A stretch of 64,000 nt of DNA from an uncultured Verrucomicrobiales bacterium. GTDB lineage: Bacteria > Verrucomicrobiota > Verrucomicrobiia > Verrucomicrobiales > Akkermansiaceae. Positions 1 through 64,000 of the stretch are shown here, piece after piece (position 1 is the first letter of the stretch; each line of letters opens with the position of its first letter). The stretch lies in NCBI GenBank assembly GCA_949373085.1, contig CASICJ010000012.1:1-64000 (forward strand). The letters are read 5' to 3'. Below the pieces are notes generated by a model. The model was not told the origin of the DNA. It worked only from the letters and a program-made list of their open reading frames with translations, and ran no database searches. The translations under genes and the position numbers were made by a program.

Positions 1-2056
1 TCTTTGCCCATGCTTGAGCTGCAGAAACAACCTGTGTTACATCGCGCCCCACCAAGACTTGTTTCGCCTTGAGTCGTGTCCAACGTTCTGGAGCTCTGAG
101 TGCCTCGAGTAATTTTAAAACAGAAGCTCCCACTAGATCCGGAGGCCTCAAGACACCCTTTTTAGGAGCGATTCGCCAAATTCTTCCGTGTGTCTTATCG
201 CGATCGGGATGACGATAGAAATCATCTTGGTGACAGGTGATTGGATTATACCAATCAACCACGTAGATCGCTCCGTCTGGACCAACTTTCACGTCGATTG
301 GGCGGAAGTTGCGGTGTTTCGAGCGTAGGAGTGGCTCCTTCCAATCGAGCTTGAAGCCGGCACCGTCATCGCTCGTCGCAAAGCGGCTGATTTGATTCTT
401 TTTGTAGTCGCCAATCAGAAATTCGCCCTGCATTCCATCCGGGAAAGTCCTAGCCCCAAGGCAATCAATCCCGCAATAGCCACCGGGCTTGCCGATCCGC
501 GGTAACCTGAGACGGCGCTTGGCAGGGATCGAAGCTGGAGTCAGGTAAGAAACGCCTCCTGCACCATCGATCACAAATGATTGTCCATAGTCATCGAACG
601 CAATACCCCAAGGATTTCCGGGTCCCATAAAATCATCGAGGAGTCCATCGAGCCTTAACTCGTTTGGACGAAGGCGAAATACCCCAGCTTGAAACAGTGA
701 AGAAACACCGAAGGGAGTTTCCACTCGAGATTCAATCCCGTCGCCTTGACACCACCACAATTCACCACCCGGACTCCACACAAAGCAATTGCTGGTTTGG
801 TGTGAATCACCGTTTCCGAATCCGGTCAGTAAAGTGTGGCGCTCATTCGCATGACCGTCGCCGGTAGTGTCGCGTAGCGTCAGCAACTCGGTTCCCTGCC
901 CGATATAGACGCGATCTGGGCCAACTTCCATCCCGGTGGGGATGCGAAGTCCGTCGGCGAAGACCATCGATTCGTTAGCTCTTCCGTCGCCGTTCGTATC
1001 ACGCAGAGTGATGACCTTATCATTACCTAACACTCCTGGCTCGATCTGCGGATAGGCGTCTGAGCAGGCGACATACATACAGCCGCTCGCGTCCCAACGT
1101 AATGACAAAGGATTCGCGATTCCATTAGACTCGTCGGCAAAAAGATTTACTTCGAACCCTTCTAATACCTCAAAGGAAGCTAACTCTTTCTCAATATTTG
1201 CCTCCTTCGATCCTGATAAAGCGGGAGGGGCGGGTGCATGCCATGGAACTCCTTCTTGGATCGCTTTCTCTGCGGCCTCGATAAGGGCCGGATAGGTTGC
1301 CCATTCTTCTTGAATCGATGGTCGCCCATGCGAGGCCTTGGAAAAGATTCGCTTGCGGTCGTCGCCAAAAATACATTTCCAGTTTGTGGGGCGCCAATAC
1401 TCTACCCAAAGTCGGTGTTTTTCACGCACCGTAAAGCTCATTTGCTCATATGTTGGTCCATTTGGTTCTGTCTTACCGGTCAGGCCGCGAATGAATGCTT
1501 TTACCGAATCGACTTGATCGCTCGAAACGAAAGGGATCTTTCGGCTTTTCGCGAGGTTTGCCACCGCTTCGGTGTAGGAGGCCAAGGCGGCGCGGTTTCG
1601 AGCTGCCGGCCACTCAAACGGCGAAGGCGCGAGCAGGACTGGCTGCCTTCCCTCGCCTGCCAACTCATCAATCAGTTTTCCGTAGGCTTCTGTGAACTGG
1701 GCGATTTTTCCGATCCCGTCGAAAGACTCCATTTTTCCAAACTGGAAAATAATAACGGTTGCCTTGATACGCCGTAGCTGTTCGGGCCACCCACCAAAGG
1801 CCTCAGTTCGCCAGCGTTCGCGAACGGCATTCTGGAAATAGACTGTATCGCCCTCCCATGCGAGGTCACGGAACTGCGGTGTAGACTCACGAAACCGGAG
1901 AGTTAATGCGGCCTCGAGCCGACCATCCTCCTGGATCCTGACCAAGTCTGCACCGCCTACAAAAGCCACCACGTCGCCTTTTTGCAATTCGAGTGGTTCA
2001 GCTGCCGCGCAAGCCACTCCGATGAAAACTACCACAATTGATCTTAGCATCTTCAT
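1..2056 (-). CDS. SGNH-like plus PVC-type membrane-bound dehydrogenase propeller protein, truncated by window edge
   Basis: An uninterrupted minus-strand reading frame of 685 codons starts at ATG 2056 (alternative ATG 2050) and leaves the window without a stop. Residues 1-20 are a signal peptide (MKMLRSIVVVFIGVACAAAE). Residues ~25-240 look like the SGNH/GDSL-like domain found at the N-terminus of PVC-type proteins (FVGGADLV, DLAWEGDTVYFQ, FGKMES). Residues ~290-625 form a sorbosone/glucose dehydrogenase-like beta-propeller (DTNGDGRANE, GLRIPTGMEVGPD, FLIGDYKKNQI, DGAIYVVDWYNP). The final ~55 residues look like the start of a helical HEAT-type region. In this family a C-terminal CxxCH cytochrome domain usually follows, but it would lie outside the window. 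Probably a secreted or periplasmic oxidoreductase; the substrate is unknown. Confidence 0.85.
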   Translation of the reverse strand, partial: MKMLRSIVVVFIGVACAAAEPLELQKGDVVAFVGGADLVRIQEDGRLEAALTLRFRESTPQFRDLAWEGDTVYFQNAVRERWRTEAFGGWPEQLRRIKATVIIFQFGKMESFDGIGKIAQFTEAYGKLIDELAGEGRQPVLLAPSPFEWPAARNRAALASYTEAVANLAKSRKIPFVSSDQVDSVKAFIRGLTGKTEPNGPTYEQMSFTVREKHRLWVEYWRPTNWKCIFGDDRKRIFSKASHGRPSIQEEWATYPALIEAAEKAIQEGVPWHAPAPPALSGSKEANIEKELASFEVLEGFEVNLFADESNGIANPLSLRWDASGCMYVACSDAYPQIEPGVLGNDKVITLRDTNGDGRANESMVFADGLRIPTGMEVGPDRVYIGQGTELLTLRDTTGDGHANERHTLLTGFGNGDSHQTSNCFVWSPGGELWWCQGDGIESRVETPFGVSSLFQAGVFRLRPNELRLDGLLDDFMGPGNPWGIAFDDYGQSFVIDGAGGVSYLTPASIPAKRRLRLPRIGKPGGYCGIDCLGARTFPDGMQGEFLIGDYKKNQISRFATSDDGAGFKLDWKEPLLRSKHRNFRPIDVKVGPDGAIYVVDWYNPITCHQDDFYRHPDRDKTHGRIWRIAPKKGVLRPPDLVGASVLKLLEALRAPERWTRLKAKQVLVGRDVTQVVSAAQAWAK

Positions 2057-2228
2057 CTTACCGGAATCAATAGGATGTCTTTGCCCTCAAGCTTCATATC
2101 GGTATTTAAGCAATCATGCTATGCCTTGGGGAATCACAAAGTGGAGGCGATTTCATAATTACTTGAAATTTACTTTAAGTAGGAAAGGGGGGTTGTCTCG
2201 GAGCGGGAGAAATCATATTTCAACAGGA

Positions 2229-3077
2229 ATGAAGAAGTCTTTGGCCCTCGTTATTTTGACAGCATCCTTTGGTTTGGTTCTTTCAAAATCAGACGCTGGG
2301 GAGAAAGTAGCGGTATTGAAGCCCATACCGGATAAGCTTGTAGTGCTGACTTTTGATGACTGCAACAAGTCTGATCGGTCATTCGTGGCAGCCGAGGTGA
2401 AGAAATACGGATTTGGTTCCACCTTTTTTGTGACTGAGGGCTTGGGCTTCTTAAAAAATAAGAAGCACTACGTGACCTGGGAGGAGATTGCGGAGCTCGA
2501 CAAGATGGGTTTCGAGATTGCGAACCACACCCGGAGCCATCCCAATGTGGCAGGATTGAATGCGGATCAAGTGGCCGCAGAAATTGAGCACATCGAGAAG
2601 CGATGCGCCGAATACAAGATACCGAAGCCTACGACATTCTGCTATCCTGGTTTTTCTCATAGCCTGACGGCGGTGCAGGTCTTGGCGAAGAAGAACTATC
2701 AATTCGCCCGTCGTGGCGTGCGGCCCGAATACTTGGATGGTGGACGTGGCGGGCGTGGCCCGGCTTACGATCCGAAGAGCGACCATCCACTCCTTGTCCC
2801 GACTACTGGATACGCTGGGCCGGACTGGGGAATGAAGGATCTACAGTGGGCGGTCGCACAGGCTCGTGAAGGAAAAATTGCCGTCCTTTGCTTCCACGGC
2901 GTGCCCGCGCTCGAGCATGCTTGGGTGAACTGCGATCCGGAGGACTTCAAAAAGTATCTTCGATACTTGAAGGAGGAAGGTTGCACCGTTATCGCGATGC
3001 GAGATCTAGCTCAGTATGTCGATCCTGCTAAGGGTCCGAAAGATCCCTACGGTCCTATCAAAGCTAGAAAGAAATAA
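2229..3077 (+). CDS. Secreted polysaccharide deacetylase (NodB homology, CE4-like)
   Basis: The protein has 282 residues from ATG 2229, with signal peptide MKKSLALVILTASFGLVLS. The frame is open upstream to 2022, but the signal peptide and an AGGA just before the ATG favour 2229. The NodB domain shows motif 1 TFDD (41-44), the metal-binding HTRSH (100-104), an FCYPGF motif 3 and a C-terminal VLCFHGVP motif. Members remove N- or O-acetyl groups from polysaccharides (chitin-like polymers, peptidoglycan, xylan) using a divalent metal. It is divergent from the preceding dehydrogenase gene and lies among secreted carbohydrate-active genes, which suggests an exported glycan substrate. The specificity cannot be read from the sequence. 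Confidence 0.88.
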   Translation: MKKSLALVILTASFGLVLSKSDAGEKVAVLKPIPDKLVVLTFDDCNKSDRSFVAAEVKKYGFGSTFFVTEGLGFLKNKKHYVTWEEIAELDKMGFEIANHTRSHPNVAGLNADQVAAEIEHIEKRCAEYKIPKPTTFCYPGFSHSLTAVQVLAKKNYQFARRGVRPEYLDGGRGGRGPAYDPKSDHPLLVPTTGYAGPDWGMKDLQWAVAQAREGKIAVLCFHGVPALEHAWVNCDPEDFKKYLRYLKEEGCTVIAMRDLAQYVDPAKGPKDPYGPIKARKK

Positions 3078-3213
3078 CCGAATCTTGACTGGTTGGGTAG
3101 CGATCTCTTCTTTTCATTAGATCCGCTTAGGGGGATCGACCTGATAATGCATCGGTCGTAGGTAAGCCGCAGAAGAGGTTCAAGCTCATTCCGGATCAGC
3201 TCATCTTTAAGTT

Positions 3214-4152
3214 TCACTTTTTGCTCTTTTGGAAAATCGACCGTTTGGAAACTGCACCCGGCAACACCATCTTTACGCTGTAGAGAGACGTTCGAGCCGT
3301 GATGAAAAGCGTTTTGTAATCAGAACCTCCGAAGCAGACATTGGCTGGGTTCTGTGGAACTTTAATGGTTCCGATTTTTTTACCCTTGGGGTCGTAGACC
3401 TGTACATTTCCCTGAGTCAGGTAGAGGTTTCCCTTCACATCGACGGCCATGCCGTCACTTCCTTCCTTAATTGTAAAAAGTTCTTCCCCAATTGTTCCCT
3501 TGTTGCTCAGGGCGTAGCAGGTCACAGTAGCAGGATAGTCATGATATTTGGAATCAGGGTGCCGCTTACTTCCCCCAGTATCCGCGACATACAAGCGCGA
3601 AAAGTCGGGCGAGAATACGATGCCGTTGGGCATGGCTAAATTCTTGATCAGAGCTTCGACTTTTCCAGTTTTCGGATACAACTTGTAGACCCAGTGCCCG
3701 GGGATTTCATGCGGTTCTCTTAATCCCCAAGGTGGATCGGTAAACCAGAGCGTGCCGTCTTTCCAGACCGCTACATCATTGGGGGAGTTGAAGCGTTTGC
3801 CGTTGAATTTATCTGCTAAAACTGTGGCTTTCCCTTCTTTGTCGATACGAACGATATTTCGGGCACCGTGCTGGCAGGAAATAATATTCCCATCCAGGTC
3901 GAGAATGTTGCCATTGGCACTTTCACTTTTCCGGAATTCGGACAAACCCTCCTCTTTTGTCCACTGCATGAGCATGCTATTGGGAATATCGGAGAAAATA
4001 AGTTTTTGCTCATCGGGTAACCATACCGGGCCCTCTGTAAACTTCATTCCATCGGCAAGTTTTTCAACTTTCGCATTGGGTTGAACCAGAGATTGACCGA
4101 AAGCGTTAACCGAGAAGGTGAAAACACACAGGAGAGGTATTAGTTTTTTCAT
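3214..4152 (-). CDS. Secreted SMP-30/gluconolactonase-like propeller protein
   Basis: 312 residues with signal peptide MKKLIPLLCVFTFSVNAFGQ. The SMP-30/gluconolactonase/LRE family propeller is recognised by EGPVWLPDEQKLIFSDI, NSPNDVAVWKDGTLWFTDPP, MPNGIVFSPD and DGMAVDVKGNLY. These carry the expected metal ligands Glu (EGP), Asn (SPND), Asn (PNG) and Asp (DGM). Family members hydrolyse sugar lactones such as glucono-1,5-lactone. It lies directly downstream of another secreted lactonase-type propeller on the same strand (37 nt gap), so the two may be co-transcribed. The short basic tail (SKRSIFQKSKK) is unremarkable. Confidence 0.85.
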   Translation of the reverse strand: MKKLIPLLCVFTFSVNAFGQSLVQPNAKVEKLADGMKFTEGPVWLPDEQKLIFSDIPNSMLMQWTKEEGLSEFRKSESANGNILDLDGNIISCQHGARNIVRIDKEGKATVLADKFNGKRFNSPNDVAVWKDGTLWFTDPPWGLREPHEIPGHWVYKLYPKTGKVEALIKNLAMPNGIVFSPDFSRLYVADTGGSKRHPDSKYHDYPATVTCYALSNKGTIGEELFTIKEGSDGMAVDVKGNLYLTQGNVQVYDPKGKKIGTIKVPQNPANVCFGGSDYKTLFITARTSLYSVKMVLPGAVSKRSIFQKSKK

Positions 4153-4189
4153 GGTTGATATTGAATTATAATTAAGATGGGGTGCAGTT

Positions 4190-5275
4190 TTATTGAGCGA
4201 CTAAGTCTGACATTTTTGGGTCCCATGGCAGAGATGTGCTCTTCTTAAGATCCCCATCCGGAGAAATTTGATAGGCGGTAAGACTGGCCCCGGCGGTGGC
4301 GGAAACGAGAAGAAATCTGCCGTCTGGTGAAAGAGTCAGTCCCCAAGGGATGCGGTCTGCCTCAGTCAGGCCAATAAACTCGGCACGGCCGTCCTTCAGA
4401 ATGCGGTAGCGGGAGATGCGATTGAAATCCTGACTGTGGCCGCGAAGACCTGCGAAAAGAAATTCCCCATCTGGGGTGATGACGAGGTCTGAAGCACTCA
4501 AGCCTATCTTGGACATACCGGCAGGAAGGATGTTGATATCCTGTGCTACTTTGAGTTGGCCGTTAATCTCACGGCGATAAGAGGAAAGTCCGATACCCTG
4601 TTCGTTACTAAAGTAAACCATGGGGAGGGTGGGGTGGTAGGACATGTGCCGCGGGCCCGATCCGAGGGGCGGCTTGGCGTTTTTGGTTTCGAGCGGAGTA
4701 ACCTTTCCGGTCTTGCCGTCGTAGGCATATTGCAGGAGGGCAAGGTTTTCCTTAACATAGGGAACATAAATGTTTTTTCCGTCGGGTGGAAGAAGGACGC
4801 AATGAGCTTCTCTTTTACCTTCGTCAATCGTTGTGACGGCTTTGCCGGGAATGCCATCTTGGTCGAGTGGGTATATGTTGAGTCGTCCGTTCCTATAACT
4901 AACTCCGAGGAGGTGTCTGTTTTCCTTATCGAGGCTCAGGAAGCAGGCTCCGTCGTTAAAATTTACGTTTTTATGTTTTAGGTAAGAACCATCATTGTTC
5001 AGATACACGACTGCTCCTGGAACCTTGCCGGGATCCCCGCTCGTTGCAATGACATAGAGCAGGGGCTTGGTTGGATGAGCAGTGATGACTTGGCCTGGGA
5101 AATTGAGTTTGACCTTCTGGGCTACCTTAAGTTCCAAGTTTTCTCCTCGGGGGTTTGCCTCAACAACCCAAAGAAATTTTTCTTTAGAACTTGGCGAATA
5201 AATGTGAAAAGGCTTGGACCAAGAACTTGGGATCAAGACGAGGAAAAGAAACAAGTTAGTAAGGTGTCGGCTCAT
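4190..5275 (-). CDS. Secreted lactonase family protein (6-phosphogluconolactonase/YbhE-type seven-bladed propeller)
   Basis: 361 residues. The N-terminus MSRHLTNLFLFLVLIPSSWS is a signal peptide, so this is an exported relative of the usually cytosolic Pgl/YbhE lactonases. Typical features are HPTKPLLYVI near residue 65, the H-C-V-L-L-P-P-D-G-K-N blade motif, GSGPRHMSYHPTLPMVYFSN, and LVITPDGEFLFAGLRGH followed by PWGLTLSPDGRFLLVSA. The start codon overlaps the stop of a 38-residue ORF by ATGA, implying translational coupling. The role is inferred to be hydrolysis of a sugar lactone outside the cytoplasm, possibly following an extracellular sugar dehydrogenase step. A non-enzymatic propeller role cannot be excluded. 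Confidence 0.82.
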   Translation of the reverse strand: MSRHLTNLFLFLVLIPSSWSKPFHIYSPSSKEKFLWVVEANPRGENLELKVAQKVKLNFPGQVITAHPTKPLLYVIATSGDPGKVPGAVVYLNNDGSYLKHKNVNFNDGACFLSLDKENRHLLGVSYRNGRLNIYPLDQDGIPGKAVTTIDEGKREAHCVLLPPDGKNIYVPYVKENLALLQYAYDGKTGKVTPLETKNAKPPLGSGPRHMSYHPTLPMVYFSNEQGIGLSSYRREINGQLKVAQDINILPAGMSKIGLSASDLVITPDGEFLFAGLRGHSQDFNRISRYRILKDGRAEFIGLTEADRIPWGLTLSPDGRFLLVSATAGASLTAYQISPDGDLKKSTSLPWDPKMSDLVAQ

Positions 5276-5388
5276 TTTATTTTACGGTGGATGAAGTCGT
5301 GCGCTACCTCAACAGGAACCGGTTCACCTGTGGTTACGAAAAACGCTCCGAATAGAAACCCTAGAATACTGATCGGAAATATTTTCAT
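5272..5388 (-). CDS. 38-residue ORF with signal-like N-terminus, coupled to lactonase gene
   Basis: ATG at 5388 opens a 38-codon frame whose TGA overlaps the ATG of the lactonase gene by four bases (ATGA). The product begins MKIFPISILGFLFGAFFVTT, a hydrophobic segment like a signal peptide or single membrane anchor, followed by a short polar tail (GEPVPVEVAHDFIHRKIK). It could be a small membrane or secreted peptide, a leader ORF that sets translation of the lactonase, or the remnant of a larger gene. No homologue is recognised. Confidence 0.4.
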   Translation of the reverse strand: MKIFPISILGFLFGAFFVTTGEPVPVEVAHDFIHRKIK

Positions 5389-5615
5389 TTAGGTCTACAG
5401 GCTTTCCAATCGAAATTTGCCAATTATCGATCGCTAATTACGGTGGTAAACTATCATTTGTTTCAAAGAGCAACCGTTCAGATGCTATTTCTGTAGGGCA
5501 AGTGGGCAGATCTTCTTCTGGGAATAATGGGAATTTTATTTTGGTGGTTATGGAAGTCGTAGTTGGCGAAGAAAGAGGGTTGTTTTTTCTTTTGAAGCAA
5601 ATTTACTAATTCTTA

Positions 5616-8600
5616 ATGAGCTTTTTTATGATGTCTGTTAGAAGACCCTTCCTCAACTTGCAGGCTAGGTGTCTTCGGGTGGACCTTTCCAATTTGAGAG
5701 TCATCTCTTTTATTTTAACGACCACTTTCGTTATGTTGGGTAGCTCCGTGATTGGGCAAGCTCAGATGCTTTCTGGGCTTGCTGGCGGTCAAGTTCCTAG
5801 GGGTTCAGAGCGCGAAGACAAACTCAAGCCATGGCTCAATCTCGGTAGCGAAAACCACCAAAAAGAAGGTCTCAACGTATCAGGCGAATGGAAAGGGTTC
5901 GGGGCTAAGAGGTCCATCACGATTCCGGGAAGTGCTATCTTTATTGCCAAGCAGCACCATGACTGGTCTCAGTATTATGGTTTGCGGCTGGAGATTGTTG
6001 CGATCAAAGGCCGGTCTTTTCACGGGGAGGTCATCGTTCACACTCCAGAGCGTGAAGCTAAATCGAGTTACCGTACGACCGCACCGGTAATTAGTAGAGC
6101 CAAGTTTAGTTTCATCGGATCAAAGCAATCGGAAATTATTGATCTGCCCTTTAGTGCCTTTGATAAGTTTTACCCTTTCGGTGAAACCTTCCGTCAGATT
6201 CAAAAGATTGAGATCCGCGGCAGGTTCGCCGACAACCAAACTGGCTCTATCACTGTTCCAAGCGTTCGAATAATCGCGGCCCCACTCTTGAGACTTTTTT
6301 CAGAGGTTCGATCGGCTGCTGGAGAAGCAAAGGCCAATCTCAAATACGAGCTCAAAGTGATGAACTGCTCCGATCGTTTGCAGTCCGTTACCCTTGCACA
6401 TAACCCTTACAGCAAACACGTGATGTTTGGTTCGGTTGAGCCAGATGAGCTCACATTGGAATCAGGTGAAACTAAAGCTGTAACAATTCGTGTGAACGTC
6501 ACTGACCGAGTTCCACCAGGCGGTCGCGAGCGCCAAAAGATCATGGCCCTTGCGAATGGCCAGTTCGGTGGCGAAATTGAGTTTATTACAGCCCGGAAAC
6601 TTCCTCACCCATACCTTGTTCACACACCAAAGCGTTGGCAGGAAGTACGCGAAAAAATTAATAACTATGAATGGGCGAAAGAAGCAGCCCAGCGTTATCT
6701 CAAATACGAGGCTAAAGATAATAGGCCAGGATCACGCTGGCCGCATGCCGTCGCTTGGCAAATTTCCCGCGATAAAAAATACGCCGAGCTTGCAAAGCCA
6801 GGTGTGCATTTCGAAGTCGGTGGGAAAGATCTCATTCAAGCTTGTGAGATCTACGATATGATTGCTGATTCTGGAGTATTCACTGATGATGATCACGCTC
6901 GTATTAATCTAGAGATGCGCGAGCGCATGCACGGAATCAGCTTAACCGGTGTCGCTAATCTTGAACTCCAGCAGGCACGGTGTGGCTTCACTTTAGCTTT
7001 GACGGTACAAGATTTCGCTTGGTTTGAACATTTTCTTTATGCCACGGACGGGGTTTACGATAACATTGCTAACGGAATCATGCCAGATGGCTGGTGGTAT
7101 GAGGGTTCAGTCAACTATAACGTCTGGGTTTCGCGTTATATTTGTAAAATGGCACTCGCCGCTGAACCCTTCGGGGTTAATATGATCGATCAATACTTCG
7201 TTCCAGGATACTCCAAGGAATTCCGCCGCCTCACAGACGACGTAGAGACTCGCAAGCAGGAGTTTGGAGGTAAGCCATTCCAGAAGTTTGGTAAGCACCC
7301 AGTGCCACATATCACTCTCGATCAGTTGTGGGACTCATTCATTGATCACCTTTCACACGACGGGCAAATTTATGCAGCCAACGATGGTGGCGAGTGGAGT
7401 CTTACATCCGACGAAGGTTTTGAGATTGCTTATATGATGTGGCGAAAACCAGCCTTCGCAGCCCTAGTCAAGCGCCGTGGAGAGGACGGGCGAAGCTTGT
7501 TATACGGTGTCCCGGAGCTGCCGAAAGATACTCCTGAAATTGGTATTCGATCGGCCTACTCTGATGGTATTGGGTTCATCACTCTGCGATCTCAAACACC
7601 AGGTCGCCACCCAAGTGAACAGATTGAGATGAGCCTTAAATATGGGACGCATGGTGCTTACCATGGGCACTTTGATCGAACCAACTTCAACTCTATGCGT
7701 CGTTACGACCGGAGCTTTTATTCTAGCGGGCATGGGTTGTGGTACTCCTACGCGAGCTTTATGTACGGAATGTTTGTACAATCGTCCGTCAATCACAACA
7801 TGGTAGTGGTGGATGGTCGTAATCAAGAGCCTGTCGAATCGCGCCGTCTTCTTTTTCATTCGGGCCCAAAAATGCAAGCGGCAGCTGTCGAGACTGAAGC
7901 CCGCTGGTCATGTCCACCTTACCTTGGATTGCAAATGCGACGGCCAAACCGTAAAGAAGATGAAACTGCGATACTTAACGGCCGAGAACGTCTTGCTGCT
8001 GAGGATGTCTTCATGCCGGCTGCGACTGACTCAGAGGGCAAAGAAATCGAAGTCGCAAATATTGGCGATTGGACCGAACGTATTCTCCAGCGTCGTCTAG
8101 CAATCGTTACTGACCATTACATCGTTCTCGCCGACTACCTCGAAGGTAAAGAAGAACACACTTTTGATAATCTGCTTCAAATACGTGGGTTTCAAAATAT
8201 CAAAGGTGAGGGCGTCAAAAAGACTCGTCATACCGAGCAGATGGATACGAATCCTCGCTTAGCCACACAGCTGATCACGAATTGTCAATGGTGGGATAAA
8301 GACGGCACTTCTAAAACACGCTTTCGGACTATCTTTGATGAAAAATCCCATCTCAACTGGCGAACCCTTAAAGGTAAAAAAGGCGATCTCTACGCCGATG
8401 TTTATTCCGCTTGGCCAAAAAAATCAGAGATTATGGTGGGTACTGCTCCCGAAGTTCGTCGTCGAGCCGGATGGACAAAATTTAGCATCGAGATCGATGG
8501 GGAAGTTCTCGCCGAGGACGAGTTCTCACCATGGATTCTTGGTCGAAAAAAAATCGATTTGGAAATCCCAATTGATGCCAAAACGCTCACCCTGAGAACC

Positions 8601-9221
8601 CAGAATGAAGACCGCCGCAAGGGAGGAGGTTTCATTCTGAGCAAGGGGGATTGCCTCTTCTGGGGAGGTGGCCAGCTCCTTCTCACGAATGGAGGAAATT
8701 TCCAGTTCTCTGAGCTCCAAAAACAGGGGAAACTCACTCTCAACGGTATCCGTAATAAGGTGGATGGGCGCCTAGATATCGAAAAAATTCAAACTGGTGA
8801 AGATTATGGAGCAGGGCCCGTCGTCATCGCGGGTAAGCCGTTTCGAGAGTCTCTCCCTGCCCAACCAAATGGCAAAGGTGAAGTCCGGATCGATTTGACG
8901 GATTTAAACGCTGAAGGGTTGAGCGTTGAATTTGGCGCGGATTATCCTCACGGCCAAGTCTCGAAATATCAACGGCACACTTATGGCGCGCGCAGTAAAG
9001 GGGAATCGGCTCAATTTCTCACTGTGATAGAGCCGTTTGAGAAAGAAGGGACTTCAATGATCCAAACCGTTGAGGCCCTCTCGGCAACCGAGCTCTCAGT
9101 ATTACTGAGAGATGGAACAGAGCACCGGATTTCAATCGAAGATCTAAATAGCAAAAATAAGCCAAGCGTTAGGTTCAAAGAAGTCAAGGCTGGCAAGGTT
9201 CTTGCAGAGGAGAAAAGCTGA
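5616..9221 (+). CDS. Large secreted heparinase II/III-type polysaccharide lyase
   Basis: 1201 residues from ATG 5616 (ATG 5628 or 5631 also possible; no clear ribosome-binding site). The hydrophobic export/anchor segment is at ~28-48. Residues ~75-215 look like a galactose-binding beta-sandwich (GLNVSGEWKGFGAKRSITI, YGLRLEIVAIKGRSFHGEV). Residues ~225-330 look Ig-like (LTLESGETKAVTIRVNV). The lyase begins at PHPYLVHTPKRWQEVREKI (~332) with the alpha/alpha-toroid helices. The C-terminal heparinase II/III sandwich follows from ~655, including the signature GTHGAYHGHFDRTNF (~675-690) and SSVNHNMVVVDGRNQEP. Such enzymes cleave uronic-acid polysaccharides (heparin, alginate, ulvan types) by beta-elimination. 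It is longer than typical members because of the two N-terminal domains and a long C-terminal tail. The substrate is not assignable. Confidence 0.82.
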   Translation: MSFFMMSVRRPFLNLQARCLRVDLSNLRVISFILTTTFVMLGSSVIGQAQMLSGLAGGQVPRGSEREDKLKPWLNLGSENHQKEGLNVSGEWKGFGAKRSITIPGSAIFIAKQHHDWSQYYGLRLEIVAIKGRSFHGEVIVHTPEREAKSSYRTTAPVISRAKFSFIGSKQSEIIDLPFSAFDKFYPFGETFRQIQKIEIRGRFADNQTGSITVPSVRIIAAPLLRLFSEVRSAAGEAKANLKYELKVMNCSDRLQSVTLAHNPYSKHVMFGSVEPDELTLESGETKAVTIRVNVTDRVPPGGRERQKIMALANGQFGGEIEFITARKLPHPYLVHTPKRWQEVREKINNYEWAKEAAQRYLKYEAKDNRPGSRWPHAVAWQISRDKKYAELAKPGVHFEVGGKDLIQACEIYDMIADSGVFTDDDHARINLEMRERMHGISLTGVANLELQQARCGFTLALTVQDFAWFEHFLYATDGVYDNIANGIMPDGWWYEGSVNYNVWVSRYICKMALAAEPFGVNMIDQYFVPGYSKEFRRLTDDVETRKQEFGGKPFQKFGKHPVPHITLDQLWDSFIDHLSHDGQIYAANDGGEWSLTSDEGFEIAYMMWRKPAFAALVKRRGEDGRSLLYGVPELPKDTPEIGIRSAYSDGIGFITLRSQTPGRHPSEQIEMSLKYGTHGAYHGHFDRTNFNSMRRYDRSFYSSGHGLWYSYASFMYGMFVQSSVNHNMVVVDGRNQEPVESRRLLFHSGPKMQAAAVETEARWSCPPYLGLQMRRPNRKEDETAILNGRERLAAEDVFMPAATDSEGKEIEVANIGDWTERILQRRLAIVTDHYIVLADYLEGKEEHTFDNLLQIRGFQNIKGEGVKKTRHTEQMDTNPRLATQLITNCQWWDKDGTSKTRFRTIFDEKSHLNWRTLKGKKGDLYADVYSAWPKKSEIMVGTAPEVRRRAGWTKFSIEIDGEVLAEDEFSPWILGRKKIDLEIPIDAKTLTLRTQNEDRRKGGGFILSKGDCLFWGGGQLLLTNGGNFQFSELQKQGKLTLNGIRNKVDGRLDIEKIQTGEDYGAGPVVIAGKPFRESLPAQPNGKGEVRIDLTDLNAEGLSVEFGADYPHGQVSKYQRHTYGARSKGESAQFLTVIEPFEKEGTSMIQTVEALSATELSVLLRDGTEHRISIEDLNSKNKPSVRFKEVKAGKVLAEEKS

Positions 9222-9461
9222 GGATCAGATACTCAAGGCGTATTGGATTCTAAACTGCTGGGAAATTTTGTAGGCAAGGAAGGAAAAAGATATGCCGATT
9301 TATTCGTCTTGTATCCTGATGACTACTCTTCGAGTTACCCAAAAAGAATGGTCATATGAGAATTGGATATTGGGCATATCGATTTTCCTTTTCACTCTTT
9401 TTCACCGCAAGCAAGGTCCTAACAGTAACGATGATCTCAAAAGAAGAGATATGACACGCCT

Positions 9462-10925
9462 ATGAATCTAATTTATTCAATCCCCCATAAAACCCTTTTT
9501 GCTTGTTTCTCTGCAGCTCGAATTTCCACTCTATTCTTGATAGTGTCGGTAGAGTTGGCCTTCGGAGACGAAGTGAATTCGACCGATCCGCTCACCGTTA
9601 ACGATTGGCCACAATATCTCGGTCCGCAGCGTGACACGATCTGGCGGGAAGAGGGAGTAGAACTCGAATTTTCGAAGCATCAGCCAAAGCTCCTTTGGTC
9701 GACACCGCTGGGGAGCGGTTACTCCGGCCCGGCGGTGGCCAACGGGCGCGTTTTTGTAATGGACCGACAGGCAAAACCCTACAAATCGAAAGACTTGAAG
9801 CCAGGAACCAATGTCAATTTTGTGCGGGCTATGATTCCGGGAACGGAACGAATTGTTTGTCTCGACGAGGAGAGTGGCGAAGTGTTGTGGAGCGACATTT
9901 ACGAAGCCAACTACACGAGTGTCTTTCCCTACGCTATCGGTCCTCGCACTACGCCGTTAGTTAATGATGGGATGGTCTACACGCTCGGTGCGGAAGGGGC
10001 GCTGCATGCTTATGATGCTGAGCACGGAATGCCGATTTGGAGGAAGAATCTTATCAGCGAATATAAGTTTGAGACGCCGCTTTGGGGAACTTCAGCTCAC
10101 CCGCTCGTCGATGGGGGGCTCCTTATTTGTATCGTTGGGGGTGAGAATAGTACAGTGGTAGCCTTTGATAAGAAAACCGGAGAGGAGAAGTGGAAAGCGC
10201 TGAATGCTCGATCCCCTGGTTATAGCACGCCCGTGATCGAGACAGTGAATGGGCATCGACAGCTCTTAGTATGGGATGCTGAAAACGTGAACGGATTAGA
10301 TCCAAAAACTGGTGAAGTATTCTGGTCTGTGGAGTTCAAACCTGAATATGGAATGGCAGTTGGAGCTCCCCGTGTCTGGAAGGACCTCGTGTATGTTATG
10401 GGCTTCAACGGAAAGTCCGCTGCGATCCGGGTGGATACGGAAGGGAGGTCTGCAAAGGTGGCTTGGGGCCGAGACCTGCGTAAGGGAGTAGCAGGTGTAA
10501 TGAACACTGCCTATTTGCGGGACGGCTTCGTTTATTCAGGTGGCCGTAAGGGCCTCTTTCGTTGCGTCGAGATAGAAACTGGCAGACGAGTTTGGGCTGC
10601 TGAGGAGCCGCTTCGTAAGGCTGATGGATCGGGACGGGGACCATGGTTACAAGCCTTTACCGTACACCATGAACCTTCAGGGCGAACCCTTATTTTCAAC
10701 GATCACGGTGAGATGATCGTGGCAGAGCTGTCCCCGAAGAAATATCACGAGGTGTTTCGCATGCGCATCATTGATCCCACGCACACTGTTTCAGGCCGTC
10801 TCTTAGTTTGGTCGCATCCCGCTCTAGCCAACAAGCGGGTATACTGCCGCAATGACAAAGAGATCCGGTGCTGGGATTTGTCTGGAGCAGATAAGGATTG
10901 GTCTTGCTCGAGACTCTTTAAATAA
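9462..10925 (+). CDS. Secreted PQQ-repeat (BamB-like) beta-propeller protein
   Basis: 487 residues with an N-terminal hydrophobic export signal (to about residue 37, ending SVELAFGDE). The mature part starts WPQYLGPQRDTIW and contains repeated PQQ-type blades (PKLLWSTPLGSGYSGPAV, DEESGEVLWSDIYEANY, DKKTGEEKWKALNARSPGY, DPKTGEVFWSVEF, IETGRRVWAAEE). This secreted PQQ-like class is abundant in Planctomycetes and Verrucomicrobia. Proteins of this class often lack a demonstrated cofactor and may be scaffolds or periplasmic oxidoreductases. It follows the lyase gene on the same strand after 240 nt with no recognised gene between. The function is inferred only at fold level. Confidence 0.82.
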   Translation: MNLIYSIPHKTLFACFSAARISTLFLIVSVELAFGDEVNSTDPLTVNDWPQYLGPQRDTIWREEGVELEFSKHQPKLLWSTPLGSGYSGPAVANGRVFVMDRQAKPYKSKDLKPGTNVNFVRAMIPGTERIVCLDEESGEVLWSDIYEANYTSVFPYAIGPRTTPLVNDGMVYTLGAEGALHAYDAEHGMPIWRKNLISEYKFETPLWGTSAHPLVDGGLLICIVGGENSTVVAFDKKTGEEKWKALNARSPGYSTPVIETVNGHRQLLVWDAENVNGLDPKTGEVFWSVEFKPEYGMAVGAPRVWKDLVYVMGFNGKSAAIRVDTEGRSAKVAWGRDLRKGVAGVMNTAYLRDGFVYSGGRKGLFRCVEIETGRRVWAAEEPLRKADGSGRGPWLQAFTVHHEPSGRTLIFNDHGEMIVAELSPKKYHEVFRMRIIDPTHTVSGRLLVWSHPALANKRVYCRNDKEIRCWDLSGADKDWSCSRLFK

Positions 10926-10983
10926 AATTTTAATTTTAATTTTCTCTCCTGTTCTCTGCGAGGAATTTTCTTTCGATGGTTAT

Positions 10984-12210
10984 TCAGTATCCCTGCTTCA
11001 TATTTACACTGACCATTCGCGGGGCAACTCGTCCAAGTTCCTTTCCCTTTTTATCATAAATCACGGCAACTGCAGTATAGCTTCCGGGCGCGGTTAGATC
11101 CGCTGGCCAAGTCGTAATCTTCCTCGAGAAATTGGGGTCTGATCCGAGTATTTCTGTCTCGCTCGCTTCAAATTCACCTAGCAACTTTCCCGATAAATCG
11201 GAGACTTGAAACATGATCTTTCCAACCTTCTCCAAATGATTTACGGGCAGAGCAATGCGAGCTTGAACTTTTGGCTTTCCTCCTTGAGCCCATGCTGTGT
11301 CGATCCGAATGGGCATCATCACTGGCGCACATTGTGCCCAGTGGTCTTTCTGAAGAGTATCGACAAGTTGAACGCGTGCCAAGTTGCCCGGCTGAGCGAC
11401 CGATAGCGGACTCCCAAAGATAAAGCTTCGATAGGACCTCTGCGAGCCGTCACTGTAGGATAATTCTGCATCAATCCCGATCACCTCATTTATCTTCGGC
11501 GTGAAATTAGGAAAGTTCACCCAAGGTAGCTTAAATTCCACTTCCAAGCCACGTTCCCATCGGCGTGCGCTCACCTCGACGCCAGTTTTTGCAATGGCGT
11601 CAAGATAGCCAGGCCGAAGACAAAAGCGTGGATTAAGCTCAGCTTTTTTCATAGCCGTCCAAAAACAATGGACGGCTCCCTTTCCCCATTTCTGATCGCG
11701 AAAGGTGGAATCACGTCGTGTGTCAAAATACCATTCAACGGCATCACCTTCCCAAAGCGGGTCGATAGGGGAAAAGATTTTTTCGTCGAGAGTTCGCAGC
11801 CCCACGTAAAAGGCTTCGTCATCCCAGAGGTAGAAGAACTGAGCTGGCCGATTCTTCTGGTCCGGATGGAAATACTCGACTGGAGTGCAAACGGCGTTGG
11901 TAAATTCAGCGAGATTCCCATCAATTGTGATGGGTGTTTTGGCACGTGTCACAGCTAAGCGGACCCCAGGGTCAAGAGGGGTTAATTGACTTTTACTGAA
12001 GTCGTCTTTGTCTAGGTTCTGCTGAATCCATTTGGCTAGGGTGCCACTTCCGCGTCCGTAGCCTCCAGGCAACGGGCGAAAGTCTCTGGTTTGGCGGAGC
12101 GGTGGATCACCCCAATGATCTGGGAACTCCTTGCCGTTGGGTGCCTTTGCGGCATTCAGGACTAGAAGAAGAGCCAGAGTGATAAAGAGAAAAAGGTTTC
12201 GAGGTTTCAT
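10984..12210 (-). CDS. Secreted CBM9-like domain protein
   Basis: 408 residues with signal peptide MKPRNLFLFITLALLLVLNA. Residues ~100-280 form a carbohydrate-binding family 9-like sandwich (ITIDGNLAEFTNAV, FFYLWDDEAFYVGLRTLDE, WEGDAVEWYFDTRRDS, WERGLEVEFKLPWVNF). The C-terminal part (~300-405) is beta-rich with no recognised family (MPIRIDTAWAQGGKPKVQ, VGKIMFQVSDLSGKLLG). It is convergent with the PQQ-type gene (58 nt between stops). CBM9-like modules bind sugar ends or act as structural modules in secreted enzymes and outer-membrane proteins. No catalytic domain is recognised, so it is probably an accessory glycan-binding protein. Confidence 0.75.
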   Translation of the reverse strand: MKPRNLFLFITLALLLVLNAAKAPNGKEFPDHWGDPPLRQTRDFRPLPGGYGRGSGTLAKWIQQNLDKDDFSKSQLTPLDPGVRLAVTRAKTPITIDGNLAEFTNAVCTPVEYFHPDQKNRPAQFFYLWDDEAFYVGLRTLDEKIFSPIDPLWEGDAVEWYFDTRRDSTFRDQKWGKGAVHCFWTAMKKAELNPRFCLRPGYLDAIAKTGVEVSARRWERGLEVEFKLPWVNFPNFTPKINEVIGIDAELSYSDGSQRSYRSFIFGSPLSVAQPGNLARVQLVDTLQKDHWAQCAPVMMPIRIDTAWAQGGKPKVQARIALPVNHLEKVGKIMFQVSDLSGKLLGEFEASETEILGSDPNFSRKITTWPADLTAPGSYTAVAVIYDKKGKELGRVAPRMVSVNMKQGY

Positions 12211-12410
12211 AAATTCAAAATATCGTTTAAATGAGCGGACTTCTCAATGCAAGGTAGGGTGTCAGTATCGCTTTTTAGGAGAAGGAGCTAGGTAGGCTAA
12301 TTCTACTCTAACCGAAATGAAAGCTAATGATCAACTGGGGTGGATCGTGTGGAGAAGTTGGCGAGATCTCTAAGCGACCTAAAAATTTAACTCGGGATCA
12401 AAAGTTACTT

Positions 12411-14039
12411 CTAAGGCCCCCCAAATTCGCCGATCAGTCGTGGTTCAATAAGAAAATCTGAGCCTCTCGAAGAACTATTCATCCCTTGGATCGCTAGCAC
12501 GTTCCCCTCAGGACGCAAAACATGTATAAATCCTGACAGATTGAAAATTTCGAATTCGATCGCCTTCGAATCAGGGTGCGACCTTGTCGCCCGAGCATCC
12601 CAGTCGTTGTTCTCGAGAGTATTTCCAGACGCGATTTGTGTGCCGTTAAGATACGCTATAAATCCATCATCGTAGCGCATCCCTAGATCTAGGGCGGTAT
12701 ATTCGCGATCTGGCGGTAGGTTGAATTCGTAGCGAAGATAGATTGAAGCGTTCTGATTTAGCATCTCGTCAAGCACGTAGGTGTCGATGAGCGGATCGAA
12801 GATATCTGGTCTAGTTTCAAATCCAACCCCCAGCCCGACCCCAGTAAAAAATTCAGCACCATCTGGTTCTACTTGGGTATTCCAGGCGTCGTGAATCGAA
12901 TTGTCAGCGGGTACTAACCATCGCACGTTGGACTCTTCAAGAAGATCGGCAGATGGCAGGCCTTCTTTTACTCTAAAAATACTGTTTTTAATCCCCGACG
13001 CGATACGGAATTGGGTTGAAGTGGTGCCTCCCAAAGTCTTCACAGCAAACGGAAGGTCAGTCCAGCTTCCATTATCTTGAAGCCTCTGGATCACGTAGGT
13101 CGTTCGAGGCCGTGAGTTCCACCTCAGAGCTATTTTAGCTTCTCCATCGACTCGGCCCACATCCATTTTAGTGATGGCGAAGGGTTGCAATGGACCTCGA
13201 AGTGTCTGCGAAAATAGCCATTCGAGGACCGGCTGCCCAGCCGCATTGCGATACGTCCGATTGTTATAGAACGTTCCCCAACCTGAGTGGCCTGTGTTGG
13301 GCCGCGTGTATTCAATAGCCCCCCCAGCGGCTACGATTGCATTCTGCATCTCATCTGCACCTCTGGTAGGAACGACTGTGTCGGAGCTGCCATGGTAGAG
13401 CCAGATCGGCACATCCTTGAAAGAGGAGCCCTGGCTCTTGTTACCCCCACCTGACAGCGGCAGAGCGGCAGCAAATTTCCCGGGGCGACGACGTAGCGAA
13501 TCCCAAGTGCCGAAGCCTCCCATCGACAAGCCCGTCACATAAATCTGATCAATAGCGACCGGATAGGTCGCAATCACCTGATCGAGAATCGCCAATGCGG
13601 AATACATGGAATGCCCCTCCTCTGGTTCTTCGATATCTGTGTATGAACCCCTCGACCATGGCCAGTTGACCCATTGGTCGTTACTCGGACACTGCGGTGT
13701 TAGAAGAAATGCTTTGTAGCGACCATTAAAGACCGTCCCTTGCGTTGCCTTGAAAAGATTCTCTATATGCCCTCCCCCATTGGCCTGTAATTTGTTGTCC
13801 CGTCCTCGTTCTCCCGCGCCGTGAAAGAATAGGACCAAGGGATACTCGTCATTCTCATCATAGTCCTCCGGAAGAAATAATCGGTATGGTAACGTATTTC
13901 CCTCACCGTCCTCGTAAACGAGATCGCCAGTGGATCGACTGAAATCAACGCCATGTAGAATGCCAGAAAGAACGAGGAGCATCGAAAGCACCGAGCGAGA
14001 GAGTTGGGGAGGAAAGACCACGGAGTTGAAGAATAACAC
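12411..14039 (-). CDS. Secreted esterase/polyhydroxybutyrate depolymerase-like alpha/beta hydrolase with C-terminal beta domain
   Basis: 542 residues with a hydrophobic export segment at ~14-32. The alpha/beta-hydrolase domain (~38-275) shows the oxyanion region LVLFFHGAGERG, nucleophile elbow GLSMGG with Ser172, acid Asp220 in YHGSSDTVVP and His251 in NTGHSGW. This matches the dienelactone hydrolase/PHB-depolymerase-like secreted esterases often found with carbohydrate-degradation genes. Residues ~290-350 look like a fibronectin-like linker (LRWNSRPRTTYVIQRLQ). Residues ~360-540 are a galactose-binding-like sandwich (LDLGMRYDDGFIAYLNG, NVLAIQGMNSSSRGSDFL) common in large verrucomicrobial secreted proteins. 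It probably removes ester groups from polysaccharides or cleaves polyesters. Confidence 0.8.
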   Translation of the reverse strand: MLFFNSVVFPPQLSRSVLSMLLVLSGILHGVDFSRSTGDLVYEDGEGNTLPYRLFLPEDYDENDEYPLVLFFHGAGERGRDNKLQANGGGHIENLFKATQGTVFNGRYKAFLLTPQCPSNDQWVNWPWSRGSYTDIEEPEEGHSMYSALAILDQVIATYPVAIDQIYVTGLSMGGFGTWDSLRRRPGKFAAALPLSGGGNKSQGSSFKDVPIWLYHGSSDTVVPTRGADEMQNAIVAAGGAIEYTRPNTGHSGWGTFYNNRTYRNAAGQPVLEWLFSQTLRGPLQPFAITKMDVGRVDGEAKIALRWNSRPRTTYVIQRLQDNGSWTDLPFAVKTLGGTTSTQFRIASGIKNSIFRVKEGLPSADLLEESNVRWLVPADNSIHDAWNTQVEPDGAEFFTGVGLGVGFETRPDIFDPLIDTYVLDEMLNQNASIYLRYEFNLPPDREYTALDLGMRYDDGFIAYLNGTQIASGNTLENNDWDARATRSHPDSKAIEFEIFNLSGFIHVLRPEGNVLAIQGMNSSSRGSDFLIEPRLIGEFGGP

Positions 14040-14305
14040 TTTATGGTGAAGGTGCTAGGAATTTGCTTGAGGGAGGGAACTTTGGAGTCGGAGTGGAGGA
14101 GGGGCAAAGGGGGAACCTTAATTCACCGAATCACAAAAGCCCTAATCTTATTTTATTTCGTAATCGATACTAGCCGTAAAATTCTTAAGAATTTGGATTA
14201 GGAGGGTATTGAGTATAACAATTTTGCTCCTTACAGGCAATCTGAAGGTTTTGTTTTCGAATTCAGTTGCCGAGGAATCTTTTAACGGGAGAATTAACCA
14301 ACACT

Positions 14306-14554
14306 ATGAATTTCCCCGATTTAGCAAAGCTCCTCGAAGCTCGGACTACGGTGATTGCTGATCATGGATTCCGTGATCGGGATCCGGAGGCCCACCTTGA
14401 GGCCCTCAAGAGTGTGAGCGAAGCGATCATATCTTGGCACGAAGCGCACCGGAGTTTCATAGATGGAAATCTGGACCATTTTTTAACTGGAGCCAGCTAT
14501 CAAAAGGCACTCCTCTATCTTGAATCAGGGACGCGGCGACCGTGCGGGGAGTAG
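14306..14554 (+). CDS. Small hypothetical cytoplasmic protein (82 aa)
   Basis: The frame is open from 14267, but ATG 14306 is preferred because the predicted helical domain begins there (MNFPDLAKLLEARTTVIAD). There is a GGGAG about 16 nt upstream of it. The 82-residue product has no signal peptide or membrane segment. It is rich in charged and aromatic residues (SEAIISWHEAHRSFID, LDHFLTGASYQKALLYLES) and reads as a small all-alpha protein. It stands alone between two minus-strand genes. No family is recognised, and its well-formed composition makes it a probable real gene. Confidence 0.6.
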   Translation: MNFPDLAKLLEARTTVIADHGFRDRDPEAHLEALKSVSEAIISWHEAHRSFIDGNLDHFLTGASYQKALLYLESGTRRPCGE

Positions 14555-14601
14555 AGAATTTCGGTTGCCGGAAATGTCTTTTTTTGGGTTATCGGAATCG
14601 A

Positions 14602-15675
14602 TCAGCTACTGACGTCGTAGATCACGATGCGGCCCCATTTCTTTTTTTCGCTAGGGCGGCCTTGGTTGGCGCCGCCGCCAAGGAAGAGACGTTTTCCGTC
14701 GGGGGTAAAGGCGGAGGTTGAGATGCGGAAGCCGATGTTCTTTTGGTGGAGTCTAGAGCCGCTTTCGTGATCGAAAAGAGCAGCGTTCCAGTTACCTTTA
14801 AAGAGGCGGCCCGCCATGAGGAAGAACTTGCCTTTCGGGTGGAAGGCGAGCGTTTCCATAAGGCCTTGCCCGATTTCACCATCGGCGGCGGCTCCTTCTT
14901 TTTTGGGGCCATCTTTCCAAGTAAACTTTTGCCAAAGTTGTTTCCCGTTTCCCGCAGCGGGATCAGTGGTGGAGCCCATGCCGACGAGGTAGAGTGATTG
15001 GTCGTCGGGCGCAAAGTGGAGGTCGAACACACCACCGGTGTAATAGTGGCCTTTGATGATGCCCCAGCCTGTAAAATCCGGTGTTTCGATTCTTGCGATT
15101 TCCTTCCCGTCTTTTGTCAGGTCCCAAAGGATGACTTCCCCCATGAGGTTTCCGGCAGCGAGGATTTTCCCGTCGTTTGAAAAAGCGACAGATTGGACAG
15201 GTGGCGTGTGCGGGAAGGAGTGGCGTAGCTCCCCGGTGGCGACGTCGAAGACCTTTACGGAGGGCTCGGTTTCGGGAGCGGGTTCGTATTTGTAGCCGCC
15301 GCAGAGGTATTGTCCGGTGGTTGTGGCAATGAGTCTGCCGTCGGGAGAGAGCCGGGATTGCCAAGACCAGAAGGTATGGGCTTTGACGGTCTTGCTCTCT
15401 TTCTTTTCCTTGGGGTCGATCCACTTAAGGTCACCGTCATAGCTCGCTGAAATGAGGGTTTTTTGAGAGGCGGACCAGTTGATGCCAGAGGCGTAATTGT
15501 CATGGCGGACGATCTCCTGAAAGTTATCACCGAGAGGTTTGAAGCTCGTAGAGACTTCGTAAATGCCACCGTCAAGGCATGCAGCATAGAGTTTTTTGCC
15601 CGGACCAAAGGTCAGGTCGAGGACGTGTGAAGGGAGTTTAATCTCCTTGGCTTTTTTGAGCGATGGAGATTTCAT
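14602..15675 (-). CDS. WD40 repeat protein, last gene of DUF1549/DUF1501 operon
   Basis: 357 residues with no signal peptide. Several WD40-type blades are visible (LDLTFGPGKKLYAACLDGG, TLISASYDGDLKWIDPKE, SVKVFDVATGELRHSFPH, VQSVAFSNDGKILAAGNLM, EVILWDLTKDGKEIARIE, STSAFTPDGKRLFLGGG). The ATG at 15675 overlaps the stop of the DUF1501 gene by four bases (ATGA), so it is translationally coupled. WD40 proteins frequently accompany PSCyt/DUF1549 genes in Planctomycetes and Verrucomicrobia, often fused or adjacent; the biochemical role is not established. It is probably a propeller scaffold working with the two exported partners. The lack of an export signal next to exported partners is odd. Confidence 0.8.
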   Translation of the reverse strand: MKSPSLKKAKEIKLPSHVLDLTFGPGKKLYAACLDGGIYEVSTSFKPLGDNFQEIVRHDNYASGINWSASQKTLISASYDGDLKWIDPKEKKESKTVKAHTFWSWQSRLSPDGRLIATTTGQYLCGGYKYEPAPETEPSVKVFDVATGELRHSFPHTPPVQSVAFSNDGKILAAGNLMGEVILWDLTKDGKEIARIETPDFTGWGIIKGHYYTGGVFDLHFAPDDQSLYLVGMGSTTDPAAGNGKQLWQKFTWKDGPKKEGAAADGEIGQGLMETLAFHPKGKFFLMAGRLFKGNWNAALFDHESGSRLHQKNIGFRISTSAFTPDGKRLFLGGGANQGRPSEKKKWGRIVIYDVSS

Positions 15676-16994
15676 GAGAGGATCTGTGAAATGGGGGCTG
15701 CTTTGTTTTCGACGTGGTGGAAGGTGGGGAATCCGTCAATTTCGAATTCGGAGTGAGGGTCGATATCGAGAGCGGAGAAGATGGTGGCAAAGAGATTCTC
15801 TTCGTTAAAGGGATCCTCGATGACTTCGGCGCCGTATTTGTCGGTGGCTCCGACGAGGGCTCCGCCTTGGACACCTCCACCAGCCATTGCGAGAGACCAA
15901 GCGTCGGGGAAGTGGTCGCGTCCACGGGCTTGATTAATCCAGGGAGAACGTCCGAACTCGCCCATCGCAATGACGAGGGTGTCTTCGAGCATGCCGCGGT
16001 CTTCGAGATCCTTGGTGAGTTGAAAGATGATGTTGTCGAGATCGGGAACAACCATTTGGTAGATCTCATGGTTGAAAACGTGGCTGTCCCACGGCATGCC
16101 ATTGGCAACCATGACAAAGGGAGCGCCTTCTTCGACGAGAGTACGGGCGAGCAAGGCGTGTTGGCCAAATGCACCAGGTCCGTATCGGTCGCGGTCGGCT
16201 TGTGGAATTCTCTCAAGGTCGAAGAGATGGGCGCAGCTCATTAGGCCGTTAACGCGTTCGAAGGTAGCATTCCACGATCCGGCAGCAGAGGACTTACGAT
16301 CATTTTCGTATTTTTTGCTGAAGAATTTTCGAAGGGCTTCGCGGGCTTCATGATCGTCCTCACTGATGGAGTCGAGACGGTTGGCGTTAGGAATTTTATA
16401 ATCACCGCCAACCCGAACAGGTGAATATTCCGCGCCGAGCCATCCGGCCCAGTTGCCGGCTTTGAAACCTTTAAATTCGTTTCCTTCCGGGCAGGGGTCG
16501 AGGAGAATGAAGTTAGGCAGTTTGGAATCGAGCTGACCTAGTTGTTGGGCAAGGACGGAGCCCATGGTGGGGCGGGTAAATGGGGGTCTCGGAGCGTGGC
16601 CGCGCTGGAGAAGGTTGATTCCTTCAGTGTGTTCCTTTGCTTTGGTGTGCATGGAGCGGACGATTGCGAGCTTGTCAGCGATGGAGGCACATTTGGGAAG
16701 AAGCTCGGAGAAGTGGGTGCCGGGGACGCTCGTAGGGATGCTTTTAAATGGGCCGCCGGTGGTGGTGCCGGGTTTTGGATCCCAGGTTTCAAACTGGCTG
16801 GGTCCGCCGCAGAGCCAAAGAAGAATACAGTGTTTTTGCTTTTTGTTGGCAATTTCAGCGAAAGTAGGCGCTCCAAACAGGCCGGCGAAACTCATCGAAG
16901 AGATCGCTCCGGCGGAGAGACCTTGCAGAAACTTGCGGCGGTGGATGTTATGATCCGGCGAACCGCAGTTTTGAGATGGATCGGGCTTGGGCAT
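15672..16994 (-). CDS. DUF1501 domain protein (Tat-exported, sulfatase-like fold)
   Basis: 440 residues. The N-terminus has a twin-arginine signal (HRRKFLQGLSAGAISSMSFA, Arg-Arg at 19-20). The DUF1501 body includes CILLWLCGGPSQFETWDPKP, FSELLPKCASIADKLAIVRS, GHAPRPPFTRPTMGSVLA, LVIAMGEFGRSPWINQARGR and DHFPDAWSLAMAGGGVQGG. The Asp/His pattern is that of the alkaline-phosphatase/sulfatase-like superfamily. The start ATG at 16994 overlaps the upstream TGA by one base (TGATG), and its stop overlaps the WD40 gene start. DUF1501 genes pair almost universally with DUF1549/DUF1553 genes in PVC bacteria; the function is unproven, and a role in degrading sulfated or complex glycans has been proposed from genomic context. 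Confidence 0.9.
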   Translation of the reverse strand: MPKPDPSQNCGSPDHNIHRRKFLQGLSAGAISSMSFAGLFGAPTFAEIANKKQKHCILLWLCGGPSQFETWDPKPGTTTGGPFKSIPTSVPGTHFSELLPKCASIADKLAIVRSMHTKAKEHTEGINLLQRGHAPRPPFTRPTMGSVLAQQLGQLDSKLPNFILLDPCPEGNEFKGFKAGNWAGWLGAEYSPVRVGGDYKIPNANRLDSISEDDHEAREALRKFFSKKYENDRKSSAAGSWNATFERVNGLMSCAHLFDLERIPQADRDRYGPGAFGQHALLARTLVEEGAPFVMVANGMPWDSHVFNHEIYQMVVPDLDNIIFQLTKDLEDRGMLEDTLVIAMGEFGRSPWINQARGRDHFPDAWSLAMAGGGVQGGALVGATDKYGAEVIEDPFNEENLFATIFSALDIDPHSEFEIDGFPTFHHVENKAAPISQILS

Positions 16995-18892
16995 CAGTTC
17001 GTGAAGCGAAATTCGGCACTGGTAACGAGAGCCCAGACGAAGTGTTGGATTGAGGATTTATTCTTTGTTTTGACGAAGGAGAGTGACCGTTCGAGTTCGC
17101 TTGGTTCTGGTGCGCGGGAGAGCACGGATTGGAAGATCTCCTGGATGAGAGCCTGCGGACTTTCGATATTTTGAAGCCGGCTGAGGAGGGGGGCTTCAGA
17201 GATGATTTCATCAAAAAAGGGAGCGTTGGTCAGAAACATTGTTTGCTGAACCGAGGGAGAGAAATTTTCCGCAAAAAGGTCGGGGAGGATCATGGCGAAA
17301 TGGTTCCGAAGGGTTTCGTCGTTCGGGTTCTCATGGCCAAGCGCAACGCGAAGGGAGCGTGTGAAAGTTTCGGCAGAGAGTGGTTTGTCGAGTGCCCGCG
17401 CGAAGAAAGAATCGAGCGGGGGTTGTCCTGCTGAAGGAGCGGGACGGGAGTCGAGTTGGTAGGAGGAGGATTTGGCGATTTGTCGAATAAGGCGGCGGAG
17501 ATCGTATTGGTGGTTTGAAAAATCGCGTGCGAGCCAAGCGAGAAGTTCGGGATGGCTGGAAGGATGGGCGGAGTCCATAAGATCGACGGGGTGGACGAGG
17601 CCTCGTCCGAACATGAGAGCCCAGAGGCGGTTGACGATAGCGCGGGAGAAATCTGGATTGTCACTGGTGAAGGATTGAGCGAAGGCTTCGCGCCGAGAGA
17701 ATTTTGGGACGGGAAGATTAGGTAGGTCTTTTTTAAGTTTTTCGTCCTTCTTGAGTTTACGAAACCATTGCTTGGGCGGGCCCACGGAGTAGAGTTCTGC
17801 GGAATCATTGGCTTTTTTGCCGCCAGTTTCTGTGATGATTTCGTTAGAGTAGAGAATGAGTTGGGATTCGTCCGCCTTACCTTCAAGGTTGGCGAATTTA
17901 TCGTAGCCACCGCTGGCGCGTTCGGCGACGCGGGGCCCTTCGGGAGTCTTGACATTGAGGCTGCGGTTAAAGAAGGCGACGAGCCCCCAGTAATGACGCT
18001 GTTCAATCTCGGGTGCGACAGGATGATCGTGACACTGGGCGCACTGAACTTGTTTGCCAAGGAGGGTTCGGGAGACGCGGGTGGCGATCTGGCTGTGGTC
18101 GTCACGTTGGTCGTGAATGAACCATGAGGCGCCACGTTCTTGGTCCGATTTAGGACGAGCCAGGACGAGGTCGCGGCCGACTTGGTCCCAGGGTCGGTTG
18201 GTTTTGAAGGCCCAGCGGAGGTAATCGAGCCAGAGTTTGCGATTGCTGTGGCTGCGCTTGCGAAGGTGAGCGCGGTCTAGGAAAACGATGTTGAAGACCT
18301 GGGCGAGGTGATCGGCGTGATCGTCGGTGTCAGTAAGGTGGTCGACGAGAAGGTCACGTTTCTTTGGGTTTTGGTCGGCAAGGAAGGAATTGATTTCGGG
18401 AAGACGGGGGATTCGGCCGAGCAGGTCAAGGTAGACGCGACGCACAAAAGTGGTGTCACTCGAGCGTCGTGCAGGGGCGATTTTTTCAGCCTGCCATTTG
18501 CTGTGAATTAATTGGTCAATGACTGCGGTGGGCTGTTTGCTGGGATCCGGGAGGACGAGTTTTTTGGGTGGGGTGATTTTTAGATCATTAATCCAAGTTT
18601 TGAGTGCTTCGATTTCCTCGGCCGGGAGTTGTTTTTTCGGCGGCATGTGTGGGTCTGAGTCGGCTTGAACAACCTGGTAAAGCGGACTTGCCTTTGGATC
18701 TCCTGGAACGAGGGCGGTGTCGGTTTCGCCGCCTTCGAGAGCGGCAGTAATAGTGCGAAGATCAAGACCACCCTTCTGTTTCACCCCACCATGGCATTTA
18801 GTGCAGTTGTCGATTATGACAGGGTGGATTTGAGAAGACCCAAAGCCTGTCGCGCAGAGCGCGAGCATAATATGGTGGCTTAAAGTCTTCAT
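16994..18892 (-). CDS. PSCyt1-DUF1549 (PSCyt2)-DUF1553 (PSD1) protein
   Basis: 632 residues with an N-terminal export signal (to about residue 20). A planctomycete-type cytochrome domain follows, with one CxxCH haem motif (CTKCH, 30-34) and the distal DPHMPPKKQLPAEEIEALK segment. DUF1549 runs from ~130 (DTTFVRRVYLDLLGRIPRLP) and includes CAQCHDHP, a second CxxCH. DUF1553 is in the C-terminal half (FSRAIVNRLWALMFGRGLVHP, DLRRLIRQIAKSSSYQLDSR). This is the first gene of a three-gene minus-strand operon. It is shorter than many relatives (often 800-1000 residues) because there is no inserted LamG or Ig domain. The combination suggests a periplasmic redox protein, with function unproven. Confidence 0.9.
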   Translation of the reverse strand: MKTLSHHIMLALCATGFGSSQIHPVIIDNCTKCHGGVKQKGGLDLRTITAALEGGETDTALVPGDPKASPLYQVVQADSDPHMPPKKQLPAEEIEALKTWINDLKITPPKKLVLPDPSKQPTAVIDQLIHSKWQAEKIAPARRSSDTTFVRRVYLDLLGRIPRLPEINSFLADQNPKKRDLLVDHLTDTDDHADHLAQVFNIVFLDRAHLRKRSHSNRKLWLDYLRWAFKTNRPWDQVGRDLVLARPKSDQERGASWFIHDQRDDHSQIATRVSRTLLGKQVQCAQCHDHPVAPEIEQRHYWGLVAFFNRSLNVKTPEGPRVAERASGGYDKFANLEGKADESQLILYSNEIITETGGKKANDSAELYSVGPPKQWFRKLKKDEKLKKDLPNLPVPKFSRREAFAQSFTSDNPDFSRAIVNRLWALMFGRGLVHPVDLMDSAHPSSHPELLAWLARDFSNHQYDLRRLIRQIAKSSSYQLDSRPAPSAGQPPLDSFFARALDKPLSAETFTRSLRVALGHENPNDETLRNHFAMILPDLFAENFSPSVQQTMFLTNAPFFDEIISEAPLLSRLQNIESPQALIQEIFQSVLSRAPEPSELERSLSFVKTKNKSSIQHFVWALVTSAEFRFTN

Positions 18893-19121
18893 GTGAGGAT
18901 GTTTAATACGCTCTAATTAGTAACATTTTTCGAAGAGAGAGGCCTCTTTTTTCTTGTAGATACAATATGTAAAGGTCGCCAAAATCCTGAGGAGGAGATT
19001 TTTGAGCCTTATCAGCAAGATACGGCTTTCCTTGTCGAAGATAAACTTCCTGCTTTTTTAGGGATTTCCAAGGTGAGATTTTCAGTCGTTGCTCGCTATT
19101 TGAGAATCAAAAGACAAAAGA

Positions 19122-19149
19122 GCCCGCCGGTTGGGTAACCGAGCGGGGC
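19122..19149 (-). terminator. Putative rho-independent terminator after cyclophilin gene
   Basis: Read on the minus strand, GCCCCGC and TCGGTT face AACCGG and CGGGC around an ACCC loop. TCTTTTGTCTTTT follows. It lies 24 nt downstream of the cyclophilin stop. The stem has a small internal mismatch. Confidence 0.6.
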
Positions 19150-19172
19150 CTAGAGATTGGATACCAAAAAGT

Positions 19173-19661
19173 TTAGGCCGACCAATCAGCGATCCGATCT
19201 TTATGATTTTCGAAAAGCTCGGTGGTATCGCCGTGAATCACGACTTCGTTGATTAGATCACCGCCCTTGATTAAATCGACGATATCTTGTCCTTCGGTCA
19301 CTTCGCCGAAAACGGTGTGTTTACCGTCGAGGTGCGGAGTAGGGCAATGGGTGATGAAAAACTGCGAGCCATTAGTGTTAGGACCAGCGTTCGCCATCGA
19401 AAAAATACCTGGTTTGTCGTGGCGGCGGTGCGGTTTACATTCACACTCAAATTTGTATCCAGGATTTCCCCTGCCCGTCCCATCAGGACAGCCGCCCTGA
19501 ATCATGAAATTGGGAATGACACGGTGGAAGGTTAGCCCGTTGTAGAAACCGCGTGAGGCCAGGTGGAGAAAAGAACACACCGTGACAGGTGCGTCGTCCG
19601 GAAAGAGGGTGAGGTTAATATTACCTCCACTGGTTTGCAGCGTGATTTTGATGTCATCCAT
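19173..19661 (-). CDS. Peptidyl-prolyl cis-trans isomerase, cyclophilin type
   Basis: 162 residues with no signal peptide, so cytosolic. The complete cyclophilin core is present: the catalytic Arg motif ([13 protein letters not shown]), [19 protein letters not shown] and [11 protein letters not shown]. An insertion with two Cys ([15 protein letters not shown]) between the two core motifs is typical of the short bacterial cyclophilins. It catalyses proline isomerisation during protein folding. It lies 42 nt downstream of the polyprenyl synthase gene on the same strand and is followed by a hairpin terminator, so it probably ends that transcript. Confidence 0.93.
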
Positions 19662-19703
19662 AGTGAATTGAATTTTAGCGTGAAACCGTAAACTGAAAAG
19701 GCT

Positions 19704-20705
19704 TTATCGACAGCCTTCGAGGAGTTGGTCGACGAAGAAGGTGATATTTCGCAGGGCCTCATTGGATTCAGAGGCTTTGAGGAGCTTCAAAGCGTTGCGA
19801 GCATCGGAAACCAAGTTGGCGGCAGTATCGATCGCATCTGACATCGAGCCCTCATACTCGGCGATGCCGACAAGAATTGGAAGGTCGAGCGGTTTGTGCT
19901 CGATGATGCGCTTTGAGAGGAGCTCCTTTTGCTTAGGGTTGGCGCGTTCTAACAGGTTGAGGATGGGTAGAGTTAACTTTCCCTTTTCGAGGTCGGTGCC
20001 GAGCGTTTTTCCAATTTGATCTTCGGAGCCGATAAGATCGACCACGTCATCATAAATTTGGTAGGCAGTGCCAAGTTTCATGCCGTATTCGAACATTGCG
20101 TCGCTTACAGTTTTTGGAGTCTTCGAGATGATGGCCGAGAGTTGGCAGGCTGCTGCGAATAAGGCGCCTGTCTTCATCTCGATCATCTTGAAATAATCCT
20201 TCTTCGTAAGGGTAAGGTCGAAGCGACGCTGGGTTTGGAGTATTTCGCCCTGACAGACCTCGCGCGAGGCGAGGCTGATTGCGCGACTCAGGTCAGGGTT
20301 TTCAAAATCAGTCGAGAGCTTCAAAGCATGTGAAAAGAGAGCGTCTCCTAGAAGAACCGCCATACCATTGCCCCATTTTGCATTTGCAGTGGGGACTTTG
20401 CGACGGGAAGAGGCTCCATCGATGATGTCATCGTGAACCAAGGTTGCCATGTGGATGAGTTCAAGGATTACTCCCAAATTGACATGCTCATCCTGCAATC
20501 CACCAGTCGCCCCGCCGGTGAGGACTGTAAGAGCAGGACGGATACGCTTGCCGCTGGTGTCACAAATATATTCCATGTAGGGCTCGACACCCGGATCGAA
20601 GGCACGAACTTGATCTCGGATGAGAGCTTCTACTTTTTCGATGTGAGGACGGACCAGATCGAATGGGAAAAGCTCCGGATTGGCTGTTTTGCGGGAGGTT
20701 GTCAT
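19704..20705 (-). CDS. Polyprenyl diphosphate synthase (trans-isoprenyl type)
   Basis: 333 residues from ATG 20705. An AGGA lies six bases upstream of this codon and only one base from the alternative ATG 20711, so 20705 is chosen over 20744. It has GKRIRP (52-57), the first aspartate-rich motif DDIID (92-96) in LVHDDIIDGASSRRK, and a second DDVVD in AYQIYDDVVDLIG, followed by GTDLEKGKLTLPIL. This is the octaprenyl/heptaprenyl-type family making the side chain of respiratory quinones by head-to-tail condensation of isopentenyl diphosphate. The chain length cannot be inferred safely. The neighbour downstream is cyclophilin. Confidence 0.92.
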   Translation of the reverse strand: MTTSRKTANPELFPFDLVRPHIEKVEALIRDQVRAFDPGVEPYMEYICDTSGKRIRPALTVLTGGATGGLQDEHVNLGVILELIHMATLVHDDIIDGASSRRKVPTANAKWGNGMAVLLGDALFSHALKLSTDFENPDLSRAISLASREVCQGEILQTQRRFDLTLTKKDYFKMIEMKTGALFAAACQLSAIISKTPKTVSDAMFEYGMKLGTAYQIYDDVVDLIGSEDQIGKTLGTDLEKGKLTLPILNLLERANPKQKELLSKRIIEHKPLDLPILVGIAEYEGSMSDAIDTAANLVSDARNALKLLKASESNEALRNITFFVDQLLEGCR

Positions 20706-21242
20706 CGACATTCCTGAACTTTCACAAATTCCTGAAAATTGCAACTTTTATGAACGAAAAAGAAAGGGAAAATTAGGTTAGGCTAATTTCACCCCAGTGA
20801 GATCCTGGTTGATTACCCGGCAGATAGTCTGGGGAGAATCAAGGATTAATGGGTAAGAGGGTTTGCGGACACCTGGTAATATTTTGATTTAGGCCCTATT
20901 TTGGGACTAAATTACCATTTTTTCTTCAAGCTCATTTGCAGATAAAAGATCTCGGATAATGCTCAGGCTGGGCCTTGTATTGGGGTTGAATTCACAGAGT
21001 TCTCATCTTAAGAGCGCAGAATCCCCACATTTCAGGGGGGAAAGTTGCGAGGTGAAAAGCATCTCACTATTGCCCACTGTCCATCTGAATTGCCCAAGAA
21101 CAGCGAAAACCTGCAACTCTATGTCTTCGATATTTGGGTCCGAGAAAAGAAAGGGAATAATGAAAATAAACAACAGGTGCAAAATTCTCCGATTTTTATA
21201 ATTAACCGAACCGCGCTTTCTGGCGTATAACCAACCCCACCT
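20706..21242. other. Intergenic region without a recognised gene
   Basis: This 537-nt gap separates two divergent genes. It holds short open frames with no signal peptide, no family features and no conserved-looking composition. A 7-bp inverted repeat (AAATTAG / CTAATTT around a 6-nt loop) lies at about 20770-20790. It probably carries the two divergent promoters, but none can be drawn with confidence. Confidence 0.5.
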
Positions 21243-23447
21243 ATGAAATTTAAAGCATCTCTTCTCACCGTATTAACAGGAAGTTCACTCATCCTTCCCT
21301 GCCTTGGAGATCCAGCAACTCATTTGATCCAGAATGTGACAACAGAGGCACCTGCTGGCCTGTTAATTTCAGAGGCTGTCGTCGAAAAAATGGGGTTTGC
21401 CGCTCACCTTCCCAAGAACACCGAAGGTTATTTTTCAATTTTGGGGGGTTACGACATGTATCAGCGCCTTTTAAAAACTGAGCTAGGTAAGGTCATGGTC
21501 GAAATGATGGCTGACCAGGGCGAGAGTCTCGATGAATTTGAGGAGATTGAAGAGTTTCAAATGTTCAAAGCTGTTGTTGGTGAGGAGATCTTCGCGGCCT
21601 TTGGTGACAGCACTGGTGATCAAGCTCTGAATCTTCAGGCGATCAACAATTCGGCTTCCTTTCATCAAATGAAAATGATGGTGAAGATGGCTGCTTTGGC
21701 GATGGATGAGGACTCTGATCCAGGCGGAACGCAAATGCAGGGTTTCGCACTGTCAATGTTCGGCTCAATTTTGGGAGATCCGGAGGCGGGTGTTCAGATT
21801 TTCGAGAAGTCACAGATGCCTCCTATAACGATTGGCTTCAAGGTGAGCGACGAAGAGATGCGCACCCAAATTTCTGAGATGATGATTGGGGGTGTTCTCT
21901 CCCTTTTTGACTTGGACGAAAATGCTCCCTTTGACGAGATCGAGATGGAAAAGGATGGTGTTGCCCTGAACGGCATGACTATTAATGGGAAAAAATTGGC
22001 CGACTTAGCCGATGAAAACTCTAGGCAGGAGATGACCGATTTTTTCGGATCGCGGGCTATGGTTGATCGGTTTTTGGCTGCCGTAGCCAAAAAGAATCTC
22101 AACATCGCAATCGGCGTAGAAGAGAGCTACATCATTGTTTATATTGGTAATTCGCTTGATGGGCTCAGGTTCCCAGCAAAGCCCGAAGATTCGCTTTTAG
22201 CAAACGAGGGCATGTCTTTCCTGAAGGACTATCTCGAGAAAGATATCCGTATGCTGGTGTTCGGTGAGGAGGAAGCGATGAAAACGATTGGAGGAGCAAG
22301 CGAAGTAATGTCGTCGATGGCTAAGGGATTGAAGGCCGGACTTGCTGAGGCTGATTCATTTGGCGACACCCGAGACATTCAGGCCCTTCTTGGGCACGTT
22401 GCTAGAGTCGAGGGCAAGATTTTTGATATGTTCGAATACGGCCGTACTGGCACGGTAGGCTTCATCGAGGATGGTTTTAAAATCGAAAGCCATGGCGGGG
22501 GCAATCTCGCTTCTGTTGATACCAAAACTGCCCACAATTTTGCAGGGCTGGGTGAGATGGATGGTGTCGTCTTTTTTAGCAATAGCCGCTCTAATCCCGA
22601 GTTCACCTCTAAGTTACACGATATGTTAGATTCACTTGGTCAGGCTACTTACCTGATGGCATCAAGGGTCGCCGATATTGAGTATGATGGCGTCAGCGAT
22701 ATTCCGGAATTCCAAGAAGCCTTCAAAATGTTCGACGAGTTGGCAGCAGGGGACCTCAAGAATATTTGGGAAGCGCTTACGACTGATTGGGCTCAAGGAA
22801 CTGGTGATGAAGGCGCGCTGATTATCGATACCAGAGGAACCCTTCCTCGTGTTCCGGAAGTTCCAGGAGTGATCATTGAAAAGGGAATCATTCCTCGTAT
22901 TGCCTACGTCACTCCTGTGACAGATCGCGAAAAAATCTCGACGGCTTGGAAAAAGCTCGAAGGCTCAATCAGCAATATTCTCAAAAACCTTAAAGAGGTT
23001 CAGGGAACTGAAATTCCCATGCAGGAATTTGATGATAACACCAAAGAAGGAGTGACTTATTATAGCACTGCGATCCAGTTTTCGACTAAGGATGCCCGTC
23101 CAGTGGTGGGCCTGTCTGATAAGCACTTCTACTTTTCGACGTCTCAGAAATTCATCGCTGAGATCGACAAAAATCTAATCGCCGGTGGCAAGGTTCCTGT
23201 TCGTAAAGGAAGTTACAGTCGCATAAATTTCTCGGCTGCTCGTGAGATGGCTGATTATTGGGTCAAGCTTCTCAAAGAAAACTCGGAGGAGATATTTGAG
23301 AACGAATACATGCGCGATGATTTTAATGAGAACCTTCCATTGGTGGAGAAACTCCTCGGAGCCTTTGATCAATTTGACGACATGACGGCCCACACCCGCA
23401 TGGAAAACGGCGAATCTCGGAGCTCGATTCACTTTAATATGAAGTAA
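21243..23447 (+). CDS. Large secreted protein of unknown function (734 aa)
   Basis: The protein starts with signal peptide MKFKASLLTVLTGSSLILPC, cleaved near CLGDP. The remainder is soluble, acidic and Met/Glu/Phe-rich, with no membrane segment. It has a possible internal duplication: AAHLPKNTEGYFSILGG near the N-terminus and RIAYVTPVTDREKISTAWKK in the C-terminal half both resemble the openings of beta-alpha substrate-free repeats seen in DUF3352-like secreted proteins. That assignment is weak. A probable terminator follows 28 nt after the stop. No enzymatic motif is recognised. It is monocistronic and preceded by a long intergenic region. Confidence 0.75.
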   Translation: MKFKASLLTVLTGSSLILPCLGDPATHLIQNVTTEAPAGLLISEAVVEKMGFAAHLPKNTEGYFSILGGYDMYQRLLKTELGKVMVEMMADQGESLDEFEEIEEFQMFKAVVGEEIFAAFGDSTGDQALNLQAINNSASFHQMKMMVKMAALAMDEDSDPGGTQMQGFALSMFGSILGDPEAGVQIFEKSQMPPITIGFKVSDEEMRTQISEMMIGGVLSLFDLDENAPFDEIEMEKDGVALNGMTINGKKLADLADENSRQEMTDFFGSRAMVDRFLAAVAKKNLNIAIGVEESYIIVYIGNSLDGLRFPAKPEDSLLANEGMSFLKDYLEKDIRMLVFGEEEAMKTIGGASEVMSSMAKGLKAGLAEADSFGDTRDIQALLGHVARVEGKIFDMFEYGRTGTVGFIEDGFKIESHGGGNLASVDTKTAHNFAGLGEMDGVVFFSNSRSNPEFTSKLHDMLDSLGQATYLMASRVADIEYDGVSDIPEFQEAFKMFDELAAGDLKNIWEALTTDWAQGTGDEGALIIDTRGTLPRVPEVPGVIIEKGIIPRIAYVTPVTDREKISTAWKKLEGSISNILKNLKEVQGTEIPMQEFDDNTKEGVTYYSTAIQFSTKDARPVVGLSDKHFYFSTSQKFIAEIDKNLIAGGKVPVRKGSYSRINFSAAREMADYWVKLLKENSEEIFENEYMRDDFNENLPLVEKLLGAFDQFDDMTAHTRMENGESRSSIHFNMK

Positions 23448-23474
23448 ATTGGGGTTGGGAATCTAATCTTAAAT

Positions 23475-23507
23475 GCTCTGCTGGATCTTACTGGCGGGGC
23501 GTTTTTT
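23475..23507 (+). terminator. Putative rho-independent terminator after the 734-aa gene
   Basis: GCTCTGCTGG pairs with CTGGCGGGGC (several G-U pairs) around the loop ATCTTA. GTTTTTT follows directly. It lies 28 nt after the stop at 23447. Confidence 0.65.
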
Positions 23508-23580
23508 ATTGAAGGAAAAGTAGAGTTGTTAAATCTCCTCGCCAGTGGGTTCGACCTCCAGTAACTTGTCGCACGGATTC

Positions 23581-24657
23581 ATGAGTGACATCTATGTGAC
23601 TGAAACTGATAACGCTCAATTAGCTGCAAACAGCCAAGCTGTTAGAATTGCGGTGGATCGGCAGCGTCGTCGCGAAACCATTCAGTCGGTAGTGACCGCG
23701 CTGCTCGGATTCGGTGTTTTGGTCGCCATACTTGCTCTTATCGCGCTGATTCCAACTACCAAGAACATTCCCCAGATTGTAATCTATCAGGCGGCCACGC
23801 CAGAGGAGGAACCTCCGATAAGAATGAAGGAGTTGACTAACAATGCCCAGCCCAAGCCACCAGGAGCGAGTTCTTCGATGGCTAAGGTCATCGCGTCTCA
23901 GTCTCAATCGCCAGTTGCTGTTCCCATTCCGGTAACGGCTAATCCTGATAGTTTGTTTGGGATGGAGGAGGATTTTGGGCCTGGATTTGGAACTGGAGAA
24001 GGCGATGGCGATGGCGGTGGCGGTGCCACCTTTTTTGGTAGCCGTAGAAAGGGAAGGAATGTGGTTTTCATCGTCGATTTCTCAGGCTCCATGGAGTCAG
24101 ACGCCGAAGGTGGTGGAGGAACCCGAATTCAGGCTCTAAAAAAAGAGCTTGTTCGATCTATCAATTCTCTTCCGGCAAGTATGAATGTGTCTGTCATTTT
24201 TTTCTCAACGACCGGTTGGACCATCGATACCGAAGGTCCTAATCATTATACAAAAGGATTTCGAGGAAATGGGAAAGTGCCTGAGGTGAACTGGTATCCT
24301 GCTTCCGAGCGCTTAAAGGGTGTTGTGGTTGAGGCAATCCAGAAAATGCCCGCTAAAGGTGGAACCAACTGGTATCCTCCTCTTAAAATGGCGTTCTCAA
24401 TGGGTCCGCAACCAAATATTGTTTACCTTCTTTCTGACGGAGAACCGACTGACGCGGATTATGTTCTGGAAAAAATGGAGGAATTTAACCCTGAGGGAGT
24501 TCCAATTGATACAATTGCCTTTGAGCTTCCCGGAACTCCTGCAGGCCAACTCTTAATGATTGCGGAAGAAACCGGCGGAAAATTTTCGATGATCTACAAA
24601 GGTAAGCGGCTCGTCGGGGGGTCTGCTGAAGATATGACGAGTTCTGATTACGACTAA
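23581..24657 (+). CDS. Membrane-anchored von Willebrand factor A domain protein
   Basis: 358 residues from ATG 23581; the frame opens at 23545 but this ATG directly precedes MSDIYVTETDNAQLAAN. One transmembrane helix lies at ~37-58 (SVVTALLGFGVLVAILALIA). It is followed by a Pro/Gln-rich and then Gly/Asp-rich periplasmic linker (GTGEGDGDGGGG) and a VWA domain from ~160. The MIDAS motif DFSGS has Asp166, Ser168 and Ser170, with a LLSDGEPTDAD motif further on. The layout resembles TonB-like or bacterial VWA proteins that bind partner proteins through a metal. Its stop overlaps the HAD phosphatase start by one base. Confidence 0.85.
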   Translation: MSDIYVTETDNAQLAANSQAVRIAVDRQRRRETIQSVVTALLGFGVLVAILALIALIPTTKNIPQIVIYQAATPEEEPPIRMKELTNNAQPKPPGASSSMAKVIASQSQSPVAVPIPVTANPDSLFGMEEDFGPGFGTGEGDGDGGGGATFFGSRRKGRNVVFIVDFSGSMESDAEGGGGTRIQALKKELVRSINSLPASMNVSVIFFSTTGWTIDTEGPNHYTKGFRGNGKVPEVNWYPASERLKGVVVEAIQKMPAKGGTNWYPPLKMAFSMGPQPNIVYLLSDGEPTDADYVLEKMEEFNPEGVPIDTIAFELPGTPAGQLLMIAEETGGKFSMIYKGKRLVGGSAEDMTSSDYD

Positions 24658-25298
24658 TGAAAGTTGTTATCTTTGATATCGACGGAACGCTTACGCAAAC
24701 GAATGCGGTAGATTCTGAGTGCTTTATTCAGTCCGTTCGCGAGGTTTTGGGAGTGGAACACTTTGAGACCAACTGGTCCCAATATCAATTTGTCACCGAC
24801 AGCGGGGTAGCTCAGGAAATTTCCCAGCGCTACTGCGACCGACCGATGAGCGGGGCGCTCACTAAGGCCTTTCGCGAAAACCTTGTGAATGGTCTTCGAG
24901 GGCAACCAAAATCGATTTTTCAAGCTATCCCGGGAGCTATTGATTTTATTAATATTTTAGTAGAATCGCCGGATTTTGCCGTGGCGCTTACCACCGGTGC
25001 CCACGAAGCGTCCGCGCGTTATAAATTGGAGACGGCGGGTTTTAAAATCAACGATCTTCCTCTTGCGAGCTCCTCGGATGCTGTCGTTCGGGAGCACATT
25101 ATGCTTCAGGCTCTCGACCGGGCTGCTCATATTCATCAGGCACGTTTCTCGGAGGTGATCTTCTTTGGGGGTGCCCCATGGGATGTCGAGGCGAGTCGTA
25201 ATCTCGGTTGGAAGTTTATTGGGATCGGGTCGAGGATCGAAACCGATTTGCAATTTGATGACTACACAGATTTGTCGGCGATTCGATCTTCCCTCTAA
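24657..25298 (+). CDS. HAD-superfamily hydrolase (phosphoglycolate phosphatase-like)
   Basis: 213 residues. HAD motif I is at the N-terminus (VVIFDIDGTLTQTNAVDSE, with DxDGT at 7-11). Motif II Thr lies in VALTTGAHEAS, and motif III/IV is degenerate (VIFFGGAPWDVEASRNLGW). Classical motif IV has a DD or GDxxxD; here GGAPWDVEAS replaces the usual VGDxxxD, leaving one Asp. Enzymes of the class dephosphorylate small phosphorylated metabolites. The ATG overlaps the VWA gene stop by one base, indicating coupling. Confidence 0.8.
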   Translation: MKVVIFDIDGTLTQTNAVDSECFIQSVREVLGVEHFETNWSQYQFVTDSGVAQEISQRYCDRPMSGALTKAFRENLVNGLRGQPKSIFQAIPGAIDFINILVESPDFAVALTTGAHEASARYKLETAGFKINDLPLASSSDAVVREHIMLQALDRAAHIHQARFSEVIFFGGAPWDVEASRNLGWKFIGIGSRIETDLQFDDYTDLSAIRSSL

Positions 25299-25391
25299 AA
25301 TTGAGGGTGGGGGAAATTCCAAATTGATAGATCTTCTAAAAAAGCTTGTCTTTAAATTAGACCGTGAAAAAATCGAAAGTTGATATATTTC

Positions 25392-25964
25392 ATGAATAAA
25401 CTCTTTGGGATCTCCGTTTTAATTATTGTGTCCGTTTCGCGCCTTATCCTCGTTGCTGGATCCGTTTTGCTTCTTGGGAGTTGTTCCAGTTCTCGGACCG
25501 TTAGTGCTAATTTGAAGGTTCCTTCAGGGCAGACGGTTCGTAAGACCGTGCTGGAAAGTGATGTCTTGATTGCTAAGGGGAGTACGCTGGAGGTTTTTTA
25601 TAGTTCAAGGAATCGCTATTTTGTAGAGTCTGGAGGAGCGCTTGTTGGTTTCAAGAGAGGAGTCGATCAGACAAAGATCTATGCGGAAAAAGGTGCCTTA
25701 ATTCCAAATATTGAGAGCCAAACTGGATTTACGATCTATACGGTAAAAGATGCTTCAGTGTCGTATCGTGATCGTTACAAGGAGTTGGTCCCAGCCCATG
25801 TTAGCCCCTTAAATTCCAACTCGATGGGCATCGCGCCAGTGATCGGAGTCGGCGTGGGAGTCGATCAAGGATTTTGGGACGATGATCGAAATGATTGGGT
25901 ACACAATGGTAGATCGTCGCGACCAACCTCAGTCCGGTCATCCTCGTATGAGAAGAAAAACTAA
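25392..25964 (+). CDS. Putative lipoprotein of unknown function
   Basis: 190 residues from ATG 25392 (alternative start 25380). The N-terminal hydrophobic segment ends in a lipobox LLGSC with Cys at about residue 30, so it is probably a lipoprotein. The rest is soluble: VPSGQTVRKTVLESDVLIAK, YSSRNRYFVESGGALVGFK and a Ser/Arg-rich C-terminus (RSSRPTSVRSSSYEKKN). The glycine-rich stretch VIGVGVGVDQGFWDDD precedes the tail. It lies 18 nt upstream of an outer-membrane barrel gene, so the two may work in the same envelope. No family is recognised. Confidence 0.7.
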   Translation: MNKLFGISVLIIVSVSRLILVAGSVLLLGSCSSSRTVSANLKVPSGQTVRKTVLESDVLIAKGSTLEVFYSSRNRYFVESGGALVGFKRGVDQTKIYAEKGALIPNIESQTGFTIYTVKDASVSYRDRYKELVPAHVSPLNSNSMGIAPVIGVGVGVDQGFWDDDRNDWVHNGRSSRPTSVRSSSYEKKN

Positions 25965-25982
25965 AGAAAATCTTAATAAATT

Positions 25983-26561
25983 ATGAAAAAAACATTGATG
26001 ATAATCGCGGGAATCGCTGGGCTTACTGCCGTTTCCGAAGCTCAGTTCGCTGGAATAAATGGTGGGATCATGCTTGGTGGAGGATTTATGGAAGATCCCG
26101 ATAAAGGTTATGGATTCCTACAATTAAGAGGAACTGTTTACGAGGACGATGCTGTTTCTCACACTTTATTTGTAGAAATTTTAGGCCATTCAGATGACGC
26201 CGAACTTGAATTCCTAGATCTTGCAGGGATCCCTTACTATGAGAATGGAGAAATAAGTTTCACTAACTTCACGCTGAATTACGAACTAGAAGCTAAGTTG
26301 GATAGTGCAATTTCTTTTTATGCTGGATTAGGAGGCGGTATTGAACGCGTCAGCTTAGATGATGCATTTGAGGTCTCGGTTGACTCCGATAGAAATTTCG
26401 TGGGGCAGGCGTTTGCGGGATTCCGAGCTAAGCTTGGGAAGAGTTTCTTCGCGCAGGTTGGTATCAGGCATCTTTGGAGAGAAGACTTTGGACTCCTGAC
26501 TGACCAGTTTGTGGTTGAAGATACTACCGCTTATGATCTTTCAATTGGCTTTCGTTTTTAG
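25983..26561 (+). CDS. Small outer-membrane beta-barrel protein
   Basis: 192 residues with signal peptide MKKTLMIIAGIAGLTAVSEA. The mature part alternates hydrophobic and polar residues in short strands (YGFLQLRGTVYEDD, ISFYAGLGGGIERVSL, FVGQAFAGFRAKLGKSF, FFAQVGIRHLW). It ends with an aromatic C-terminal strand (YDLSIGFRF), the recognition signal for insertion by the BAM machinery. About 8 strands are expected for this size (OmpW/OmpA barrel class). The downstream gap has no clear terminator. The preceding lipoprotein gene may be co-transcribed. Confidence 0.75.
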   Translation: MKKTLMIIAGIAGLTAVSEAQFAGINGGIMLGGGFMEDPDKGYGFLQLRGTVYEDDAVSHTLFVEILGHSDDAELEFLDLAGIPYYENGEISFTNFTLNYELEAKLDSAISFYAGLGGGIERVSLDDAFEVSVDSDRNFVGQAFAGFRAKLGKSFFAQVGIRHLWREDFGLLTDQFVVEDTTAYDLSIGFRF

Positions 26562-26646
26562 GCGGTCGACTTAATCTCTAAAAATAAAGCTAGGGATTTT
26601 TAACACGGGCTAGATTTTTATTTTAGAATACTTTTCTTCGCCCGTC

Positions 26647-27057
26647 TTACGCCCGGAGAAGTTGCACTGTGACTTTCTCTTCGACAGGAATCTCAAGTGT
26701 TTCGGCGAGGCTTTCGAGATCTTGAATGAGAGCCTCCTTACCATTCTCAAAAATCTCATCATCCATCGCGCGGATTAGCTCTGTGGCAGTATTAATGTCA
26801 TCGTAAACTTCGTCGGCATCGTGAAAATCTTCGGTCACAATGATTTTCATGACTGCTTTGTCCTCTTTGGTATAACCCGCAGCGTCAGCTTCTTCTTCGG
26901 AAAGATCGCTGTCTGGACAGAAAAGATACGGGAGAATGTCGACTCCTTCTTCTTTCAGAAGGCCAGCTAGTTCTTCATAAACTGCTGCTAATTCCTCAAA
27001 ATAACCTTCAAGATCTTCGATTTCGGGCTCGCAAACGATGCTAATTCCGCTGGACAT
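26647..27057 (-). CDS. Acidic hypothetical protein (136 aa)
   Basis: 136 residues with no signal peptide or membrane segment. It is very acidic (DLEGYFEELAAVYEELAG, DLSEEEADAAGYTKEDKA, NTATELIRAMDDEIFENG) and predicted to be largely helical. It is preceded by a 258-nt gap that also lies downstream of the ABC operon. No family is recognised. The composition and consistent codon pattern make it probably real. Confidence 0.65.
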   Translation of the reverse strand: MSSGISIVCEPEIEDLEGYFEELAAVYEELAGLLKEEGVDILPYLFCPDSDLSEEEADAAGYTKEDKAVMKIIVTEDFHDADEVYDDINTATELIRAMDDEIFENGKEALIQDLESLAETLEIPVEEKVTVQLLRA

Positions 27058-27315
27058 GCTTAGACGCTAAAATTGGATTTCTCGTGGAAAAAGAAAATTT
27101 TTTATGAATGGTCAAATCTGTTCAAATATTTGGCCCTTTCAGATGGCCAATCTTGATGGTTTTGATCGTTAAAATTCCTTCGGTGACGTTATAAGACAAA
27201 ATCTTTAGGGTTTGTGGACCGATCCCTGAACAGGTTTAAGTGACTGCTGTGATTTTACTGAGGTTCCCGCTCAACGCCTTAAAATAGTCGATTTAGTTTG
27301 AATCAGCTGGTTTTT

Positions 27316-28602
27316 TTACGGGAAAAGCTGGAGGGCGAATGGCATAGAGAGAGGTGGCTCAAATTTCAAATGTGCAGAATATTTCGCTTCGAGAAAGCGG
27401 GGAAGGTCCGAAAGTGCCTCCTCTGTGAGGTGAGCTTCAAAATTCAACAAAATAGTAGAGCTCTCACCGGTCTGAATGTTTGATCCGGCCAGGATGACTT
27501 CTCCGTCGAGGATGCCCTCGCCTTCCAATTCGATTCGGAGTTTGCCAACGTCGAGTGGCTTCGACGATTTATTTTGAATTCGAAGCGGAAGGCTAACAAG
27601 AGCTTTGGTTCCTCGGATCTTGAATTCGGTCCGTTTCCAGAGAGGTCGGTATTGGCACCTCATGATTTGGTAATGAGTGTAAATGCCGTTTCCCCACCAG
27701 CTAAAAACTATTCCAAGCCAAATGGTGAGAATGAAAACCGTAATCCGGTAGGAAAAAGTCCATAATTTCGGGGGATGTTGATTGGGAAGGGTTGCTTCTT
27801 TTTTCAAAAGAGCGGAACCGAGATGACACCCAAGAAGAGTTGCACAGGCCATCCCAAGAACTTCCGTAAAGACGAGAATGGCGATCGCTACGGTTGGTTC
27901 AAGTGAAGCCGAAAGGTGGCGCTCAAGAATAATGACGGGACCGACGCAGATAAGACCAAGTAGAGTAGTGCGCAAGGGCGCGTGCCGCAGAAGGATCCAG
28001 ATAATACCATGGATCTTGCGATTACGGCGTTGGAAAAATGGTGAACAATGGTCCAAGGCCATTGCGATAACAAGGTAGGCGATTGAGAGAGCAGCTCCAA
28101 GGGACGCTAAAAAAGGATAATCTTGGACGGCGAGAAAGAGGCTCATTCCTTGGAGCAGAAGATAGAGAAAGGCTAGTTTGATCTCCTCCAAGCCCTGATG
28201 CCAGAGGGGAGGTTCGGGTTGTTTTCCGAGTTCAGGAAAGCGTTCCCTTTCATAAGTTGTCGAGAGCTTGTCTTTTATGGGAAAGAGAACTATTCCAACG
28301 ATGATAATTCCCAGCCCAAAGCCAGTGGTGACAAGGAATGCCCGTAATTCTTCAAAGAAAAACCTGTGAATGAGGTCATCGACTGCCGGGTGCCAAACTT
28401 CTGGAACAAGCTTTGCCAATAACCATGCCTCTAACTTTGGTCCAAGATGAATGCCAAGATTTAGCCCCCCCCCAAGTATCAAAAGGGCGGCGAGCACGTA
28501 GATCACGAACCAATATTTTGTCAATTTAGGTTCCATCTCGCTAATCTGCTTATAACTATTTGCTTGCGTCTTCTTCTGCGCTTTTCTCGCGAGCGGCTTC
28601 AT
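27316..28602 (-). CDS. Multipass membrane protein, last gene of ABC exporter operon
   Basis: The start is taken at ATG 28602 because it overlaps the upstream TGA as ATGA; an in-frame ATG at 28611 and an internal one at 28536 are alternatives. The 428-residue product has about seven hydrophobic helices (including YWFVIYVLAALLILGGGLN, LVTTGFGLGIIIVGIVLF, LAFLYLLLQGMSLFLAV, SLGAALSIAYLVIAMAL, FILTIWLGIVFSWWG). A C-terminal soluble beta-type segment of ~100 residues follows (NKSSKPLDVGKLRIELEGEG). No family is recognised. Its coupling to an ABCG-type exporter suggests a partner permease or assembly factor. Confidence 0.7.
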   Translation of the reverse strand: MKPLARKAQKKTQANSYKQISEMEPKLTKYWFVIYVLAALLILGGGLNLGIHLGPKLEAWLLAKLVPEVWHPAVDDLIHRFFFEELRAFLVTTGFGLGIIIVGIVLFPIKDKLSTTYERERFPELGKQPEPPLWHQGLEEIKLAFLYLLLQGMSLFLAVQDYPFLASLGAALSIAYLVIAMALDHCSPFFQRRNRKIHGIIWILLRHAPLRTTLLGLICVGPVIILERHLSASLEPTVAIAILVFTEVLGMACATLLGCHLGSALLKKEATLPNQHPPKLWTFSYRITVFILTIWLGIVFSWWGNGIYTHYQIMRCQYRPLWKRTEFKIRGTKALVSLPLRIQNKSSKPLDVGKLRIELEGEGILDGEVILAGSNIQTGESSTILLNFEAHLTEEALSDLPRFLEAKYSAHLKFEPPLSMPFALQLFP

Positions 28603-29816
28603 GGATCCCACGAGATAAATATGTAGGTGAACCTAGTGCCTTGATAGACTCGCCCGTTGGCAATATCAGATTCGTCGAGGTGGCTTTGGAAGTCATCAAG
28701 TGTCTCCCAATCGTTTTTCCAAAATTGTGTATTCTCTATCTTAATTTCGTGGATGAGATGTGGGTAGAGCGCCACTTTGAGTGGAATGATAAGCGGAAAC
28801 ATCGGATCTTTACGTTTCAGTGAAATTTCTCCCTCGAGAAGAGCTAGAGGGCTCATCCCAATGAGTGCTGGAAAATTAGGGTGGCTGACTACAGGGTCGG
28901 AATCACGAATCGCCTTTACAAGTTGAACATAATCAAGCGCTTCCGCAGATCTCACAAATTTATCGTCTGCTGTCTTGAGCTGAGCACGGAAGATTTCTGG
29001 ACCGTGTTTTTCAAAGTCTTTCAATGACTCGTCTTGATGCATTATTCGACCCCGATTCATGACAATCATGTGAGAGGATCGGCGCGGGATTTTTGGGCTT
29101 TCTCCTTCCGGGAGGATCCACCAGGAAGGATTGCCGTTTTCTCCGAGGGTGGCTGTGACTAAATTTGATGAGAGGCCCTCTTGCTCGTCAGTCCAAGCGA
29201 GGCTGGCGTCTTTAAATGGACCGGTTCCGCTAAGGCAATAGACTTCGTATTGGTCCTTGGGTCCCGCTTTGCGAATTTTCCATTCACAATAGTCGCGGTC
29301 ACGGAGAGTAATAAAGGGATTATGGTCATCCTGTGGAACGCCATCTTCTTGAAAACGAGTGTAAGTGAGGTTGTGTTCGTAAAGGTCAGGGAAATTAGGA
29401 TCAGCGCAAAAGATCCGGTAAACATCTTCTTTTCCTGAAATTCCTACGAGGTTCCAGAGGCAAGGGTCATTTTCGCGAATAATCGCTCCGGCGTGTCCGT
29501 GTTGATTGCTGAAATTACGGGTAAAGCTTAGTTCCTGATAGCGGTAGAGACAACCATCAGCGAGAAAGAGCCGGCTGCTTCCCTCGAGTGGATGGATGGA
29601 CGGAGGGATAGGCGGTAGAACCGGGTCACGACGGACCCTCTCAATCTCTTCGCTGAATTTGGTAGTTGGAAGGGGTGGATCGGAATCACTCTGCTTGTTT
29701 TGAACCTTTTGAAAAACTAGGGCAGCGCATCCAATTAAGACGAAGACGCAGAGCGCCATCATTACCCCCGGTCGGAAGCGCCGGACTCCATTATCGATGG
29801 GGTCGAGTTTACTCAT
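28599..29816 (-). CDS. Single-pass membrane protein of unknown function in ABC exporter operon
   Basis: ATG 29816 overlaps the ABC gene stop by ATGA, so it is chosen over the upstream in-frame ATG 29906. The 405-residue product has one N-terminal transmembrane helix (MMALCVFVLIGCAALVFQ, ~20-37) and a large exported domain. The domain contains Cys-rich beta segments (FLADGCLYRYQELSF, NDPCLWNLVGISG, YRIFCADPNFPD, RDRDYCEWKIRK, QYEVYCLSGTGPF) that look like repeats of a small disulphide-stabilised unit. The final ~120 residues are mixed. No family is recognised. It sits between the ABC and multipass genes and so is likely part of the same exporter. Confidence 0.68.
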   Translation of the reverse strand: MSKLDPIDNGVRRFRPGVMMALCVFVLIGCAALVFQKVQNKQSDSDPPLPTTKFSEEIERVRRDPVLPPIPPSIHPLEGSSRLFLADGCLYRYQELSFTRNFSNQHGHAGAIIRENDPCLWNLVGISGKEDVYRIFCADPNFPDLYEHNLTYTRFQEDGVPQDDHNPFITLRDRDYCEWKIRKAGPKDQYEVYCLSGTGPFKDASLAWTDEQEGLSSNLVTATLGENGNPSWWILPEGESPKIPRRSSHMIVMNRGRIMHQDESLKDFEKHGPEIFRAQLKTADDKFVRSAEALDYVQLVKAIRDSDPVVSHPNFPALIGMSPLALLEGEISLKRKDPMFPLIIPLKVALYPHLIHEIKIENTQFWKNDWETLDDFQSHLDESDIANGRVYQGTRFTYIFISWDP

Positions 29817-31483
29817 TTGATTCGTCGGATGGCGGAGTTTGCGGAATAGCAGAAGATGATGAGGGTCAGAAGGGCCTGACTGGTGACAAGAATGATCAAA
29901 GCCCAAAAATCCAGTCCAAAAATCTGACTAAAAGAAAATCGAGATGAACCGAGTTGATCAAAAACTGAGGTGGCATGTCGAGTCGACGCGAAGAGGCTAC
30001 TCCAAAAGTTTCCTTGTTCGATTAATGTGAAGCCGGAGTAGTCGATCTCATTCAAATCAAGACTGTGGAACGGATGGGTGAGGCGTGCGTCGTTCGCTTC
30101 TCCAGCAAATCCGGTCGCGTATTTACTGAGAAGAACATGGGGAAGTAGAACGATTGGCATCATAGCAACGGCTCCCCGCTCGGAGCGGGCTAGGGTCGAC
30201 AGCAAAAGACCAATCATGGTTCCCGAGAAGCAGACGATGCCGAGCACGAAAAAGTGCGAAATGAAGTCACGAGCGTCGAACCAGTCCGACGCTTCCACTG
30301 CGTTGGGGTCGATCTTAAAAAGTGACACAAAAAACCAAGTTGAGAGGCAAAGAAGGAGAGTGCTGAAAAGTACTATTAGGGTAGCAAAGGCGGATTTAGC
30401 ATGGAAAAAAGAGAATTTCCCGAGCCCACTGAGTTCATCAATCGCGTAAAGCGCGCGGGTTGAAATTATCTCTCGGATCGTTAACGACATTCCAATCCAT
30501 AGGGCTGCGATCGAGAGGAAGAAGTTGATGAAGCGTGGGCTGTTACTCCCGTGAAGTGATTGCGCGAATACGATGAGCCCAGCCAGAAAAATGGGTAGGA
30601 CGATGGTGACGCCCGCGGCTCCGCAGTCACGGAAAGACTGCCGGGCGGAGCGTCGGAATATCGCTCCGAAGTGATGGAGGTTCCACCAATCACGACTGGC
30701 GTCAGTAGCGTCGGTATATTCAAAAGATTTGATAGGTTCAATTGAGGTGTTTTTTTCAAATAGATCTGCTTCAGCAGTGGTGGTGAGCAACGTCGGAACA
30801 TCTTGGTAATCCGCTCTCAGCTTCCCCCCTTTTTCCATTACGAGGACACGATCGCAAACTGCGAGTGTTCCGGGCAGATGGCTGGTGACCACGATGGTGA
30901 GCTTGTGGCGATCACAAAGCTCACGTAAAAGCTGCATCACTTCGTAGGCTACTGGAAGGTCGAGGCCACTTGTTGGCTCGTCGAGTAAGAGAATGCGAGG
31001 GCCAGAGCAAAGGGCCCGGGCCAGAGAGAGACGGCGCCTTTCTCCACCGGAAATTTGTGAAACAGCCCTTCCCAAAAAATCCTTTGGAAGGTTAACGGAC
31101 TCTAAAATTGAAAGAGGACTGGCATCGTGACCGGAGAAGATCAGCGCTTCTTCAAGGACTTCACCGACTTTGGCGTATTCCGGGAAAAGATCTTGCTGAG
31201 GAACATAGGATAGGATTTCAAGTAGAGACTGGTGATTGGCTCCAGAGATTCGGGTGGCCTCGGTTCCTGCAACAATGGAGACGATACCGAGATCCTTATT
31301 CTTTTTGCTGGGGGGGCGTAGTCCAAGGGTTCGAAGCAGGGTCGTTTTTCCTGCTCCGCTTGATCCGATGAGCCCGGTCAGCGAACCAGCCTCGAAATGG
31401 AGTGAGAGGTCGTCAAGAATGGTGAGGCCCTTCTGACGAATAGTGAGCCCTTCGACTTGTAAACCAATTGCGCTCTTGATCAT
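29813..31483 (-). CDS. ABC transporter, ABCG-type ATPase-permease fusion
   Basis: 556 residues. The nucleotide-binding domain comes first: Walker A GSSGAGKT (40-47), Q-loop region YVPQQDL (~93-99), signature ISGGE (144-148), Walker B ILLLDEPTSGLD (164-175) and switch His in VTSHLPG. A permease half of the ABC-2/ABCG type follows with about six helices, from FRRSARQSFRDCG (~280), with VLPIFLAGLIVFAQ and WALIILVTSQALLTLIIF as examples. This is a half-transporter likely to work as a dimer, exporting lipids, polysaccharide or lipid-linked molecules. The substrate is unknown. It is coupled by 4-nt overlaps to genes on both sides. Confidence 0.9.
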   Translation of the reverse strand: MIKSAIGLQVEGLTIRQKGLTILDDLSLHFEAGSLTGLIGSSGAGKTTLLRTLGLRPPSKKNKDLGIVSIVAGTEATRISGANHQSLLEILSYVPQQDLFPEYAKVGEVLEEALIFSGHDASPLSILESVNLPKDFLGRAVSQISGGERRRLSLARALCSGPRILLLDEPTSGLDLPVAYEVMQLLRELCDRHKLTIVVTSHLPGTLAVCDRVLVMEKGGKLRADYQDVPTLLTTTAEADLFEKNTSIEPIKSFEYTDATDASRDWWNLHHFGAIFRRSARQSFRDCGAAGVTIVLPIFLAGLIVFAQSLHGSNSPRFINFFLSIAALWIGMSLTIREIISTRALYAIDELSGLGKFSFFHAKSAFATLIVLFSTLLLCLSTWFFVSLFKIDPNAVEASDWFDARDFISHFFVLGIVCFSGTMIGLLLSTLARSERGAVAMMPIVLLPHVLLSKYATGFAGEANDARLTHPFHSLDLNEIDYSGFTLIEQGNFWSSLFASTRHATSVFDQLGSSRFSFSQIFGLDFWALIILVTSQALLTLIIFCYSANSAIRRIK

Positions 31484-32631
31484 CGCTCTGTCTTCTCGTC
31501 AGTAATTTCTTTGCGGGATTCGTTGGGGTCTTTAGTAGCGTAACCCTTTATGATGACGCGGTAGCTGGGTTTAGTTTTAAATTTTTTCTCGAAGAGAACG
31601 TGGTCAGTACTCTTTCTTTCGAGCGAGACTTCTCCGGTTAGATTGCCTTCGACAATGCTGTGAGTCTTCAAGTTATAATAAAGGGAGCCGCGCGCGGCCC
31701 AAGTTCCAAGAACTTGGTTTTTGTCGGTGGAGCCGGAAAAGACAACCTTGCCTTTCACGATTTTTAGACGTGTTTCATCGCCGTAGGTCGAATCCCGCTT
31801 TAAGGTCAGGGTGCCGCTGACATCGAGATCGTTACTGGGCGCCAGTAGGTGGGCGATGGTCTTGACGTCAACGTCCCATTCATCTGGACCATTGGGATCA
31901 GTATCAGGAAGAAGGTAAGCTTCGCTGTAGACTGAAAAGTTTTTGACCCGATCTTCCTTCTCTTTAGAAAGGGTGGCCTTAGTTTGAAAATCAACGAGGC
32001 CCTCACCGGCTTCGTAGGTGTATTCAGCTGTAAGACCTTCATAGGCTTCAAGGGGTTGGAGCTTAGCTTCGAGGAGGTGTTCGTCGAGGCCTTGCCCGGT
32101 CATGCCTTTAACTGCAAAATTAATCCGCGAGAGAACTTTTTGGCGATTGATGTCGCTTTTCAACCATTCCGCGGCGCGATCAGTGGCGATGTCGATTGCG
32201 ATACCTTCCGGGCCGGGAAGTAAGATTTTGCGTGCTCCTCTGCCTAGAATACCGACGGCCGGTGGGAGATGGAGATTTACGTCATCAAGAGCCAATTTTA
32301 CTTCAAGGTCGCGAGCTGTAAGAATTTCCAGGCCGACCACTACTTCGGTATGATCCTTAGCGACGGATTTTACTTCGCGAACAAAATCGGTTTCGCCTTC
32401 GTGAATGAGGGTGATTTTTTTCCCGATACCCCAATCTCTATCTTCGACTTGTCCTTGAACTGTTGAGGTGACTATTGTCCGATAAAACATGCCTACCTCA
32501 AAGCGGGAGAGCTGCTCTGCCGTGAGAACGGTTTTCGTAGGGTTGTCATTACGAAAAATAAAAAAAATCGCGATAGCCAGCGCGAAAACGAGGAGTGCGA
32601 TGGTAGAAAGGAGTTTCGTTTTTGAAGACAT
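31480..32631 (-). CDS. Membrane-anchored protein of unknown function, first gene of ABC operon
   Basis: 383 residues. One N-terminal membrane helix (LLSTIALLVFALAIAIFFIF, ~7-26) anchors a large periplasmic domain. The domain is beta-rich with charged segments (VGMFYRTIVTSTVQGQVED, LEILTARDLEVKLALDDV, IAIDIATDRAAEWLKSD, LKIVKGKVVFSGSTD) and ends KEITDEKTER. The protein length and topology resemble a membrane fusion or binding adaptor, but no family is recognised. The stop overlaps the ABC gene start by ATGA. The promoter of the four-gene operon should lie in 32632-32724, opposite the next gene. Confidence 0.68.
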   Translation of the reverse strand: MSSKTKLLSTIALLVFALAIAIFFIFRNDNPTKTVLTAEQLSRFEVGMFYRTIVTSTVQGQVEDRDWGIGKKITLIHEGETDFVREVKSVAKDHTEVVVGLEILTARDLEVKLALDDVNLHLPPAVGILGRGARKILLPGPEGIAIDIATDRAAEWLKSDINRQKVLSRINFAVKGMTGQGLDEHLLEAKLQPLEAYEGLTAEYTYEAGEGLVDFQTKATLSKEKEDRVKNFSVYSEAYLLPDTDPNGPDEWDVDVKTIAHLLAPSNDLDVSGTLTLKRDSTYGDETRLKIVKGKVVFSGSTDKNQVLGTWAARGSLYYNLKTHSIVEGNLTGEVSLERKSTDHVLFEKKFKTKPSYRVIIKGYATKDPNESRKEITDEKTER

Positions 32632-32724
32632 GACTGTGCTAGTATATACAGCAGACAGGTAAATGGCCTGTTACAAAAAAGAGAAAATTTGCAGTGGGGC
32701 TTATCTTGCCATTTCGGGGCGTTT

Positions 32725-33411
32725 ATGGATATTGAAAAAGTGATCAGTTTGAGTGGCCAACGTCCTTTTGCCCATGGGAATCATCGTGAGGTTTATCTCC
32801 ATCCCGAGAAAAGTGACCGGTGTCTCAAGTTGATGAGCGAGGACTGGCATAAATGTGACCGATGGAAGAGGGCAAATTTGGTGGCGCGATTTTTACGCCC
32901 CAAATGGTATTATCATGAGAATGAGGGAGAGTTGCACTTTTCGCAGGTCTTGTCTCGGCGAGTGGGGCCCACTGCTTGGAATTTGGTGGCTCATGCCTAT
33001 GAAATGGTTGATTCAGATTTGGGTCCAGTGCTGGAAGTGGATCTCATCACAGACTTTGATGGAAAGGTTTCTCTCTCGCTCAAAGAGTATGTCTGGCAGT
33101 ATGGTTTGACTCCCGAGTGTGAAGAAGCATTAAAAGAATTCTGGCAACAGCTCGACAAGCATTGGGTCTTTGTAGAAGCGCGACCTGACAATCTCTCCGT
33201 GCAGGTGAAAGCGGATGGGAGTTGTCAAATCTTCGCGATCGATGGTTATGCCTTTGGCCAATTGATCCCATTAGCAAAATGGTTCCGCAGGGAACAAAAA
33301 AGGGTTTTTCGGAAACGGCGGAGGAAACAAGACCGCGCATTGGACGAAATTCTGGTTAAACGAGAGGCTGGGGAATCATTGAAAAGCCAAGGTATTCACA
33401 AAAAAGATTGA
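32725..33411 (+). CDS. YrbL-like protein (PhoP-regulated YrbL family)
   Basis: 228 residues from ATG 32725, which follows GGGG by seven bases (the frame opens at 32689). Features resembling the YrbL family are LSGQRPFAHGNHREVYLHPE with the G-x-x-R-x-V-Y-x-H-P pattern, CLKLMSEDWHK (Cys-x-Lys), and HWVFVEARPDNLSVQV with IFAIDGYAFG at the C-terminus. YrbL family proteins have a protein-kinase-like fold. The family function is not well known. The C-terminal region is very basic (KRVFRKRRRKQ), unusual and possibly nucleic-acid binding. The start is divergent from the ABC operon. Confidence 0.65.
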   Translation: MDIEKVISLSGQRPFAHGNHREVYLHPEKSDRCLKLMSEDWHKCDRWKRANLVARFLRPKWYYHENEGELHFSQVLSRRVGPTAWNLVAHAYEMVDSDLGPVLEVDLITDFDGKVSLSLKEYVWQYGLTPECEEALKEFWQQLDKHWVFVEARPDNLSVQVKADGSCQIFAIDGYAFGQLIPLAKWFRREQKRVFRKRRRKQDRALDEILVKREAGESLKSQGIHKKD

Positions 33412-33428
33412 GCGGAGCCCTCCAATTT

Positions 33429-34169
33429 CTAATGGCGATTGAGAACGTAGATGGGATCGCCGAGTCGGTTTCGCTGGTATTGCGTAACTTGACCACTGTT
33501 GATGAGAGCCTGGAGGTGTGAGTTGGGGTTTGCGGTAGGGTCGAACTTGCCGGCTGATTGTTTAAGGTAGGAGACTAGTCTCGGGGCCTCGTCGATTTCT
33601 GGGACTGGACAGCCGGTGGTGCAGGGAATACGGCCTATTTTTCGTTGGGCCCGGCGTTGGTAAAGCATCTCGCTGGCGTTGGGATTATAAGAGTGAATGA
33701 CGACGCCGTTTGGAACGTAGCCTCGCAGCTTGGGGTCTGGGTGGGTTGGAGGATAAAGAATCTCGGCATAGATCCCGCTCACACCTCTTTTCGAGTCACC
33801 GGTTTGAATGGAAGAATCTGCATTTTTGGCAATACGCACACCGCCCATAGTAAAGAATCCAGGGGGAGTTTGGGCATGTGCAATACCAAGGCCGAGTTTA
33901 CCGGTCCCACAGCGAAGGGTTTCGAAGATTTCGCCGGTTTTCAAAGAGATGACATTCATCCGCTGGGTGGCCGGATCAACCACGTAGATCCATTTTGGGT
34001 CGTAGTTTGGATATCCGGCTTTTCTTTGAGCCAAAACAGTAGCTTTGATGGTAGGCCACTCTTTAAGAATGGCTTGTTTTGTAGATGGCTTGGGAGGGCT
34101 GTTGGTGGAGCATGATTGCAGAATCAGAAGGCTAAAGATTGAGAAAATTCCTTTGGCGAAAACTGTCAT
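33429..34169 (-). CDS. L,D-transpeptidase (YkuD-type) lipoprotein
   Basis: 246 residues. The N-terminal hydrophobic stretch ends in a lipobox LQSC (Cys20). The catalytic domain has His159 in VIHSYNPN and nucleophile Cys187 in CTTGCPVP, the motif of the YkuD superfamily; upstream are KWIYVVDPATQRMNVISL and TPPGFFTMGGV. L,D-transpeptidases make 3-3 peptidoglycan cross-links or attach lipoproteins to the wall. It is convergent with the YrbL-like gene (17 nt between stops). The start at 34169 fits a signal peptide of MTVFAKGIFSIFSLLILQ. Confidence 0.85.
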   Translation of the reverse strand: MTVFAKGIFSIFSLLILQSCSTNSPPKPSTKQAILKEWPTIKATVLAQRKAGYPNYDPKWIYVVDPATQRMNVISLKTGEIFETLRCGTGKLGLGIAHAQTPPGFFTMGGVRIAKNADSSIQTGDSKRGVSGIYAEILYPPTHPDPKLRGYVPNGVVIHSYNPNASEMLYQRRAQRKIGRIPCTTGCPVPEIDEAPRLVSYLKQSAGKFDPTANPNSHLQALINSGQVTQYQRNRLGDPIYVLNRH

Positions 34170-34274
34170 GCCGAGATTATGGCACGTATAGCGCCCGCTT
34201 CAAGGAGTGGGATGAGCCATCGTAATAAGTAGTGATTTCTTATCACCGTAGGGATCTTTCCAGATCATCAAATA

Positions 34275-34916
34275 TTATGGAAGGGCATCAAGATCTGCTT
34301 TGATCGTGATTTTGGGATTTGGGGAGGGGTTTTCGACTAGGGTGGTGCCTTGGCTGAGGAGCTGAAGAGCAGAGACTTCGTCAGTGATTTTGGTGTCGCC
34401 GGGGGTGACGCTCTGGTAAGCTTGCTGGATGAGGTCTCTCGAAAAAATCTGGGGCGTTTCCATGACCCAAAGGTTGTCCCGTGAGACTGATTCCGAGGTG
34501 ATGCCTTTCGGGGTAGCTCGCTTTAAGGTTTCCGTAACCCGACGGGCGAGGCTCGCGGCCTTAGTTGCCTCAGCGACAGCGAAAGTAGCTCGAATTGATT
34601 CGGGGGAAACGAGTGGGCGGGCACCATCGTGAATTGCAACGTGGCTGATTTCGTTTTTCAGAGCCTTAAGGCCGGCGGCTACGGAGTCAGAACGTTCCCG
34701 ACCTCCATCGACTCGGTTGAGTTTTGGGCCGAGGTCGGCAAGCCAAGCAAAACGATCTGGCGGAGTGACAACAATGACTTGGGAGATTTCTTCGAGGGAC
34801 GAAAAGGCGTGAACACTATGCCAAAGAATTGTCTTACCCCTCCACTGGGCAGCAAGCTTATCAAAGCCCATGCGTTGGGAGGATCCAGAAGCGACGATTA
34901 TAGCGGCGAAGCTCAT
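34275..34916 (-). CDS. ispD: 2-C-methyl-D-erythritol 4-phosphate cytidylyltransferase
   Basis: 213 residues, a normal length. The nucleotide-binding motif is VASGSSQRMGFDK, followed by VDGGRERSDSVAAGL, VAIHDGARPLVSP, ETPQIF and ITDEVSALQLL near the C-terminus. These are the IspD hallmarks (GxGxRM, GG-R-DSV, HDAARP-like, ETPQ-F, TDD-like). It catalyses transfer of CMP from CTP to MEP in the non-mevalonate isoprenoid pathway. It follows the yqeY frame by 73 nt on the same strand. With the polyprenyl synthase gene it shows a complete isoprenoid chain. Confidence 0.93.
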   Translation of the reverse strand: MSFAAIIVASGSSQRMGFDKLAAQWRGKTILWHSVHAFSSLEEISQVIVVTPPDRFAWLADLGPKLNRVDGGRERSDSVAAGLKALKNEISHVAIHDGARPLVSPESIRATFAVAEATKAASLARRVTETLKRATPKGITSESVSRDNLWVMETPQIFSRDLIQQAYQSVTPGDTKITDEVSALQLLSQGTTLVENPSPNPKITIKADLDALP

Positions 34917-34989
34917 TGAGTTGGGGTGTTATTTCAGTTCGGATGACCCGGTTTTATTGGGCCATCTCCCAAACTTACCTACTCGTCCT

Positions 34990-35446
34990 TCAAGAAAGGT
35001 GCTTCATAACCTCCTGTGAGAGGGTCTTGCCGTCGACGCGTCCGGCAGTCTTGCTCTGTACAATACCCATGACTTTCCCCATGTCGGCACGGCTGCAGGC
35101 TCCTGTTTTCTGCAACGGCTGTGGCTACAATTGCCGAGACTTCCTCTGAGCTCATGGCGGCGGGGAGGTATTTTTCGAGGACTACGATTTCAGCTTTTTC
35201 TTTTTCGGCGAGCTCGGAGCGTCCGGCATTCTCAAATTGCTCGATCGAATCATTACGCTGTTTGATTTGTTTTCGGACGATTGCAAGGGCATCGGCTTGT
35301 TCGATGACGTTATCTTTATTGCCGGATTCGATGGCGGCGTTTGTGAGAGCGGTTTTGAGAGCGCGAAGAGTGGTTAGAGCTACCGAGTCTTTGGCTTTCA
35401 TTGCGATCTTGAGGTCGTCCATCACGTTTTCTGCAAAAGTGCTCAT
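34990..35446 (-). pseudogene. yqeY: YqeY (GatB/YqeY domain) gene carrying a one-base frameshift
   Basis: The frame starts at ATG 35446 (MSTFAENVMDDLKIAMKAKD), a typical YqeY N-terminus. After AVAEN the frame degenerates. Removing one A from the run corresponding to the T's at 35106-35109 restores ...ETGACSRADMGKVMGIVQSK... and the normal C-terminus ending at the stop 34990. The restored protein is 151 residues, as expected for the family, a stand-alone relative of the GatB C-terminus linked to tRNA amidotransferase. Either the gene is broken or the consensus has one extra base; the second is more likely given the intact codon pattern after the run. Confidence 0.85.
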
Positions 35447-35524
35447 AGAGATGTTCTGGCCGGAATCTTGCTCAGGTGCAAGCACGGGTCTTGCGAGAGT
35501 GGAGGATTATGATAGGGATGGTCT

Positions 35525-36023
35525 GTGAAGAAGGAGGGCATTGGAGGATATCTCTATCTGGCTTTTATTGGCCTAGCGTTGGCTGTGATGGGCGGTTTTT
35601 TTGTTTTTGTTCTGGGCCGTGGATACATTCGGGCAAAGGAAACGCAGGAATGGTCCAGTTATCCTGCTGTAGTTGTTGTTTCCGAGGTGGGGGGATCGCC
35701 AGATCGGTAAGGCCAAGGAATATCGACATAAGTTGGTTTACGAATATCGGGTCGATGGGAAGTTTTACCGGGGAGATAGGCTAAAACGACGGGAAAACCC
35801 GTATTTGAAGAAAAAAAATAAGATAGAGCCCTCCATTGAGAAGTTTCCGGTGGGCAGCAGGGTGGCAGCTTTCGTGAATCCTAATGATCCAACCGAGGTT
35901 CTTATTGAGCATGAAACGAAGGCTCCTGGATATTCGATATGGTTCCCTGCCCTTTTTCTTTTGGGAGGTTTGGTAGTTTTCTTTCGGGCGCTTTTTAAAT
36001 TGAGTCACCGGGTTGGTGCCTGA
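35525..36023 (+). pseudogene. DUF3592-like membrane protein gene carrying a one-base frameshift
   Basis: The frame from ATG 35525 starts with one membrane helix (LYLAFIGLALAVMGGFFVFV) and continues to AVVVVSEVGG before a stop at 35710. Removing one G from the six G's at 35689-35694 joins it to GDRQIGKAKEYRHKLVYEYR and a second frame ending at 36023. This carries KFYRGDRLKRREN, SRVAAFVNPNDPTEVLI and a second membrane helix (IWFPALFLLGGLVVFF). This is the DUF3592 layout: helix, beta domain with Y-x-V-x-G, R-V-x-V-x-Y-N-P, helix. Restored length is 165 residues. Confidence 0.75.
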
Positions 36024-36268
36024 AGCCATGATTGAGCATGAAACACAGTGTTAAATAACGAGATTTTATCTTCTGGCCACCACTTCACGGCCGTTTTTTC
36101 ACCTCACCGTTTCAACTTTAGTAACTGAGTGGTCCGTGGCAGGCAGAAACGGGCTTTTTTTTTTAAAAGCACCTAAAAACCTTTCACGCATAGCGAGGAT
36201 CGATCTTTATATTTAATAAAAGTTAATAACCCGGTTGTCAGTATTCCAAATTTGAGTATATTCTAGGG

Positions 36269-37483
36269 ATGAAATCTGTCGTAATCTTCATGATTGCTTT
36301 GGTTCCTTTGAAAGGAATTGAGATCAAGGTCGATTACCGATACGACAGCCAAGGTTTTTTTGATAATCCTGCCGCGAAGGTGGTCATTGAGGCCGCCGCG
36401 GCTCGGTGGAGTCGGATCGTAAATCAGACTCTTCTTCATGTTGATATGAAGGATGAGGAGCTATTTGATGGGCGATTTGAGATTATTCATCCGGGGACTG
36501 GCAAAAAACATGTGCTGAGTGCCGCGGCTAGTAAGGAAAGCGATTTTTATTTTAAGGTGGGGCAACCTGCTGCGGATGAATATCTTGGAGGGTTTTCGCT
36601 AGATAAGAATATTTGGATCTTATATGTGGGAGGTCGAAATCTGGGTGGGGCGGGCCGCGGAGCTCCAATTGGCGGGGCTAGAAATTTAGCTGAAATTTAT
36701 GCTGATCCAGAAAGTTTTCTTAATCGCGGTTTTAATCTTGGCGTGAGCTCACTTACCGTGATCGGCGGAACTGTCTCATTTGATTTGGATCGCAATTGGA
36801 GTTTTGGATTTTTGCAGCCAGAGGGTGGCACGGCTTTGGATTTTTATAGCATTGCGTTGCATGAAATCGGTCATTGCTTGGGATTGAATGCCCGCTCGGT
36901 TGCAGAATTCCATGATTTGATCAAGGAGGACCGTTTCGTGGGTGATAATGCCGTGACGGCTCTTGAGATTGATGCGAGCAAGGAGGTAGTTGGACTCGAG
37001 ATCGTCAAATCGTCGGAAGATTATCATTGGAGGGATGGTGAATATCAGTCAAAGATCTTTCCGCTCGGAACACCGTTGTATTTTGGAACAGTGGGTGCGG
37101 GCAATTTGCAGGATCTTCTCATGGAGCCCGTTTTTAATGTGGGTGAGGATGTCACACGGCTTGAAATTACGAATGTAGACGCTGCTGCTCTCACGGATAT
37201 TGGTTGGAGTGTGATCTCCGAAGATCCTCCTAGGGGTCCCGATTTACATCTCGAAATCGGGGCTAGTAACAACGGGGGGTTTGTACTTCGGCTCATGTCC
37301 GAAGTGGGTGCAAGATACACTGTCCAGACGTCACCGGATAGTTTTAGCTGGGTCAGTGTGATACCATCTTTCGTGGGAGATGGAGGGCCACTCTCGTGGT
37401 CGGATGGGCAAGAAGGAACCTATGATCCTTTTGGTCCGGCCTCTTCTTTAGCTCATAAATATTACCGCGTAATCAAAGATTAA
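36269..37483 (+). CDS. Secreted matrixin-like zinc metalloprotease homologue
   Basis: 404 residues with a short hydrophobic N-terminus (MKSVVIFMIALVPLKGIEIK). The central part has IALHEIGHCLGLNARS: His198, Glu199 and His202 form HExxH, and Gly205 is the expected glycine. The position where metzincins keep a third His (208) is Ala, so either another residue binds zinc or the protein is inactive. The segment AALTDIGWSV near residue 312 is typical of matrixin-like exported proteins. The C-terminal ~90 residues read as a beta-sandwich (GARYTVQTSPDSFSW, AHKYYRVIKD). The stop overlaps the convergent acylphosphatase stop by four bases. Confidence 0.72.
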   Translation: MKSVVIFMIALVPLKGIEIKVDYRYDSQGFFDNPAAKVVIEAAAARWSRIVNQTLLHVDMKDEELFDGRFEIIHPGTGKKHVLSAAASKESDFYFKVGQPAADEYLGGFSLDKNIWILYVGGRNLGGAGRGAPIGGARNLAEIYADPESFLNRGFNLGVSSLTVIGGTVSFDLDRNWSFGFLQPEGGTALDFYSIALHEIGHCLGLNARSVAEFHDLIKEDRFVGDNAVTALEIDASKEVVGLEIVKSSEDYHWRDGEYQSKIFPLGTPLYFGTVGAGNLQDLLMEPVFNVGEDVTRLEITNVDAAALTDIGWSVISEDPPRGPDLHLEIGASNNGGFVLRLMSEVGARYTVQTSPDSFSWVSVIPSFVGDGGPLSWSDGQEGTYDPFGPASSLAHKYYRVIKD

Positions 37484-37758
37484 TTCGTGATTGTGAAGCC
37501 GCGGCAATCTGCCAGTTGGTCAATCTCCGAAATGTGGTGTTCTTTAATCAGGCTGGCGAGTTCGGATTCTTCGACGATCTCGGTAATGAATTCACTTACT
37601 TCTTTCTCGTCTCCCATCACTTTTAGTTCAACCGTTCCGTCTTCTCGGTTTCGAACTGAACCAACGATATCGAATCCAAGAGCGAGTTGTTTGGTGGTGT
37701 AACGGAATCCCACTCCCTGGACTCGGCCGCTGAAACTGATCCGTTTGGTCGAATTCAT
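37480..37758 (-). CDS. acyP: Acylphosphatase
   Basis: 92 residues, the standard length. The catalytic loop GRVQGVGFRYT has the anion-binding Arg, and the catalytic Asn lies in GSVRNREDGTVEL. It hydrolyses acyl phosphates such as carbamoyl phosphate and 1,3-bisphosphoglycerate. ATG 37758 overlaps the upstream gene stop by ATGA, so it is the third gene of a coupled cluster. Its stop overlaps the stop of the metalloprotease gene on the other strand. Confidence 0.95.
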   Translation of the reverse strand: MNSTKRISFSGRVQGVGFRYTTKQLALGFDIVGSVRNREDGTVELKVMGDEKEVSEFITEIVEESELASLIKEHHISEIDQLADCRGFTITN

Positions 37759-39002
37759 TTCTTCGGCGAGTTTGTAAAAGTTAAGATAGTGTCTGACACA
37801 GTCACTTCGGTCTTACGCGATGCTTGCGTTTCGTGAAAGTGCGGGATCATTGAGCGTTCCACCTCTGTTTTAAGGATTTTGGCCGATTTTTCATCGGCCA
37901 ACGCAATCTTCCAAGTGAGGGTGAATTGCTTGTCTTTACGACGGCGTAATTGGTAACGATCACCACGCCACTGCTCTGCCAGCAATCCGGATTCGTCCAT
38001 TCCAGTAAAAGGCTCAAGCCACAATCGCAGACCTAGTTCTCCGATTGTGTTTGCGTGTATGATCTCTGGCCCGGAATTTGGGAAAGAGATCTCAACCGTT
38101 TCACGCTCTTTTTGATTCGGGTGCAAAACTGCCGCGGTTGTGTTGGGGGGAGTAAGGAACATGGCAGCCCATCCTTCACGGGAATCGATAAAGAAATAGC
38201 GAGAGAAATCGGCACCCTCAATGAATGGAAAGTTACAAAACCCTTGAAGTGTAGGCTCAAGGTCGTTGAGGAGTTGCTCCCTTGCGGGTTCCGGGTCATT
38301 CCAATCAGCTTCATTTGCGGCGGGGTTTCGACGGAGAAATCTCGCTTGCTGAGCTGCGGCGGAACCTGTGTGGACAGCTTCCCATGCCTGCCATTCATCG
38401 CGCGAGCCCCATTCTTTTTTCGGGTAGTTTTGGTAAGCTAGAAGTTGGCCAAGAAGGCGAACCAAAACTGAACGATCGGGCACGCTCATGGCATCGAAGT
38501 TTTCCGAAAGGAGAATTCGCTGTTCACTGAGGTCGCAAATCCCTTTGACTCCGCTGCTGTTGACAAAGAGGAGCTGGGTGAAGAGTCGTTGATTCGGAGG
38601 AAGGAGTCCAAGGAGTTCCCAGGCAAGTCCTTCATTTTCCAAGTCAACTTCGCCATGGATGAGGCGGAGGTTTGCGTGGGCGGCGTCCCTGATTTTGGTG
38701 GTGGAGGCTAAGCGAACATTGGGGGCTTTTAGAAAAACCATATCATAGTCTTTCTCGACCCAAGAGATGATGTCGTCGGGGACTGGAAAAGGGCCATTAG
38801 ATAGCATGGAGCGCACCTGAGCGAGCTCGTCTTTAAGAGTGTCGACACGCTGCACCAATTCAGAGTTTTCAGCGCGTAGGGTCGCGGCGCTGTCATTTTC
38901 TAATGGGGGTAGACTCGACTTCTTCCAATAATCTCCATAAAGCCACCCACCTCCGGCTAACCCCAAGATGGTCAGGACTTGAAAAACTCGTTCAGGACTC
39001 AT
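37755..39002 (-). CDS. Membrane-anchored coiled-coil protein of unknown function
   Basis: 415 residues. The N-terminal helix (VFQVLTILGLAGGGWLYG) could be a membrane anchor. A short coiled coil follows at ~38-68 (TLRAENSELVQRVDTLKDEL). The rest is a soluble domain (DDIISWVEKDYDMVFLKA, LLPPNQRLFTQLLFVNSSG, VLVRLLGQLLAYQNYPKKE), mixed alpha/beta with no recognised catalytic motif. It overlaps both neighbours by ATGA: the 39610 gene upstream and the acylphosphatase downstream. No family is recognised; it may be a lineage-specific envelope protein. Confidence 0.65.
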   Translation of the reverse strand: MSPERVFQVLTILGLAGGGWLYGDYWKKSSLPPLENDSAATLRAENSELVQRVDTLKDELAQVRSMLSNGPFPVPDDIISWVEKDYDMVFLKAPNVRLASTTKIRDAAHANLRLIHGEVDLENEGLAWELLGLLPPNQRLFTQLLFVNSSGVKGICDLSEQRILLSENFDAMSVPDRSVLVRLLGQLLAYQNYPKKEWGSRDEWQAWEAVHTGSAAAQQARFLRRNPAANEADWNDPEPAREQLLNDLEPTLQGFCNFPFIEGADFSRYFFIDSREGWAAMFLTPPNTTAAVLHPNQKERETVEISFPNSGPEIIHANTIGELGLRLWLEPFTGMDESGLLAEQWRGDRYQLRRRKDKQFTLTWKIALADEKSAKILKTEVERSMIPHFHETQASRKTEVTVSDTILTFTNSPKK

Positions 39003-39610
39003 TGAGCCTTTTTCTTGTTTTCATCGTCGAAGGGGCTGTCGGGGCGAGTGGAATTATTGGGGTCGAAACCCTCTTCCTCGCCGTAAAGATCGAGTGGCTT
39101 GTTGGTCTTCTTAAAGGTTTCGCGGGCTGTTTTTCCTGCCTTTGGAACAAGTGAAATAGCCTTACTTTGATTTCCTTCAGAGTCATAAAAATAGTAGACT
39201 CGGCGAATGGGCATTTCCTTGCGCTGGCCGTTTTTATCAAGGGTAGGGAAGAAATGCTTTACCCTGGCGTCGAACATTTGCTCGGCTACAAGTTGACCGC
39301 TTTCGTTGTCGTAACCGTACTGCACGCGGTAAATGAGGACGCCTTGGCCATCATGAATTTGCCCATACCTAAGGAACCCCTTGGTGTCTCGGGTGTATGT
39401 GGCCTTCATTTTGACTTCACCATTTTCGTTCTTGGTCGTTTTAACAAGTCGCCGGTCGTCAGGTGAGCGTTCGAAGACGACGTATGATCCATCTTGATCG
39501 TTCTTTTTGATGCGAACGTGCGGCCCCTTGGATTCCCAAAGATCTTCGTCTGAAAAGCCCGACCCTATCACGAATAAGGAGGCTATGATGAAGTAGGTTA
39601 CTTTTTTCAT
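38999..39610 (-). CDS. Secreted protein of unknown function (203 aa)
   Basis: Signal peptide MKKVTYFIIASLFVIGSGFS precedes a beta-rich domain of tyrosine-containing repeats reminiscent of MORN/YD-type strand repeats: VYYFYDSEGNQSKAISL, YGYDNESGQLVAEQ, YTRDTKGFLRYGQI, KTTKNENGEVKMKA. A low-complexity acidic C-terminus follows (DSPFDDENKKKAQ). It is the first gene of a three-gene coupled minus-strand cluster. It is divergent from folP with only 27 nt between the start codons, so the two promoters must overlap. No enzyme function is inferred. Confidence 0.68.
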   Translation of the reverse strand: MKKVTYFIIASLFVIGSGFSDEDLWESKGPHVRIKKNDQDGSYVVFERSPDDRRLVKTTKNENGEVKMKATYTRDTKGFLRYGQIHDGQGVLIYRVQYGYDNESGQLVAEQMFDARVKHFFPTLDKNGQRKEMPIRRVYYFYDSEGNQSKAISLVPKAGKTARETFKKTNKPLDLYGEEEGFDPNNSTRPDSPFDDENKKKAQ

Positions 39611-39637
39611 TGAGATGATAATGGTGTAGGCGAGATT

Positions 39638-40528
39638 ATGCCGAAACCGATGACCGAGTGCAACCCTCTAGAAGATGAGCCAAAAAGCGCCCGGATTTTG
39701 TGGAAGGCTGGCAAATTCAGTTGGAATCTCGATGGCATGGCGCTGGTCATGGCGATACTCAACGTGACCCCAGATTCGTTTTCGGATGGAGGTTTGCACC
39801 TTGATCCGGTTGATACTTTAGCTGCGGCACGCCGTTTCATCGGGGAAGGTGCTGATATTTTGGATGTGGGCGGTGAATCCACCCGCCCGGGTGCTGCTGA
39901 AGTGGGCTCGGATGATGAAATTTCGAGGGTGATTCCAGTGATCAAAAAGTTGGTTTCGATTGGAACGGTGGCGGTTTCTATAGATACCTGTAAGGCGGAA
40001 GTTGCGGCTGCTGGATTGGCGGCGGGGGTGGCGATCGTGAATGATGTGACGGGTCTGCAAGATCCCGCCATGATCGACGTTTGTGCTAGTTCAGATTGTG
40101 GAGTCGTTGTGATGCATATGCAGGGGAATCCGCGCACGATGCAAAAGTCGCCAACTTATGAAGATGTGGTTTCTGAAATAGGAAGCTTTTTTGAGGAGCG
40201 ATTTGAGACGTTGGTATCCGCTGGAATTGAGTCCGAGAGAATCGTGTTTGACCCAGGCATTGGGTTTGGGAAATCCCTTTCGCACAATCTAGAATTGCTA
40301 AATCGTGTGGAGGACTATCGAGTGCATGACCGCCCAATTCTTATGGGGCTCTCGCGTAAATCCTTCATCGGGCAGTTACTTGGTGATTCAGCAATGTCAC
40401 GCCGGGAGTTTTCGACCCAGGCGCTGACTGCACTCACCCGCCAGAGAGGAGCCATGATCCATCGGGTTCATCAAGTGAGGGAAGCTGTGCAAGTTTTGAG
40501 AATGACCGAAGCGGTCTTGGGAAGTTGA
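39638..40528 (+). CDS. folP: Dihydropteroate synthase
   Basis: 296 residues from ATG 39638. The DHPS core is complete: ILNVTPDSFSDGG, LDVGGESTRPGAAEVGSDDE, VSIDTCKAEVAAAGL, IVNDVTGL, VVMHMQGNPRTMQ, RIVFDPGIGFGKSLSHNLEL and PILMGLSRKSFIG. It condenses para-aminobenzoate with hydroxymethyl-dihydropterin pyrophosphate, the sulfonamide-sensitive folate step. The N-terminal 34 residues (before DGMALVMAILN) include WKAGKFSWNL, typical of the family. Start codons of folP and the divergent secreted-protein gene are 27 nt apart. Confidence 0.94.
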   Translation: MPKPMTECNPLEDEPKSARILWKAGKFSWNLDGMALVMAILNVTPDSFSDGGLHLDPVDTLAAARRFIGEGADILDVGGESTRPGAAEVGSDDEISRVIPVIKKLVSIGTVAVSIDTCKAEVAAAGLAAGVAIVNDVTGLQDPAMIDVCASSDCGVVVMHMQGNPRTMQKSPTYEDVVSEIGSFFEERFETLVSAGIESERIVFDPGIGFGKSLSHNLELLNRVEDYRVHDRPILMGLSRKSFIGQLLGDSAMSRREFSTQALTALTRQRGAMIHRVHQVREAVQVLRMTEAVLGS

Positions 40529-40631
40529 CTGGGAATCAGTTCCGAGGATAAAGAGAGATGATCACTTGGAATGATGTTAGTGTTAACTTAATCGATTGGT
40601 AGTGATCCGGTAATAAGGTATCCTCAAATAG

Positions 40632-41024
40632 ATGAGAAAACTATGGATCCTCTTGGTATTTGTCCTTGGTGTAATCTTTACGGGATCTGGGTGTGGATTT
40701 ATAAATGGCTGGAAGTTGGATTATGGACGCGCCAGGGCACATATCGAGGAAAGTAATTTGGCTGAAAGAGGAAAAGAGTTCGTCGGTAAAAAGGTCGTGG
40801 TTCGAGGAGTGGTGAAGCAGATTGATTTTTCGGAAGAGGAAAATCCAAAGATCATTCTTTCTCATGGAACCGAGTGTCAATTTGGTAAAATGAAAGTAAT
40901 GGCAGAAAGGATCAAGGTGGGTGATTCTGTCATGATTTCTGGAATTCTAGTTAAAGGTAAGGATGAAAAGCTTTTTCTTAATCCGGCGATGAACCGCGAC
41001 CCAAAGGCTCCTTTTAAACCATAA
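40632..41024 (+). CDS. Putative lipoprotein with OB-fold-like domain
   Basis: 130 residues. N-terminal signal MRKLWILLVFVLGVIFTG ends in GSGC, a lipobox-like motif (Cys21). The remaining part resembles the small OB-fold 'tRNA_anti-like' exported domain: VGKKVVVRGVVKQIDFSEE, NPKIILSHGTECQFGKM, ERIKVGDSVMISGILV. This fold class binds oligomers or proteins, but the function here is unknown. It sits alone between folP and the multihaem gene. Confidence 0.62.
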   Translation: MRKLWILLVFVLGVIFTGSGCGFINGWKLDYGRARAHIEESNLAERGKEFVGKKVVVRGVVKQIDFSEEENPKIILSHGTECQFGKMKVMAERIKVGDSVMISGILVKGKDEKLFLNPAMNRDPKAPFKP

Positions 41025-41098
41025 ATAATGCCCTTCCTTGGGTAGGTTTTCAATGAAATGGATGATTGCTAAGTAGAGTGCGGGTGGCAGGCTTCGGT

Positions 41099-43336
41099 AT
41101 GCGATTTTTGAGCAAGGCGGTTCTCCTCTCACTCATCAATGGCGGTATTCTTATGGCGGCACCGGTGATTCCGGGGCTTAATGGAAACCATCCGCTTGAT
41201 AAGGCTAAGACAGGGCATCTCTTGATTGAGGAATTAAGGTGTGCGGCCTGTCATGAGGTGCCGGTCGCAACTACTATGAAATCGGCGCCTGACTTAAGTG
41301 AGGCGGGTTCGCGGTTGGATCTTGATTATTTAAAGCGCTATCTTGTAGATCCCCACGCGGTTAATCCTGGCACTACCATGCCAGATGTTTTGGGTGGTTT
41401 GCCATACGCTGAAAAAGCGAAGGTGAGTGAGGCGATCAGTCATTATTTGATGTCATTGACCTCCGAGGAAGCGCAGGTCGAAACGCCGGCCGGAGATGCG
41501 AAGTTAGGGCACGAGATTTTTTACGAAGTCGGGTGTATTTCCTGCCATGTTCCCGAGAGCAAAGATTCCCAAAGGGCAGAATCATTAGCGCATATCGGTG
41601 GGAAATATCAGCAGGGAGCGTTGGCAAAATTCCTTCTCGACCCGCTCAAGGTTCGTCCATCGGGTCGAATGCCGAACATGAACCTTTCTTCTTCTGAAGC
41701 GAGCGCGTTAGAAGCATTTTTGGGAGGTAGTTCAGGGAAGTCAGGGAAGCTGGATGCCGAGCTAGTTACGGCGGGTAAGGAAAATTTCAAAAAGTATAAT
41801 TGTGTGGCTTGTCACACCATGGGGAATGCTGGGGCTGCTAAGGGGCCGAAGTTGCAGAACATCGATTTGAAGAAGGGATGCTTTACCGGGAAGGGTGCAA
41901 ATTATCAGCTGTCTGATGATCAGGCTAAAGTAATCGCTTTAGCCTTGGAGAAGCCGGTGTCTTTTTCGGATGAAGCTCGGGTCGAAATGAAGCTGACCCA
42001 GCTGAACTGTATCGCATGCCATACTCGTGATGACTTTGGTGGAGTGGTAGAAGAAATTGATGAGTTTTTCCATACTACTGAAGAGGCCCTTGGTGATGCC
42101 GCCCGGATCCCACCGCCGCTGACGAAGATCGGTGGTAAGTTAAAGCCCGAGTGGTTGAACAAGGTTCTATATGACGGTCTCTCGGTGCGGCCTTACATGA
42201 AGACGCGGATGCCGCAGTTTGGCCGGAGGGCTTTAGAAGGATTGCCGGAGGTTTTGGCGAAGGTAGATAAATTACCACAGGTGGACTTGCCTCCACCGAA
42301 TCGCCAAGAGCAACCCATGGTTAGGAATGGCGGGCATTTATTGCTGGGAACGGAAGGTCTGAATTGTATTTCCTGCCATAATTACAACGGGAAAGAATCG
42401 CCTGGGATGAAAGGTTACGATTTAATTTTGACTTATCAGCGATTGCAGTCGGGGTGGTTTTACGAGTTCATGAAAAACCCGGCGAAGCATCGTCCTGGAA
42501 TCATTATGCCAAACTACTGGCCGGACGGAAAAGCAGTGCAGACTGAGATCATGGGAGGTGATACCCATGAGCAGTTGAGATCGCTTTGGCATCAATTTTC
42601 GCTCGGAAGATCAGCACGCGATCCGAAAGGTTTACAATCGAAGCCGAACAAGCTTGAGGTCAATGACAAGGTGAGGATTTATCGGGGCCGGAGTCGGGTG
42701 GCAGGGTTTCGCGGACTTGCTGTGGGTTTTCCAGGCGGCTTGAACTATGCCTTTAATTTGGAGAACGGATCCTTGTCCGCAATTTGGAAGGGCGAATATC
42801 TCACGGCGAATTGGCGGTCGCAGGGAGCGGGCGATTTTAATCCCTCGGAGCGACCGATTCAGCTAGCGCAGGATGTCGCTTTTTTACGGCCGAAAGATAG
42901 CGGGCTAAAGTGGCCTTTGAAGCCGGTGATGACGAAGGAGAATCCGGTGAATCCGGATCCTCTTTATCCTAAAAATCTAGGCTACGCTTTTCGGGGTTAT
43001 GCTCTGGGGAAAAATGGGAATCCTACCCTGCGTTATCTGTGTGGAGAGATCGCGATCGAAGATCGCTTTGAAGTGAAGAGCGAAAAGGTCCTAAGTAGGA
43101 GATTCAAGTTTGATGCGAAACAAGAGGATGTGCTTCACTTCCGAGCACTTACTGGGCAGATTGTAGGTGAATCTGACAGAGTTTTTAAGGCAGCTGATTT
43201 GAGGCTGACACTTGGAAGTGGAGTAGAGACAATTTTGCGATCTATCGGTGATGATGGTGAGCAGGAGTTGCTCATGAAAATCCCACTCGGGCCCAAGAAA
43301 AATACTTACTCAATTGATTATGAAATTCTTCGCTAA
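41099..43336 (+). CDS. Secreted multihaem cytochrome c with five CxxCH motifs
   Basis: 745 residues from ATG 41099 (the frame opens at 41066 but the signal sequence MRFLSKAVLLSLINGGILMA starts here). Five haem c motifs are visible: CAACH (48-52), CISCH (146-150), CVACH (235-239), CIACH (304-308) and CISCH (423-427). Several MP motifs could supply axial Met (TTMPDV, GRMPNM, TRMPQF, IIMPNYW). The C-terminal ~260 residues are a beta-rich domain without haem motifs (VRIYRGRSRVAGFRGLAVG). It is probably a periplasmic or outer-membrane electron carrier; its last codons overlap the propeller gene. Confidence 0.85.
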   Translation: MRFLSKAVLLSLINGGILMAAPVIPGLNGNHPLDKAKTGHLLIEELRCAACHEVPVATTMKSAPDLSEAGSRLDLDYLKRYLVDPHAVNPGTTMPDVLGGLPYAEKAKVSEAISHYLMSLTSEEAQVETPAGDAKLGHEIFYEVGCISCHVPESKDSQRAESLAHIGGKYQQGALAKFLLDPLKVRPSGRMPNMNLSSSEASALEAFLGGSSGKSGKLDAELVTAGKENFKKYNCVACHTMGNAGAAKGPKLQNIDLKKGCFTGKGANYQLSDDQAKVIALALEKPVSFSDEARVEMKLTQLNCIACHTRDDFGGVVEEIDEFFHTTEEALGDAARIPPPLTKIGGKLKPEWLNKVLYDGLSVRPYMKTRMPQFGRRALEGLPEVLAKVDKLPQVDLPPPNRQEQPMVRNGGHLLLGTEGLNCISCHNYNGKESPGMKGYDLILTYQRLQSGWFYEFMKNPAKHRPGIIMPNYWPDGKAVQTEIMGGDTHEQLRSLWHQFSLGRSARDPKGLQSKPNKLEVNDKVRIYRGRSRVAGFRGLAVGFPGGLNYAFNLENGSLSAIWKGEYLTANWRSQGAGDFNPSERPIQLAQDVAFLRPKDSGLKWPLKPVMTKENPVNPDPLYPKNLGYAFRGYALGKNGNPTLRYLCGEIAIEDRFEVKSEKVLSRRFKFDAKQEDVLHFRALTGQIVGESDRVFKAADLRLTLGSGVETILRSIGDDGEQELLMKIPLGPKKNTYSIDYEILR

Positions 43337-44798
43337 AGTGACAATAATAATGGCGCTTCTAATGGCGTCGATGACAGCTGAAGAAGTGGGCGATCGCTGG
43401 GGCACAGCAGATCGTGAGCGTGAATTTTATCCGGTGGTGCAAGTTCCGATTCCAAAGGATCTCGTGATTGAGGCGGGTGCCTTTGAGCAATTGCCGGATG
43501 GTCGAATCGCAATTGGAACGCGCCGTGGTGATATCTTCTTTGTTTCGGGAATCGATGATGAGCGGCCGGAGCCGAAGTATGAGATTTTTGCAACTGGGCT
43601 TGACGAGATTTTTGGCCTGTCATGGAAAGATAATGCGCTTTACGTGACACACAGTGCAGAGTTGACGAAGGTTTCGGACACGGACGAAGATGGTAGAGCT
43701 GATCTTTTTGAGGTGATTTCGGATGCTTGGGGTTATGCGAATTATCACGAGTATGCTTTTGGGTCGAAGTTCGATCAGGAGGGGAACCTCTACGTTGCCT
43801 TGGGCTTGTCGGCATCTTATCATTCCCGAGCGCTCTTCCGTGGTTGGGGATTTAAGATTACCCCTGAAGGGAAAAGCATCCCCATCGCAAGTGGGATGCG
43901 GAGCCCGGGCGGGATTGGATTTAATAAAGATGGCGCGGTTTTCTATATCGAGAGTCAGGGGCCATGGAATTCCTCCTGTAGTTTAAAGTTTGTTAAAGAG
44001 GGCGGCTTTATGGGGCACCCGGCAAGTTACAATTGGTACGAATATGCACCAAATTTGAAGGAGCCGGTGAACCCGGAGTCGGGTTCAAGTATTTTGGTTG
44101 AGAAGGAAAAGGTTGCCGAGTTGGTTCCTTACGCGGTGATCTTTCCTTATATTCGTATGGGTCGTTCAATCACCGGATTTGTGCTGGATAAGACGAAGGG
44201 GAAGTTCGGACCATTCAAAGATCAAATCTTTCTTGGAGACTACACTCAGTCTCTCATTATGCGTGCTACCACTGAGCAAGTAAATGGAGTTTGGCAGGGT
44301 GCGTGTTATCCGTTTCGTGAAGAGCTCTCAACTGGGATTTTAAACGTTCAGTTTACGCCAGAGGGGAGGCTTTTGGCTGGAGGAACAAATCGTGGATGGC
44401 CTGTGCGGGGGTTGAAGCCTTTCGCTTTAGAGCGCCTTGAGTGGTCTGGTAAGATGCCTTTTGAGATCAGGGAAGTAACAATCACTCCTAAAGGTTTCAA
44501 GTTGGAATTCACCAAGGAGGTCGAAGCGAATTCAGCGGGTGACCCGACGAATTTTTTGGTGAAGACCTTCACACATAAATACCATCAAGGCTATGGTGGA
44601 CCGGAGATTAATCAGACGGAGCCAGCGGTGAAATCAGTAAAAGTGGCAAATGACGGGATGTCTGTTCTTATTGAATTAGAGGCCCTAAAAAAGGGGCATG
44701 TACACGAATTCGACCTTGGAGCCTTGCGTTCAAGTGACGGAGGTGAATTACTTCACCGTCACGCTTACTATACCGTGAACGAGGTTCCTAAAAAATAG
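43320..44798 (+). CDS. PVC-type sugar dehydrogenase-like propeller protein
   Basis: 492 residues from ATG 43320 (17-nt overlap with the cytochrome gene). An export signal (MKFFAKVTIIMALLMASM) leads to a beta-propeller with sorbosone/glucose dehydrogenase-like motifs: LPDGRIAIGTRRGDIFFV, ALYVTHSAELTKVSDTDEDG, NLYVALGLSASYHSRALF, GMRSPGGIGFNKDGAVFY, FLGDYTQSLIMRA and FTPEGRLLAGGTNRGWPV. A C-terminal beta domain follows. With the multihaem gene it makes an electron-donating dehydrogenase/cytochrome pair; at 1-2056 a related propeller is fused to other domains. The substrate is unknown. Confidence 0.85.
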   Translation: MKFFAKVTIIMALLMASMTAEEVGDRWGTADREREFYPVVQVPIPKDLVIEAGAFEQLPDGRIAIGTRRGDIFFVSGIDDERPEPKYEIFATGLDEIFGLSWKDNALYVTHSAELTKVSDTDEDGRADLFEVISDAWGYANYHEYAFGSKFDQEGNLYVALGLSASYHSRALFRGWGFKITPEGKSIPIASGMRSPGGIGFNKDGAVFYIESQGPWNSSCSLKFVKEGGFMGHPASYNWYEYAPNLKEPVNPESGSSILVEKEKVAELVPYAVIFPYIRMGRSITGFVLDKTKGKFGPFKDQIFLGDYTQSLIMRATTEQVNGVWQGACYPFREELSTGILNVQFTPEGRLLAGGTNRGWPVRGLKPFALERLEWSGKMPFEIREVTITPKGFKLEFTKEVEANSAGDPTNFLVKTFTHKYHQGYGGPEINQTEPAVKSVKVANDGMSVLIELEALKKGHVHEFDLGALRSSDGGELLHRHAYYTVNEVPKK

Positions 44799-44945
44799 GC
44801 GGAAAGACGATGCTGCGGAAATGAAGCTTTTTAAATAAGAAGATCAGGCTTTTAGTGTAAATCGCATTGATGATATCAACTTGGAGGAGTTCCAAATATG
44901 GTGACCATGAGAGTGATACTCGTTTGAGAAAGTTGAAGGAGTGAT

Positions 44946-45293
44946 TCAGGCGATTGGTGGTGGAGAAGTTGCACTACTTTTCCCAAGCTTAACGGCGTTC
45001 CCGTAAGCGAGCATCTCGGACATCCCTTGGGCAACTTGCGAGGTGGTGAAGCGAACATTTACCACGGCGTCTGCGCCCATTGCCTTCGCTTGGGAAATCA
45101 TGCGATCTGTGGCTTGGTTACGGGATTCTTGAAGCATTTCGGTATAGCCAGAGACTTCTCCTCCCACGATTGTTTTGAGCCCGGCCATGATGTCGCGTCC
45201 GACGTGTTTGGCGCGAACGGTACTGCCGCAGACGATACCAAGATGAGAGGAGATTAGATGGCCAGCGATATTTTCCGTAGTCGCGGTTATCAT
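44946..45293 (-). CDS. YbjQ/UPF0145 heavy-metal-binding domain family protein
   Basis: 115 residues. The family pattern is complete: MITATTENIAGHLISSHLGI, VCGSTVRAKHVGRDIMAGLK, GEVSGYTEMLQESRNQA and MGADAVVNVRFTTSQVAQG, ending in a short Pro/Ser tail. Function is not established, and the name 'heavy-metal-binding' comes from the family annotation. It is convergent with the propeller gene (147 nt between stops) and divergent from the aldo/keto reductase gene by 238 nt. Confidence 0.85.
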   Translation of the reverse strand: MITATTENIAGHLISSHLGIVCGSTVRAKHVGRDIMAGLKTIVGGEVSGYTEMLQESRNQATDRMISQAKAMGADAVVNVRFTTSQVAQGMSEMLAYGNAVKLGKSSATSPPPIA

Positions 45294-45531
45294 ATTACTT
45301 GTAAGGTGACAGAAGAATGATTTTGCAGCAATAATTTAACTAATTTTAGGGGAGATTCTTGATCTGTTCAGTCGCCTTTGTGGCGGCAGTCAACCGGATC
45401 GTAGGAATAGGGTGGTCAGCAATGGCCCTAAAGGAGATGCGTAAAATGTTAATCTTGAGAATATGGGCAGAAATTGAAGGTTAAAAGCGAAGTCACTTGC
45501 CTGTTAGAAGGGCTTGAGGAGAATCGTGGGT

Positions 45532-46548
45532 ATGGAAAAAAGGCGACTAGGGAAGAGCGGAATTGTAGTGAGTGAAATTTGCATGGGGACCATGACTTTC
45601 GGAACGCAGGCGGACAAGAGAGAGAGTTTTAGGATTATGGATGAATCTGTTGAATCTGGAATCGACTTTTTTGATACCGCGGAAGTCTATCCCGTGCCAC
45701 CAACAGCGGAGTTGTCTGGGTTAACCGAAGAATGGGTGGGGGAATGGTTGAAGTCGAAGCCTCGTGAGTCGGTGATTTTGGCGACAAAAGTGGCGGGAGC
45801 GGCTCATGGCTGGTTTTGTCCGCCGGTTCGTCATGGGAAAGCGGCCCTTGATCGTGTTCATTTGCGAAAAGCTTTGGAGGGAAGTTTAAATCGTCTGGGG
45901 ACGGACTACGTTGATTTATATCAGATTCACTGGCCAGATCACGGGATGAGAGCGGCCGATACTTTAGAGGTCCTTGATGAATTCGTAAAAGAGGGAAAGG
46001 TGCGAGCGATTGGGCTGAGTAACGATGATTCTTATGGAGTCATGAAGAGCCTGTGGACAAGTGACCTAGAAGGGATGACTCGTATCGATACGATACAGAA
46101 TAATTTTTCACTGAACAATCGTCGAGACGAGTATGAGTTAGCCGAATGTTTACGGCGAGAAAACGTCAGCCTTTTGCCTTACAGCCCGCTAGCGGGTGGA
46201 GTTTTGACGGGGAAATATAACGATGGGGTTCCCGCTGGAGCGCGCTTTTCTGAATACCTAACAACCGGGGGAGCGCGTCAGCGGGCTATGGCGACGCGTT
46301 TTGTAAACGATCGGACAATTGCCTCGACGAAGCGTTTTTGCGAAATCGCAAAGGAGCTTGATCTTGATGTCGCGACGCTTGCAACTGCTTGGAGTAAGCA
46401 GCATGACTTTGTGGCTGCGACGATCGTGGGCGTGAGCGCAGCTGCTCAGATGGAGCCCATTCTCAAAGCGGCGGGTTTGGAATTAGACGAAAAAACGCTT
46501 AACTCTATTGAGCTCGTGTCCAATGAGATCCGATACCCGATGGGGTAG
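45532..46548 (+). CDS. Tas-like aldo/keto reductase
   Basis: 338 residues from ATG 45532, with GAGGAG about 10 nt upstream. The catalytic tetrad is Asp48, Tyr53, Lys86 and His133 (FFDTAEVYPVPP, LATKVAG, YQIHWPD). The YPVPP...GLTEEWVGEWL stretch is the Tas-type signature. It is an NADPH-dependent aldehyde/ketone reductase in a TIM barrel. It is followed after 78 nt by the catabolic operon on the same strand and may belong to it. The gap carries two palindromes that could be LacI-type operators. Confidence 0.87.
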   Translation: MEKRRLGKSGIVVSEICMGTMTFGTQADKRESFRIMDESVESGIDFFDTAEVYPVPPTAELSGLTEEWVGEWLKSKPRESVILATKVAGAAHGWFCPPVRHGKAALDRVHLRKALEGSLNRLGTDYVDLYQIHWPDHGMRAADTLEVLDEFVKEGKVRAIGLSNDDSYGVMKSLWTSDLEGMTRIDTIQNNFSLNNRRDEYELAECLRRENVSLLPYSPLAGGVLTGKYNDGVPAGARFSEYLTTGGARQRAMATRFVNDRTIASTKRFCEIAKELDLDVATLATAWSKQHDFVAATIVGVSAAAQMEPILKAAGLELDEKTLNSIELVSNEIRYPMG

Positions 46549-46572
46549 TTTACGAGGCTTAGGATTAAAGTA

Positions 46573-46585
46573 AATTCGTCGAATT
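46573..46585. promoter_or_regulatory. Candidate LacI-type operator (6-bp inverted repeat)
   Basis: AATTCG-T-CGAATT is a perfect 6-bp inverted repeat with a single central base. It lies 42 nt upstream of the aldolase start, ahead of an operon that contains a LacI-family regulator. LacI operators are palindromes of similar length, so autoregulation is plausible. The assignment rests only on position and symmetry. Confidence 0.3.
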
Positions 46586-46600
46586 AGATCTTGCGGATTT

Positions 46601-46612
46601 GTTGCGTGCAAC
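46601..46612. promoter_or_regulatory. Second candidate operator palindrome upstream of aldolase gene
   Basis: GTTGC-GT-GCAAC is a perfect 5-bp inverted repeat, ending 14 nt before the aldolase ATG at 46627. It is close to the ribosome-binding region, so a repressor here could block either transcription or translation. No promoter hexamers could be assigned with confidence. Confidence 0.3.
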
Positions 46613-46626
46613 TAAAAAACTCCAGT

Positions 46627-47571
46627 ATGAATTTAGAGGATCGTTTGCTGAAACGGACATTGGGGCGTAAGCCCGAGGGGATGGCAGCATGTCTTCTTCC
46701 TTTTGAGGAGGACGGTTCCATAGCGCGGGACGCGTTTCAGACTGCGATACAGCGAACGGAGGAGGTGGGGTTAAAATGTGCCGTCAATATGGATACTGGT
46801 TATGCCAATTACCTCTCAAATGACGAACGTGCAAAGGTTCTGGATTGGACGCGTGAGGCGCTCGGGCCCGACCGACCCTTCGTAGCAGGAGTATTTGTAG
46901 AAGGCGTAGACGGTGACTTAGTCGATCTTTATCGCAGGGGAGCAGATACGATTGTTGAACGGGGAGGGACACCTATCCTATTTCAAACGACCCGTTTTCA
47001 CGATTGGGAAGGTGACGAAATTATCGAACTTTATACCAAGGTTTGCGAACCCTATGAGGCGGTGCTTGGTTTTGAGTTAGGCCGGATGTTTGCGCCTAAC
47101 GGAATGATTTACAGTGAGAAAGTGATTCGCGGATTGATGGGTATCCCCGCTCTGAAGGGAATCAAGCATTCTTCCCTTAGTCGCGAGGAGGAGCTGAAAC
47201 GCCTTGCTTTACGGGATGAAGTAAGGCCCGATTTTCGCATATACACAGGAAACGATCTTGGAATTGATATGATCGAATATGGCTCTGATTATCTCCTCGG
47301 CCTCGCGGCGTTTTGCCCCGAGAAATTTGCCGAGCGTGATAGGTTATGGGCTACCAATGACGCGGAATATTTCGAATTAAATGACGCTCTTCAATACCTT
47401 GGGAACGTGGGGTTTCGGGAGTCTGTTCCGGCTTACAAACACAGTTGCGCTGTTTTCCAAAATCTTCTGGGGCGTATCCCAACGAGCGAGCCTCACAAGC
47501 TCTGCCCCCGCCGTCCCGATTGGGAAGGCGCCATAATGAAAGACTGCGCTAAGCGATTAGGCTACTTTTAA
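46627..47571 (+). CDS. Dihydrodipicolinate synthase (DapA/NanA)-family aldolase
   Basis: 314 residues from ATG 46627 (the frame opens at 46591). The start MNLEDRLLKRTLGRKPEGMA leads to a TIM barrel of the DHDPS family, with AACLLPFEEDGSIARD, CAVNMDTGYANYLSNDER, VAGVFVEGVDGDLVDLY, GIKHSSLSREEELKRLAL, FRIYTGNDLGIDMIEYGSDY and YLGNVGFRESVPAYKHS. The KHSS Lys is a candidate Schiff-base residue. The GNDLGIDMIEYGSDY block resembles the DUF993-type branch seen in sugar-catabolic clusters; this identification is from memory of the pattern. Probably an aldol cleavage step in the pathway of its operon. Confidence 0.75.
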   Translation: MNLEDRLLKRTLGRKPEGMAACLLPFEEDGSIARDAFQTAIQRTEEVGLKCAVNMDTGYANYLSNDERAKVLDWTREALGPDRPFVAGVFVEGVDGDLVDLYRRGADTIVERGGTPILFQTTRFHDWEGDEIIELYTKVCEPYEAVLGFELGRMFAPNGMIYSEKVIRGLMGIPALKGIKHSSLSREEELKRLALRDEVRPDFRIYTGNDLGIDMIEYGSDYLLGLAAFCPEKFAERDRLWATNDAEYFELNDALQYLGNVGFRESVPAYKHSCAVFQNLLGRIPTSEPHKLCPRRPDWEGAIMKDCAKRLGYF

Positions 47572-47572
47572 A

Positions 47573-48577
47573 ATGAGTGGAGCGGTTGAAAAGGTGACGA
47601 TGGCTAAAGTGGCTGAGAAGGCAGGCGTTTCAAAAGCGACAGTTTCCCGTGCCATTGGTGGATCGATGCTAATCGGGGAGGACGTTCGATCACATGTTGA
47701 GTCCATAGCCAAAAAACTTGGGTATATCAGACGTTCTAAGAAGCGACACGCCGAGAGATCAATTCTCACCATCAAGCTTGTTTTGCCTCCGGCCAAGGAA
47801 CGGAGTAAGCAACTGTTTTATAATTTCATGAATTTGACTGATGGTCTTCGCGAGGGGCTACTTCCATCGGTAGCCAATTTAATAGTCGAAACATCTTCGG
47901 GTAACTATGATCCCTTTCCCCATAAAAAAGGGGGAGAAGTGGATGGATTTGTTTTTGCATTTCACCGTCCCTCAGGCCGTGTTGTGAGCGAGATTAAGGA
48001 ACGCGGAGCTCCTTGTGTAGTTCTAAACCGTATGGTGCGTGGAGTAAGGCATGTGATCAGTGATCATCAGGACGCCATGAAACAACTCGCCGGTCATCTT
48101 GTCGAACGAGATGTGAGTGGTAACTGCTGCTATATTTATTACGGGGGATTTGGTGATCTCACTCGTGCCCGATTAAATGGATTTACACAGGGATGTTTGG
48201 AAAATGGAATCGACTTTGATCCGTCAGCTGATCAGTCGAAGGTCGAGAGTCCCAGCGAAATTACTATCGATCATGTAAAGGAGCTCTATGATCGTGGAGT
48301 GCGAACTTTCGTGGGATTTAATGATGTAGTGGGAATCATCCTCACCCAGCAATTAAAATCGCTTGGCTTGAAAATTCCCGATGATGTGAAGGTAACCGGT
48401 TGTGATTGTGGGCCTATACACGAAATCGCTTATCCTAAACTGACTTCGGTGAATCTTTCTGTTTTCGAATTGTCCAGAGAGGTTGGACGGTCTCTGCAGT
48501 CCGAGATTGTGCAGCGCGAGAAGACGATGAATACTCTTGTGATTCAGGGGAAACTGTTTGTTGGAGAAACTACTTAA
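47573..48577 (+). CDS. LacI-family transcriptional regulator
   Basis: 334 residues. The N-terminal HTH (VTMAKVAEKAGVSKATVSRA, residues ~8-27) is standard for LacI, with the hinge region and IAKKLGYIRR. The C-terminal domain is a periplasmic-binding-protein-like fold for a sugar effector (HVISDHQDAMKQLAGHLV, RTFVGFNDVVGIILTQQLK, DDVKVTGCDCGPIHE). It is one base from the aldolase stop and three bases upstream of the isomerase gene. It is expected to repress the operon until the substrate is present. The effector is unknown. Confidence 0.92.
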   Translation: MSGAVEKVTMAKVAEKAGVSKATVSRAIGGSMLIGEDVRSHVESIAKKLGYIRRSKKRHAERSILTIKLVLPPAKERSKQLFYNFMNLTDGLREGLLPSVANLIVETSSGNYDPFPHKKGGEVDGFVFAFHRPSGRVVSEIKERGAPCVVLNRMVRGVRHVISDHQDAMKQLAGHLVERDVSGNCCYIYYGGFGDLTRARLNGFTQGCLENGIDFDPSADQSKVESPSEITIDHVKELYDRGVRTFVGFNDVVGIILTQQLKSLGLKIPDDVKVTGCDCGPIHEIAYPKLTSVNLSVFELSREVGRSLQSEIVQREKTMNTLVIQGKLFVGETT

Positions 48578-48580
48578 GCG

Positions 48581-49405
48581 ATGAATTATCAGGATCTTGC
48601 CGTTCACACTTTTACGACTAAGCCGTGGTCGATTAATGAGTGTATCGAGGGATATGCCAAGCGTGGGATTGGTGGGATTTCGATTTGGCGTGAGACCGTT
48701 GATGGTGAGGACCTTTGTTCGGTCGCTCGCCAGGTGCGCGATGCGGGATTACGGGGAATTTCATATGTCCGAGGAGGGTTCTTTACCGGGAAGACCGAGA
48801 AGGAGAGGAGGGATGCGCTTGAAGAAAACCGTCAGTTGATTCGCGAGGCGGAAATTCTGGAGCTTCCTTCATTAGTTTTGGTTTGTGGAGCTACGGTTGG
48901 TCAAAATCCGCGGGAAAACTATGAACAAATTCGCGACGGTATTGGGATAATTGCCGATGAGGCCGCGTCCCATGGGGTAAGGCTTTTGATTGAGCCACTT
49001 CATCCTGTTTATGCTGGCGATCGCTCGGCGATTCCATCGCTCCGGGTAGCGAATGATCTTTGTGAAGAGGTTAATCATCACAATGTGGGGATTGCCCTAG
49101 ATGTTTATCATGTTTGGTGGGAACTTGATCTCGCCGAGCAGATTGAACGCTGTGCCAAGAATGGTTGGTTGGACGCGTATCATATTTGTGATTTCAAACC
49201 CGATCAGAGTCACCTGCTTTTGGATCGTGGGATTATGGGGGAAGGTTGTTGTGATCTTCATGGAATCGATGGGGTGATGAGGGATGTAGGTTTTGAAGGT
49301 TTCCGTGAAGTGGAGATTTTTTCATCGAAATGGTGGGAGCGCGATCAGGAGGAGTTTCTTGATGAAATTCTCTACGCCTACGACAAAGTTTATCAATTAT
49401 TATGA
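48581..49405 (+). CDS. Sugar phosphate isomerase/epimerase-type TIM-barrel protein
   Basis: 274 residues. A xylose-isomerase-like TIM barrel, with motifs IEPLHPVYAGDRSAIPSL (probable metal ligand Glu), GIALDVYHVWWELDLAEQI and YHICDFKPDQ plus a C-terminal FREVEIFSSKWWERDQEEF. Members convert keto sugars or cyclic polyols. It overlaps the oxidoreductase gene by four bases (ATGA), and follows the LacI gene by three bases. With an aldolase and a Gfo/Idh/MocA oxidoreductase this is the typical trio for catabolism of a sugar acid or inositol-like compound. Confidence 0.88.
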   Translation: MNYQDLAVHTFTTKPWSINECIEGYAKRGIGGISIWRETVDGEDLCSVARQVRDAGLRGISYVRGGFFTGKTEKERRDALEENRQLIREAEILELPSLVLVCGATVGQNPRENYEQIRDGIGIIADEAASHGVRLLIEPLHPVYAGDRSAIPSLRVANDLCEEVNHHNVGIALDVYHVWWELDLAEQIERCAKNGWLDAYHICDFKPDQSHLLLDRGIMGEGCCDLHGIDGVMRDVGFEGFREVEIFSSKWWERDQEEFLDEILYAYDKVYQLL

Positions 49406-50550
49406 GCACGGAAAACATCGAGAGAATCGGAGTTATTATGAATGGCGTCACTGGACGAATGGGAACTAATCAACATTTGGCGCGGTCGATTTTAGCAATA
49501 CGAGAGCAGGGCGGGGTTGAGCTTGGAGATGGTATGCGACTCATGCCCGATCCAATCTTGACTGGGAGGAATGAGGCAAAATTGAAGGCGCTTGCAGTCG
49601 AGTATGGAGTAGAGAAATATTCCACGGATCTTGATGCGGTTCTTGCGGATGATTCCTATTCGATTTTCTTCGATGCGTCGGGGACTCCTTATCGTATTGG
49701 TTTTTTAGAGCGCGCAATTGCAGCTGGAAAACACATCTACTGCGAAAAGCCGACGGCTGTTGATCCTTCTGAAGCCTTCCGTATCGCCGAGATTGCAGAG
49801 GTGGCTGGAGTGAAAAATGGTACTGTCCAAGACAAGCTTTGGCTACCTGGGATCCAGGCTTTTTTAAAACTGCGCGATGAAGGTTTTTTTGGGGAAATAC
49901 TTTCGGTGCGAGGAGAGTTCGGGTATTGGGTATTTTCCGGGCACGATGAAAAGCAGACGTCCCAACGTCCGAGTTGGAATTATCGCAAGGAAGACGGTGG
50001 AGGTATCATTATCGATATGCACTGTCACTGGCGCTACGTCATCGATAATCTTTTCGGCGAAGTTTCTGAGGTGTTCACTCATGCCGCCACTCACTTGCCT
50101 GAGCGGATTGGAGAGGATAAAAATCCCTATCAATGTACGGCCGACGATGCCGCTTATGCCCTATTCAAGACCAAGACTGGTGTGGTCTGCCAATTCAACT
50201 CATCTTGGGATGTTCGGGTCCGCCGTGATGATCTACTAACCATGCAGGTCGATGGAACTAAAGGGAGTGCAATCGTTGGGCTTCGCAAGTGTTGGGCCCA
50301 GAGCCTTGAAAATACACCCCGCCCAGTCTGGAACCCTGATGTAGATAGCCCGATCGACTATTATGCTAACTGGGATATCGTTGACCCGGGGCCTTGTGAA
50401 AATGCCTTTAAGGTCCAGTGGGAGCTCTTTCTGAAGCATATTGCAAGTGATGAGCCGTTCCCTTGGTCTCTTCGAGAGGGAGCAAAAGGTGTTGATCTCG
50501 CGGCCAAGTCCTGGGAGAGCCACAAGTCAGGTTCCTGGATAAAAGTTTAA
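49402..50550 (+). CDS. Gfo/Idh/MocA family oxidoreductase
   Basis: 382 residues. The N-terminal Rossmann fold starts IGVIMNGVTGRMGTNQHLA and the family EKP motif is present (GKHIYCEKPTAVDPSEAF). The C-terminal domain has EDGGGIIIDMHCHWRYVID with His ligands/catalytic residues, and a VRGEFGYWVF strand. It uses NAD(P) to oxidise a sugar or inositol hydroxyl. The start overlaps the isomerase gene by ATGA. Its N-terminus reads GVTGRMG, a rarer variant of GxGxxG, with Asn-Gly-Val-Thr-Gly in place of GxGxxG. Confidence 0.9.
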   Translation: MSTENIERIGVIMNGVTGRMGTNQHLARSILAIREQGGVELGDGMRLMPDPILTGRNEAKLKALAVEYGVEKYSTDLDAVLADDSYSIFFDASGTPYRIGFLERAIAAGKHIYCEKPTAVDPSEAFRIAEIAEVAGVKNGTVQDKLWLPGIQAFLKLRDEGFFGEILSVRGEFGYWVFSGHDEKQTSQRPSWNYRKEDGGGIIIDMHCHWRYVIDNLFGEVSEVFTHAATHLPERIGEDKNPYQCTADDAAYALFKTKTGVVCQFNSSWDVRVRRDDLLTMQVDGTKGSAIVGLRKCWAQSLENTPRPVWNPDVDSPIDYYANWDIVDPGPCENAFKVQWELFLKHIASDEPFPWSLREGAKGVDLAAKSWESHKSGSWIKV

Positions 50551-50614
50551 GTTGGAGTCTTTGCTCTTGCCGCAAGCCACTTTGATCGGTGATGCTCTCT
50601 GAGCACACTCTGTA

Positions 50615-50911
50615 ATGGAAACTATTCTACATATTCCCGAACCCCAAAAAGCCTCATCGATCAAGCAGGTCGTATCCTCTCTTCATGATCAGGGGCTTGA
50701 GCCAAAGCATGATAAAAAGGATTGGGGGGATTGGATCAATCTACCGCCCAATAAAACTGTTATTAGTATCGCTTCCGAGCGTGGTATGACTCGCTCTGCA
50801 ACTATCGAGTTTGCGGAAGGTGAAGATGATCATCTTGAGATTCCCATCGTCACGGCATTTCGGGAGCTTGGTTGGTATGGCACAGACGAGGATGGAGAAT
50901 ACCAGCTTTAG
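50615..50911 (+). CDS. Small hypothetical protein (98 aa)
   Basis: 98 residues from ATG 50615. It has no signal peptide or membrane helix; a mixed alpha/beta fold seems likely (ASSIKQVVSSLHDQGLEPK, NKTVISIASERGMTRSATI, HLEIPIVTAFRELGWYGT). It lies 64 nt after the oxidoreductase gene and may be the last gene of that transcript, but the gap has no feature linking it. No family is recognised. Confidence 0.65.
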   Translation: METILHIPEPQKASSIKQVVSSLHDQGLEPKHDKKDWGDWINLPPNKTVISIASERGMTRSATIEFAEGEDDHLEIPIVTAFRELGWYGTDEDGEYQL

Positions 50912-51060
50912 GCAGTGATCGCTGCTCAAGAGTGTTCGAGGTAGATTTAGCCTCTAATGCGATATACTGAACCTTGGGTCTCCTGAGAGACTCATCTCAG
51001 TTCCTAGTCTTAATAGGATATAGTTTTGCTAATCCGAAAGATTAGGCCTCGAAAGATAAA

Positions 51061-52677
51061 TTAGAATTTACGCAAAACAGTATTTTGATTGAACCTCGGT
51101 TCACGATTTGGATAGTCTAAAGTGTGGTGAGATCCTCGTGACTCTTTTCTGAGGAGGGCGGAGTCTACGATTAGGGATGCTGTCGCTACGAGGTTTCTAA
51201 GCTCGAGAATGTCGGGTGTAAGGGTATAGCCCCAGTAGAATTCTTTCACCTCGCGACGAAGATTTTGGAGGCGGTAAGCAGCGCGGCGAAGGCGATTATC
51301 TGTCCTCACTATGGAGACGTAATCCTGCATAGTTCGACGAAGTTCATCCCAAGCGTGATAAATATTTACCAGCTCATCGGGTGGGGCTGCATTACCGGTT
51401 TCCCATATTGGAATTTCGGGTGCTGTCGGGACTTCCTTGGCCGGAGGGTAAAGACGCATAATTTCACCGAGGGCACGCCGGGCAAGAACGTTGCCTTCAA
51501 GAAGGCTATTTGAGGCAAGCCGGTTTGCCCCGTGAAGTCCAGTACAGGCAACTTCTCCGATAGCGTATAGCCCGCGTACTGAGGTTTTCCCAAAAAGGTC
51601 AGTTTCCACTCCTCCGCATTGATAATGAGCTGCGGGCACCACTGGAATGGGCTTCTTGAGTGCATCGTGACCAAAGGAAAGAAGAGTTTCGTGGATGAAA
51701 GGAAAGCGTTTGGCGAAGGTGCCGCCGAGTGGAGAAACGTCGAGAAAGACACACGGCGCGCCGGTGCGTTTGATTTCGGTGTCGATGGCGCGGGCTACGA
51801 TGTCACGAGCTGCGAGCGATCCACGCGGATCATGGTCCTTAACGAATTGGTGTCCTTGGCCATTAACCAGTATGGCACCTTCTCCTCGGACGGCTTCCGA
51901 GACTAAAAAGGACCGGGCTTCCGGGCCGGTGGCGGCGGGGTTGTAAAAGCAGGTAGGGTGAAATTGCACGAACTCCATATTTGAGACCGAGGCTCCGGCC
52001 CTCCAGCACATCGCTAGTCCATCGCCAGTCGCTGAGTCTGGATTAGTGGTGTATAAGTAGGACTTCCCACATCCGCCTGTGGCGACAATGACTCGGGGCG
52101 ACTCCATAACTTTGACATTTCCAGATTTTATCTCGAGAACGTAGGCCCCTAGGACTCGGTTGTCGGTGACGACGCCGAGTTTGCCAGTGGTAATGAGATC
52201 AATGGCATAGTGATTCTCGAGGAGCGTAATTTGAGGGTGACGTCTTGCGGTTTCGACAAGCGATGTGGCAATCTCTCGGCCTGTCGTATCTTTGGCGTGA
52301 AGGACTCGGCGTTCAGAGTGACCGCCTTCTTTTCCAAGCGAATAACGATCTGGATCGCCTTGATTTTTATCAAAGTTAGTGCCCCAAGCGACGAGTTCAT
52401 CGATGGTCTCGCTACCCTCGTTCACGATCGTGCGGACAGCTTCCTCGTTGCAAAGTCCGGCACCTGCATCAAGTGTGTCTGCGACATGTTTTTTACAGTT
52501 GTCATTGGGATCGCGCAGTCCTTCTGGAAGGACTGCTGAGACGCCGCCCTGGGCCCACGCGGTGTTAGACTCAAGAAGGTTGCCTTTGGTGATGACAGTC
52601 ACAGTGCCGAAGCCGGCAGCTTTGATGGCAAAGGAAAGCCCGGCGATACCGGAACCGATCACAAGAAAGTCAGACAT
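51061..52677 (-). CDS. nadB: L-aspartate oxidase
   Basis: 538 residues from ATG 52677, since the FAD motif begins immediately (MSDFLVIGSGIAGLSFAIKA); the frame opens at 52746. The other motifs are ESNTAWAQGGVSAVLPE, HAKDTTGREIATSLVE, VATGGCGKSYLYTTNPDSAT, GVETDLFGKTSVRGLYAIGE and ANRLASNSLLEG. It oxidises aspartate to iminoaspartate in NAD biosynthesis. The C-terminal helical domain is complete (DYVSIVRTDNRLRRAAYRLQ). No nadA or nadC is nearby. The upstream small membrane protein gene begins 85 nt away. Confidence 0.94.
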   Translation of the reverse strand: MSDFLVIGSGIAGLSFAIKAAGFGTVTVITKGNLLESNTAWAQGGVSAVLPEGLRDPNDNCKKHVADTLDAGAGLCNEEAVRTIVNEGSETIDELVAWGTNFDKNQGDPDRYSLGKEGGHSERRVLHAKDTTGREIATSLVETARRHPQITLLENHYAIDLITTGKLGVVTDNRVLGAYVLEIKSGNVKVMESPRVIVATGGCGKSYLYTTNPDSATGDGLAMCWRAGASVSNMEFVQFHPTCFYNPAATGPEARSFLVSEAVRGEGAILVNGQGHQFVKDHDPRGSLAARDIVARAIDTEIKRTGAPCVFLDVSPLGGTFAKRFPFIHETLLSFGHDALKKPIPVVPAAHYQCGGVETDLFGKTSVRGLYAIGEVACTGLHGANRLASNSLLEGNVLARRALGEIMRLYPPAKEVPTAPEIPIWETGNAAPPDELVNIYHAWDELRRTMQDYVSIVRTDNRLRRAAYRLQNLRREVKEFYWGYTLTPDILELRNLVATASLIVDSALLRKESRGSHHTLDYPNREPRFNQNTVLRKF

Positions 52678-52761
52678 TGGACGGCAGAACCTTGGCCTCA
52701 GATTGCCGCTTGGCAATCCGTTTTCTAAGAAGATAACGCTGATCAATAAAAATTTTTGAGT

Positions 52762-53166
52762 TCATGCGACCGCTAGCCAAGCCAGCAGGCCGGTCCTTGC
52801 GGTCCACGCGATGGTTCGTATCCAATTGGTGTAAACTAACGCTGGGACTGTTTCTGGAGTGAGTTTTGCGTGCTGGGGGACTTGGATGAATGCGGTTGAA
52901 GCCCAAACGGCTGCGAGAAGAAGGCTAGAGGGCGCCATTGCCTGCCAATCACCGAGGTAAAGGCAGGCAGCACAACATACGGCTTCAATAAGCATGAGAG
53001 GGGCTATAACGTAGGTCACCCGCGTCATGTAACGCGCGTGATAGTCATCAAATGTGGCTTCCTTCAACTGTCCAAAGAGCGGGTAAATTACGATCTGAAC
53101 CATCCAGATTATGCCGGTCATAGCCGCACATGTTGCGAGTTGAATAATCAAAAAGTAGAAAAACAT
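52762..53166 (-). CDS. Small four-helix membrane protein
   Basis: 134 residues from ATG 53166, seven bases after the metallophosphoesterase stop; the in-frame ATG at 53202 would overlap that gene. Four hydrophobic helices are seen (FYFLIIQLATCAAMTGIIWM, VIAPLMLIEAVCCAACLY, LLLAAVWASTAFIQ, TARTGLLAWLAVA) with charged loops between (DDYHARYMTRVTY, VPQHAKLTPETV). It resembles small integral membrane families related to the DUF1772 class, but this is weak. It is co-oriented with the metallophosphoesterase and nadB genes. Confidence 0.7.
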   Translation of the reverse strand: MFFYFLIIQLATCAAMTGIIWMVQIVIYPLFGQLKEATFDDYHARYMTRVTYVIAPLMLIEAVCCAACLYLGDWQAMAPSSLLLAAVWASTAFIQVPQHAKLTPETVPALVYTNWIRTIAWTARTGLLAWLAVA

Positions 53167-53173
53167 GTTGAAG

Positions 53174-55177
53174 CTATTTAATGGTTTCAACCGTGACTTC
53201 ACCGATTGCTATTGCATGTGCCTTTGAACCCGATGCATCGGGATACCAGGGGCCCATATTTTCATTGAGTTGTAGATCGATGATAGCTTCTTTCCGATCT
53301 TTGTTGGCAGCATAATTCTCACCTAAATAAAGAGCTTTCGGGGTGAGGGAAACGTAATCGATTAAGCCCTTAAAAAAAGAAGTTGGTCGACCCTGCTGAT
53401 CGACGTCCGCGCCAATTATCATTGGGAGCCTGTTGTCCTTGAGTTTTCCATTTCCTAGGGCTGAGGCGATAAGTTTGCCGTCAAGGTAAAGACGTGCCTC
53501 TCTGCCATCATAAATCCCGGCGAGCGTATGCCATTGATCATTTTTCAGCAGAGAGGATGATGCGGTGGCACTGAGGTATTTACCATCAAGATTTACCGAG
53601 AATTCAGGCTTCCCGTCACTGACGAAGATTCCGTAACCAGAATTTTCAGTCTTGGTGACAAGGCCGGTTCGCCCGGCAAACGTCTCGGCCTTGAAGCGGC
53701 ATTCAAGCGTGAGTTCTTTTTTAATCATAAAGCGATTAGAAGAGATGGAAAGAGCTGCATTTAATCCATTGAAGCGGACAGCACCATTTTGGAGGTCATC
53801 CTTGCGGTTAAGTTCCAAATCAAGTGGCACAGAAATCATTCTCCTCGGTATTTCGTAGGCGAATCCTTTGGCGAGGTATTCCGAATCGATGTGAAAAGAC
53901 GGCGTATCAAAGTTGCCTTTGGTGAGATGAGCATCCCAAGAAAGCTTAAAGTTAAATTCTTTTGTTTCTCCAGGTTTTAGAGTTGCGTGCTGGTGATCGG
54001 GCTGCCAACGGAAGTCCAAGCTAGGGTTACTGCTAGATACAACGGTTGCGACGGGGCGGTCGCTCGGGTTGTTTAAAATAACCGATAATTGATGCTTTCC
54101 ACCTTCGTTGTTTTTAAGTGAGAGGAGAGGAGAAATCTTAACAGGTGATTTTTTCACTTTGTTCACTTGTGTAATCAATTCACCGGTAATTTCTCGGACG
54201 TCGAGAACCTCGCCGACCGGGACAGCTGCCAGTGAAATACGGTCTTCGCGGACGGTGACGATGTCATAGTGATGAAGATATCCGGCTTGGGGAATAGAGC
54301 TGGACTGTCCGCCGCCAGTGGTGGCAAGAGTGACATATTCAATACCATCTTTGGGGCCGTCATAGCGCATGGTGTGAATGTGACCCGCGAAGACTGCGGA
54401 GACATTACCAGCACCAGCAAGACGCTTGTGAACTTTATCCCAATCGTCGCCATAGCCGCGTCCTAGCCATCTTGGATGGTGGAGAAAGAGAAAGACGTGC
54501 TCGGCACCTTTAGCCTTGGTGAGAGTCTGGTCGAGCCAAGAGAATTGCTCCGGACTCATTTTTTGAGCGGTGGGTTTTCCAAATGTTTTCTCTCCAGTTT
54601 GAGGATCGCCTTCATCAGAGTAGAGGATGATGAACCAAGAATTTTTGTGCTCAAAGGCATACCAGAGTGGGCCGAAGTGCCTTTCATATGCACCCTCCAT
54701 TTCACCTTCGGGTTTTTTACTTTTATCCTTACCTCGCCAGTAAATGTCATGGTTTCCGGCAACGGGAAACCATGGGCACGCGAGTTGGCTCATGATGGAC
54801 TTGTATTCCTTCATTTGTGTCATCCAGACTTCTTCGTTGCTGTATCCATTGATGAGATCACCAACGGTCATAACGAAATCGGGTTCGAGGAGGTTGGTGT
54901 CACGAACCGCGTCAGCGAGCACGGAAACGCCTTCAGGTGGCCCCCCAGTACGATCGCCATAAACGATAAAAGTGAAGGCGTCTTTTTCGTTGGGAAGAGG
55001 GAGTTCAACACTGCTTTTACGGGAAGTGACGAAGCGGGCAGGAGTAGGTGCGACCGTTTCATGCTTTTCTCCGTGACGATGAAGATGGTGGTTATGACCG
55101 ATGTTGGGATTAACGGGGGGATCAGCAAGGGCCGAAGTGATGCAGAGGAAGAGGGAAAAAAAGGAGATGAATCTCAT
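53174..55177 (-). CDS. Secreted metallophosphoesterase with C-terminal LamG-like domain
   Basis: 667 residues with signal peptide MRFISFFSLFLCITSALA. A His-rich stretch (GHNHHLHRHGEKHE, 27-40) follows. The phosphoesterase domain has VYGDRTGG (73-80, replacing the usual GDxH), GDLING (106-111), GNHDIYW (141-147), FLHHPRW (231-237) and GHIHTMRYDG (265-274). The usual GDxH is GDRT here, so the first metal site is modified. A beta-linker precedes a LamG/concanavalin-like domain (~490-620, LTLECRFKAETFAGRTGLV). It may cleave a phosphoester on a glycan or lipid in the periplasm. Confidence 0.82.
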   Translation of the reverse strand: MRFISFFSLFLCITSALADPPVNPNIGHNHHLHRHGEKHETVAPTPARFVTSRKSSVELPLPNEKDAFTFIVYGDRTGGPPEGVSVLADAVRDTNLLEPDFVMTVGDLINGYSNEEVWMTQMKEYKSIMSQLACPWFPVAGNHDIYWRGKDKSKKPEGEMEGAYERHFGPLWYAFEHKNSWFIILYSDEGDPQTGEKTFGKPTAQKMSPEQFSWLDQTLTKAKGAEHVFLFLHHPRWLGRGYGDDWDKVHKRLAGAGNVSAVFAGHIHTMRYDGPKDGIEYVTLATTGGGQSSSIPQAGYLHHYDIVTVREDRISLAAVPVGEVLDVREITGELITQVNKVKKSPVKISPLLSLKNNEGGKHQLSVILNNPSDRPVATVVSSSNPSLDFRWQPDHQHATLKPGETKEFNFKLSWDAHLTKGNFDTPSFHIDSEYLAKGFAYEIPRRMISVPLDLELNRKDDLQNGAVRFNGLNAALSISSNRFMIKKELTLECRFKAETFAGRTGLVTKTENSGYGIFVSDGKPEFSVNLDGKYLSATASSSLLKNDQWHTLAGIYDGREARLYLDGKLIASALGNGKLKDNRLPMIIGADVDQQGRPTSFFKGLIDYVSLTPKALYLGENYAANKDRKEAIIDLQLNENMGPWYPDASGSKAHAIAIGEVTVETIK

Positions 55178-55740
55178 GAGGACATGATACGGAATGGAGC
55201 TAGGTAATCTTCCCTAATTCCGAAGATGGTTTCTTGCTTTTCGCTATAAACCCGTTTTGAGGTTTGTTTAATAAACTGGTCACTGACCCTAGGCAGTGAC
55301 CAGTTTATTTTAGGGGCAGTCCGAGGCCTATTTCTTGATTGCCGAGTTACCTGTAACTTTTTAGAAAGGTTGCTACGTCGGCGATGCCTTGAGAAATGAG
55401 GCCCATTTTTTGGCTGAGAGTATAGGGAAGGATTTCAAGAGTAAGGAAAACACATGGGTGGTGAATAGAAAAATTGCTTTGGTATGCTCTCGTTAAATGG
55501 AATTAGTAGAATTGCCGATCTATTCTGGAGGAACAAATGTCTATATTCAGGGTTTTTGGTGCTTGGGTTAACGTTCTTTCGTCCTCGCCGATGGGCAATG
55601 GGGGAAGTCATGGAGACTGTTAGTTACTCTTTGCAGAGGCTGCTGAGCGCGGACTTTCTTCATTTGAGTCCACACTACCGTAGATATCGGATCGTTCTAT
55701 TTTCCTATGAGTTGCAGTTTTGGGGGGATTTTGGCAACAA
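55178..55740. other. Divergent intergenic region without a recognised gene
   Basis: This 563-nt gap separates the divergent metallophosphoesterase and glcD genes. It contains one strong feature, an inverted repeat at 55270-55309. The remaining 430 nt hold a short open frame (55484-55750) that lacks family features and whose end overlaps the glcD start region. It is not called as a gene. Confidence 0.5.
55270..55309. repeat. Perfect 16-bp inverted repeat
   Basis: AATAAACTGGTCACTG and CAGTGACCAGTTTATT are exact reverse complements around an 8-nt loop (ACCCTAGG). The stem is unusually long and followed by TTTA on one side and preceded by TTTGTTT on the other. It is about 90 nt upstream of the metallophosphoesterase start. 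It is not obviously a terminator of either neighbour because both flanking genes start, rather than end, at this gap. It could be an operator, the terminator of an unseen small RNA, or a bidirectional block. Confidence 0.85.
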
Positions 55741-55746
55741 GTGGGT

Positions 55747-57112
55747 GTGATTAGCGATTTGAGAGCATGCCTGAGTCCTGGAAAGGTTTCAACGATGGCC
55801 GAAGTCCTTGAGGAGCATGGAACGGACCGATGGAATTTTTCGCATCTACCGGAGGCGGTGGTTTTTGCGGAATGTCGGGATGATGTTGTGGCGGTGATGA
55901 AGTTTGCTAATGAGCGGGGAATTCCGGTGACGACTCGTGGGGCGGGAGTTGGTTATGTTGGTGGGGTGTGTGCCGGTTGAGGGCGGAATTGCCCTGTCGG
56001 TGGCGAGGATGAAGTCAGTGTTGGAGATCATACCGGAGGATGGTGTAGTAGTCACGCAACCGGGGGTGATTTTAAAAGATCTACAAGATGCGGTGAGTGA
56101 CCTTGGTTGGTATTACCCGCCCGATCCGGCTTCTTTGAATGAGTGCTCGATCGGCGGAAATTTGGCTACGAATGCAGGTGGCCCTCGTTGTCTGAAATAT
56201 GGGGTGACGAAGAACTATGTTCTTGGATTAGAGGTGGTCTTGGCAAGTGGTGAGATCCTGAATATCGGAGGACGGTGTCATAAAAACAAGACGGGCTTTG
56301 ATTTGTTGCATCTCTTTGTTGGGAGTGAAGGAATGCTTGGAGTGATAACCGAGGCGACCCTGCGTATTATCCCTCATCCGCAGACTCGTGCGATGCTTAC
56401 AGCGACGTTTCCGGAGTTTGTCGATGCTGCTGGTGCAGTGCAGGCGATTCTAAATTCAGGACACCTTCCATCTGCCCTCGAGATTACGGACGAGTTCACG
56501 CTAAAAGCTGCGCGAGCTTATTTGGGAGAGGGCTCGTTACGTCCGGGTAAGGCTCATTTGATTGTCGAGATCGACGGTCGAGCCAAGGCTGTTGCGAGTG
56601 AATTGAAAGAGTTGGAAGAGGTGCTTAATGAAGTGGGTGCCTTATCGAGCGAATTTCATGCTGATGAGGAGGCTTGCGAAAAGGTTTGGCAATTACGCCG
56701 CGACTTTTCTTATTCTTTGCGAGCAACAGGTTTGACGAAACTAAATGAAGATATTGTTGTTCCGCGGTCCAAATTAGTGGAGTTGGCAGTTTTTGCGGCG
56801 GGACTCGAGAAAAAGACGGGGATTCCGGTGGCCTGCTTTGGTCATGCTGGTGATGGTAATATTCATACAAACTTAATGGTGGAGGATTATGATAATCCGG
56901 TGGTTCGGGAGAAAGCGGACGCGGCCTTAGATGTTCTCTTCACTTGGGTGCTTGAAAACGGAGGGGTAATTACGGGAGAACATGGGGTCGGATTGGCAAA
57001 AAAACCATGGATTAAGGATGCCCTCGGAGAGGTAGCTTTTGCGGCACACCATACGGTTAAGAATGCGTTTGATCCCAAGGGGATTCTAAATCCCGGAAAA
57101 TTCCTCGATTGA
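55747..57112 (+). pseudogene. FAD-linked oxidase (GlcD-type) carrying a one-base frameshift
   Basis: The first frame (GTG 55747; GTG 55741 also possible) begins ISDLRACLSPGKVST and reaches IPVTTRGAGVGYVGG before a stop at 55980. Removing one G from the four at 55963-55966 joins it to GCVPVEGGIALSVARMK and the frame ending at 57112. The restored protein is ~454 residues, the normal size, with the FAD-binding domain (VVTQPGVILKDLQDAV, NLATNAGGPRCLKYGV) and the FAD_oxidase_C domain (CFGHAGDGNIHTNL, GEHGVGLAKKPWI). It resembles glycolate or D-lactate dehydrogenase, but the substrate cannot be assigned. Consensus error is more likely than decay. Confidence 0.85.
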
Positions 57113-57176
57113 TTTCGAGTTTATTATCTTTTGCGTTGAGGCTAGAGGATAAGTGGTGTTCCCTTTCCATTAAAGG

Positions 57177-59168
57177 ATGGCAAGTTGGAAAGAAAACCGG
57201 CTGCAGGTGGTGCTCCAAGCCTCGAGAGAGGGTATCTGGGACTGGGACCTTGTGAAAGGGACCATCTATTATTCTCCGCGAATGTGTCGATTTATGGGGT
57301 ATCGCAAGAGCGAGATGCCAAACTTTTTTCAGGACCGTGGAGAGCACATGGATCTGGCCTCGGTAGCTGCGGTCGACAAAGCTTTGCGTCGAGTTTTACA
57401 GGAGGGCGAGGATTTGTTTGCAGTAGAGCCTAGGGTGAAAACCAAAAGGGGTGACTGGAAGTCTTTCCGGGTTCGGGGGACGCCGGTGCGGGATGGTCTC
57501 GGCAAGGTGACGCGAATCGCAGGTAGCTTGATCAATATTTCAAAACGTAAGGAGGCGGAAAGGCAGCTAGCAGAGGAGAGACACCTCATCGAAACCCTGC
57601 TGGATAACATTCCCATGAATGTGTATTTGAAAGATGAGGAGTCGCGCTTCGTGATGGCGAACTTACCGACAGCCAGAAAGATGGGCTTGAGTTCAGCAAA
57701 GGATTTGATCGGTAAATCAGATGCTGATTTTTTCAGCGATGAACATGCAAGAAATGCTCGGTTGGTTGAGAAGGAAATCATGGCTTCGGGTGGTGGTGTC
57801 GAGGATTTGACAGAGCATGAGAAGTGGAACGATCGCGAAGACACATGGGTTAAGAGTACGAAGCATGCATGGATCGGCCATGATGGCCAAGTGAGGGGAA
57901 CTTTCGGAGTAACTATTGATATTTCTGAATTGATAAGGACCCGTGAAGCCCAAGAAAAGGTGACCTCGCAACTTAATGCACAGAATCATTTAATCGAAGA
58001 GGAACGAGAAAGGCTGCGCCTTGTAATTGATAGTGTGCCTTTACACGTTTACTTTAAAAACCGTGATCATGAATTTGTGATCGCGAATCAGGCGATTGCA
58101 GAGTGGTTTGGATTCAGCTGTCCGGAGGAGCTTTATGATAAGTCGGACCGGGATATTTTTTCCAAAGAGCACTGGAGGAAGACTGAAGCCGATGAGAAAC
58201 AGATCATGGAATTGGGTGTGGCAATCGCGGGGGAGATTGAGAAAGAGATTTGGGGAGGAGAAAAGGAGACTTGGGTGATGACATCAAAGTATCCCTGGCG
58301 TGACAGTGAGGGAGATATAATGGGAACTTTTGGGGTCTCAAGCGACATTTCCGATTTAATGCAGGCGCAGTCGGATCTCCGGAAGCTTGCTTCAACCTAC
58401 GAAAGAAAAAATCGGGAGATGGCCGAAGAATTAGAGTTAGCGAGGGAAGTGCAGCAGGCGCTTTTGCCCGACGAATTCCCAACAGTTTTGGGTGGTGGAG
58501 CGACCATGAAGTTTTGCCGCCTTTATGAGCCAGCTCGCCTGTTGACGGGTGAGTTTTTTGAGGTTCTGCCACTGGCGCCGGATCGGGTTGGTTTTTTGAT
58601 GGGTGAGGTTTTTGATAAGGGAGTGCGCTCAGCCTTAATCGTTTCGATGTTACGAGGGTTGATCGAAAAGGAAATTGCCTCGGCTGGAGACGCAGGGGAT
58701 TTTTTGACTGGGATTAACGTGGGATTATCTCACTTGTTGTTGGGCGCGGGGCATGAGACTAAGGCAACTGCCTTTTATGGTTTAGTGGATTTGACGAAAG
58801 GAGAAATTCAGCTTTCGATCGCTGGACACGTGAACCCGATTGCGGTTTTTGATGACGGCGTTCGTCAGCTTGTGCCGCCAGATCATGCTTGTGGACCAGC
58901 TTTGGGCATTGCTGAGAATAGTAGCTATGGAACGGTATCGGCGCCTCTCTCAGGCTTCCGGAGATTAATTTGTTTCACTGAGGGATTCCAGAGTACGAGT
59001 AATGTTGAGGGTGAAGAGTTTGGTGTAACGCGCATGCTAGAAGAGGTTGAGCGAGGCGGTGATTTAGACCGTGTAATGGAGAGACTTTCAGAGGTAGTAA
59101 AGAATTTCGCAGGAAATCAGAAACTTGAAAATGCAATTTGTTTGTTGGGATGGGAGATCACGAGATGA
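57177..59168 (+). CDS. Triple-PAS protein with degenerate PP2C (SpoIIE-type) domain
   Basis: 663 residues. Three PAS/PAC units are visible: ~10-125 (EGIWDWDLVKGTIYYSPRM, GSLINISKRKEA), ~138-255 (DNIPMNVYLKDEESRFVMA, GTFGVTIDIS) and ~280-395 (DSVPLHVYFKNRDHEFVIA, GTFGVSSDIS). A coiled segment (YERKNREMAEELELAREVQQ) leads to a SpoIIE-type phosphatase fold (~430-660). The acidic metal ligands are replaced: TGEFFE with Glu459 where Asp is expected, GEVFDKG with Glu477, CFTEGF with Glu602, and ENAICLLG (651-658) in place of the terminal Asp-Asp. This predicts a pseudophosphatase or altered activity. It is translationally coupled to the next gene. Confidence 0.85.
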   Translation: MASWKENRLQVVLQASREGIWDWDLVKGTIYYSPRMCRFMGYRKSEMPNFFQDRGEHMDLASVAAVDKALRRVLQEGEDLFAVEPRVKTKRGDWKSFRVRGTPVRDGLGKVTRIAGSLINISKRKEAERQLAEERHLIETLLDNIPMNVYLKDEESRFVMANLPTARKMGLSSAKDLIGKSDADFFSDEHARNARLVEKEIMASGGGVEDLTEHEKWNDREDTWVKSTKHAWIGHDGQVRGTFGVTIDISELIRTREAQEKVTSQLNAQNHLIEEERERLRLVIDSVPLHVYFKNRDHEFVIANQAIAEWFGFSCPEELYDKSDRDIFSKEHWRKTEADEKQIMELGVAIAGEIEKEIWGGEKETWVMTSKYPWRDSEGDIMGTFGVSSDISDLMQAQSDLRKLASTYERKNREMAEELELAREVQQALLPDEFPTVLGGGATMKFCRLYEPARLLTGEFFEVLPLAPDRVGFLMGEVFDKGVRSALIVSMLRGLIEKEIASAGDAGDFLTGINVGLSHLLLGAGHETKATAFYGLVDLTKGEIQLSIAGHVNPIAVFDDGVRQLVPPDHACGPALGIAENSSYGTVSAPLSGFRRLICFTEGFQSTSNVEGEEFGVTRMLEEVERGGDLDRVMERLSEVVKNFAGNQKLENAICLLGWEITR

Positions 59169-61168
59169 GTTTGGAAGAGGAGAGACTTGATTTGGCTCTC
59201 AAGGCTTCGAATGAGGGGATTCTTGATTGGGATTTTCAAACGGGGGAAATATACTATTCTAATCGTTTGCTCGGATTTTTGGGTTATGGTCATTTTGGGG
59301 CGCCCAACATTTTAGAAGAACCAGAGAAACATGTGCATCCTGAAGATTTAGCACGGTTTACTCGTAAGCTAAATCGAGTCCTATATCGGGGCGGAAAGTT
59401 GTTTGCAGATGAGGCAAGAATTCGCACAAACTCAGGTGAGTGGAAATGGTTTAGAGCAAGGGCTTTACCATTGCGGGATGACGATGGAACCTTGAGGCGC
59501 TTGGTAGGAAGCCTAATCGATATTTCAAAGCGACGCTTTGCGGAGAAGGCCCTGGCCGAGGAACGCAAGATGATCGATTTGATTTTAGATCGGGTTCCTA
59601 TTAATGTTTATTTTAAGGACAAAGATTCCCGCTTTATGCGGGCAAATCGGTCAACTGCTCAACGCGTGGGAGCTGGAACGATTGCGAATTTGATCGGGAA
59701 AAGGGATCACGATTTCTTTGAAAAGGAGCATGCTGATTTCTCGCGGGCCCGAGAGCTTGAAATTATGGAGTCGGAGGTTGGTCAGGAGGAGAAGTTGGAG
59801 CATGAGATCTGGGGGGACGGGCATGAGTCGTGGAGTTTAGTGACCAAGAAAGTGTGGCGGGGATTGAACGGAGAGTTACTTGGAACTTTTGGTCTAACTC
59901 ATGATGTGACTGAGCTAATCGAAACTGAGCGGAACCTTGAGCAGATTGCGGAGAAATTGAGAGTGGTTAATCAGGAAATTAGTGAAGAACGCCACCTTCT
60001 TCGGCTAGTAATTGATAATATGCCGGTGTTTGTTTACTTTAAAGACTTGGATTCAAACTTTGTTTTGATGAACCAAAGGATGTCTGACCTTGTAGGAGCT
60101 AAATCTCCGGATGAGGCGGTGGGCAAAAGTGATAGTCACTTTTTTGGAGAGAAACTGGTCCGGGAATCGATCCGGGATGAACGGGAAATCATGGCTACCG
60201 GCAAGCCGGTGGTGAGGAAGCTCGAAGAAATATCTTGGAAGGATGACCATGTTTCTTGGGCCGTGTCTTCAAAATATCCGTGGTATTTGCCGGACGGAAC
60301 CTTACGGGGAATTTTTGGAGTTTCTTCGGACGTGACTAAGTTGATTGAAACAAAGCAACAGCTTGAAAAGATCACAAGGATTTTGGGACGTCAGAATGAT
60401 GCTCTTGAAGAGCAGTTGGGGTTGGCGCGCGAGATTCAGCAGGCGGCTTTGCCTAGTGTAATTCCATCTATTACGTGTCAGGAAAGTGGGCGTAAGGCAA
60501 ATTTCCATCATCGTTATCAACCTGCTTCTCATCTTGCTGGAGACTTTTTTGAGGTGATTCCACTGGGTGAAGGTAAGGCTGGATTTTTTATCTGTGATGT
60601 TATGGGGCATGGCGTGCGTTCGGCCCTGATCGTTTCGATGTTGCGTGGTTTACTTGAAAAGCAGAGAGAGACTCTTGGAGATCAGCCAGGGGCATTTTTG
60701 GAGGGGTTGAATGATGGCTTGTCCCACCTGCTTGAGCGAACTAGTCAATTAATTTTTGCGACTGCAATCTATGGTTATGTGGACTTAGAACGTGGTGAGC
60801 TGAAGATCGCTTCAGCTGGTCATCCGGATCCCATTGTGAGTCGGAATGGAGTGGTTGAAGTTTTAGAATTGGAATCTGAGGCGCAGGGTCCTGGATTGGG
60901 TATGGTCCCGGATTTTAAATTTCCGGAGATGTGTCTTCCTGTAGAATCTTTGGATGGAATCTGGAGCTTTACCGATGGTCTTTTTGAGGTTCTGGGTGTT
61001 GATGGACACGAGTTTGGCGTAGCCAAAATGTGTGAGGCGCTTCAGGGCGGGGGACGAACGGTGGATGCAATTGACCGGGTAGTGAACGCCGCTGTTAATT
61101 TTGCAGCTGAAAAGGTTTTTGAGGATGATCTCTGTGTTTTGGGGATCGATTTTAGGCACCGGGCTTGA
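59165..61168 (+). CDS. Triple-PAS protein with intact PP2C (SpoIIE-type) phosphatase domain
   Basis: 667 residues from ATG 59165, which overlaps the preceding TGA as ATGA. It has the same layout as its neighbour: PAS units at ~10-125 (GILDWDFQTGEIYYSNRL), ~137-255 (DRVPINVYFKDKDSRFMRA) and ~280-395 (DNMPVFVYFKDLDSNFVLM), a coiled linker (NDALEEQLGLAREIQQAAL), and a SpoIIE domain. Here the ligands are canonical: AGDFFE (Asp460), ICDVMGHG (Asp478), SFTDGL (Asp604) and DDLCVLG (Asp654-Asp655). These enzymes dephosphorylate Ser/Thr proteins such as anti-sigma-factor antagonists, with PAS sensors controlling activity. It is a tandem paralogue of the degenerate neighbour. Confidence 0.9.
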   Translation: MSLEEERLDLALKASNEGILDWDFQTGEIYYSNRLLGFLGYGHFGAPNILEEPEKHVHPEDLARFTRKLNRVLYRGGKLFADEARIRTNSGEWKWFRARALPLRDDDGTLRRLVGSLIDISKRRFAEKALAEERKMIDLILDRVPINVYFKDKDSRFMRANRSTAQRVGAGTIANLIGKRDHDFFEKEHADFSRARELEIMESEVGQEEKLEHEIWGDGHESWSLVTKKVWRGLNGELLGTFGLTHDVTELIETERNLEQIAEKLRVVNQEISEERHLLRLVIDNMPVFVYFKDLDSNFVLMNQRMSDLVGAKSPDEAVGKSDSHFFGEKLVRESIRDEREIMATGKPVVRKLEEISWKDDHVSWAVSSKYPWYLPDGTLRGIFGVSSDVTKLIETKQQLEKITRILGRQNDALEEQLGLAREIQQAALPSVIPSITCQESGRKANFHHRYQPASHLAGDFFEVIPLGEGKAGFFICDVMGHGVRSALIVSMLRGLLEKQRETLGDQPGAFLEGLNDGLSHLLERTSQLIFATAIYGYVDLERGELKIASAGHPDPIVSRNGVVEVLELESEAQGPGLGMVPDFKFPEMCLPVESLDGIWSFTDGLFEVLGVDGHEFGVAKMCEALQGGGRTVDAIDRVVNAAVNFAAEKVFEDDLCVLGIDFRHRA

Positions 61169-61201
61169 GATCGCTAATATCTGTGATATCTGACCTCCAT
61201 C

Positions 61202-62167
61202 TTGAGCGAGAATATTGCAATCCTGACTTCCGGTGGAGATGCTGCGGGGATGAATCCCGCGGTGAGATCTGCTGCTGATTATGCCCGCAAGAAGGGGATG
61301 GTTCCTTACTTAGTTGAATGGGGGTTAAGAGGCTTAATTGAGGGCTGGATCAAAGAGGCAACGCCTGAGTGTCTCAGCGGTATGCTCTATCGGGGTGGCA
61401 CTGCGCTTGGTTCCTCGAGATCGAAGCGTTTTTTTGAATATGAATTCAGAAGGCAAGCTTATGATAATTTGCAGAAGGTTGGAATTTCAAAACTCATCAT
61501 CATTGGTGGAGATGGTTCCTTTAACGCTTTAAACCAATTCTACGTCGATTTTAAGGTGCCGTTTGCGGGTATTCCTGCGACGATTGACAACGACATTTCG
61601 GGGACAGATTACTGCCTCGGTGTTGACACAGCGCTCAATATGATTCGCTCAAGTGTGGATAGTATTCGTGATACTGCTTCTTCTTTTTCAAGGGCGTTTG
61701 TAATAGAGACGATGGGACGTGATTGTGGGTATCTTGCGATGGTAAGTGCGCTTGCAAACGGCGCGGAAGTTTGTCTGGTTCCAGAGATCAAGTATGACCT
61801 CGATGCGGTTGGCGAACGATTACGGCAACAACGTGCGGCCGGGAAACGCTATGTTCTAGGGATTGTTGCGGAAGGGACTGGTATGGCCGAACCGTTGACG
61901 CGATGGATGGGTGACTTTTTGGATATGGATGCCCGTCTGACTGTTTTGGGCCACGTCCAGAGAGGTGGATCCCCGACAGTTTATGATCGGATTATGGCCT
62001 ATAAATTTGCAGTTGCAGCTGTTGATCACCTGCTAGCTGGCGATACTAATCGGGTCGTGACATTTAGGAATGGTCGGTTTGGTAGTTCCTCTATCCATCA
62101 GATTTCTGAAACCAAGCATGAGTGTGAGGCAAGTCTGCTTGATTTAGTTCGGGGGTTGAGTTGCTAG
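61202..62167 (+). CDS. pfkA: 6-phosphofructokinase (ATP-type)
   Basis: 321 residues, starting at TTG 61202. Motifs are ILTSGGDAAGMNPAVRSAA (7-25), IGGDGSFNAL (101-110), IPATIDNDISG (124-134, catalytic Asp129), ETMGRDCGYLAMVSALA, EGTGM and HVQRGGSPTVYDR. Gly at the GGDGS position (105) and no Lys in PATIDND fit the ATP-dependent form over the PPi form. It phosphorylates fructose 6-phosphate in glycolysis. It follows the PAS-PP2C pair by 33 nt on the same strand. The stop overlaps the lpxA stop by four bases. Confidence 0.93.
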   Translation: MSENIAILTSGGDAAGMNPAVRSAADYARKKGMVPYLVEWGLRGLIEGWIKEATPECLSGMLYRGGTALGSSRSKRFFEYEFRRQAYDNLQKVGISKLIIIGGDGSFNALNQFYVDFKVPFAGIPATIDNDISGTDYCLGVDTALNMIRSSVDSIRDTASSFSRAFVIETMGRDCGYLAMVSALANGAEVCLVPEIKYDLDAVGERLRQQRAAGKRYVLGIVAEGTGMAEPLTRWMGDFLDMDARLTVLGHVQRGGSPTVYDRIMAYKFAVAAVDHLLAGDTNRVVTFRNGRFGSSSIHQISETKHECEASLLDLVRGLSC

Positions 62168-62934
62168 CGGATGACCCCGCGTTTTGAATTTGCAATAAAC
62201 GTCAGAAGCTCACAAACCTTTTCGTTTTTCGAAACTAATGGATCGAGTGTCTTAATTGCCTCGGCAAGATTGGTATCTTTTTTAAGAAAGAGTTTTTTGT
62301 AAGCAGTTCGTAGAGCACGGATGTCCTCATCACTAAAACCACATCTTTGGAGGCCAATTTGATTTACCCCACGGACGGTGGATGGGTTTCCGTCGACGAT
62401 CGTGAACGGTGGGATGTCCTGCACGATCTTGGAGATGCCTCCGGTAATGGAATGGGCACCGACTTTGCAGAATTGATGAACAGCGGTGAGCCCAGAGATG
62501 ATGGCGTAGTCAGCGACCTGAACGTGGCCGGCGAGGGTCCCATTGTTGGAAAGGATGACTTTATTCCCGACTTGGCAATCGTGCGCGATGTGAGAGTAGG
62601 AGAGGCAAAGGTTATCTGAGCCAATTTGGGTCGAGGTGTTTTCTTCGGTCCCTCTGTGGACAGTTGTGTTTTCACGGAAGACGTTGCGGTCTCCTATAAT
62701 GAGGGCAGTGGGTTCGCCGGAATATTTGAGGTCCTGTGATTTGATGCCGATTGCGGCGAAGGGGAAAAATTCGTTACCTTCGCCGATGTCACTGTTTCCA
62801 TGAATAACGACGTGCGAGTGGAGCTTACATCGGTCGCCGAGAGTGACATTTGCCTCAATAACACAGTAGGGGCCAATTTCGGTATTGGCTCCGATTTTTG
62901 CGTTGGGTGAGACAATAGCGGTGGGATGAATCAT
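62164..62934 (-). CDS. lpxA: UDP-N-acetylglucosamine acyltransferase
   Basis: 256 residues, the normal length. It is a left-handed beta-helix with hexapeptide repeats (IHPTAIVSPNAKIGANTEIG, YCVIEANVTLGDRC). The catalytic HIAHDC at 115-120 corresponds to His125 in E. coli, with FRENTTVHRGT, GLTAVHQFCKVGAHS and VDGNPSTVRGVNQIGLQR further on. It attaches the first acyl chain in lipid A synthesis, showing an LPS-type outer membrane. It starts 8 nt after the DUF2452-like gene stop. Confidence 0.95.
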   Translation of the reverse strand: MIHPTAIVSPNAKIGANTEIGPYCVIEANVTLGDRCKLHSHVVIHGNSDIGEGNEFFPFAAIGIKSQDLKYSGEPTALIIGDRNVFRENTTVHRGTEENTSTQIGSDNLCLSYSHIAHDCQVGNKVILSNNGTLAGHVQVADYAIISGLTAVHQFCKVGAHSITGGISKIVQDIPPFTIVDGNPSTVRGVNQIGLQRCGFSDEDIRALRTAYKKLFLKKDTNLAEAIKTLDPLVSKNEKVCELLTFIANSKRGVIR

Positions 62935-62942
62935 GCTGACTT

Positions 62943-63371
62943 CTAGAGATCTGTAACCTCTTCGTCAGTGAAAAGCGAGCGTCCTTCTACGCTTGCTTCG
63001 ATGAGCTCCCATTGGCGGTCTACATTAAGCCGAAAGCTGGCTAGGTGTGGGTAGGGCCACTGGTTGGGCGCGATCATAGATAGCATATTCTCACCACGAA
63101 TACGGTAGAGATGATAGGTTTCGCCAACGATAGGTTCGAAATTTATGTCGGCTTCGTAGACGAGCTTGTTCCAGTTAAAGTGCTCGATTGTGGCGATATA
63201 TTCTTCACGCATTTGGACAAGCTTTTGCTGCAGCTCGCGTTCGACTTGGCTGATGCCGCGTGATTTGAAGGTTGAAAGATCGTTCGGGACGATTTTAGGA
63301 CTCAGAGTCGAGACCGGATAGGGCATGAAAGCGCCTTGGTTGAGTGTGAGTTCTGTTGTGAGTTCCTCCAT
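62943..63371 (-). CDS. DUF2452-like protein
   Basis: 142 residues. The sequence PYPVSTLSPKIVPNDLSTFK, followed by LQQKLVQMREEYIATIEHFN, then FEPIVGETYHLYRIRGEN and LSMIAPNQWPYPHLASFRLN fits the DUF2452 pattern (PYP motif, GxTYxLY, SxIxPxEW). Function is unknown. It has no signal peptide. It lies upstream of lpxA on the same strand, with 8 nt between, so it is probably in the same operon. The family assignment is from the motif pattern alone. Confidence 0.65.
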   Translation of the reverse strand: MEELTTELTLNQGAFMPYPVSTLSPKIVPNDLSTFKSRGISQVERELQQKLVQMREEYIATIEHFNWNKLVYEADINFEPIVGETYHLYRIRGENMLSMIAPNQWPYPHLASFRLNVDRQWELIEASVEGRSLFTDEEVTDL

Positions 63372-63564
63372 GCTTTAACTCTAACATGGCAGAGGTTGAG
63401 AGATCGGCAAATGGGATTTGCTGCAAAGTAATAGGCTCGGAGTCCACTCCCATTCGGTTACGAAAGCTGGAATGTCTTATCCAAGGGAAATGAAGGAATA
63501 GCCGGGGCGCGTTGTGATGTAGGTATTGGATCACGGGTCTATTGAGGTCCTCCCCACTCTCCCC

Positions 63565-63595
63565 AAAAAAAGCGGGCCTCCGAAGAGGTCCGCTT
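63565..63595 (-). terminator. Rho-independent terminator with UUCG loop
   Basis: On the minus strand AAGCGGACCTC-TTCG-GAGGCCCGCTT is an 11-bp stem with one mismatch and a TTCG tetraloop closed by C-G. It is followed by TTTTT. It ends the gene cut by the right edge (stop 63626) and lies about 30 nt beyond it. Confidence 0.85.
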
Positions 63596-63625
63596 AGAAA
63601 TTAGGTAGTAAGACTCAATTAGTGC

Positions 63626-64000
63626 TTACTGGATTCCCGTTGGGAGCTTAACTACAGGAGTGTCATTTCCGAAGAGGGAGTCTCGGCCGGTCTGAAAGAA
63701 ACTTTCACGTCCGGAGGACTTGGCGGTTCCATCTTCGGCAATGTCACCCGCAGAGGATGATCCGTCGACAAGACCGTAAACATACTTGTCGCCGTAAGGG
63801 CCACCGTCGAATCTAGGGTTGTCGCCACCGCTTTTAATTGGAGCAATTACGAGAGGTGTGTAGCTCTTTGTATCGGTAAGGGGGGCCTCGTCTTCAGCCA
63901 TGATGTAGCAGAAGCTATTCTCACCCCGAGCGAGTAATTTGTCAGAGCTTCCTTTGATGTTATCTCCTTCCTTGGCGCCAATGACACCGGGGGCGAAAAA
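63626..64000 (-). CDS. Hypothetical protein, N-terminus cut by the right window edge
   Basis: The minus-strand frame is open from the window edge to the stop at 63626. The visible 124 residues begin FFAPGVIGAKEGDNIKGSSD and continue LLARGENSFCYIMAEDE. A Gly/Asp/Ser-rich region (GGDNPRFDGGPYGDKYVYG, SSSAGDIAEDGTAKSSG) leads to a C-terminus ending TPVVKLPTGIQ. The ATG at 63901 is probably internal, because the frame upstream of it reads as coding. No family is recognised. Confidence 0.6.
   Translation of the reverse strand, partial: FFAPGVIGAKEGDNIKGSSDKLLARGENSFCYIMAEDEAPLTDTKSYTPLVIAPIKSGGDNPRFDGGPYGDKYVYGLVDGSSSAGDIAEDGTAKSSGRESFFQTGRDSLFGNDTPVVKLPTGIQ

Follow-up and report, generated by a model that had tools for sequence, protein, structure and literature searches.

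The window analyzed here, a stretch of 64,000 nucleotides of contig CASICJ010000012.1 from an uncultured Verrucomicrobiales bacterium (family Akkermansiaceae), carries two consecutive genes of like construction, designated A and B (Table 1). The original prediction described them as two triple-PAS/SpoIIE-type proteins whose genes overlap by ATGA. Open reading frames are indeed present at these coordinates, and Pfam detected PAS domains and one SpoIIE domain (PF07228; cut-off, 25 bits) in each protein, scoring 76.3 bits in A and 125.7 bits in B. The start codon of gene A is that given in the list of open reading frames.

Table 1. Features of the tandem PAS-PP2C gene pair and its downstream neighbor (positions in the window).
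Feature	Coordinates	Strand	Description
Gene A	57177..59168	+	triple-PAS, helical linker, SpoIIE-type PP2C without metal ligands (predicted pseudophosphatase); 663 aa
Gene B	59165..61168	+	triple-PAS, helical linker, SpoIIE-type PP2C with all ligands; 667 aa
ATGA overlap, A stop/B start	59165..59168	+	
A PAS1	57189..57551	+	residues 5-125, limits approximate
A PAS2	57582..57941	+	residues 136-255, limits approximate
A PAS3	58014..58358	+	residues 280-394, limits approximate
A helical linker	58359..58469	+	residues 395-431; helix 392-428 in the full-length model
A Tyr408 (linker)	58398..58400	+	aligns with P. aeruginosa RssB Leu145 and E. coli RssB Trp143
A Glu459	58551..58553	+	SpoIIE Asp610 position
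A Glu477	58605..58607	+	SpoIIE Asp628 position
A helix alpha1	58623..58670	+	residues 483-498
A Glu602	58980..58982	+	SpoIIE Asp746 position
A Asn652-Ala653	59130..59135	+	equivalent to B Asp654-Asp655; Asn652 at SpoIIE Asp795 position
B Asp460	60542..60544	+	
B Asp478	60596..60598	+	
B Asp604	60974..60976	+	
B Asp654-Asp655	61124..61129	+	
pfkA-like 6-phosphofructokinase	61202..62167	+	downstream neighbor, conserved in the genus

The metal-ligand sites were set by aligning B to the structure of SpoIIE (PDB 5ucg), with the numbering counted on from Asp610. Asp460, Asp478, Asp604, and Asp654 of B align with SpoIIE Asp610, Asp628, Asp746, and Asp795, the last being, by that count, the first Asp of EDD; ligand roles are assigned to these positions in the part of the SpoIIE literature available to us (PMC3517971). 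This alignment, proposed with the original prediction as a check, confirmed the ligand positions: the Asp set of active PPM phosphatases is complete in B, which was predicted to retain it and also has Asp655, and is absent in A, where the equivalents are Glu459, Glu477, Glu602, and Asn652, with Ala653 replacing Asp655. The three Glu residues named originally are thus borne out, while the terminal pair, given then as Glu651-Asn652, is Asn652-Ala653; Glu651, the counterpart of Glu653 in B, is no ligand position.

Whether Glu is a normal variant at these sites was judged from a control of 91 SpoIIE domains in 37 other genomes of the phylum (requested, own genome excepted, at a completeness of at least 85%), which were retained from 104 matches after leaving out three matches of the own genome and 10 partial or weak ones. 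The four ligand sites were Asp in 90, 90, 89, and 89 of the 91 domains, and Glu was found at none of the four in any of them. The Asp-to-Glu change is therefore unusual in this phylum sample and not a common active variant. His448 and His481 of A were at one time considered part of the disarming; because both sites vary in the control (His at 448 in 11 of 91; Lys in 42 and His in 33 of 91 at 481), they are not counted as catalytic losses.

A search for the same pair in relatives, also proposed with the original prediction, found it throughout the genus: gene A was matched in all 27 genus genomes examined and was paired with B in every one. The start-stop overlap is kept in 24 of 26 pairs listed, the start codon of B at −4 relative to the A stop being ATG in 22, GTG in one, and TTG in one. 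The pfkA-like gene lies 3′ of the pair in 24 of 25 judgeable genus loci and was absent from this place in all 34 other family stretches examined, and a glcD-like gene lies 5′ of the pair in 16 genus loci and is missing in eight. This neighborhood by itself does not show a glycolytic role for the pair. Among plasmids, no relative covering 80% of A was found.

Eight of the 27 A copies are fully catalytic, three (L063, L055, and L058) are intermediate, and 16 are disarmed. Together with the phylum control, this recurrence speaks against chance as the source of the pattern. With 13 trait-linked columns taken out, our phylogenetic analysis placed the degenerate copies, which make up 18 of 50 rows, in a single clade (100/98); the order of losses was read off the branching order. 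The loss of ligands in A is a series of steps within one lineage. All 16 disarmed copies carry Glu at 459 and 477; position 602 drifts among Glu, Asp, Gly, Ser, and Gln, and position 652 is Asn or Lys. At the intermediate locus L058, gene B too carries a Glu, at the Asp604 position. Among 34 catalytic copies, 62 PP2C sites are near-invariant; 31 of these are retained by every disarmed copy, and 10, including the four ligands and Asp653, are altered in at least 15 of the 16. Such counts were applied to the linker and PP2C domain; one row, L068, is without the PAS part, and gaps score as changes.

Gene A remains under purifying selection after the loss. In seven close species, the dN/dS of disarmed A was 0.055 for the whole gene and 0.093 for the PP2C domain, and that of gene B was 0.063 and 0.079, respectively. 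No internal stop was found in the 27 A matches, with L068 cut by the contig end. The A/B ratio of amino-acid distances in the PP2C domain rose from 0.81 before the loss (10 pairs) to 0.98 after it (28 pairs), and PP2C dN/dS was 0.105 for A versus 0.081 for B between L050 and L051, and 0.148 (one pair) versus 0.092 (three pairs) in L054, L056, and L057. Following the loss, constraint on the A domain is slightly weaker than that on B, which counts against the reading of A as a regulator of B. As expected of a pseudophosphatase, A has lost the ligands while the fold and purifying selection stay. Judging from the stepwise residue loss under strong selection, A is more probably a regulator of B than an enzyme.

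AlphaFold2 modeled the linker and PP2C domain of A with a pLDDT of 91.1 and a pTM of 0.87 (79.6 and 0.43 for the full-length protein). The best Foldseek match of A was the SiaA PP2C domain of P. aeruginosa (6k4e; E = 2.8e-14, TM 0.76, 19% identity); the PP2C fold was seen in this search, which was run on A only, and PF07228 exceeded its cut-off in both proteins. Conservation and the helices modeled at residues 392–428 and 483–498 of A correspond to an RsbU/RsbP-type linker leading into an alpha1/alpha2 switch, which is described as the switch and dimer element of RsbU in the available text of PMC12143880. The identity between A and B after the loss peaks at residues 484–498, at 0.94 (14 species) versus 0.39 in the PP2C region. 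Because alpha1 is conserved across the entire set of 90 family domains, its retention in A is no proof of contact between A and B; alpha1 would be preserved in a homodimer of A as well.

Residue 408 of the linker is Tyr or Phe in all 16 disarmed A copies and Leu in all 26 B copies and all 11 catalytic or intermediate A copies. RsbU Gln94, the homologue of RssB Trp143, is reported to set linker packing and activation (PMC12143880, as far as available), which suggests that catalytic loss and retuning of the dimer switch can go together, from a linker change at this position. Two g9 second copies with a complete set of ligands (L070 and L071) also have Tyr at 408, so that an aromatic residue there is not confined to dead copies.

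The original prediction noted no anti-sigma partner nearby and left the target open. The first part stands, as STAS, STAS_2, and HATPase_c_2 had no match on the contig of the window; the target is now narrowed, as a stand-alone RssC-like STAS protein (P0003) with a conserved MDST motif is encoded on a different contig of the same genome. P0003 matched PF01740 with 28.1 bits (cut-off, 22.6) and the NCBIfam RssC model with 26.2 bits, far below the cut-off of that model. The genome thus has an RsbV-type STAS protein with a phospho-acceptor motif, as in Rsb partner switches, and by RsbV/SpoIIAA we take the Ser of MDST to be the phosphorylated residue. The motif [GA]MDSTFMG was present in 30 of 30 loci read. 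Of the 195 family genomes, 181 have a STAS candidate. Since 24 of the 28 genomes that lack a P0001-like match (1e-20) are among these, its presence does not follow that of the phosphatase and co-occurrence is not diagnostic. A stand-alone RsbW-type kinase was not found in the own genome (81% complete), where the one match to PF13581 is a 395-aa open reading frame that reads like a histidine kinase, and a full partner switch is therefore not assembled. PF13581 matched in all 27 genomes of the genus, in 25 above the cut-off, in open frames of at least 279 aa.

We consider it rather probable that A is a selected pseudophosphatase that regulates B, probably in a mixed dimer, and that the substrate of B is perhaps the RssC-like STAS protein; what we infer here is that A is inactive, that A and B dimerize, which of them controls the other, and what B acts on. 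The original prediction, in which a pseudophosphatase sensing through its PAS domains controls its active partner, possibly as a heterodimer, is partly supported. Most likely a single tandem duplication preceding the radiation of the genus gave rise to A and B. B has remained a SpoIIE/RsbU-type phosphatase with every ligand, while A has lost its ligands stepwise in one lineage with its PAS sensors, signaling helices, and alpha1 switch helix retained by purifying selection. A is most likely a sensing pseudophosphatase that makes contact with B via its PAS domains, linker, and alpha1 face, and the A sensors would thereby influence how the B domain binds metal and how active it is. The phosphorylated substrate of B would in that case be a STAS anti-anti-sigma-type protein, for which P0003 is the best candidate seen in the genome.

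To our knowledge, few bacterial PPM pseudophosphatases are known. We suggest tentatively that the genus may preserve a path from enzyme to regulatory pseudoenzyme, from a catalytic A through loss of the C-terminal Asp pair, one of which is an Mn1 ligand, to replacement of Asp477 by Glu and finally of Asp459 by Glu, this last step sharing its branch with the change of the linker Leu to an aromatic residue, with the coupled twin keeping its ligands; A may now serve as a dedicated allosteric partner within a mixed PAS-PP2C dimer. Because related species carry this gene at one operon position in catalytic, intermediate, or dead form, comparing them offers a test of how the losses followed one another and of what the dead copy does.

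It is less likely that A leaves B untouched and acts as a substrate-binding decoy or adaptor, in which case its dead PP2C domain would bind a client, either the STAS protein or some other, and sequester it or hand it over. The retained PP2C fold and the aromatic residue at the Trp143 position of E. coli RssB are in keeping with such a role, which, in the descriptions available, is proposed for CT589 of Chlamydia and known for E. coli RssB, both having RsbU/SpoIIE-type domains without ligands or activity. However, the overlap in 24 of 26 pairs and the pairing with B in every genus genome suit a partner of B better, and the drift of the old ligand site 602 also speaks against a decoy, although a client site could be elsewhere.

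It is improbable that A has retained enzymatic activity through a modified metal site built of Glu. Three Glu carboxylates are left in the window species, two of them invariant in the disarmed copies, and there are partial precedents: Glu was placed by the authors at the first two sites of Chlamydia CT259, a review calls Cpp1 (apparently CT259, by its table and text) a broad-specificity phosphatase, and PHLPP2 is described as retaining an altered (zinc) metal site, yet is reported inactive (PMC12002173), each as far as these sources were available. But Asp652 has become Asn or Lys, relatives that share the two invariant Glu residues have Gly, Ser, or Gln at 602, no phylum control domain has Glu at a ligand site, and CT259 is described, in the available text, as retaining the other two Asp residues and as not acting on RsbV1 or RsbV2. 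That A is a decaying duplicate carried along by the operon is hardly credible. It would account for the missing ligands and for the slightly faster change of the PP2C domain in A than in B, but random decay, which the original prediction also discounted, is contradicted by the low dN/dS in the seven close species and the open frames. Regulation of B by A is the reading that we prefer.

Among known systems, PHLPP2 of animals differs from A in being eukaryotic and in its domain context. It is like A as a PPM-family pseudophosphatase whose activity was lost in evolution, by the available account (PMC12002173). RsbU and RsbP of B. subtilis are likewise described as dimeric phosphatases controlled via a linker and the switch helices alpha1/alpha2, RsbP with a PAS sensor (PMC12143880); unlike the pair described here, they are activated by RsbT or RsbQ, and the available text mentions no dead paralogue. 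RssB of P. aeruginosa, an active PP2C with a linker, is among the best fold matches of A (3eq2, rank 3) and shares an operon with rssC, according to the same partly available source (PMC12143880), but it is a single active copy with a receiver domain, and the STAS gene here lies on another contig. The NCBIfam RssB model NF045505 (cut-off, 700 bits) gave only 22.3 bits for A and 46.5 bits for B; in both proteins, PAS domains precede the PP2C domain. RssB of E. coli, as described in the material available, also has an RsbU-type pseudophosphatase domain after a helical linker, with the aromatic Trp143 at the position of A Tyr408; it differs in its receiver domain in place of PAS, its C-terminally truncated PP2C domain, and its role as an adaptor for sigma-S degradation, and no tandem active twin is mentioned there. 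RsbU (CT588) and CT589 of Chlamydia trachomatis remind us of the present pair in that they are consecutively numbered paralogues of the RsbU type, only one of which has the metal ligands, and the available literature treats the role of CT589 beside its active paralogue as still open. Compared by description, those proteins are predicted to cross the membrane and to have a periplasmic domain, whereas A and B are triple-PAS proteins encoded by genes with an ATGA overlap, and the genus still includes species in which the counterpart of the dead copy is catalytic.

The catalytic ligands of A, the first gene of the tandem pair (see table), have been lost stepwise under selection, while its coupled twin B retains them; the loss claimed in the original prediction is real and stronger than was claimed. 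Each of the two proteins combines a SpoIIE-type PP2C domain with three PAS domains (domain search, and for A also a structure model). Between them, identity is 45%, 47%, and 40% over the PAS domains, 41% over the linker, and 38% over PP2C. Alignment of B with B. subtilis SpoIIE (5ucg) confirmed the ligand positions, B D460, D478, D604, and D654 corresponding to Asp610, Asp628, Asp746, and Asp795. The SpoIIE paper describes a bound Mn liganded by Asp628, Asp746, and Asp795, and a second Mn site made of Asp610, Asp628, and Gly629. A has E459, E477, E602, and N652 at these positions, and A653 replaces D655 of B; the proposed difference between A and B holds at four sites, but the terminal Glu651-Asn652 was shifted by one and is actually N652-A653.

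Coordinates of the features described
Feature	Location	Coordinates	Remark
A	window	57177-59168	ATGA overlap with B
B	window	59165-61168	ATGA overlap with A
glcD-like gene	window	55937-57112	391 aa
Antisense open frame	window, minus strand	58207-58713	inside A
Antisense open frame	window, minus strand	57332-57985	inside A
P0003	G000:C7	11558-12091	178-aa STAS protein
L003	G000:C44	523-1731	PP2C_2 phosphatase domain
L222	G002:C7	33400-34369	second SpoIIE domain
L230	G198:C351	1381-2374	SpoIIE domain

The search for the same pair in relatives matched A in all 27 genomes of the genus examined, and the domains of 27 A and 26 B copies were read (B runs off the contig at L053, is cut at L063, and is broken at L044). 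Of the A copies, eight are fully catalytic (L059-L062, L064-L067) and three intermediate, with D, D, E, and S (L063), D, D, D, and E (L055), or D, E, E, and N (L058) at sites 459, 477, 602, and 652. The disarmed copies number 16, all with Glu at both 459 and 477, with E, D, G, S, or Q at 602 (Asp in L050) and N or K at 652. In B, Asp is found at the first two ligand sites in 26/26, at the third in 24/25, and at the fourth in 25/25. The exception is L058 (G130), where Glu at the third site lies next to an alignment gap and A of the same species is only partly disarmed. In L044 (G160:C13), two stops interrupt B, and the neighboring genes are split as well, which points to assembly errors and not gene loss.

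In a quick tree of 93 rows spanning PAS3 (the third PAS domain) and PP2C, the A copies of the genus formed one clade and the B copies another (SH-aLRT, 99). A more careful tree covered 50 full-length rows without L044_B, L063_B, and L068_A, after 13 trait-linked columns had been removed; support was 100/100 for B and 100/98 for the group of 18 degenerate A rows. Within the degenerate clade, L063 branched off first, followed by L055 and then L058, with the catalytic A rows outside, and this order indicates that D652-D653 was lost first, then D477, and then D459. Site 602 would have been altered several times, judging from the same order. A separate SpoIIE tandem pair of g9, another genus of the family, fell outside both clades in the quick tree; among the six g9 loci read, the third ligand site of the first copy is Asn in L071 (G022) and Asp in the others (5/5).

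Decay of A was rejected on the rate data. By the Nei-Gojobori method (21 pairs, seven close species with disarmed A), dN/dS over the whole protein was 0.055 in A against 0.063 in B, and in PP2C 0.093 against 0.079, all rough values because synonymous distances were ~0.9. Two small sets of other disarmed species gave PP2C values of 0.105 (one pair) for A and 0.081 for B, and of 0.148 (one pair) and 0.092 (three pairs). The A/B amino-acid distance ratio in PP2C was 0.81 with catalytic A (10 pairs) versus 0.98 with disarmed A (28 pairs). The PP2C domain of disarmed A is thus slightly relaxed, not decayed. Half of the 62 PP2C sites near-invariant in 34 catalytic copies (31/62) are unaltered in all 16 disarmed A copies, and 10 (H448, A457, D459, D477, H481, E522, F529, D602, D652, and D653) are altered in at least 15 of the 16. 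Nor is D-to-E replacement a common active variant: Glu occurred at none of the four ligand sites in a control set of 91 full SpoIIE domains, taken from 37 phylum genomes other than the own genome, in which Asp was found at 90, 90, 89, and 89 of 91. H448 and H481 were dropped as part of the disarming, since neither was a general feature in this control. Two of the 91 domains look degenerate: L222, which comes from genus g3 within the same family, keeps ligands one and two but not three and four, and L230, from another family of the phylum, lacks all four.

In 24 of the 26 pairs listed, a start codon is positioned at -4 relative to the end of the A stop (ATG 22, GTG 1, TTG 1); L044 has the same letters in a broken frame, and L058 has no start there. 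By hand count, 24 of 25 judgeable genus loci have pfkA downstream (across a 1.5 kb gap in L067; L056 lacks it) and 0 of 34 other stretches of the family do; the glcD-like gene upstream is present in 16 loci, absent in 8, and not judgeable in 3. The TIGR00387 match of the window's glcD-like gene begins at profile position 36 of 413, and the open frame in L043 and L046 has 466 codons; the window gene may carry a frameshift or lack part of its N terminus in this assembly.

The PP2C fold of A was modeled confidently by AlphaFold2 (pLDDT 91.1, pTM 0.87), and the solved structures that match it best include SiaA (6k4e), P. aeruginosa RssB (3eq2), and the RsbU/RsbW domains of Rv1364c (3ke6). The full-length model, whose overall arrangement is unsure (pTM 0.43), has three PAS-like folds linked by long helices, the last of which (392-428) enters PP2C. 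After the loss, the 15-residue window best shared by A and B in the whole protein is 484-498 in helix alpha1 (0.94, 14 species); because alpha1 is conserved across the family, this likeness reflects retention and not a new interface. According to PMC12143880, the dimer switch of RsbU, which recruits metal, is made up of the linker and alpha1/alpha2. Linker residue 408 is Leu in B (26/26), catalytic A (8/8), and intermediate A (3/3), and Tyr or Phe in disarmed A (16/16). Among 39 other rows of the family, 37 have Leu and two Tyr; the latter belong to second copies of the g9 pair that keep every ligand, so that an aromatic residue at 408 does not mark dead copies alone. Residue 408 corresponds to Leu145 of P. 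aeruginosa RssB, aligned with Trp143 of E. coli RssB (by ungapped extension of alignments, a gap near W143 making the last step less sure). PMC12143880 gives W143 as the homologue of RsbU Q94, where Leu, Tyr, Phe, or Trp is each reported to alter RsbU activation. E. coli RssB carries a pseudophosphatase domain. In the likeliest reading, A would act through a regulatory mechanism. No prior account of the pair was found in the literature on PP2C/SpoIIE, bacterial PPM pseudophosphatases, and Verrucomicrobi SpoIIE phosphatase/PAS, as judged by listings and the accessible part of PMC12002173, with subscription papers mostly outside the search.

As predicted, no STAS or HPK-like partner is nearby, a domain search giving no STAS, STAS_2, or HATPase_c_2 match on the window contig. 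We suggest P0003 as a candidate substrate of B; among NCBIfam models it matches RssC best, at a score far below cut-off. Similar STAS proteins occur in 181/195 family genomes, and the 30 STAS loci read, which were the best matches, all have the [GA]MDSTFMG motif. The STAS gene also occurs without a gene matching the phosphatase query (P0001), so its link to B is tentative. The own genome (81% complete) has A, B, and one weak third SpoIIE match, a PP2C_2 protein. The N-terminal part of L003 shows a weak, below-cut-off APH match, and this gene adjoins one resembling glutamine synthetase (translation only). Several relatives also have the long antisense frames within A, which are, at a guess, a by-product of codon use.
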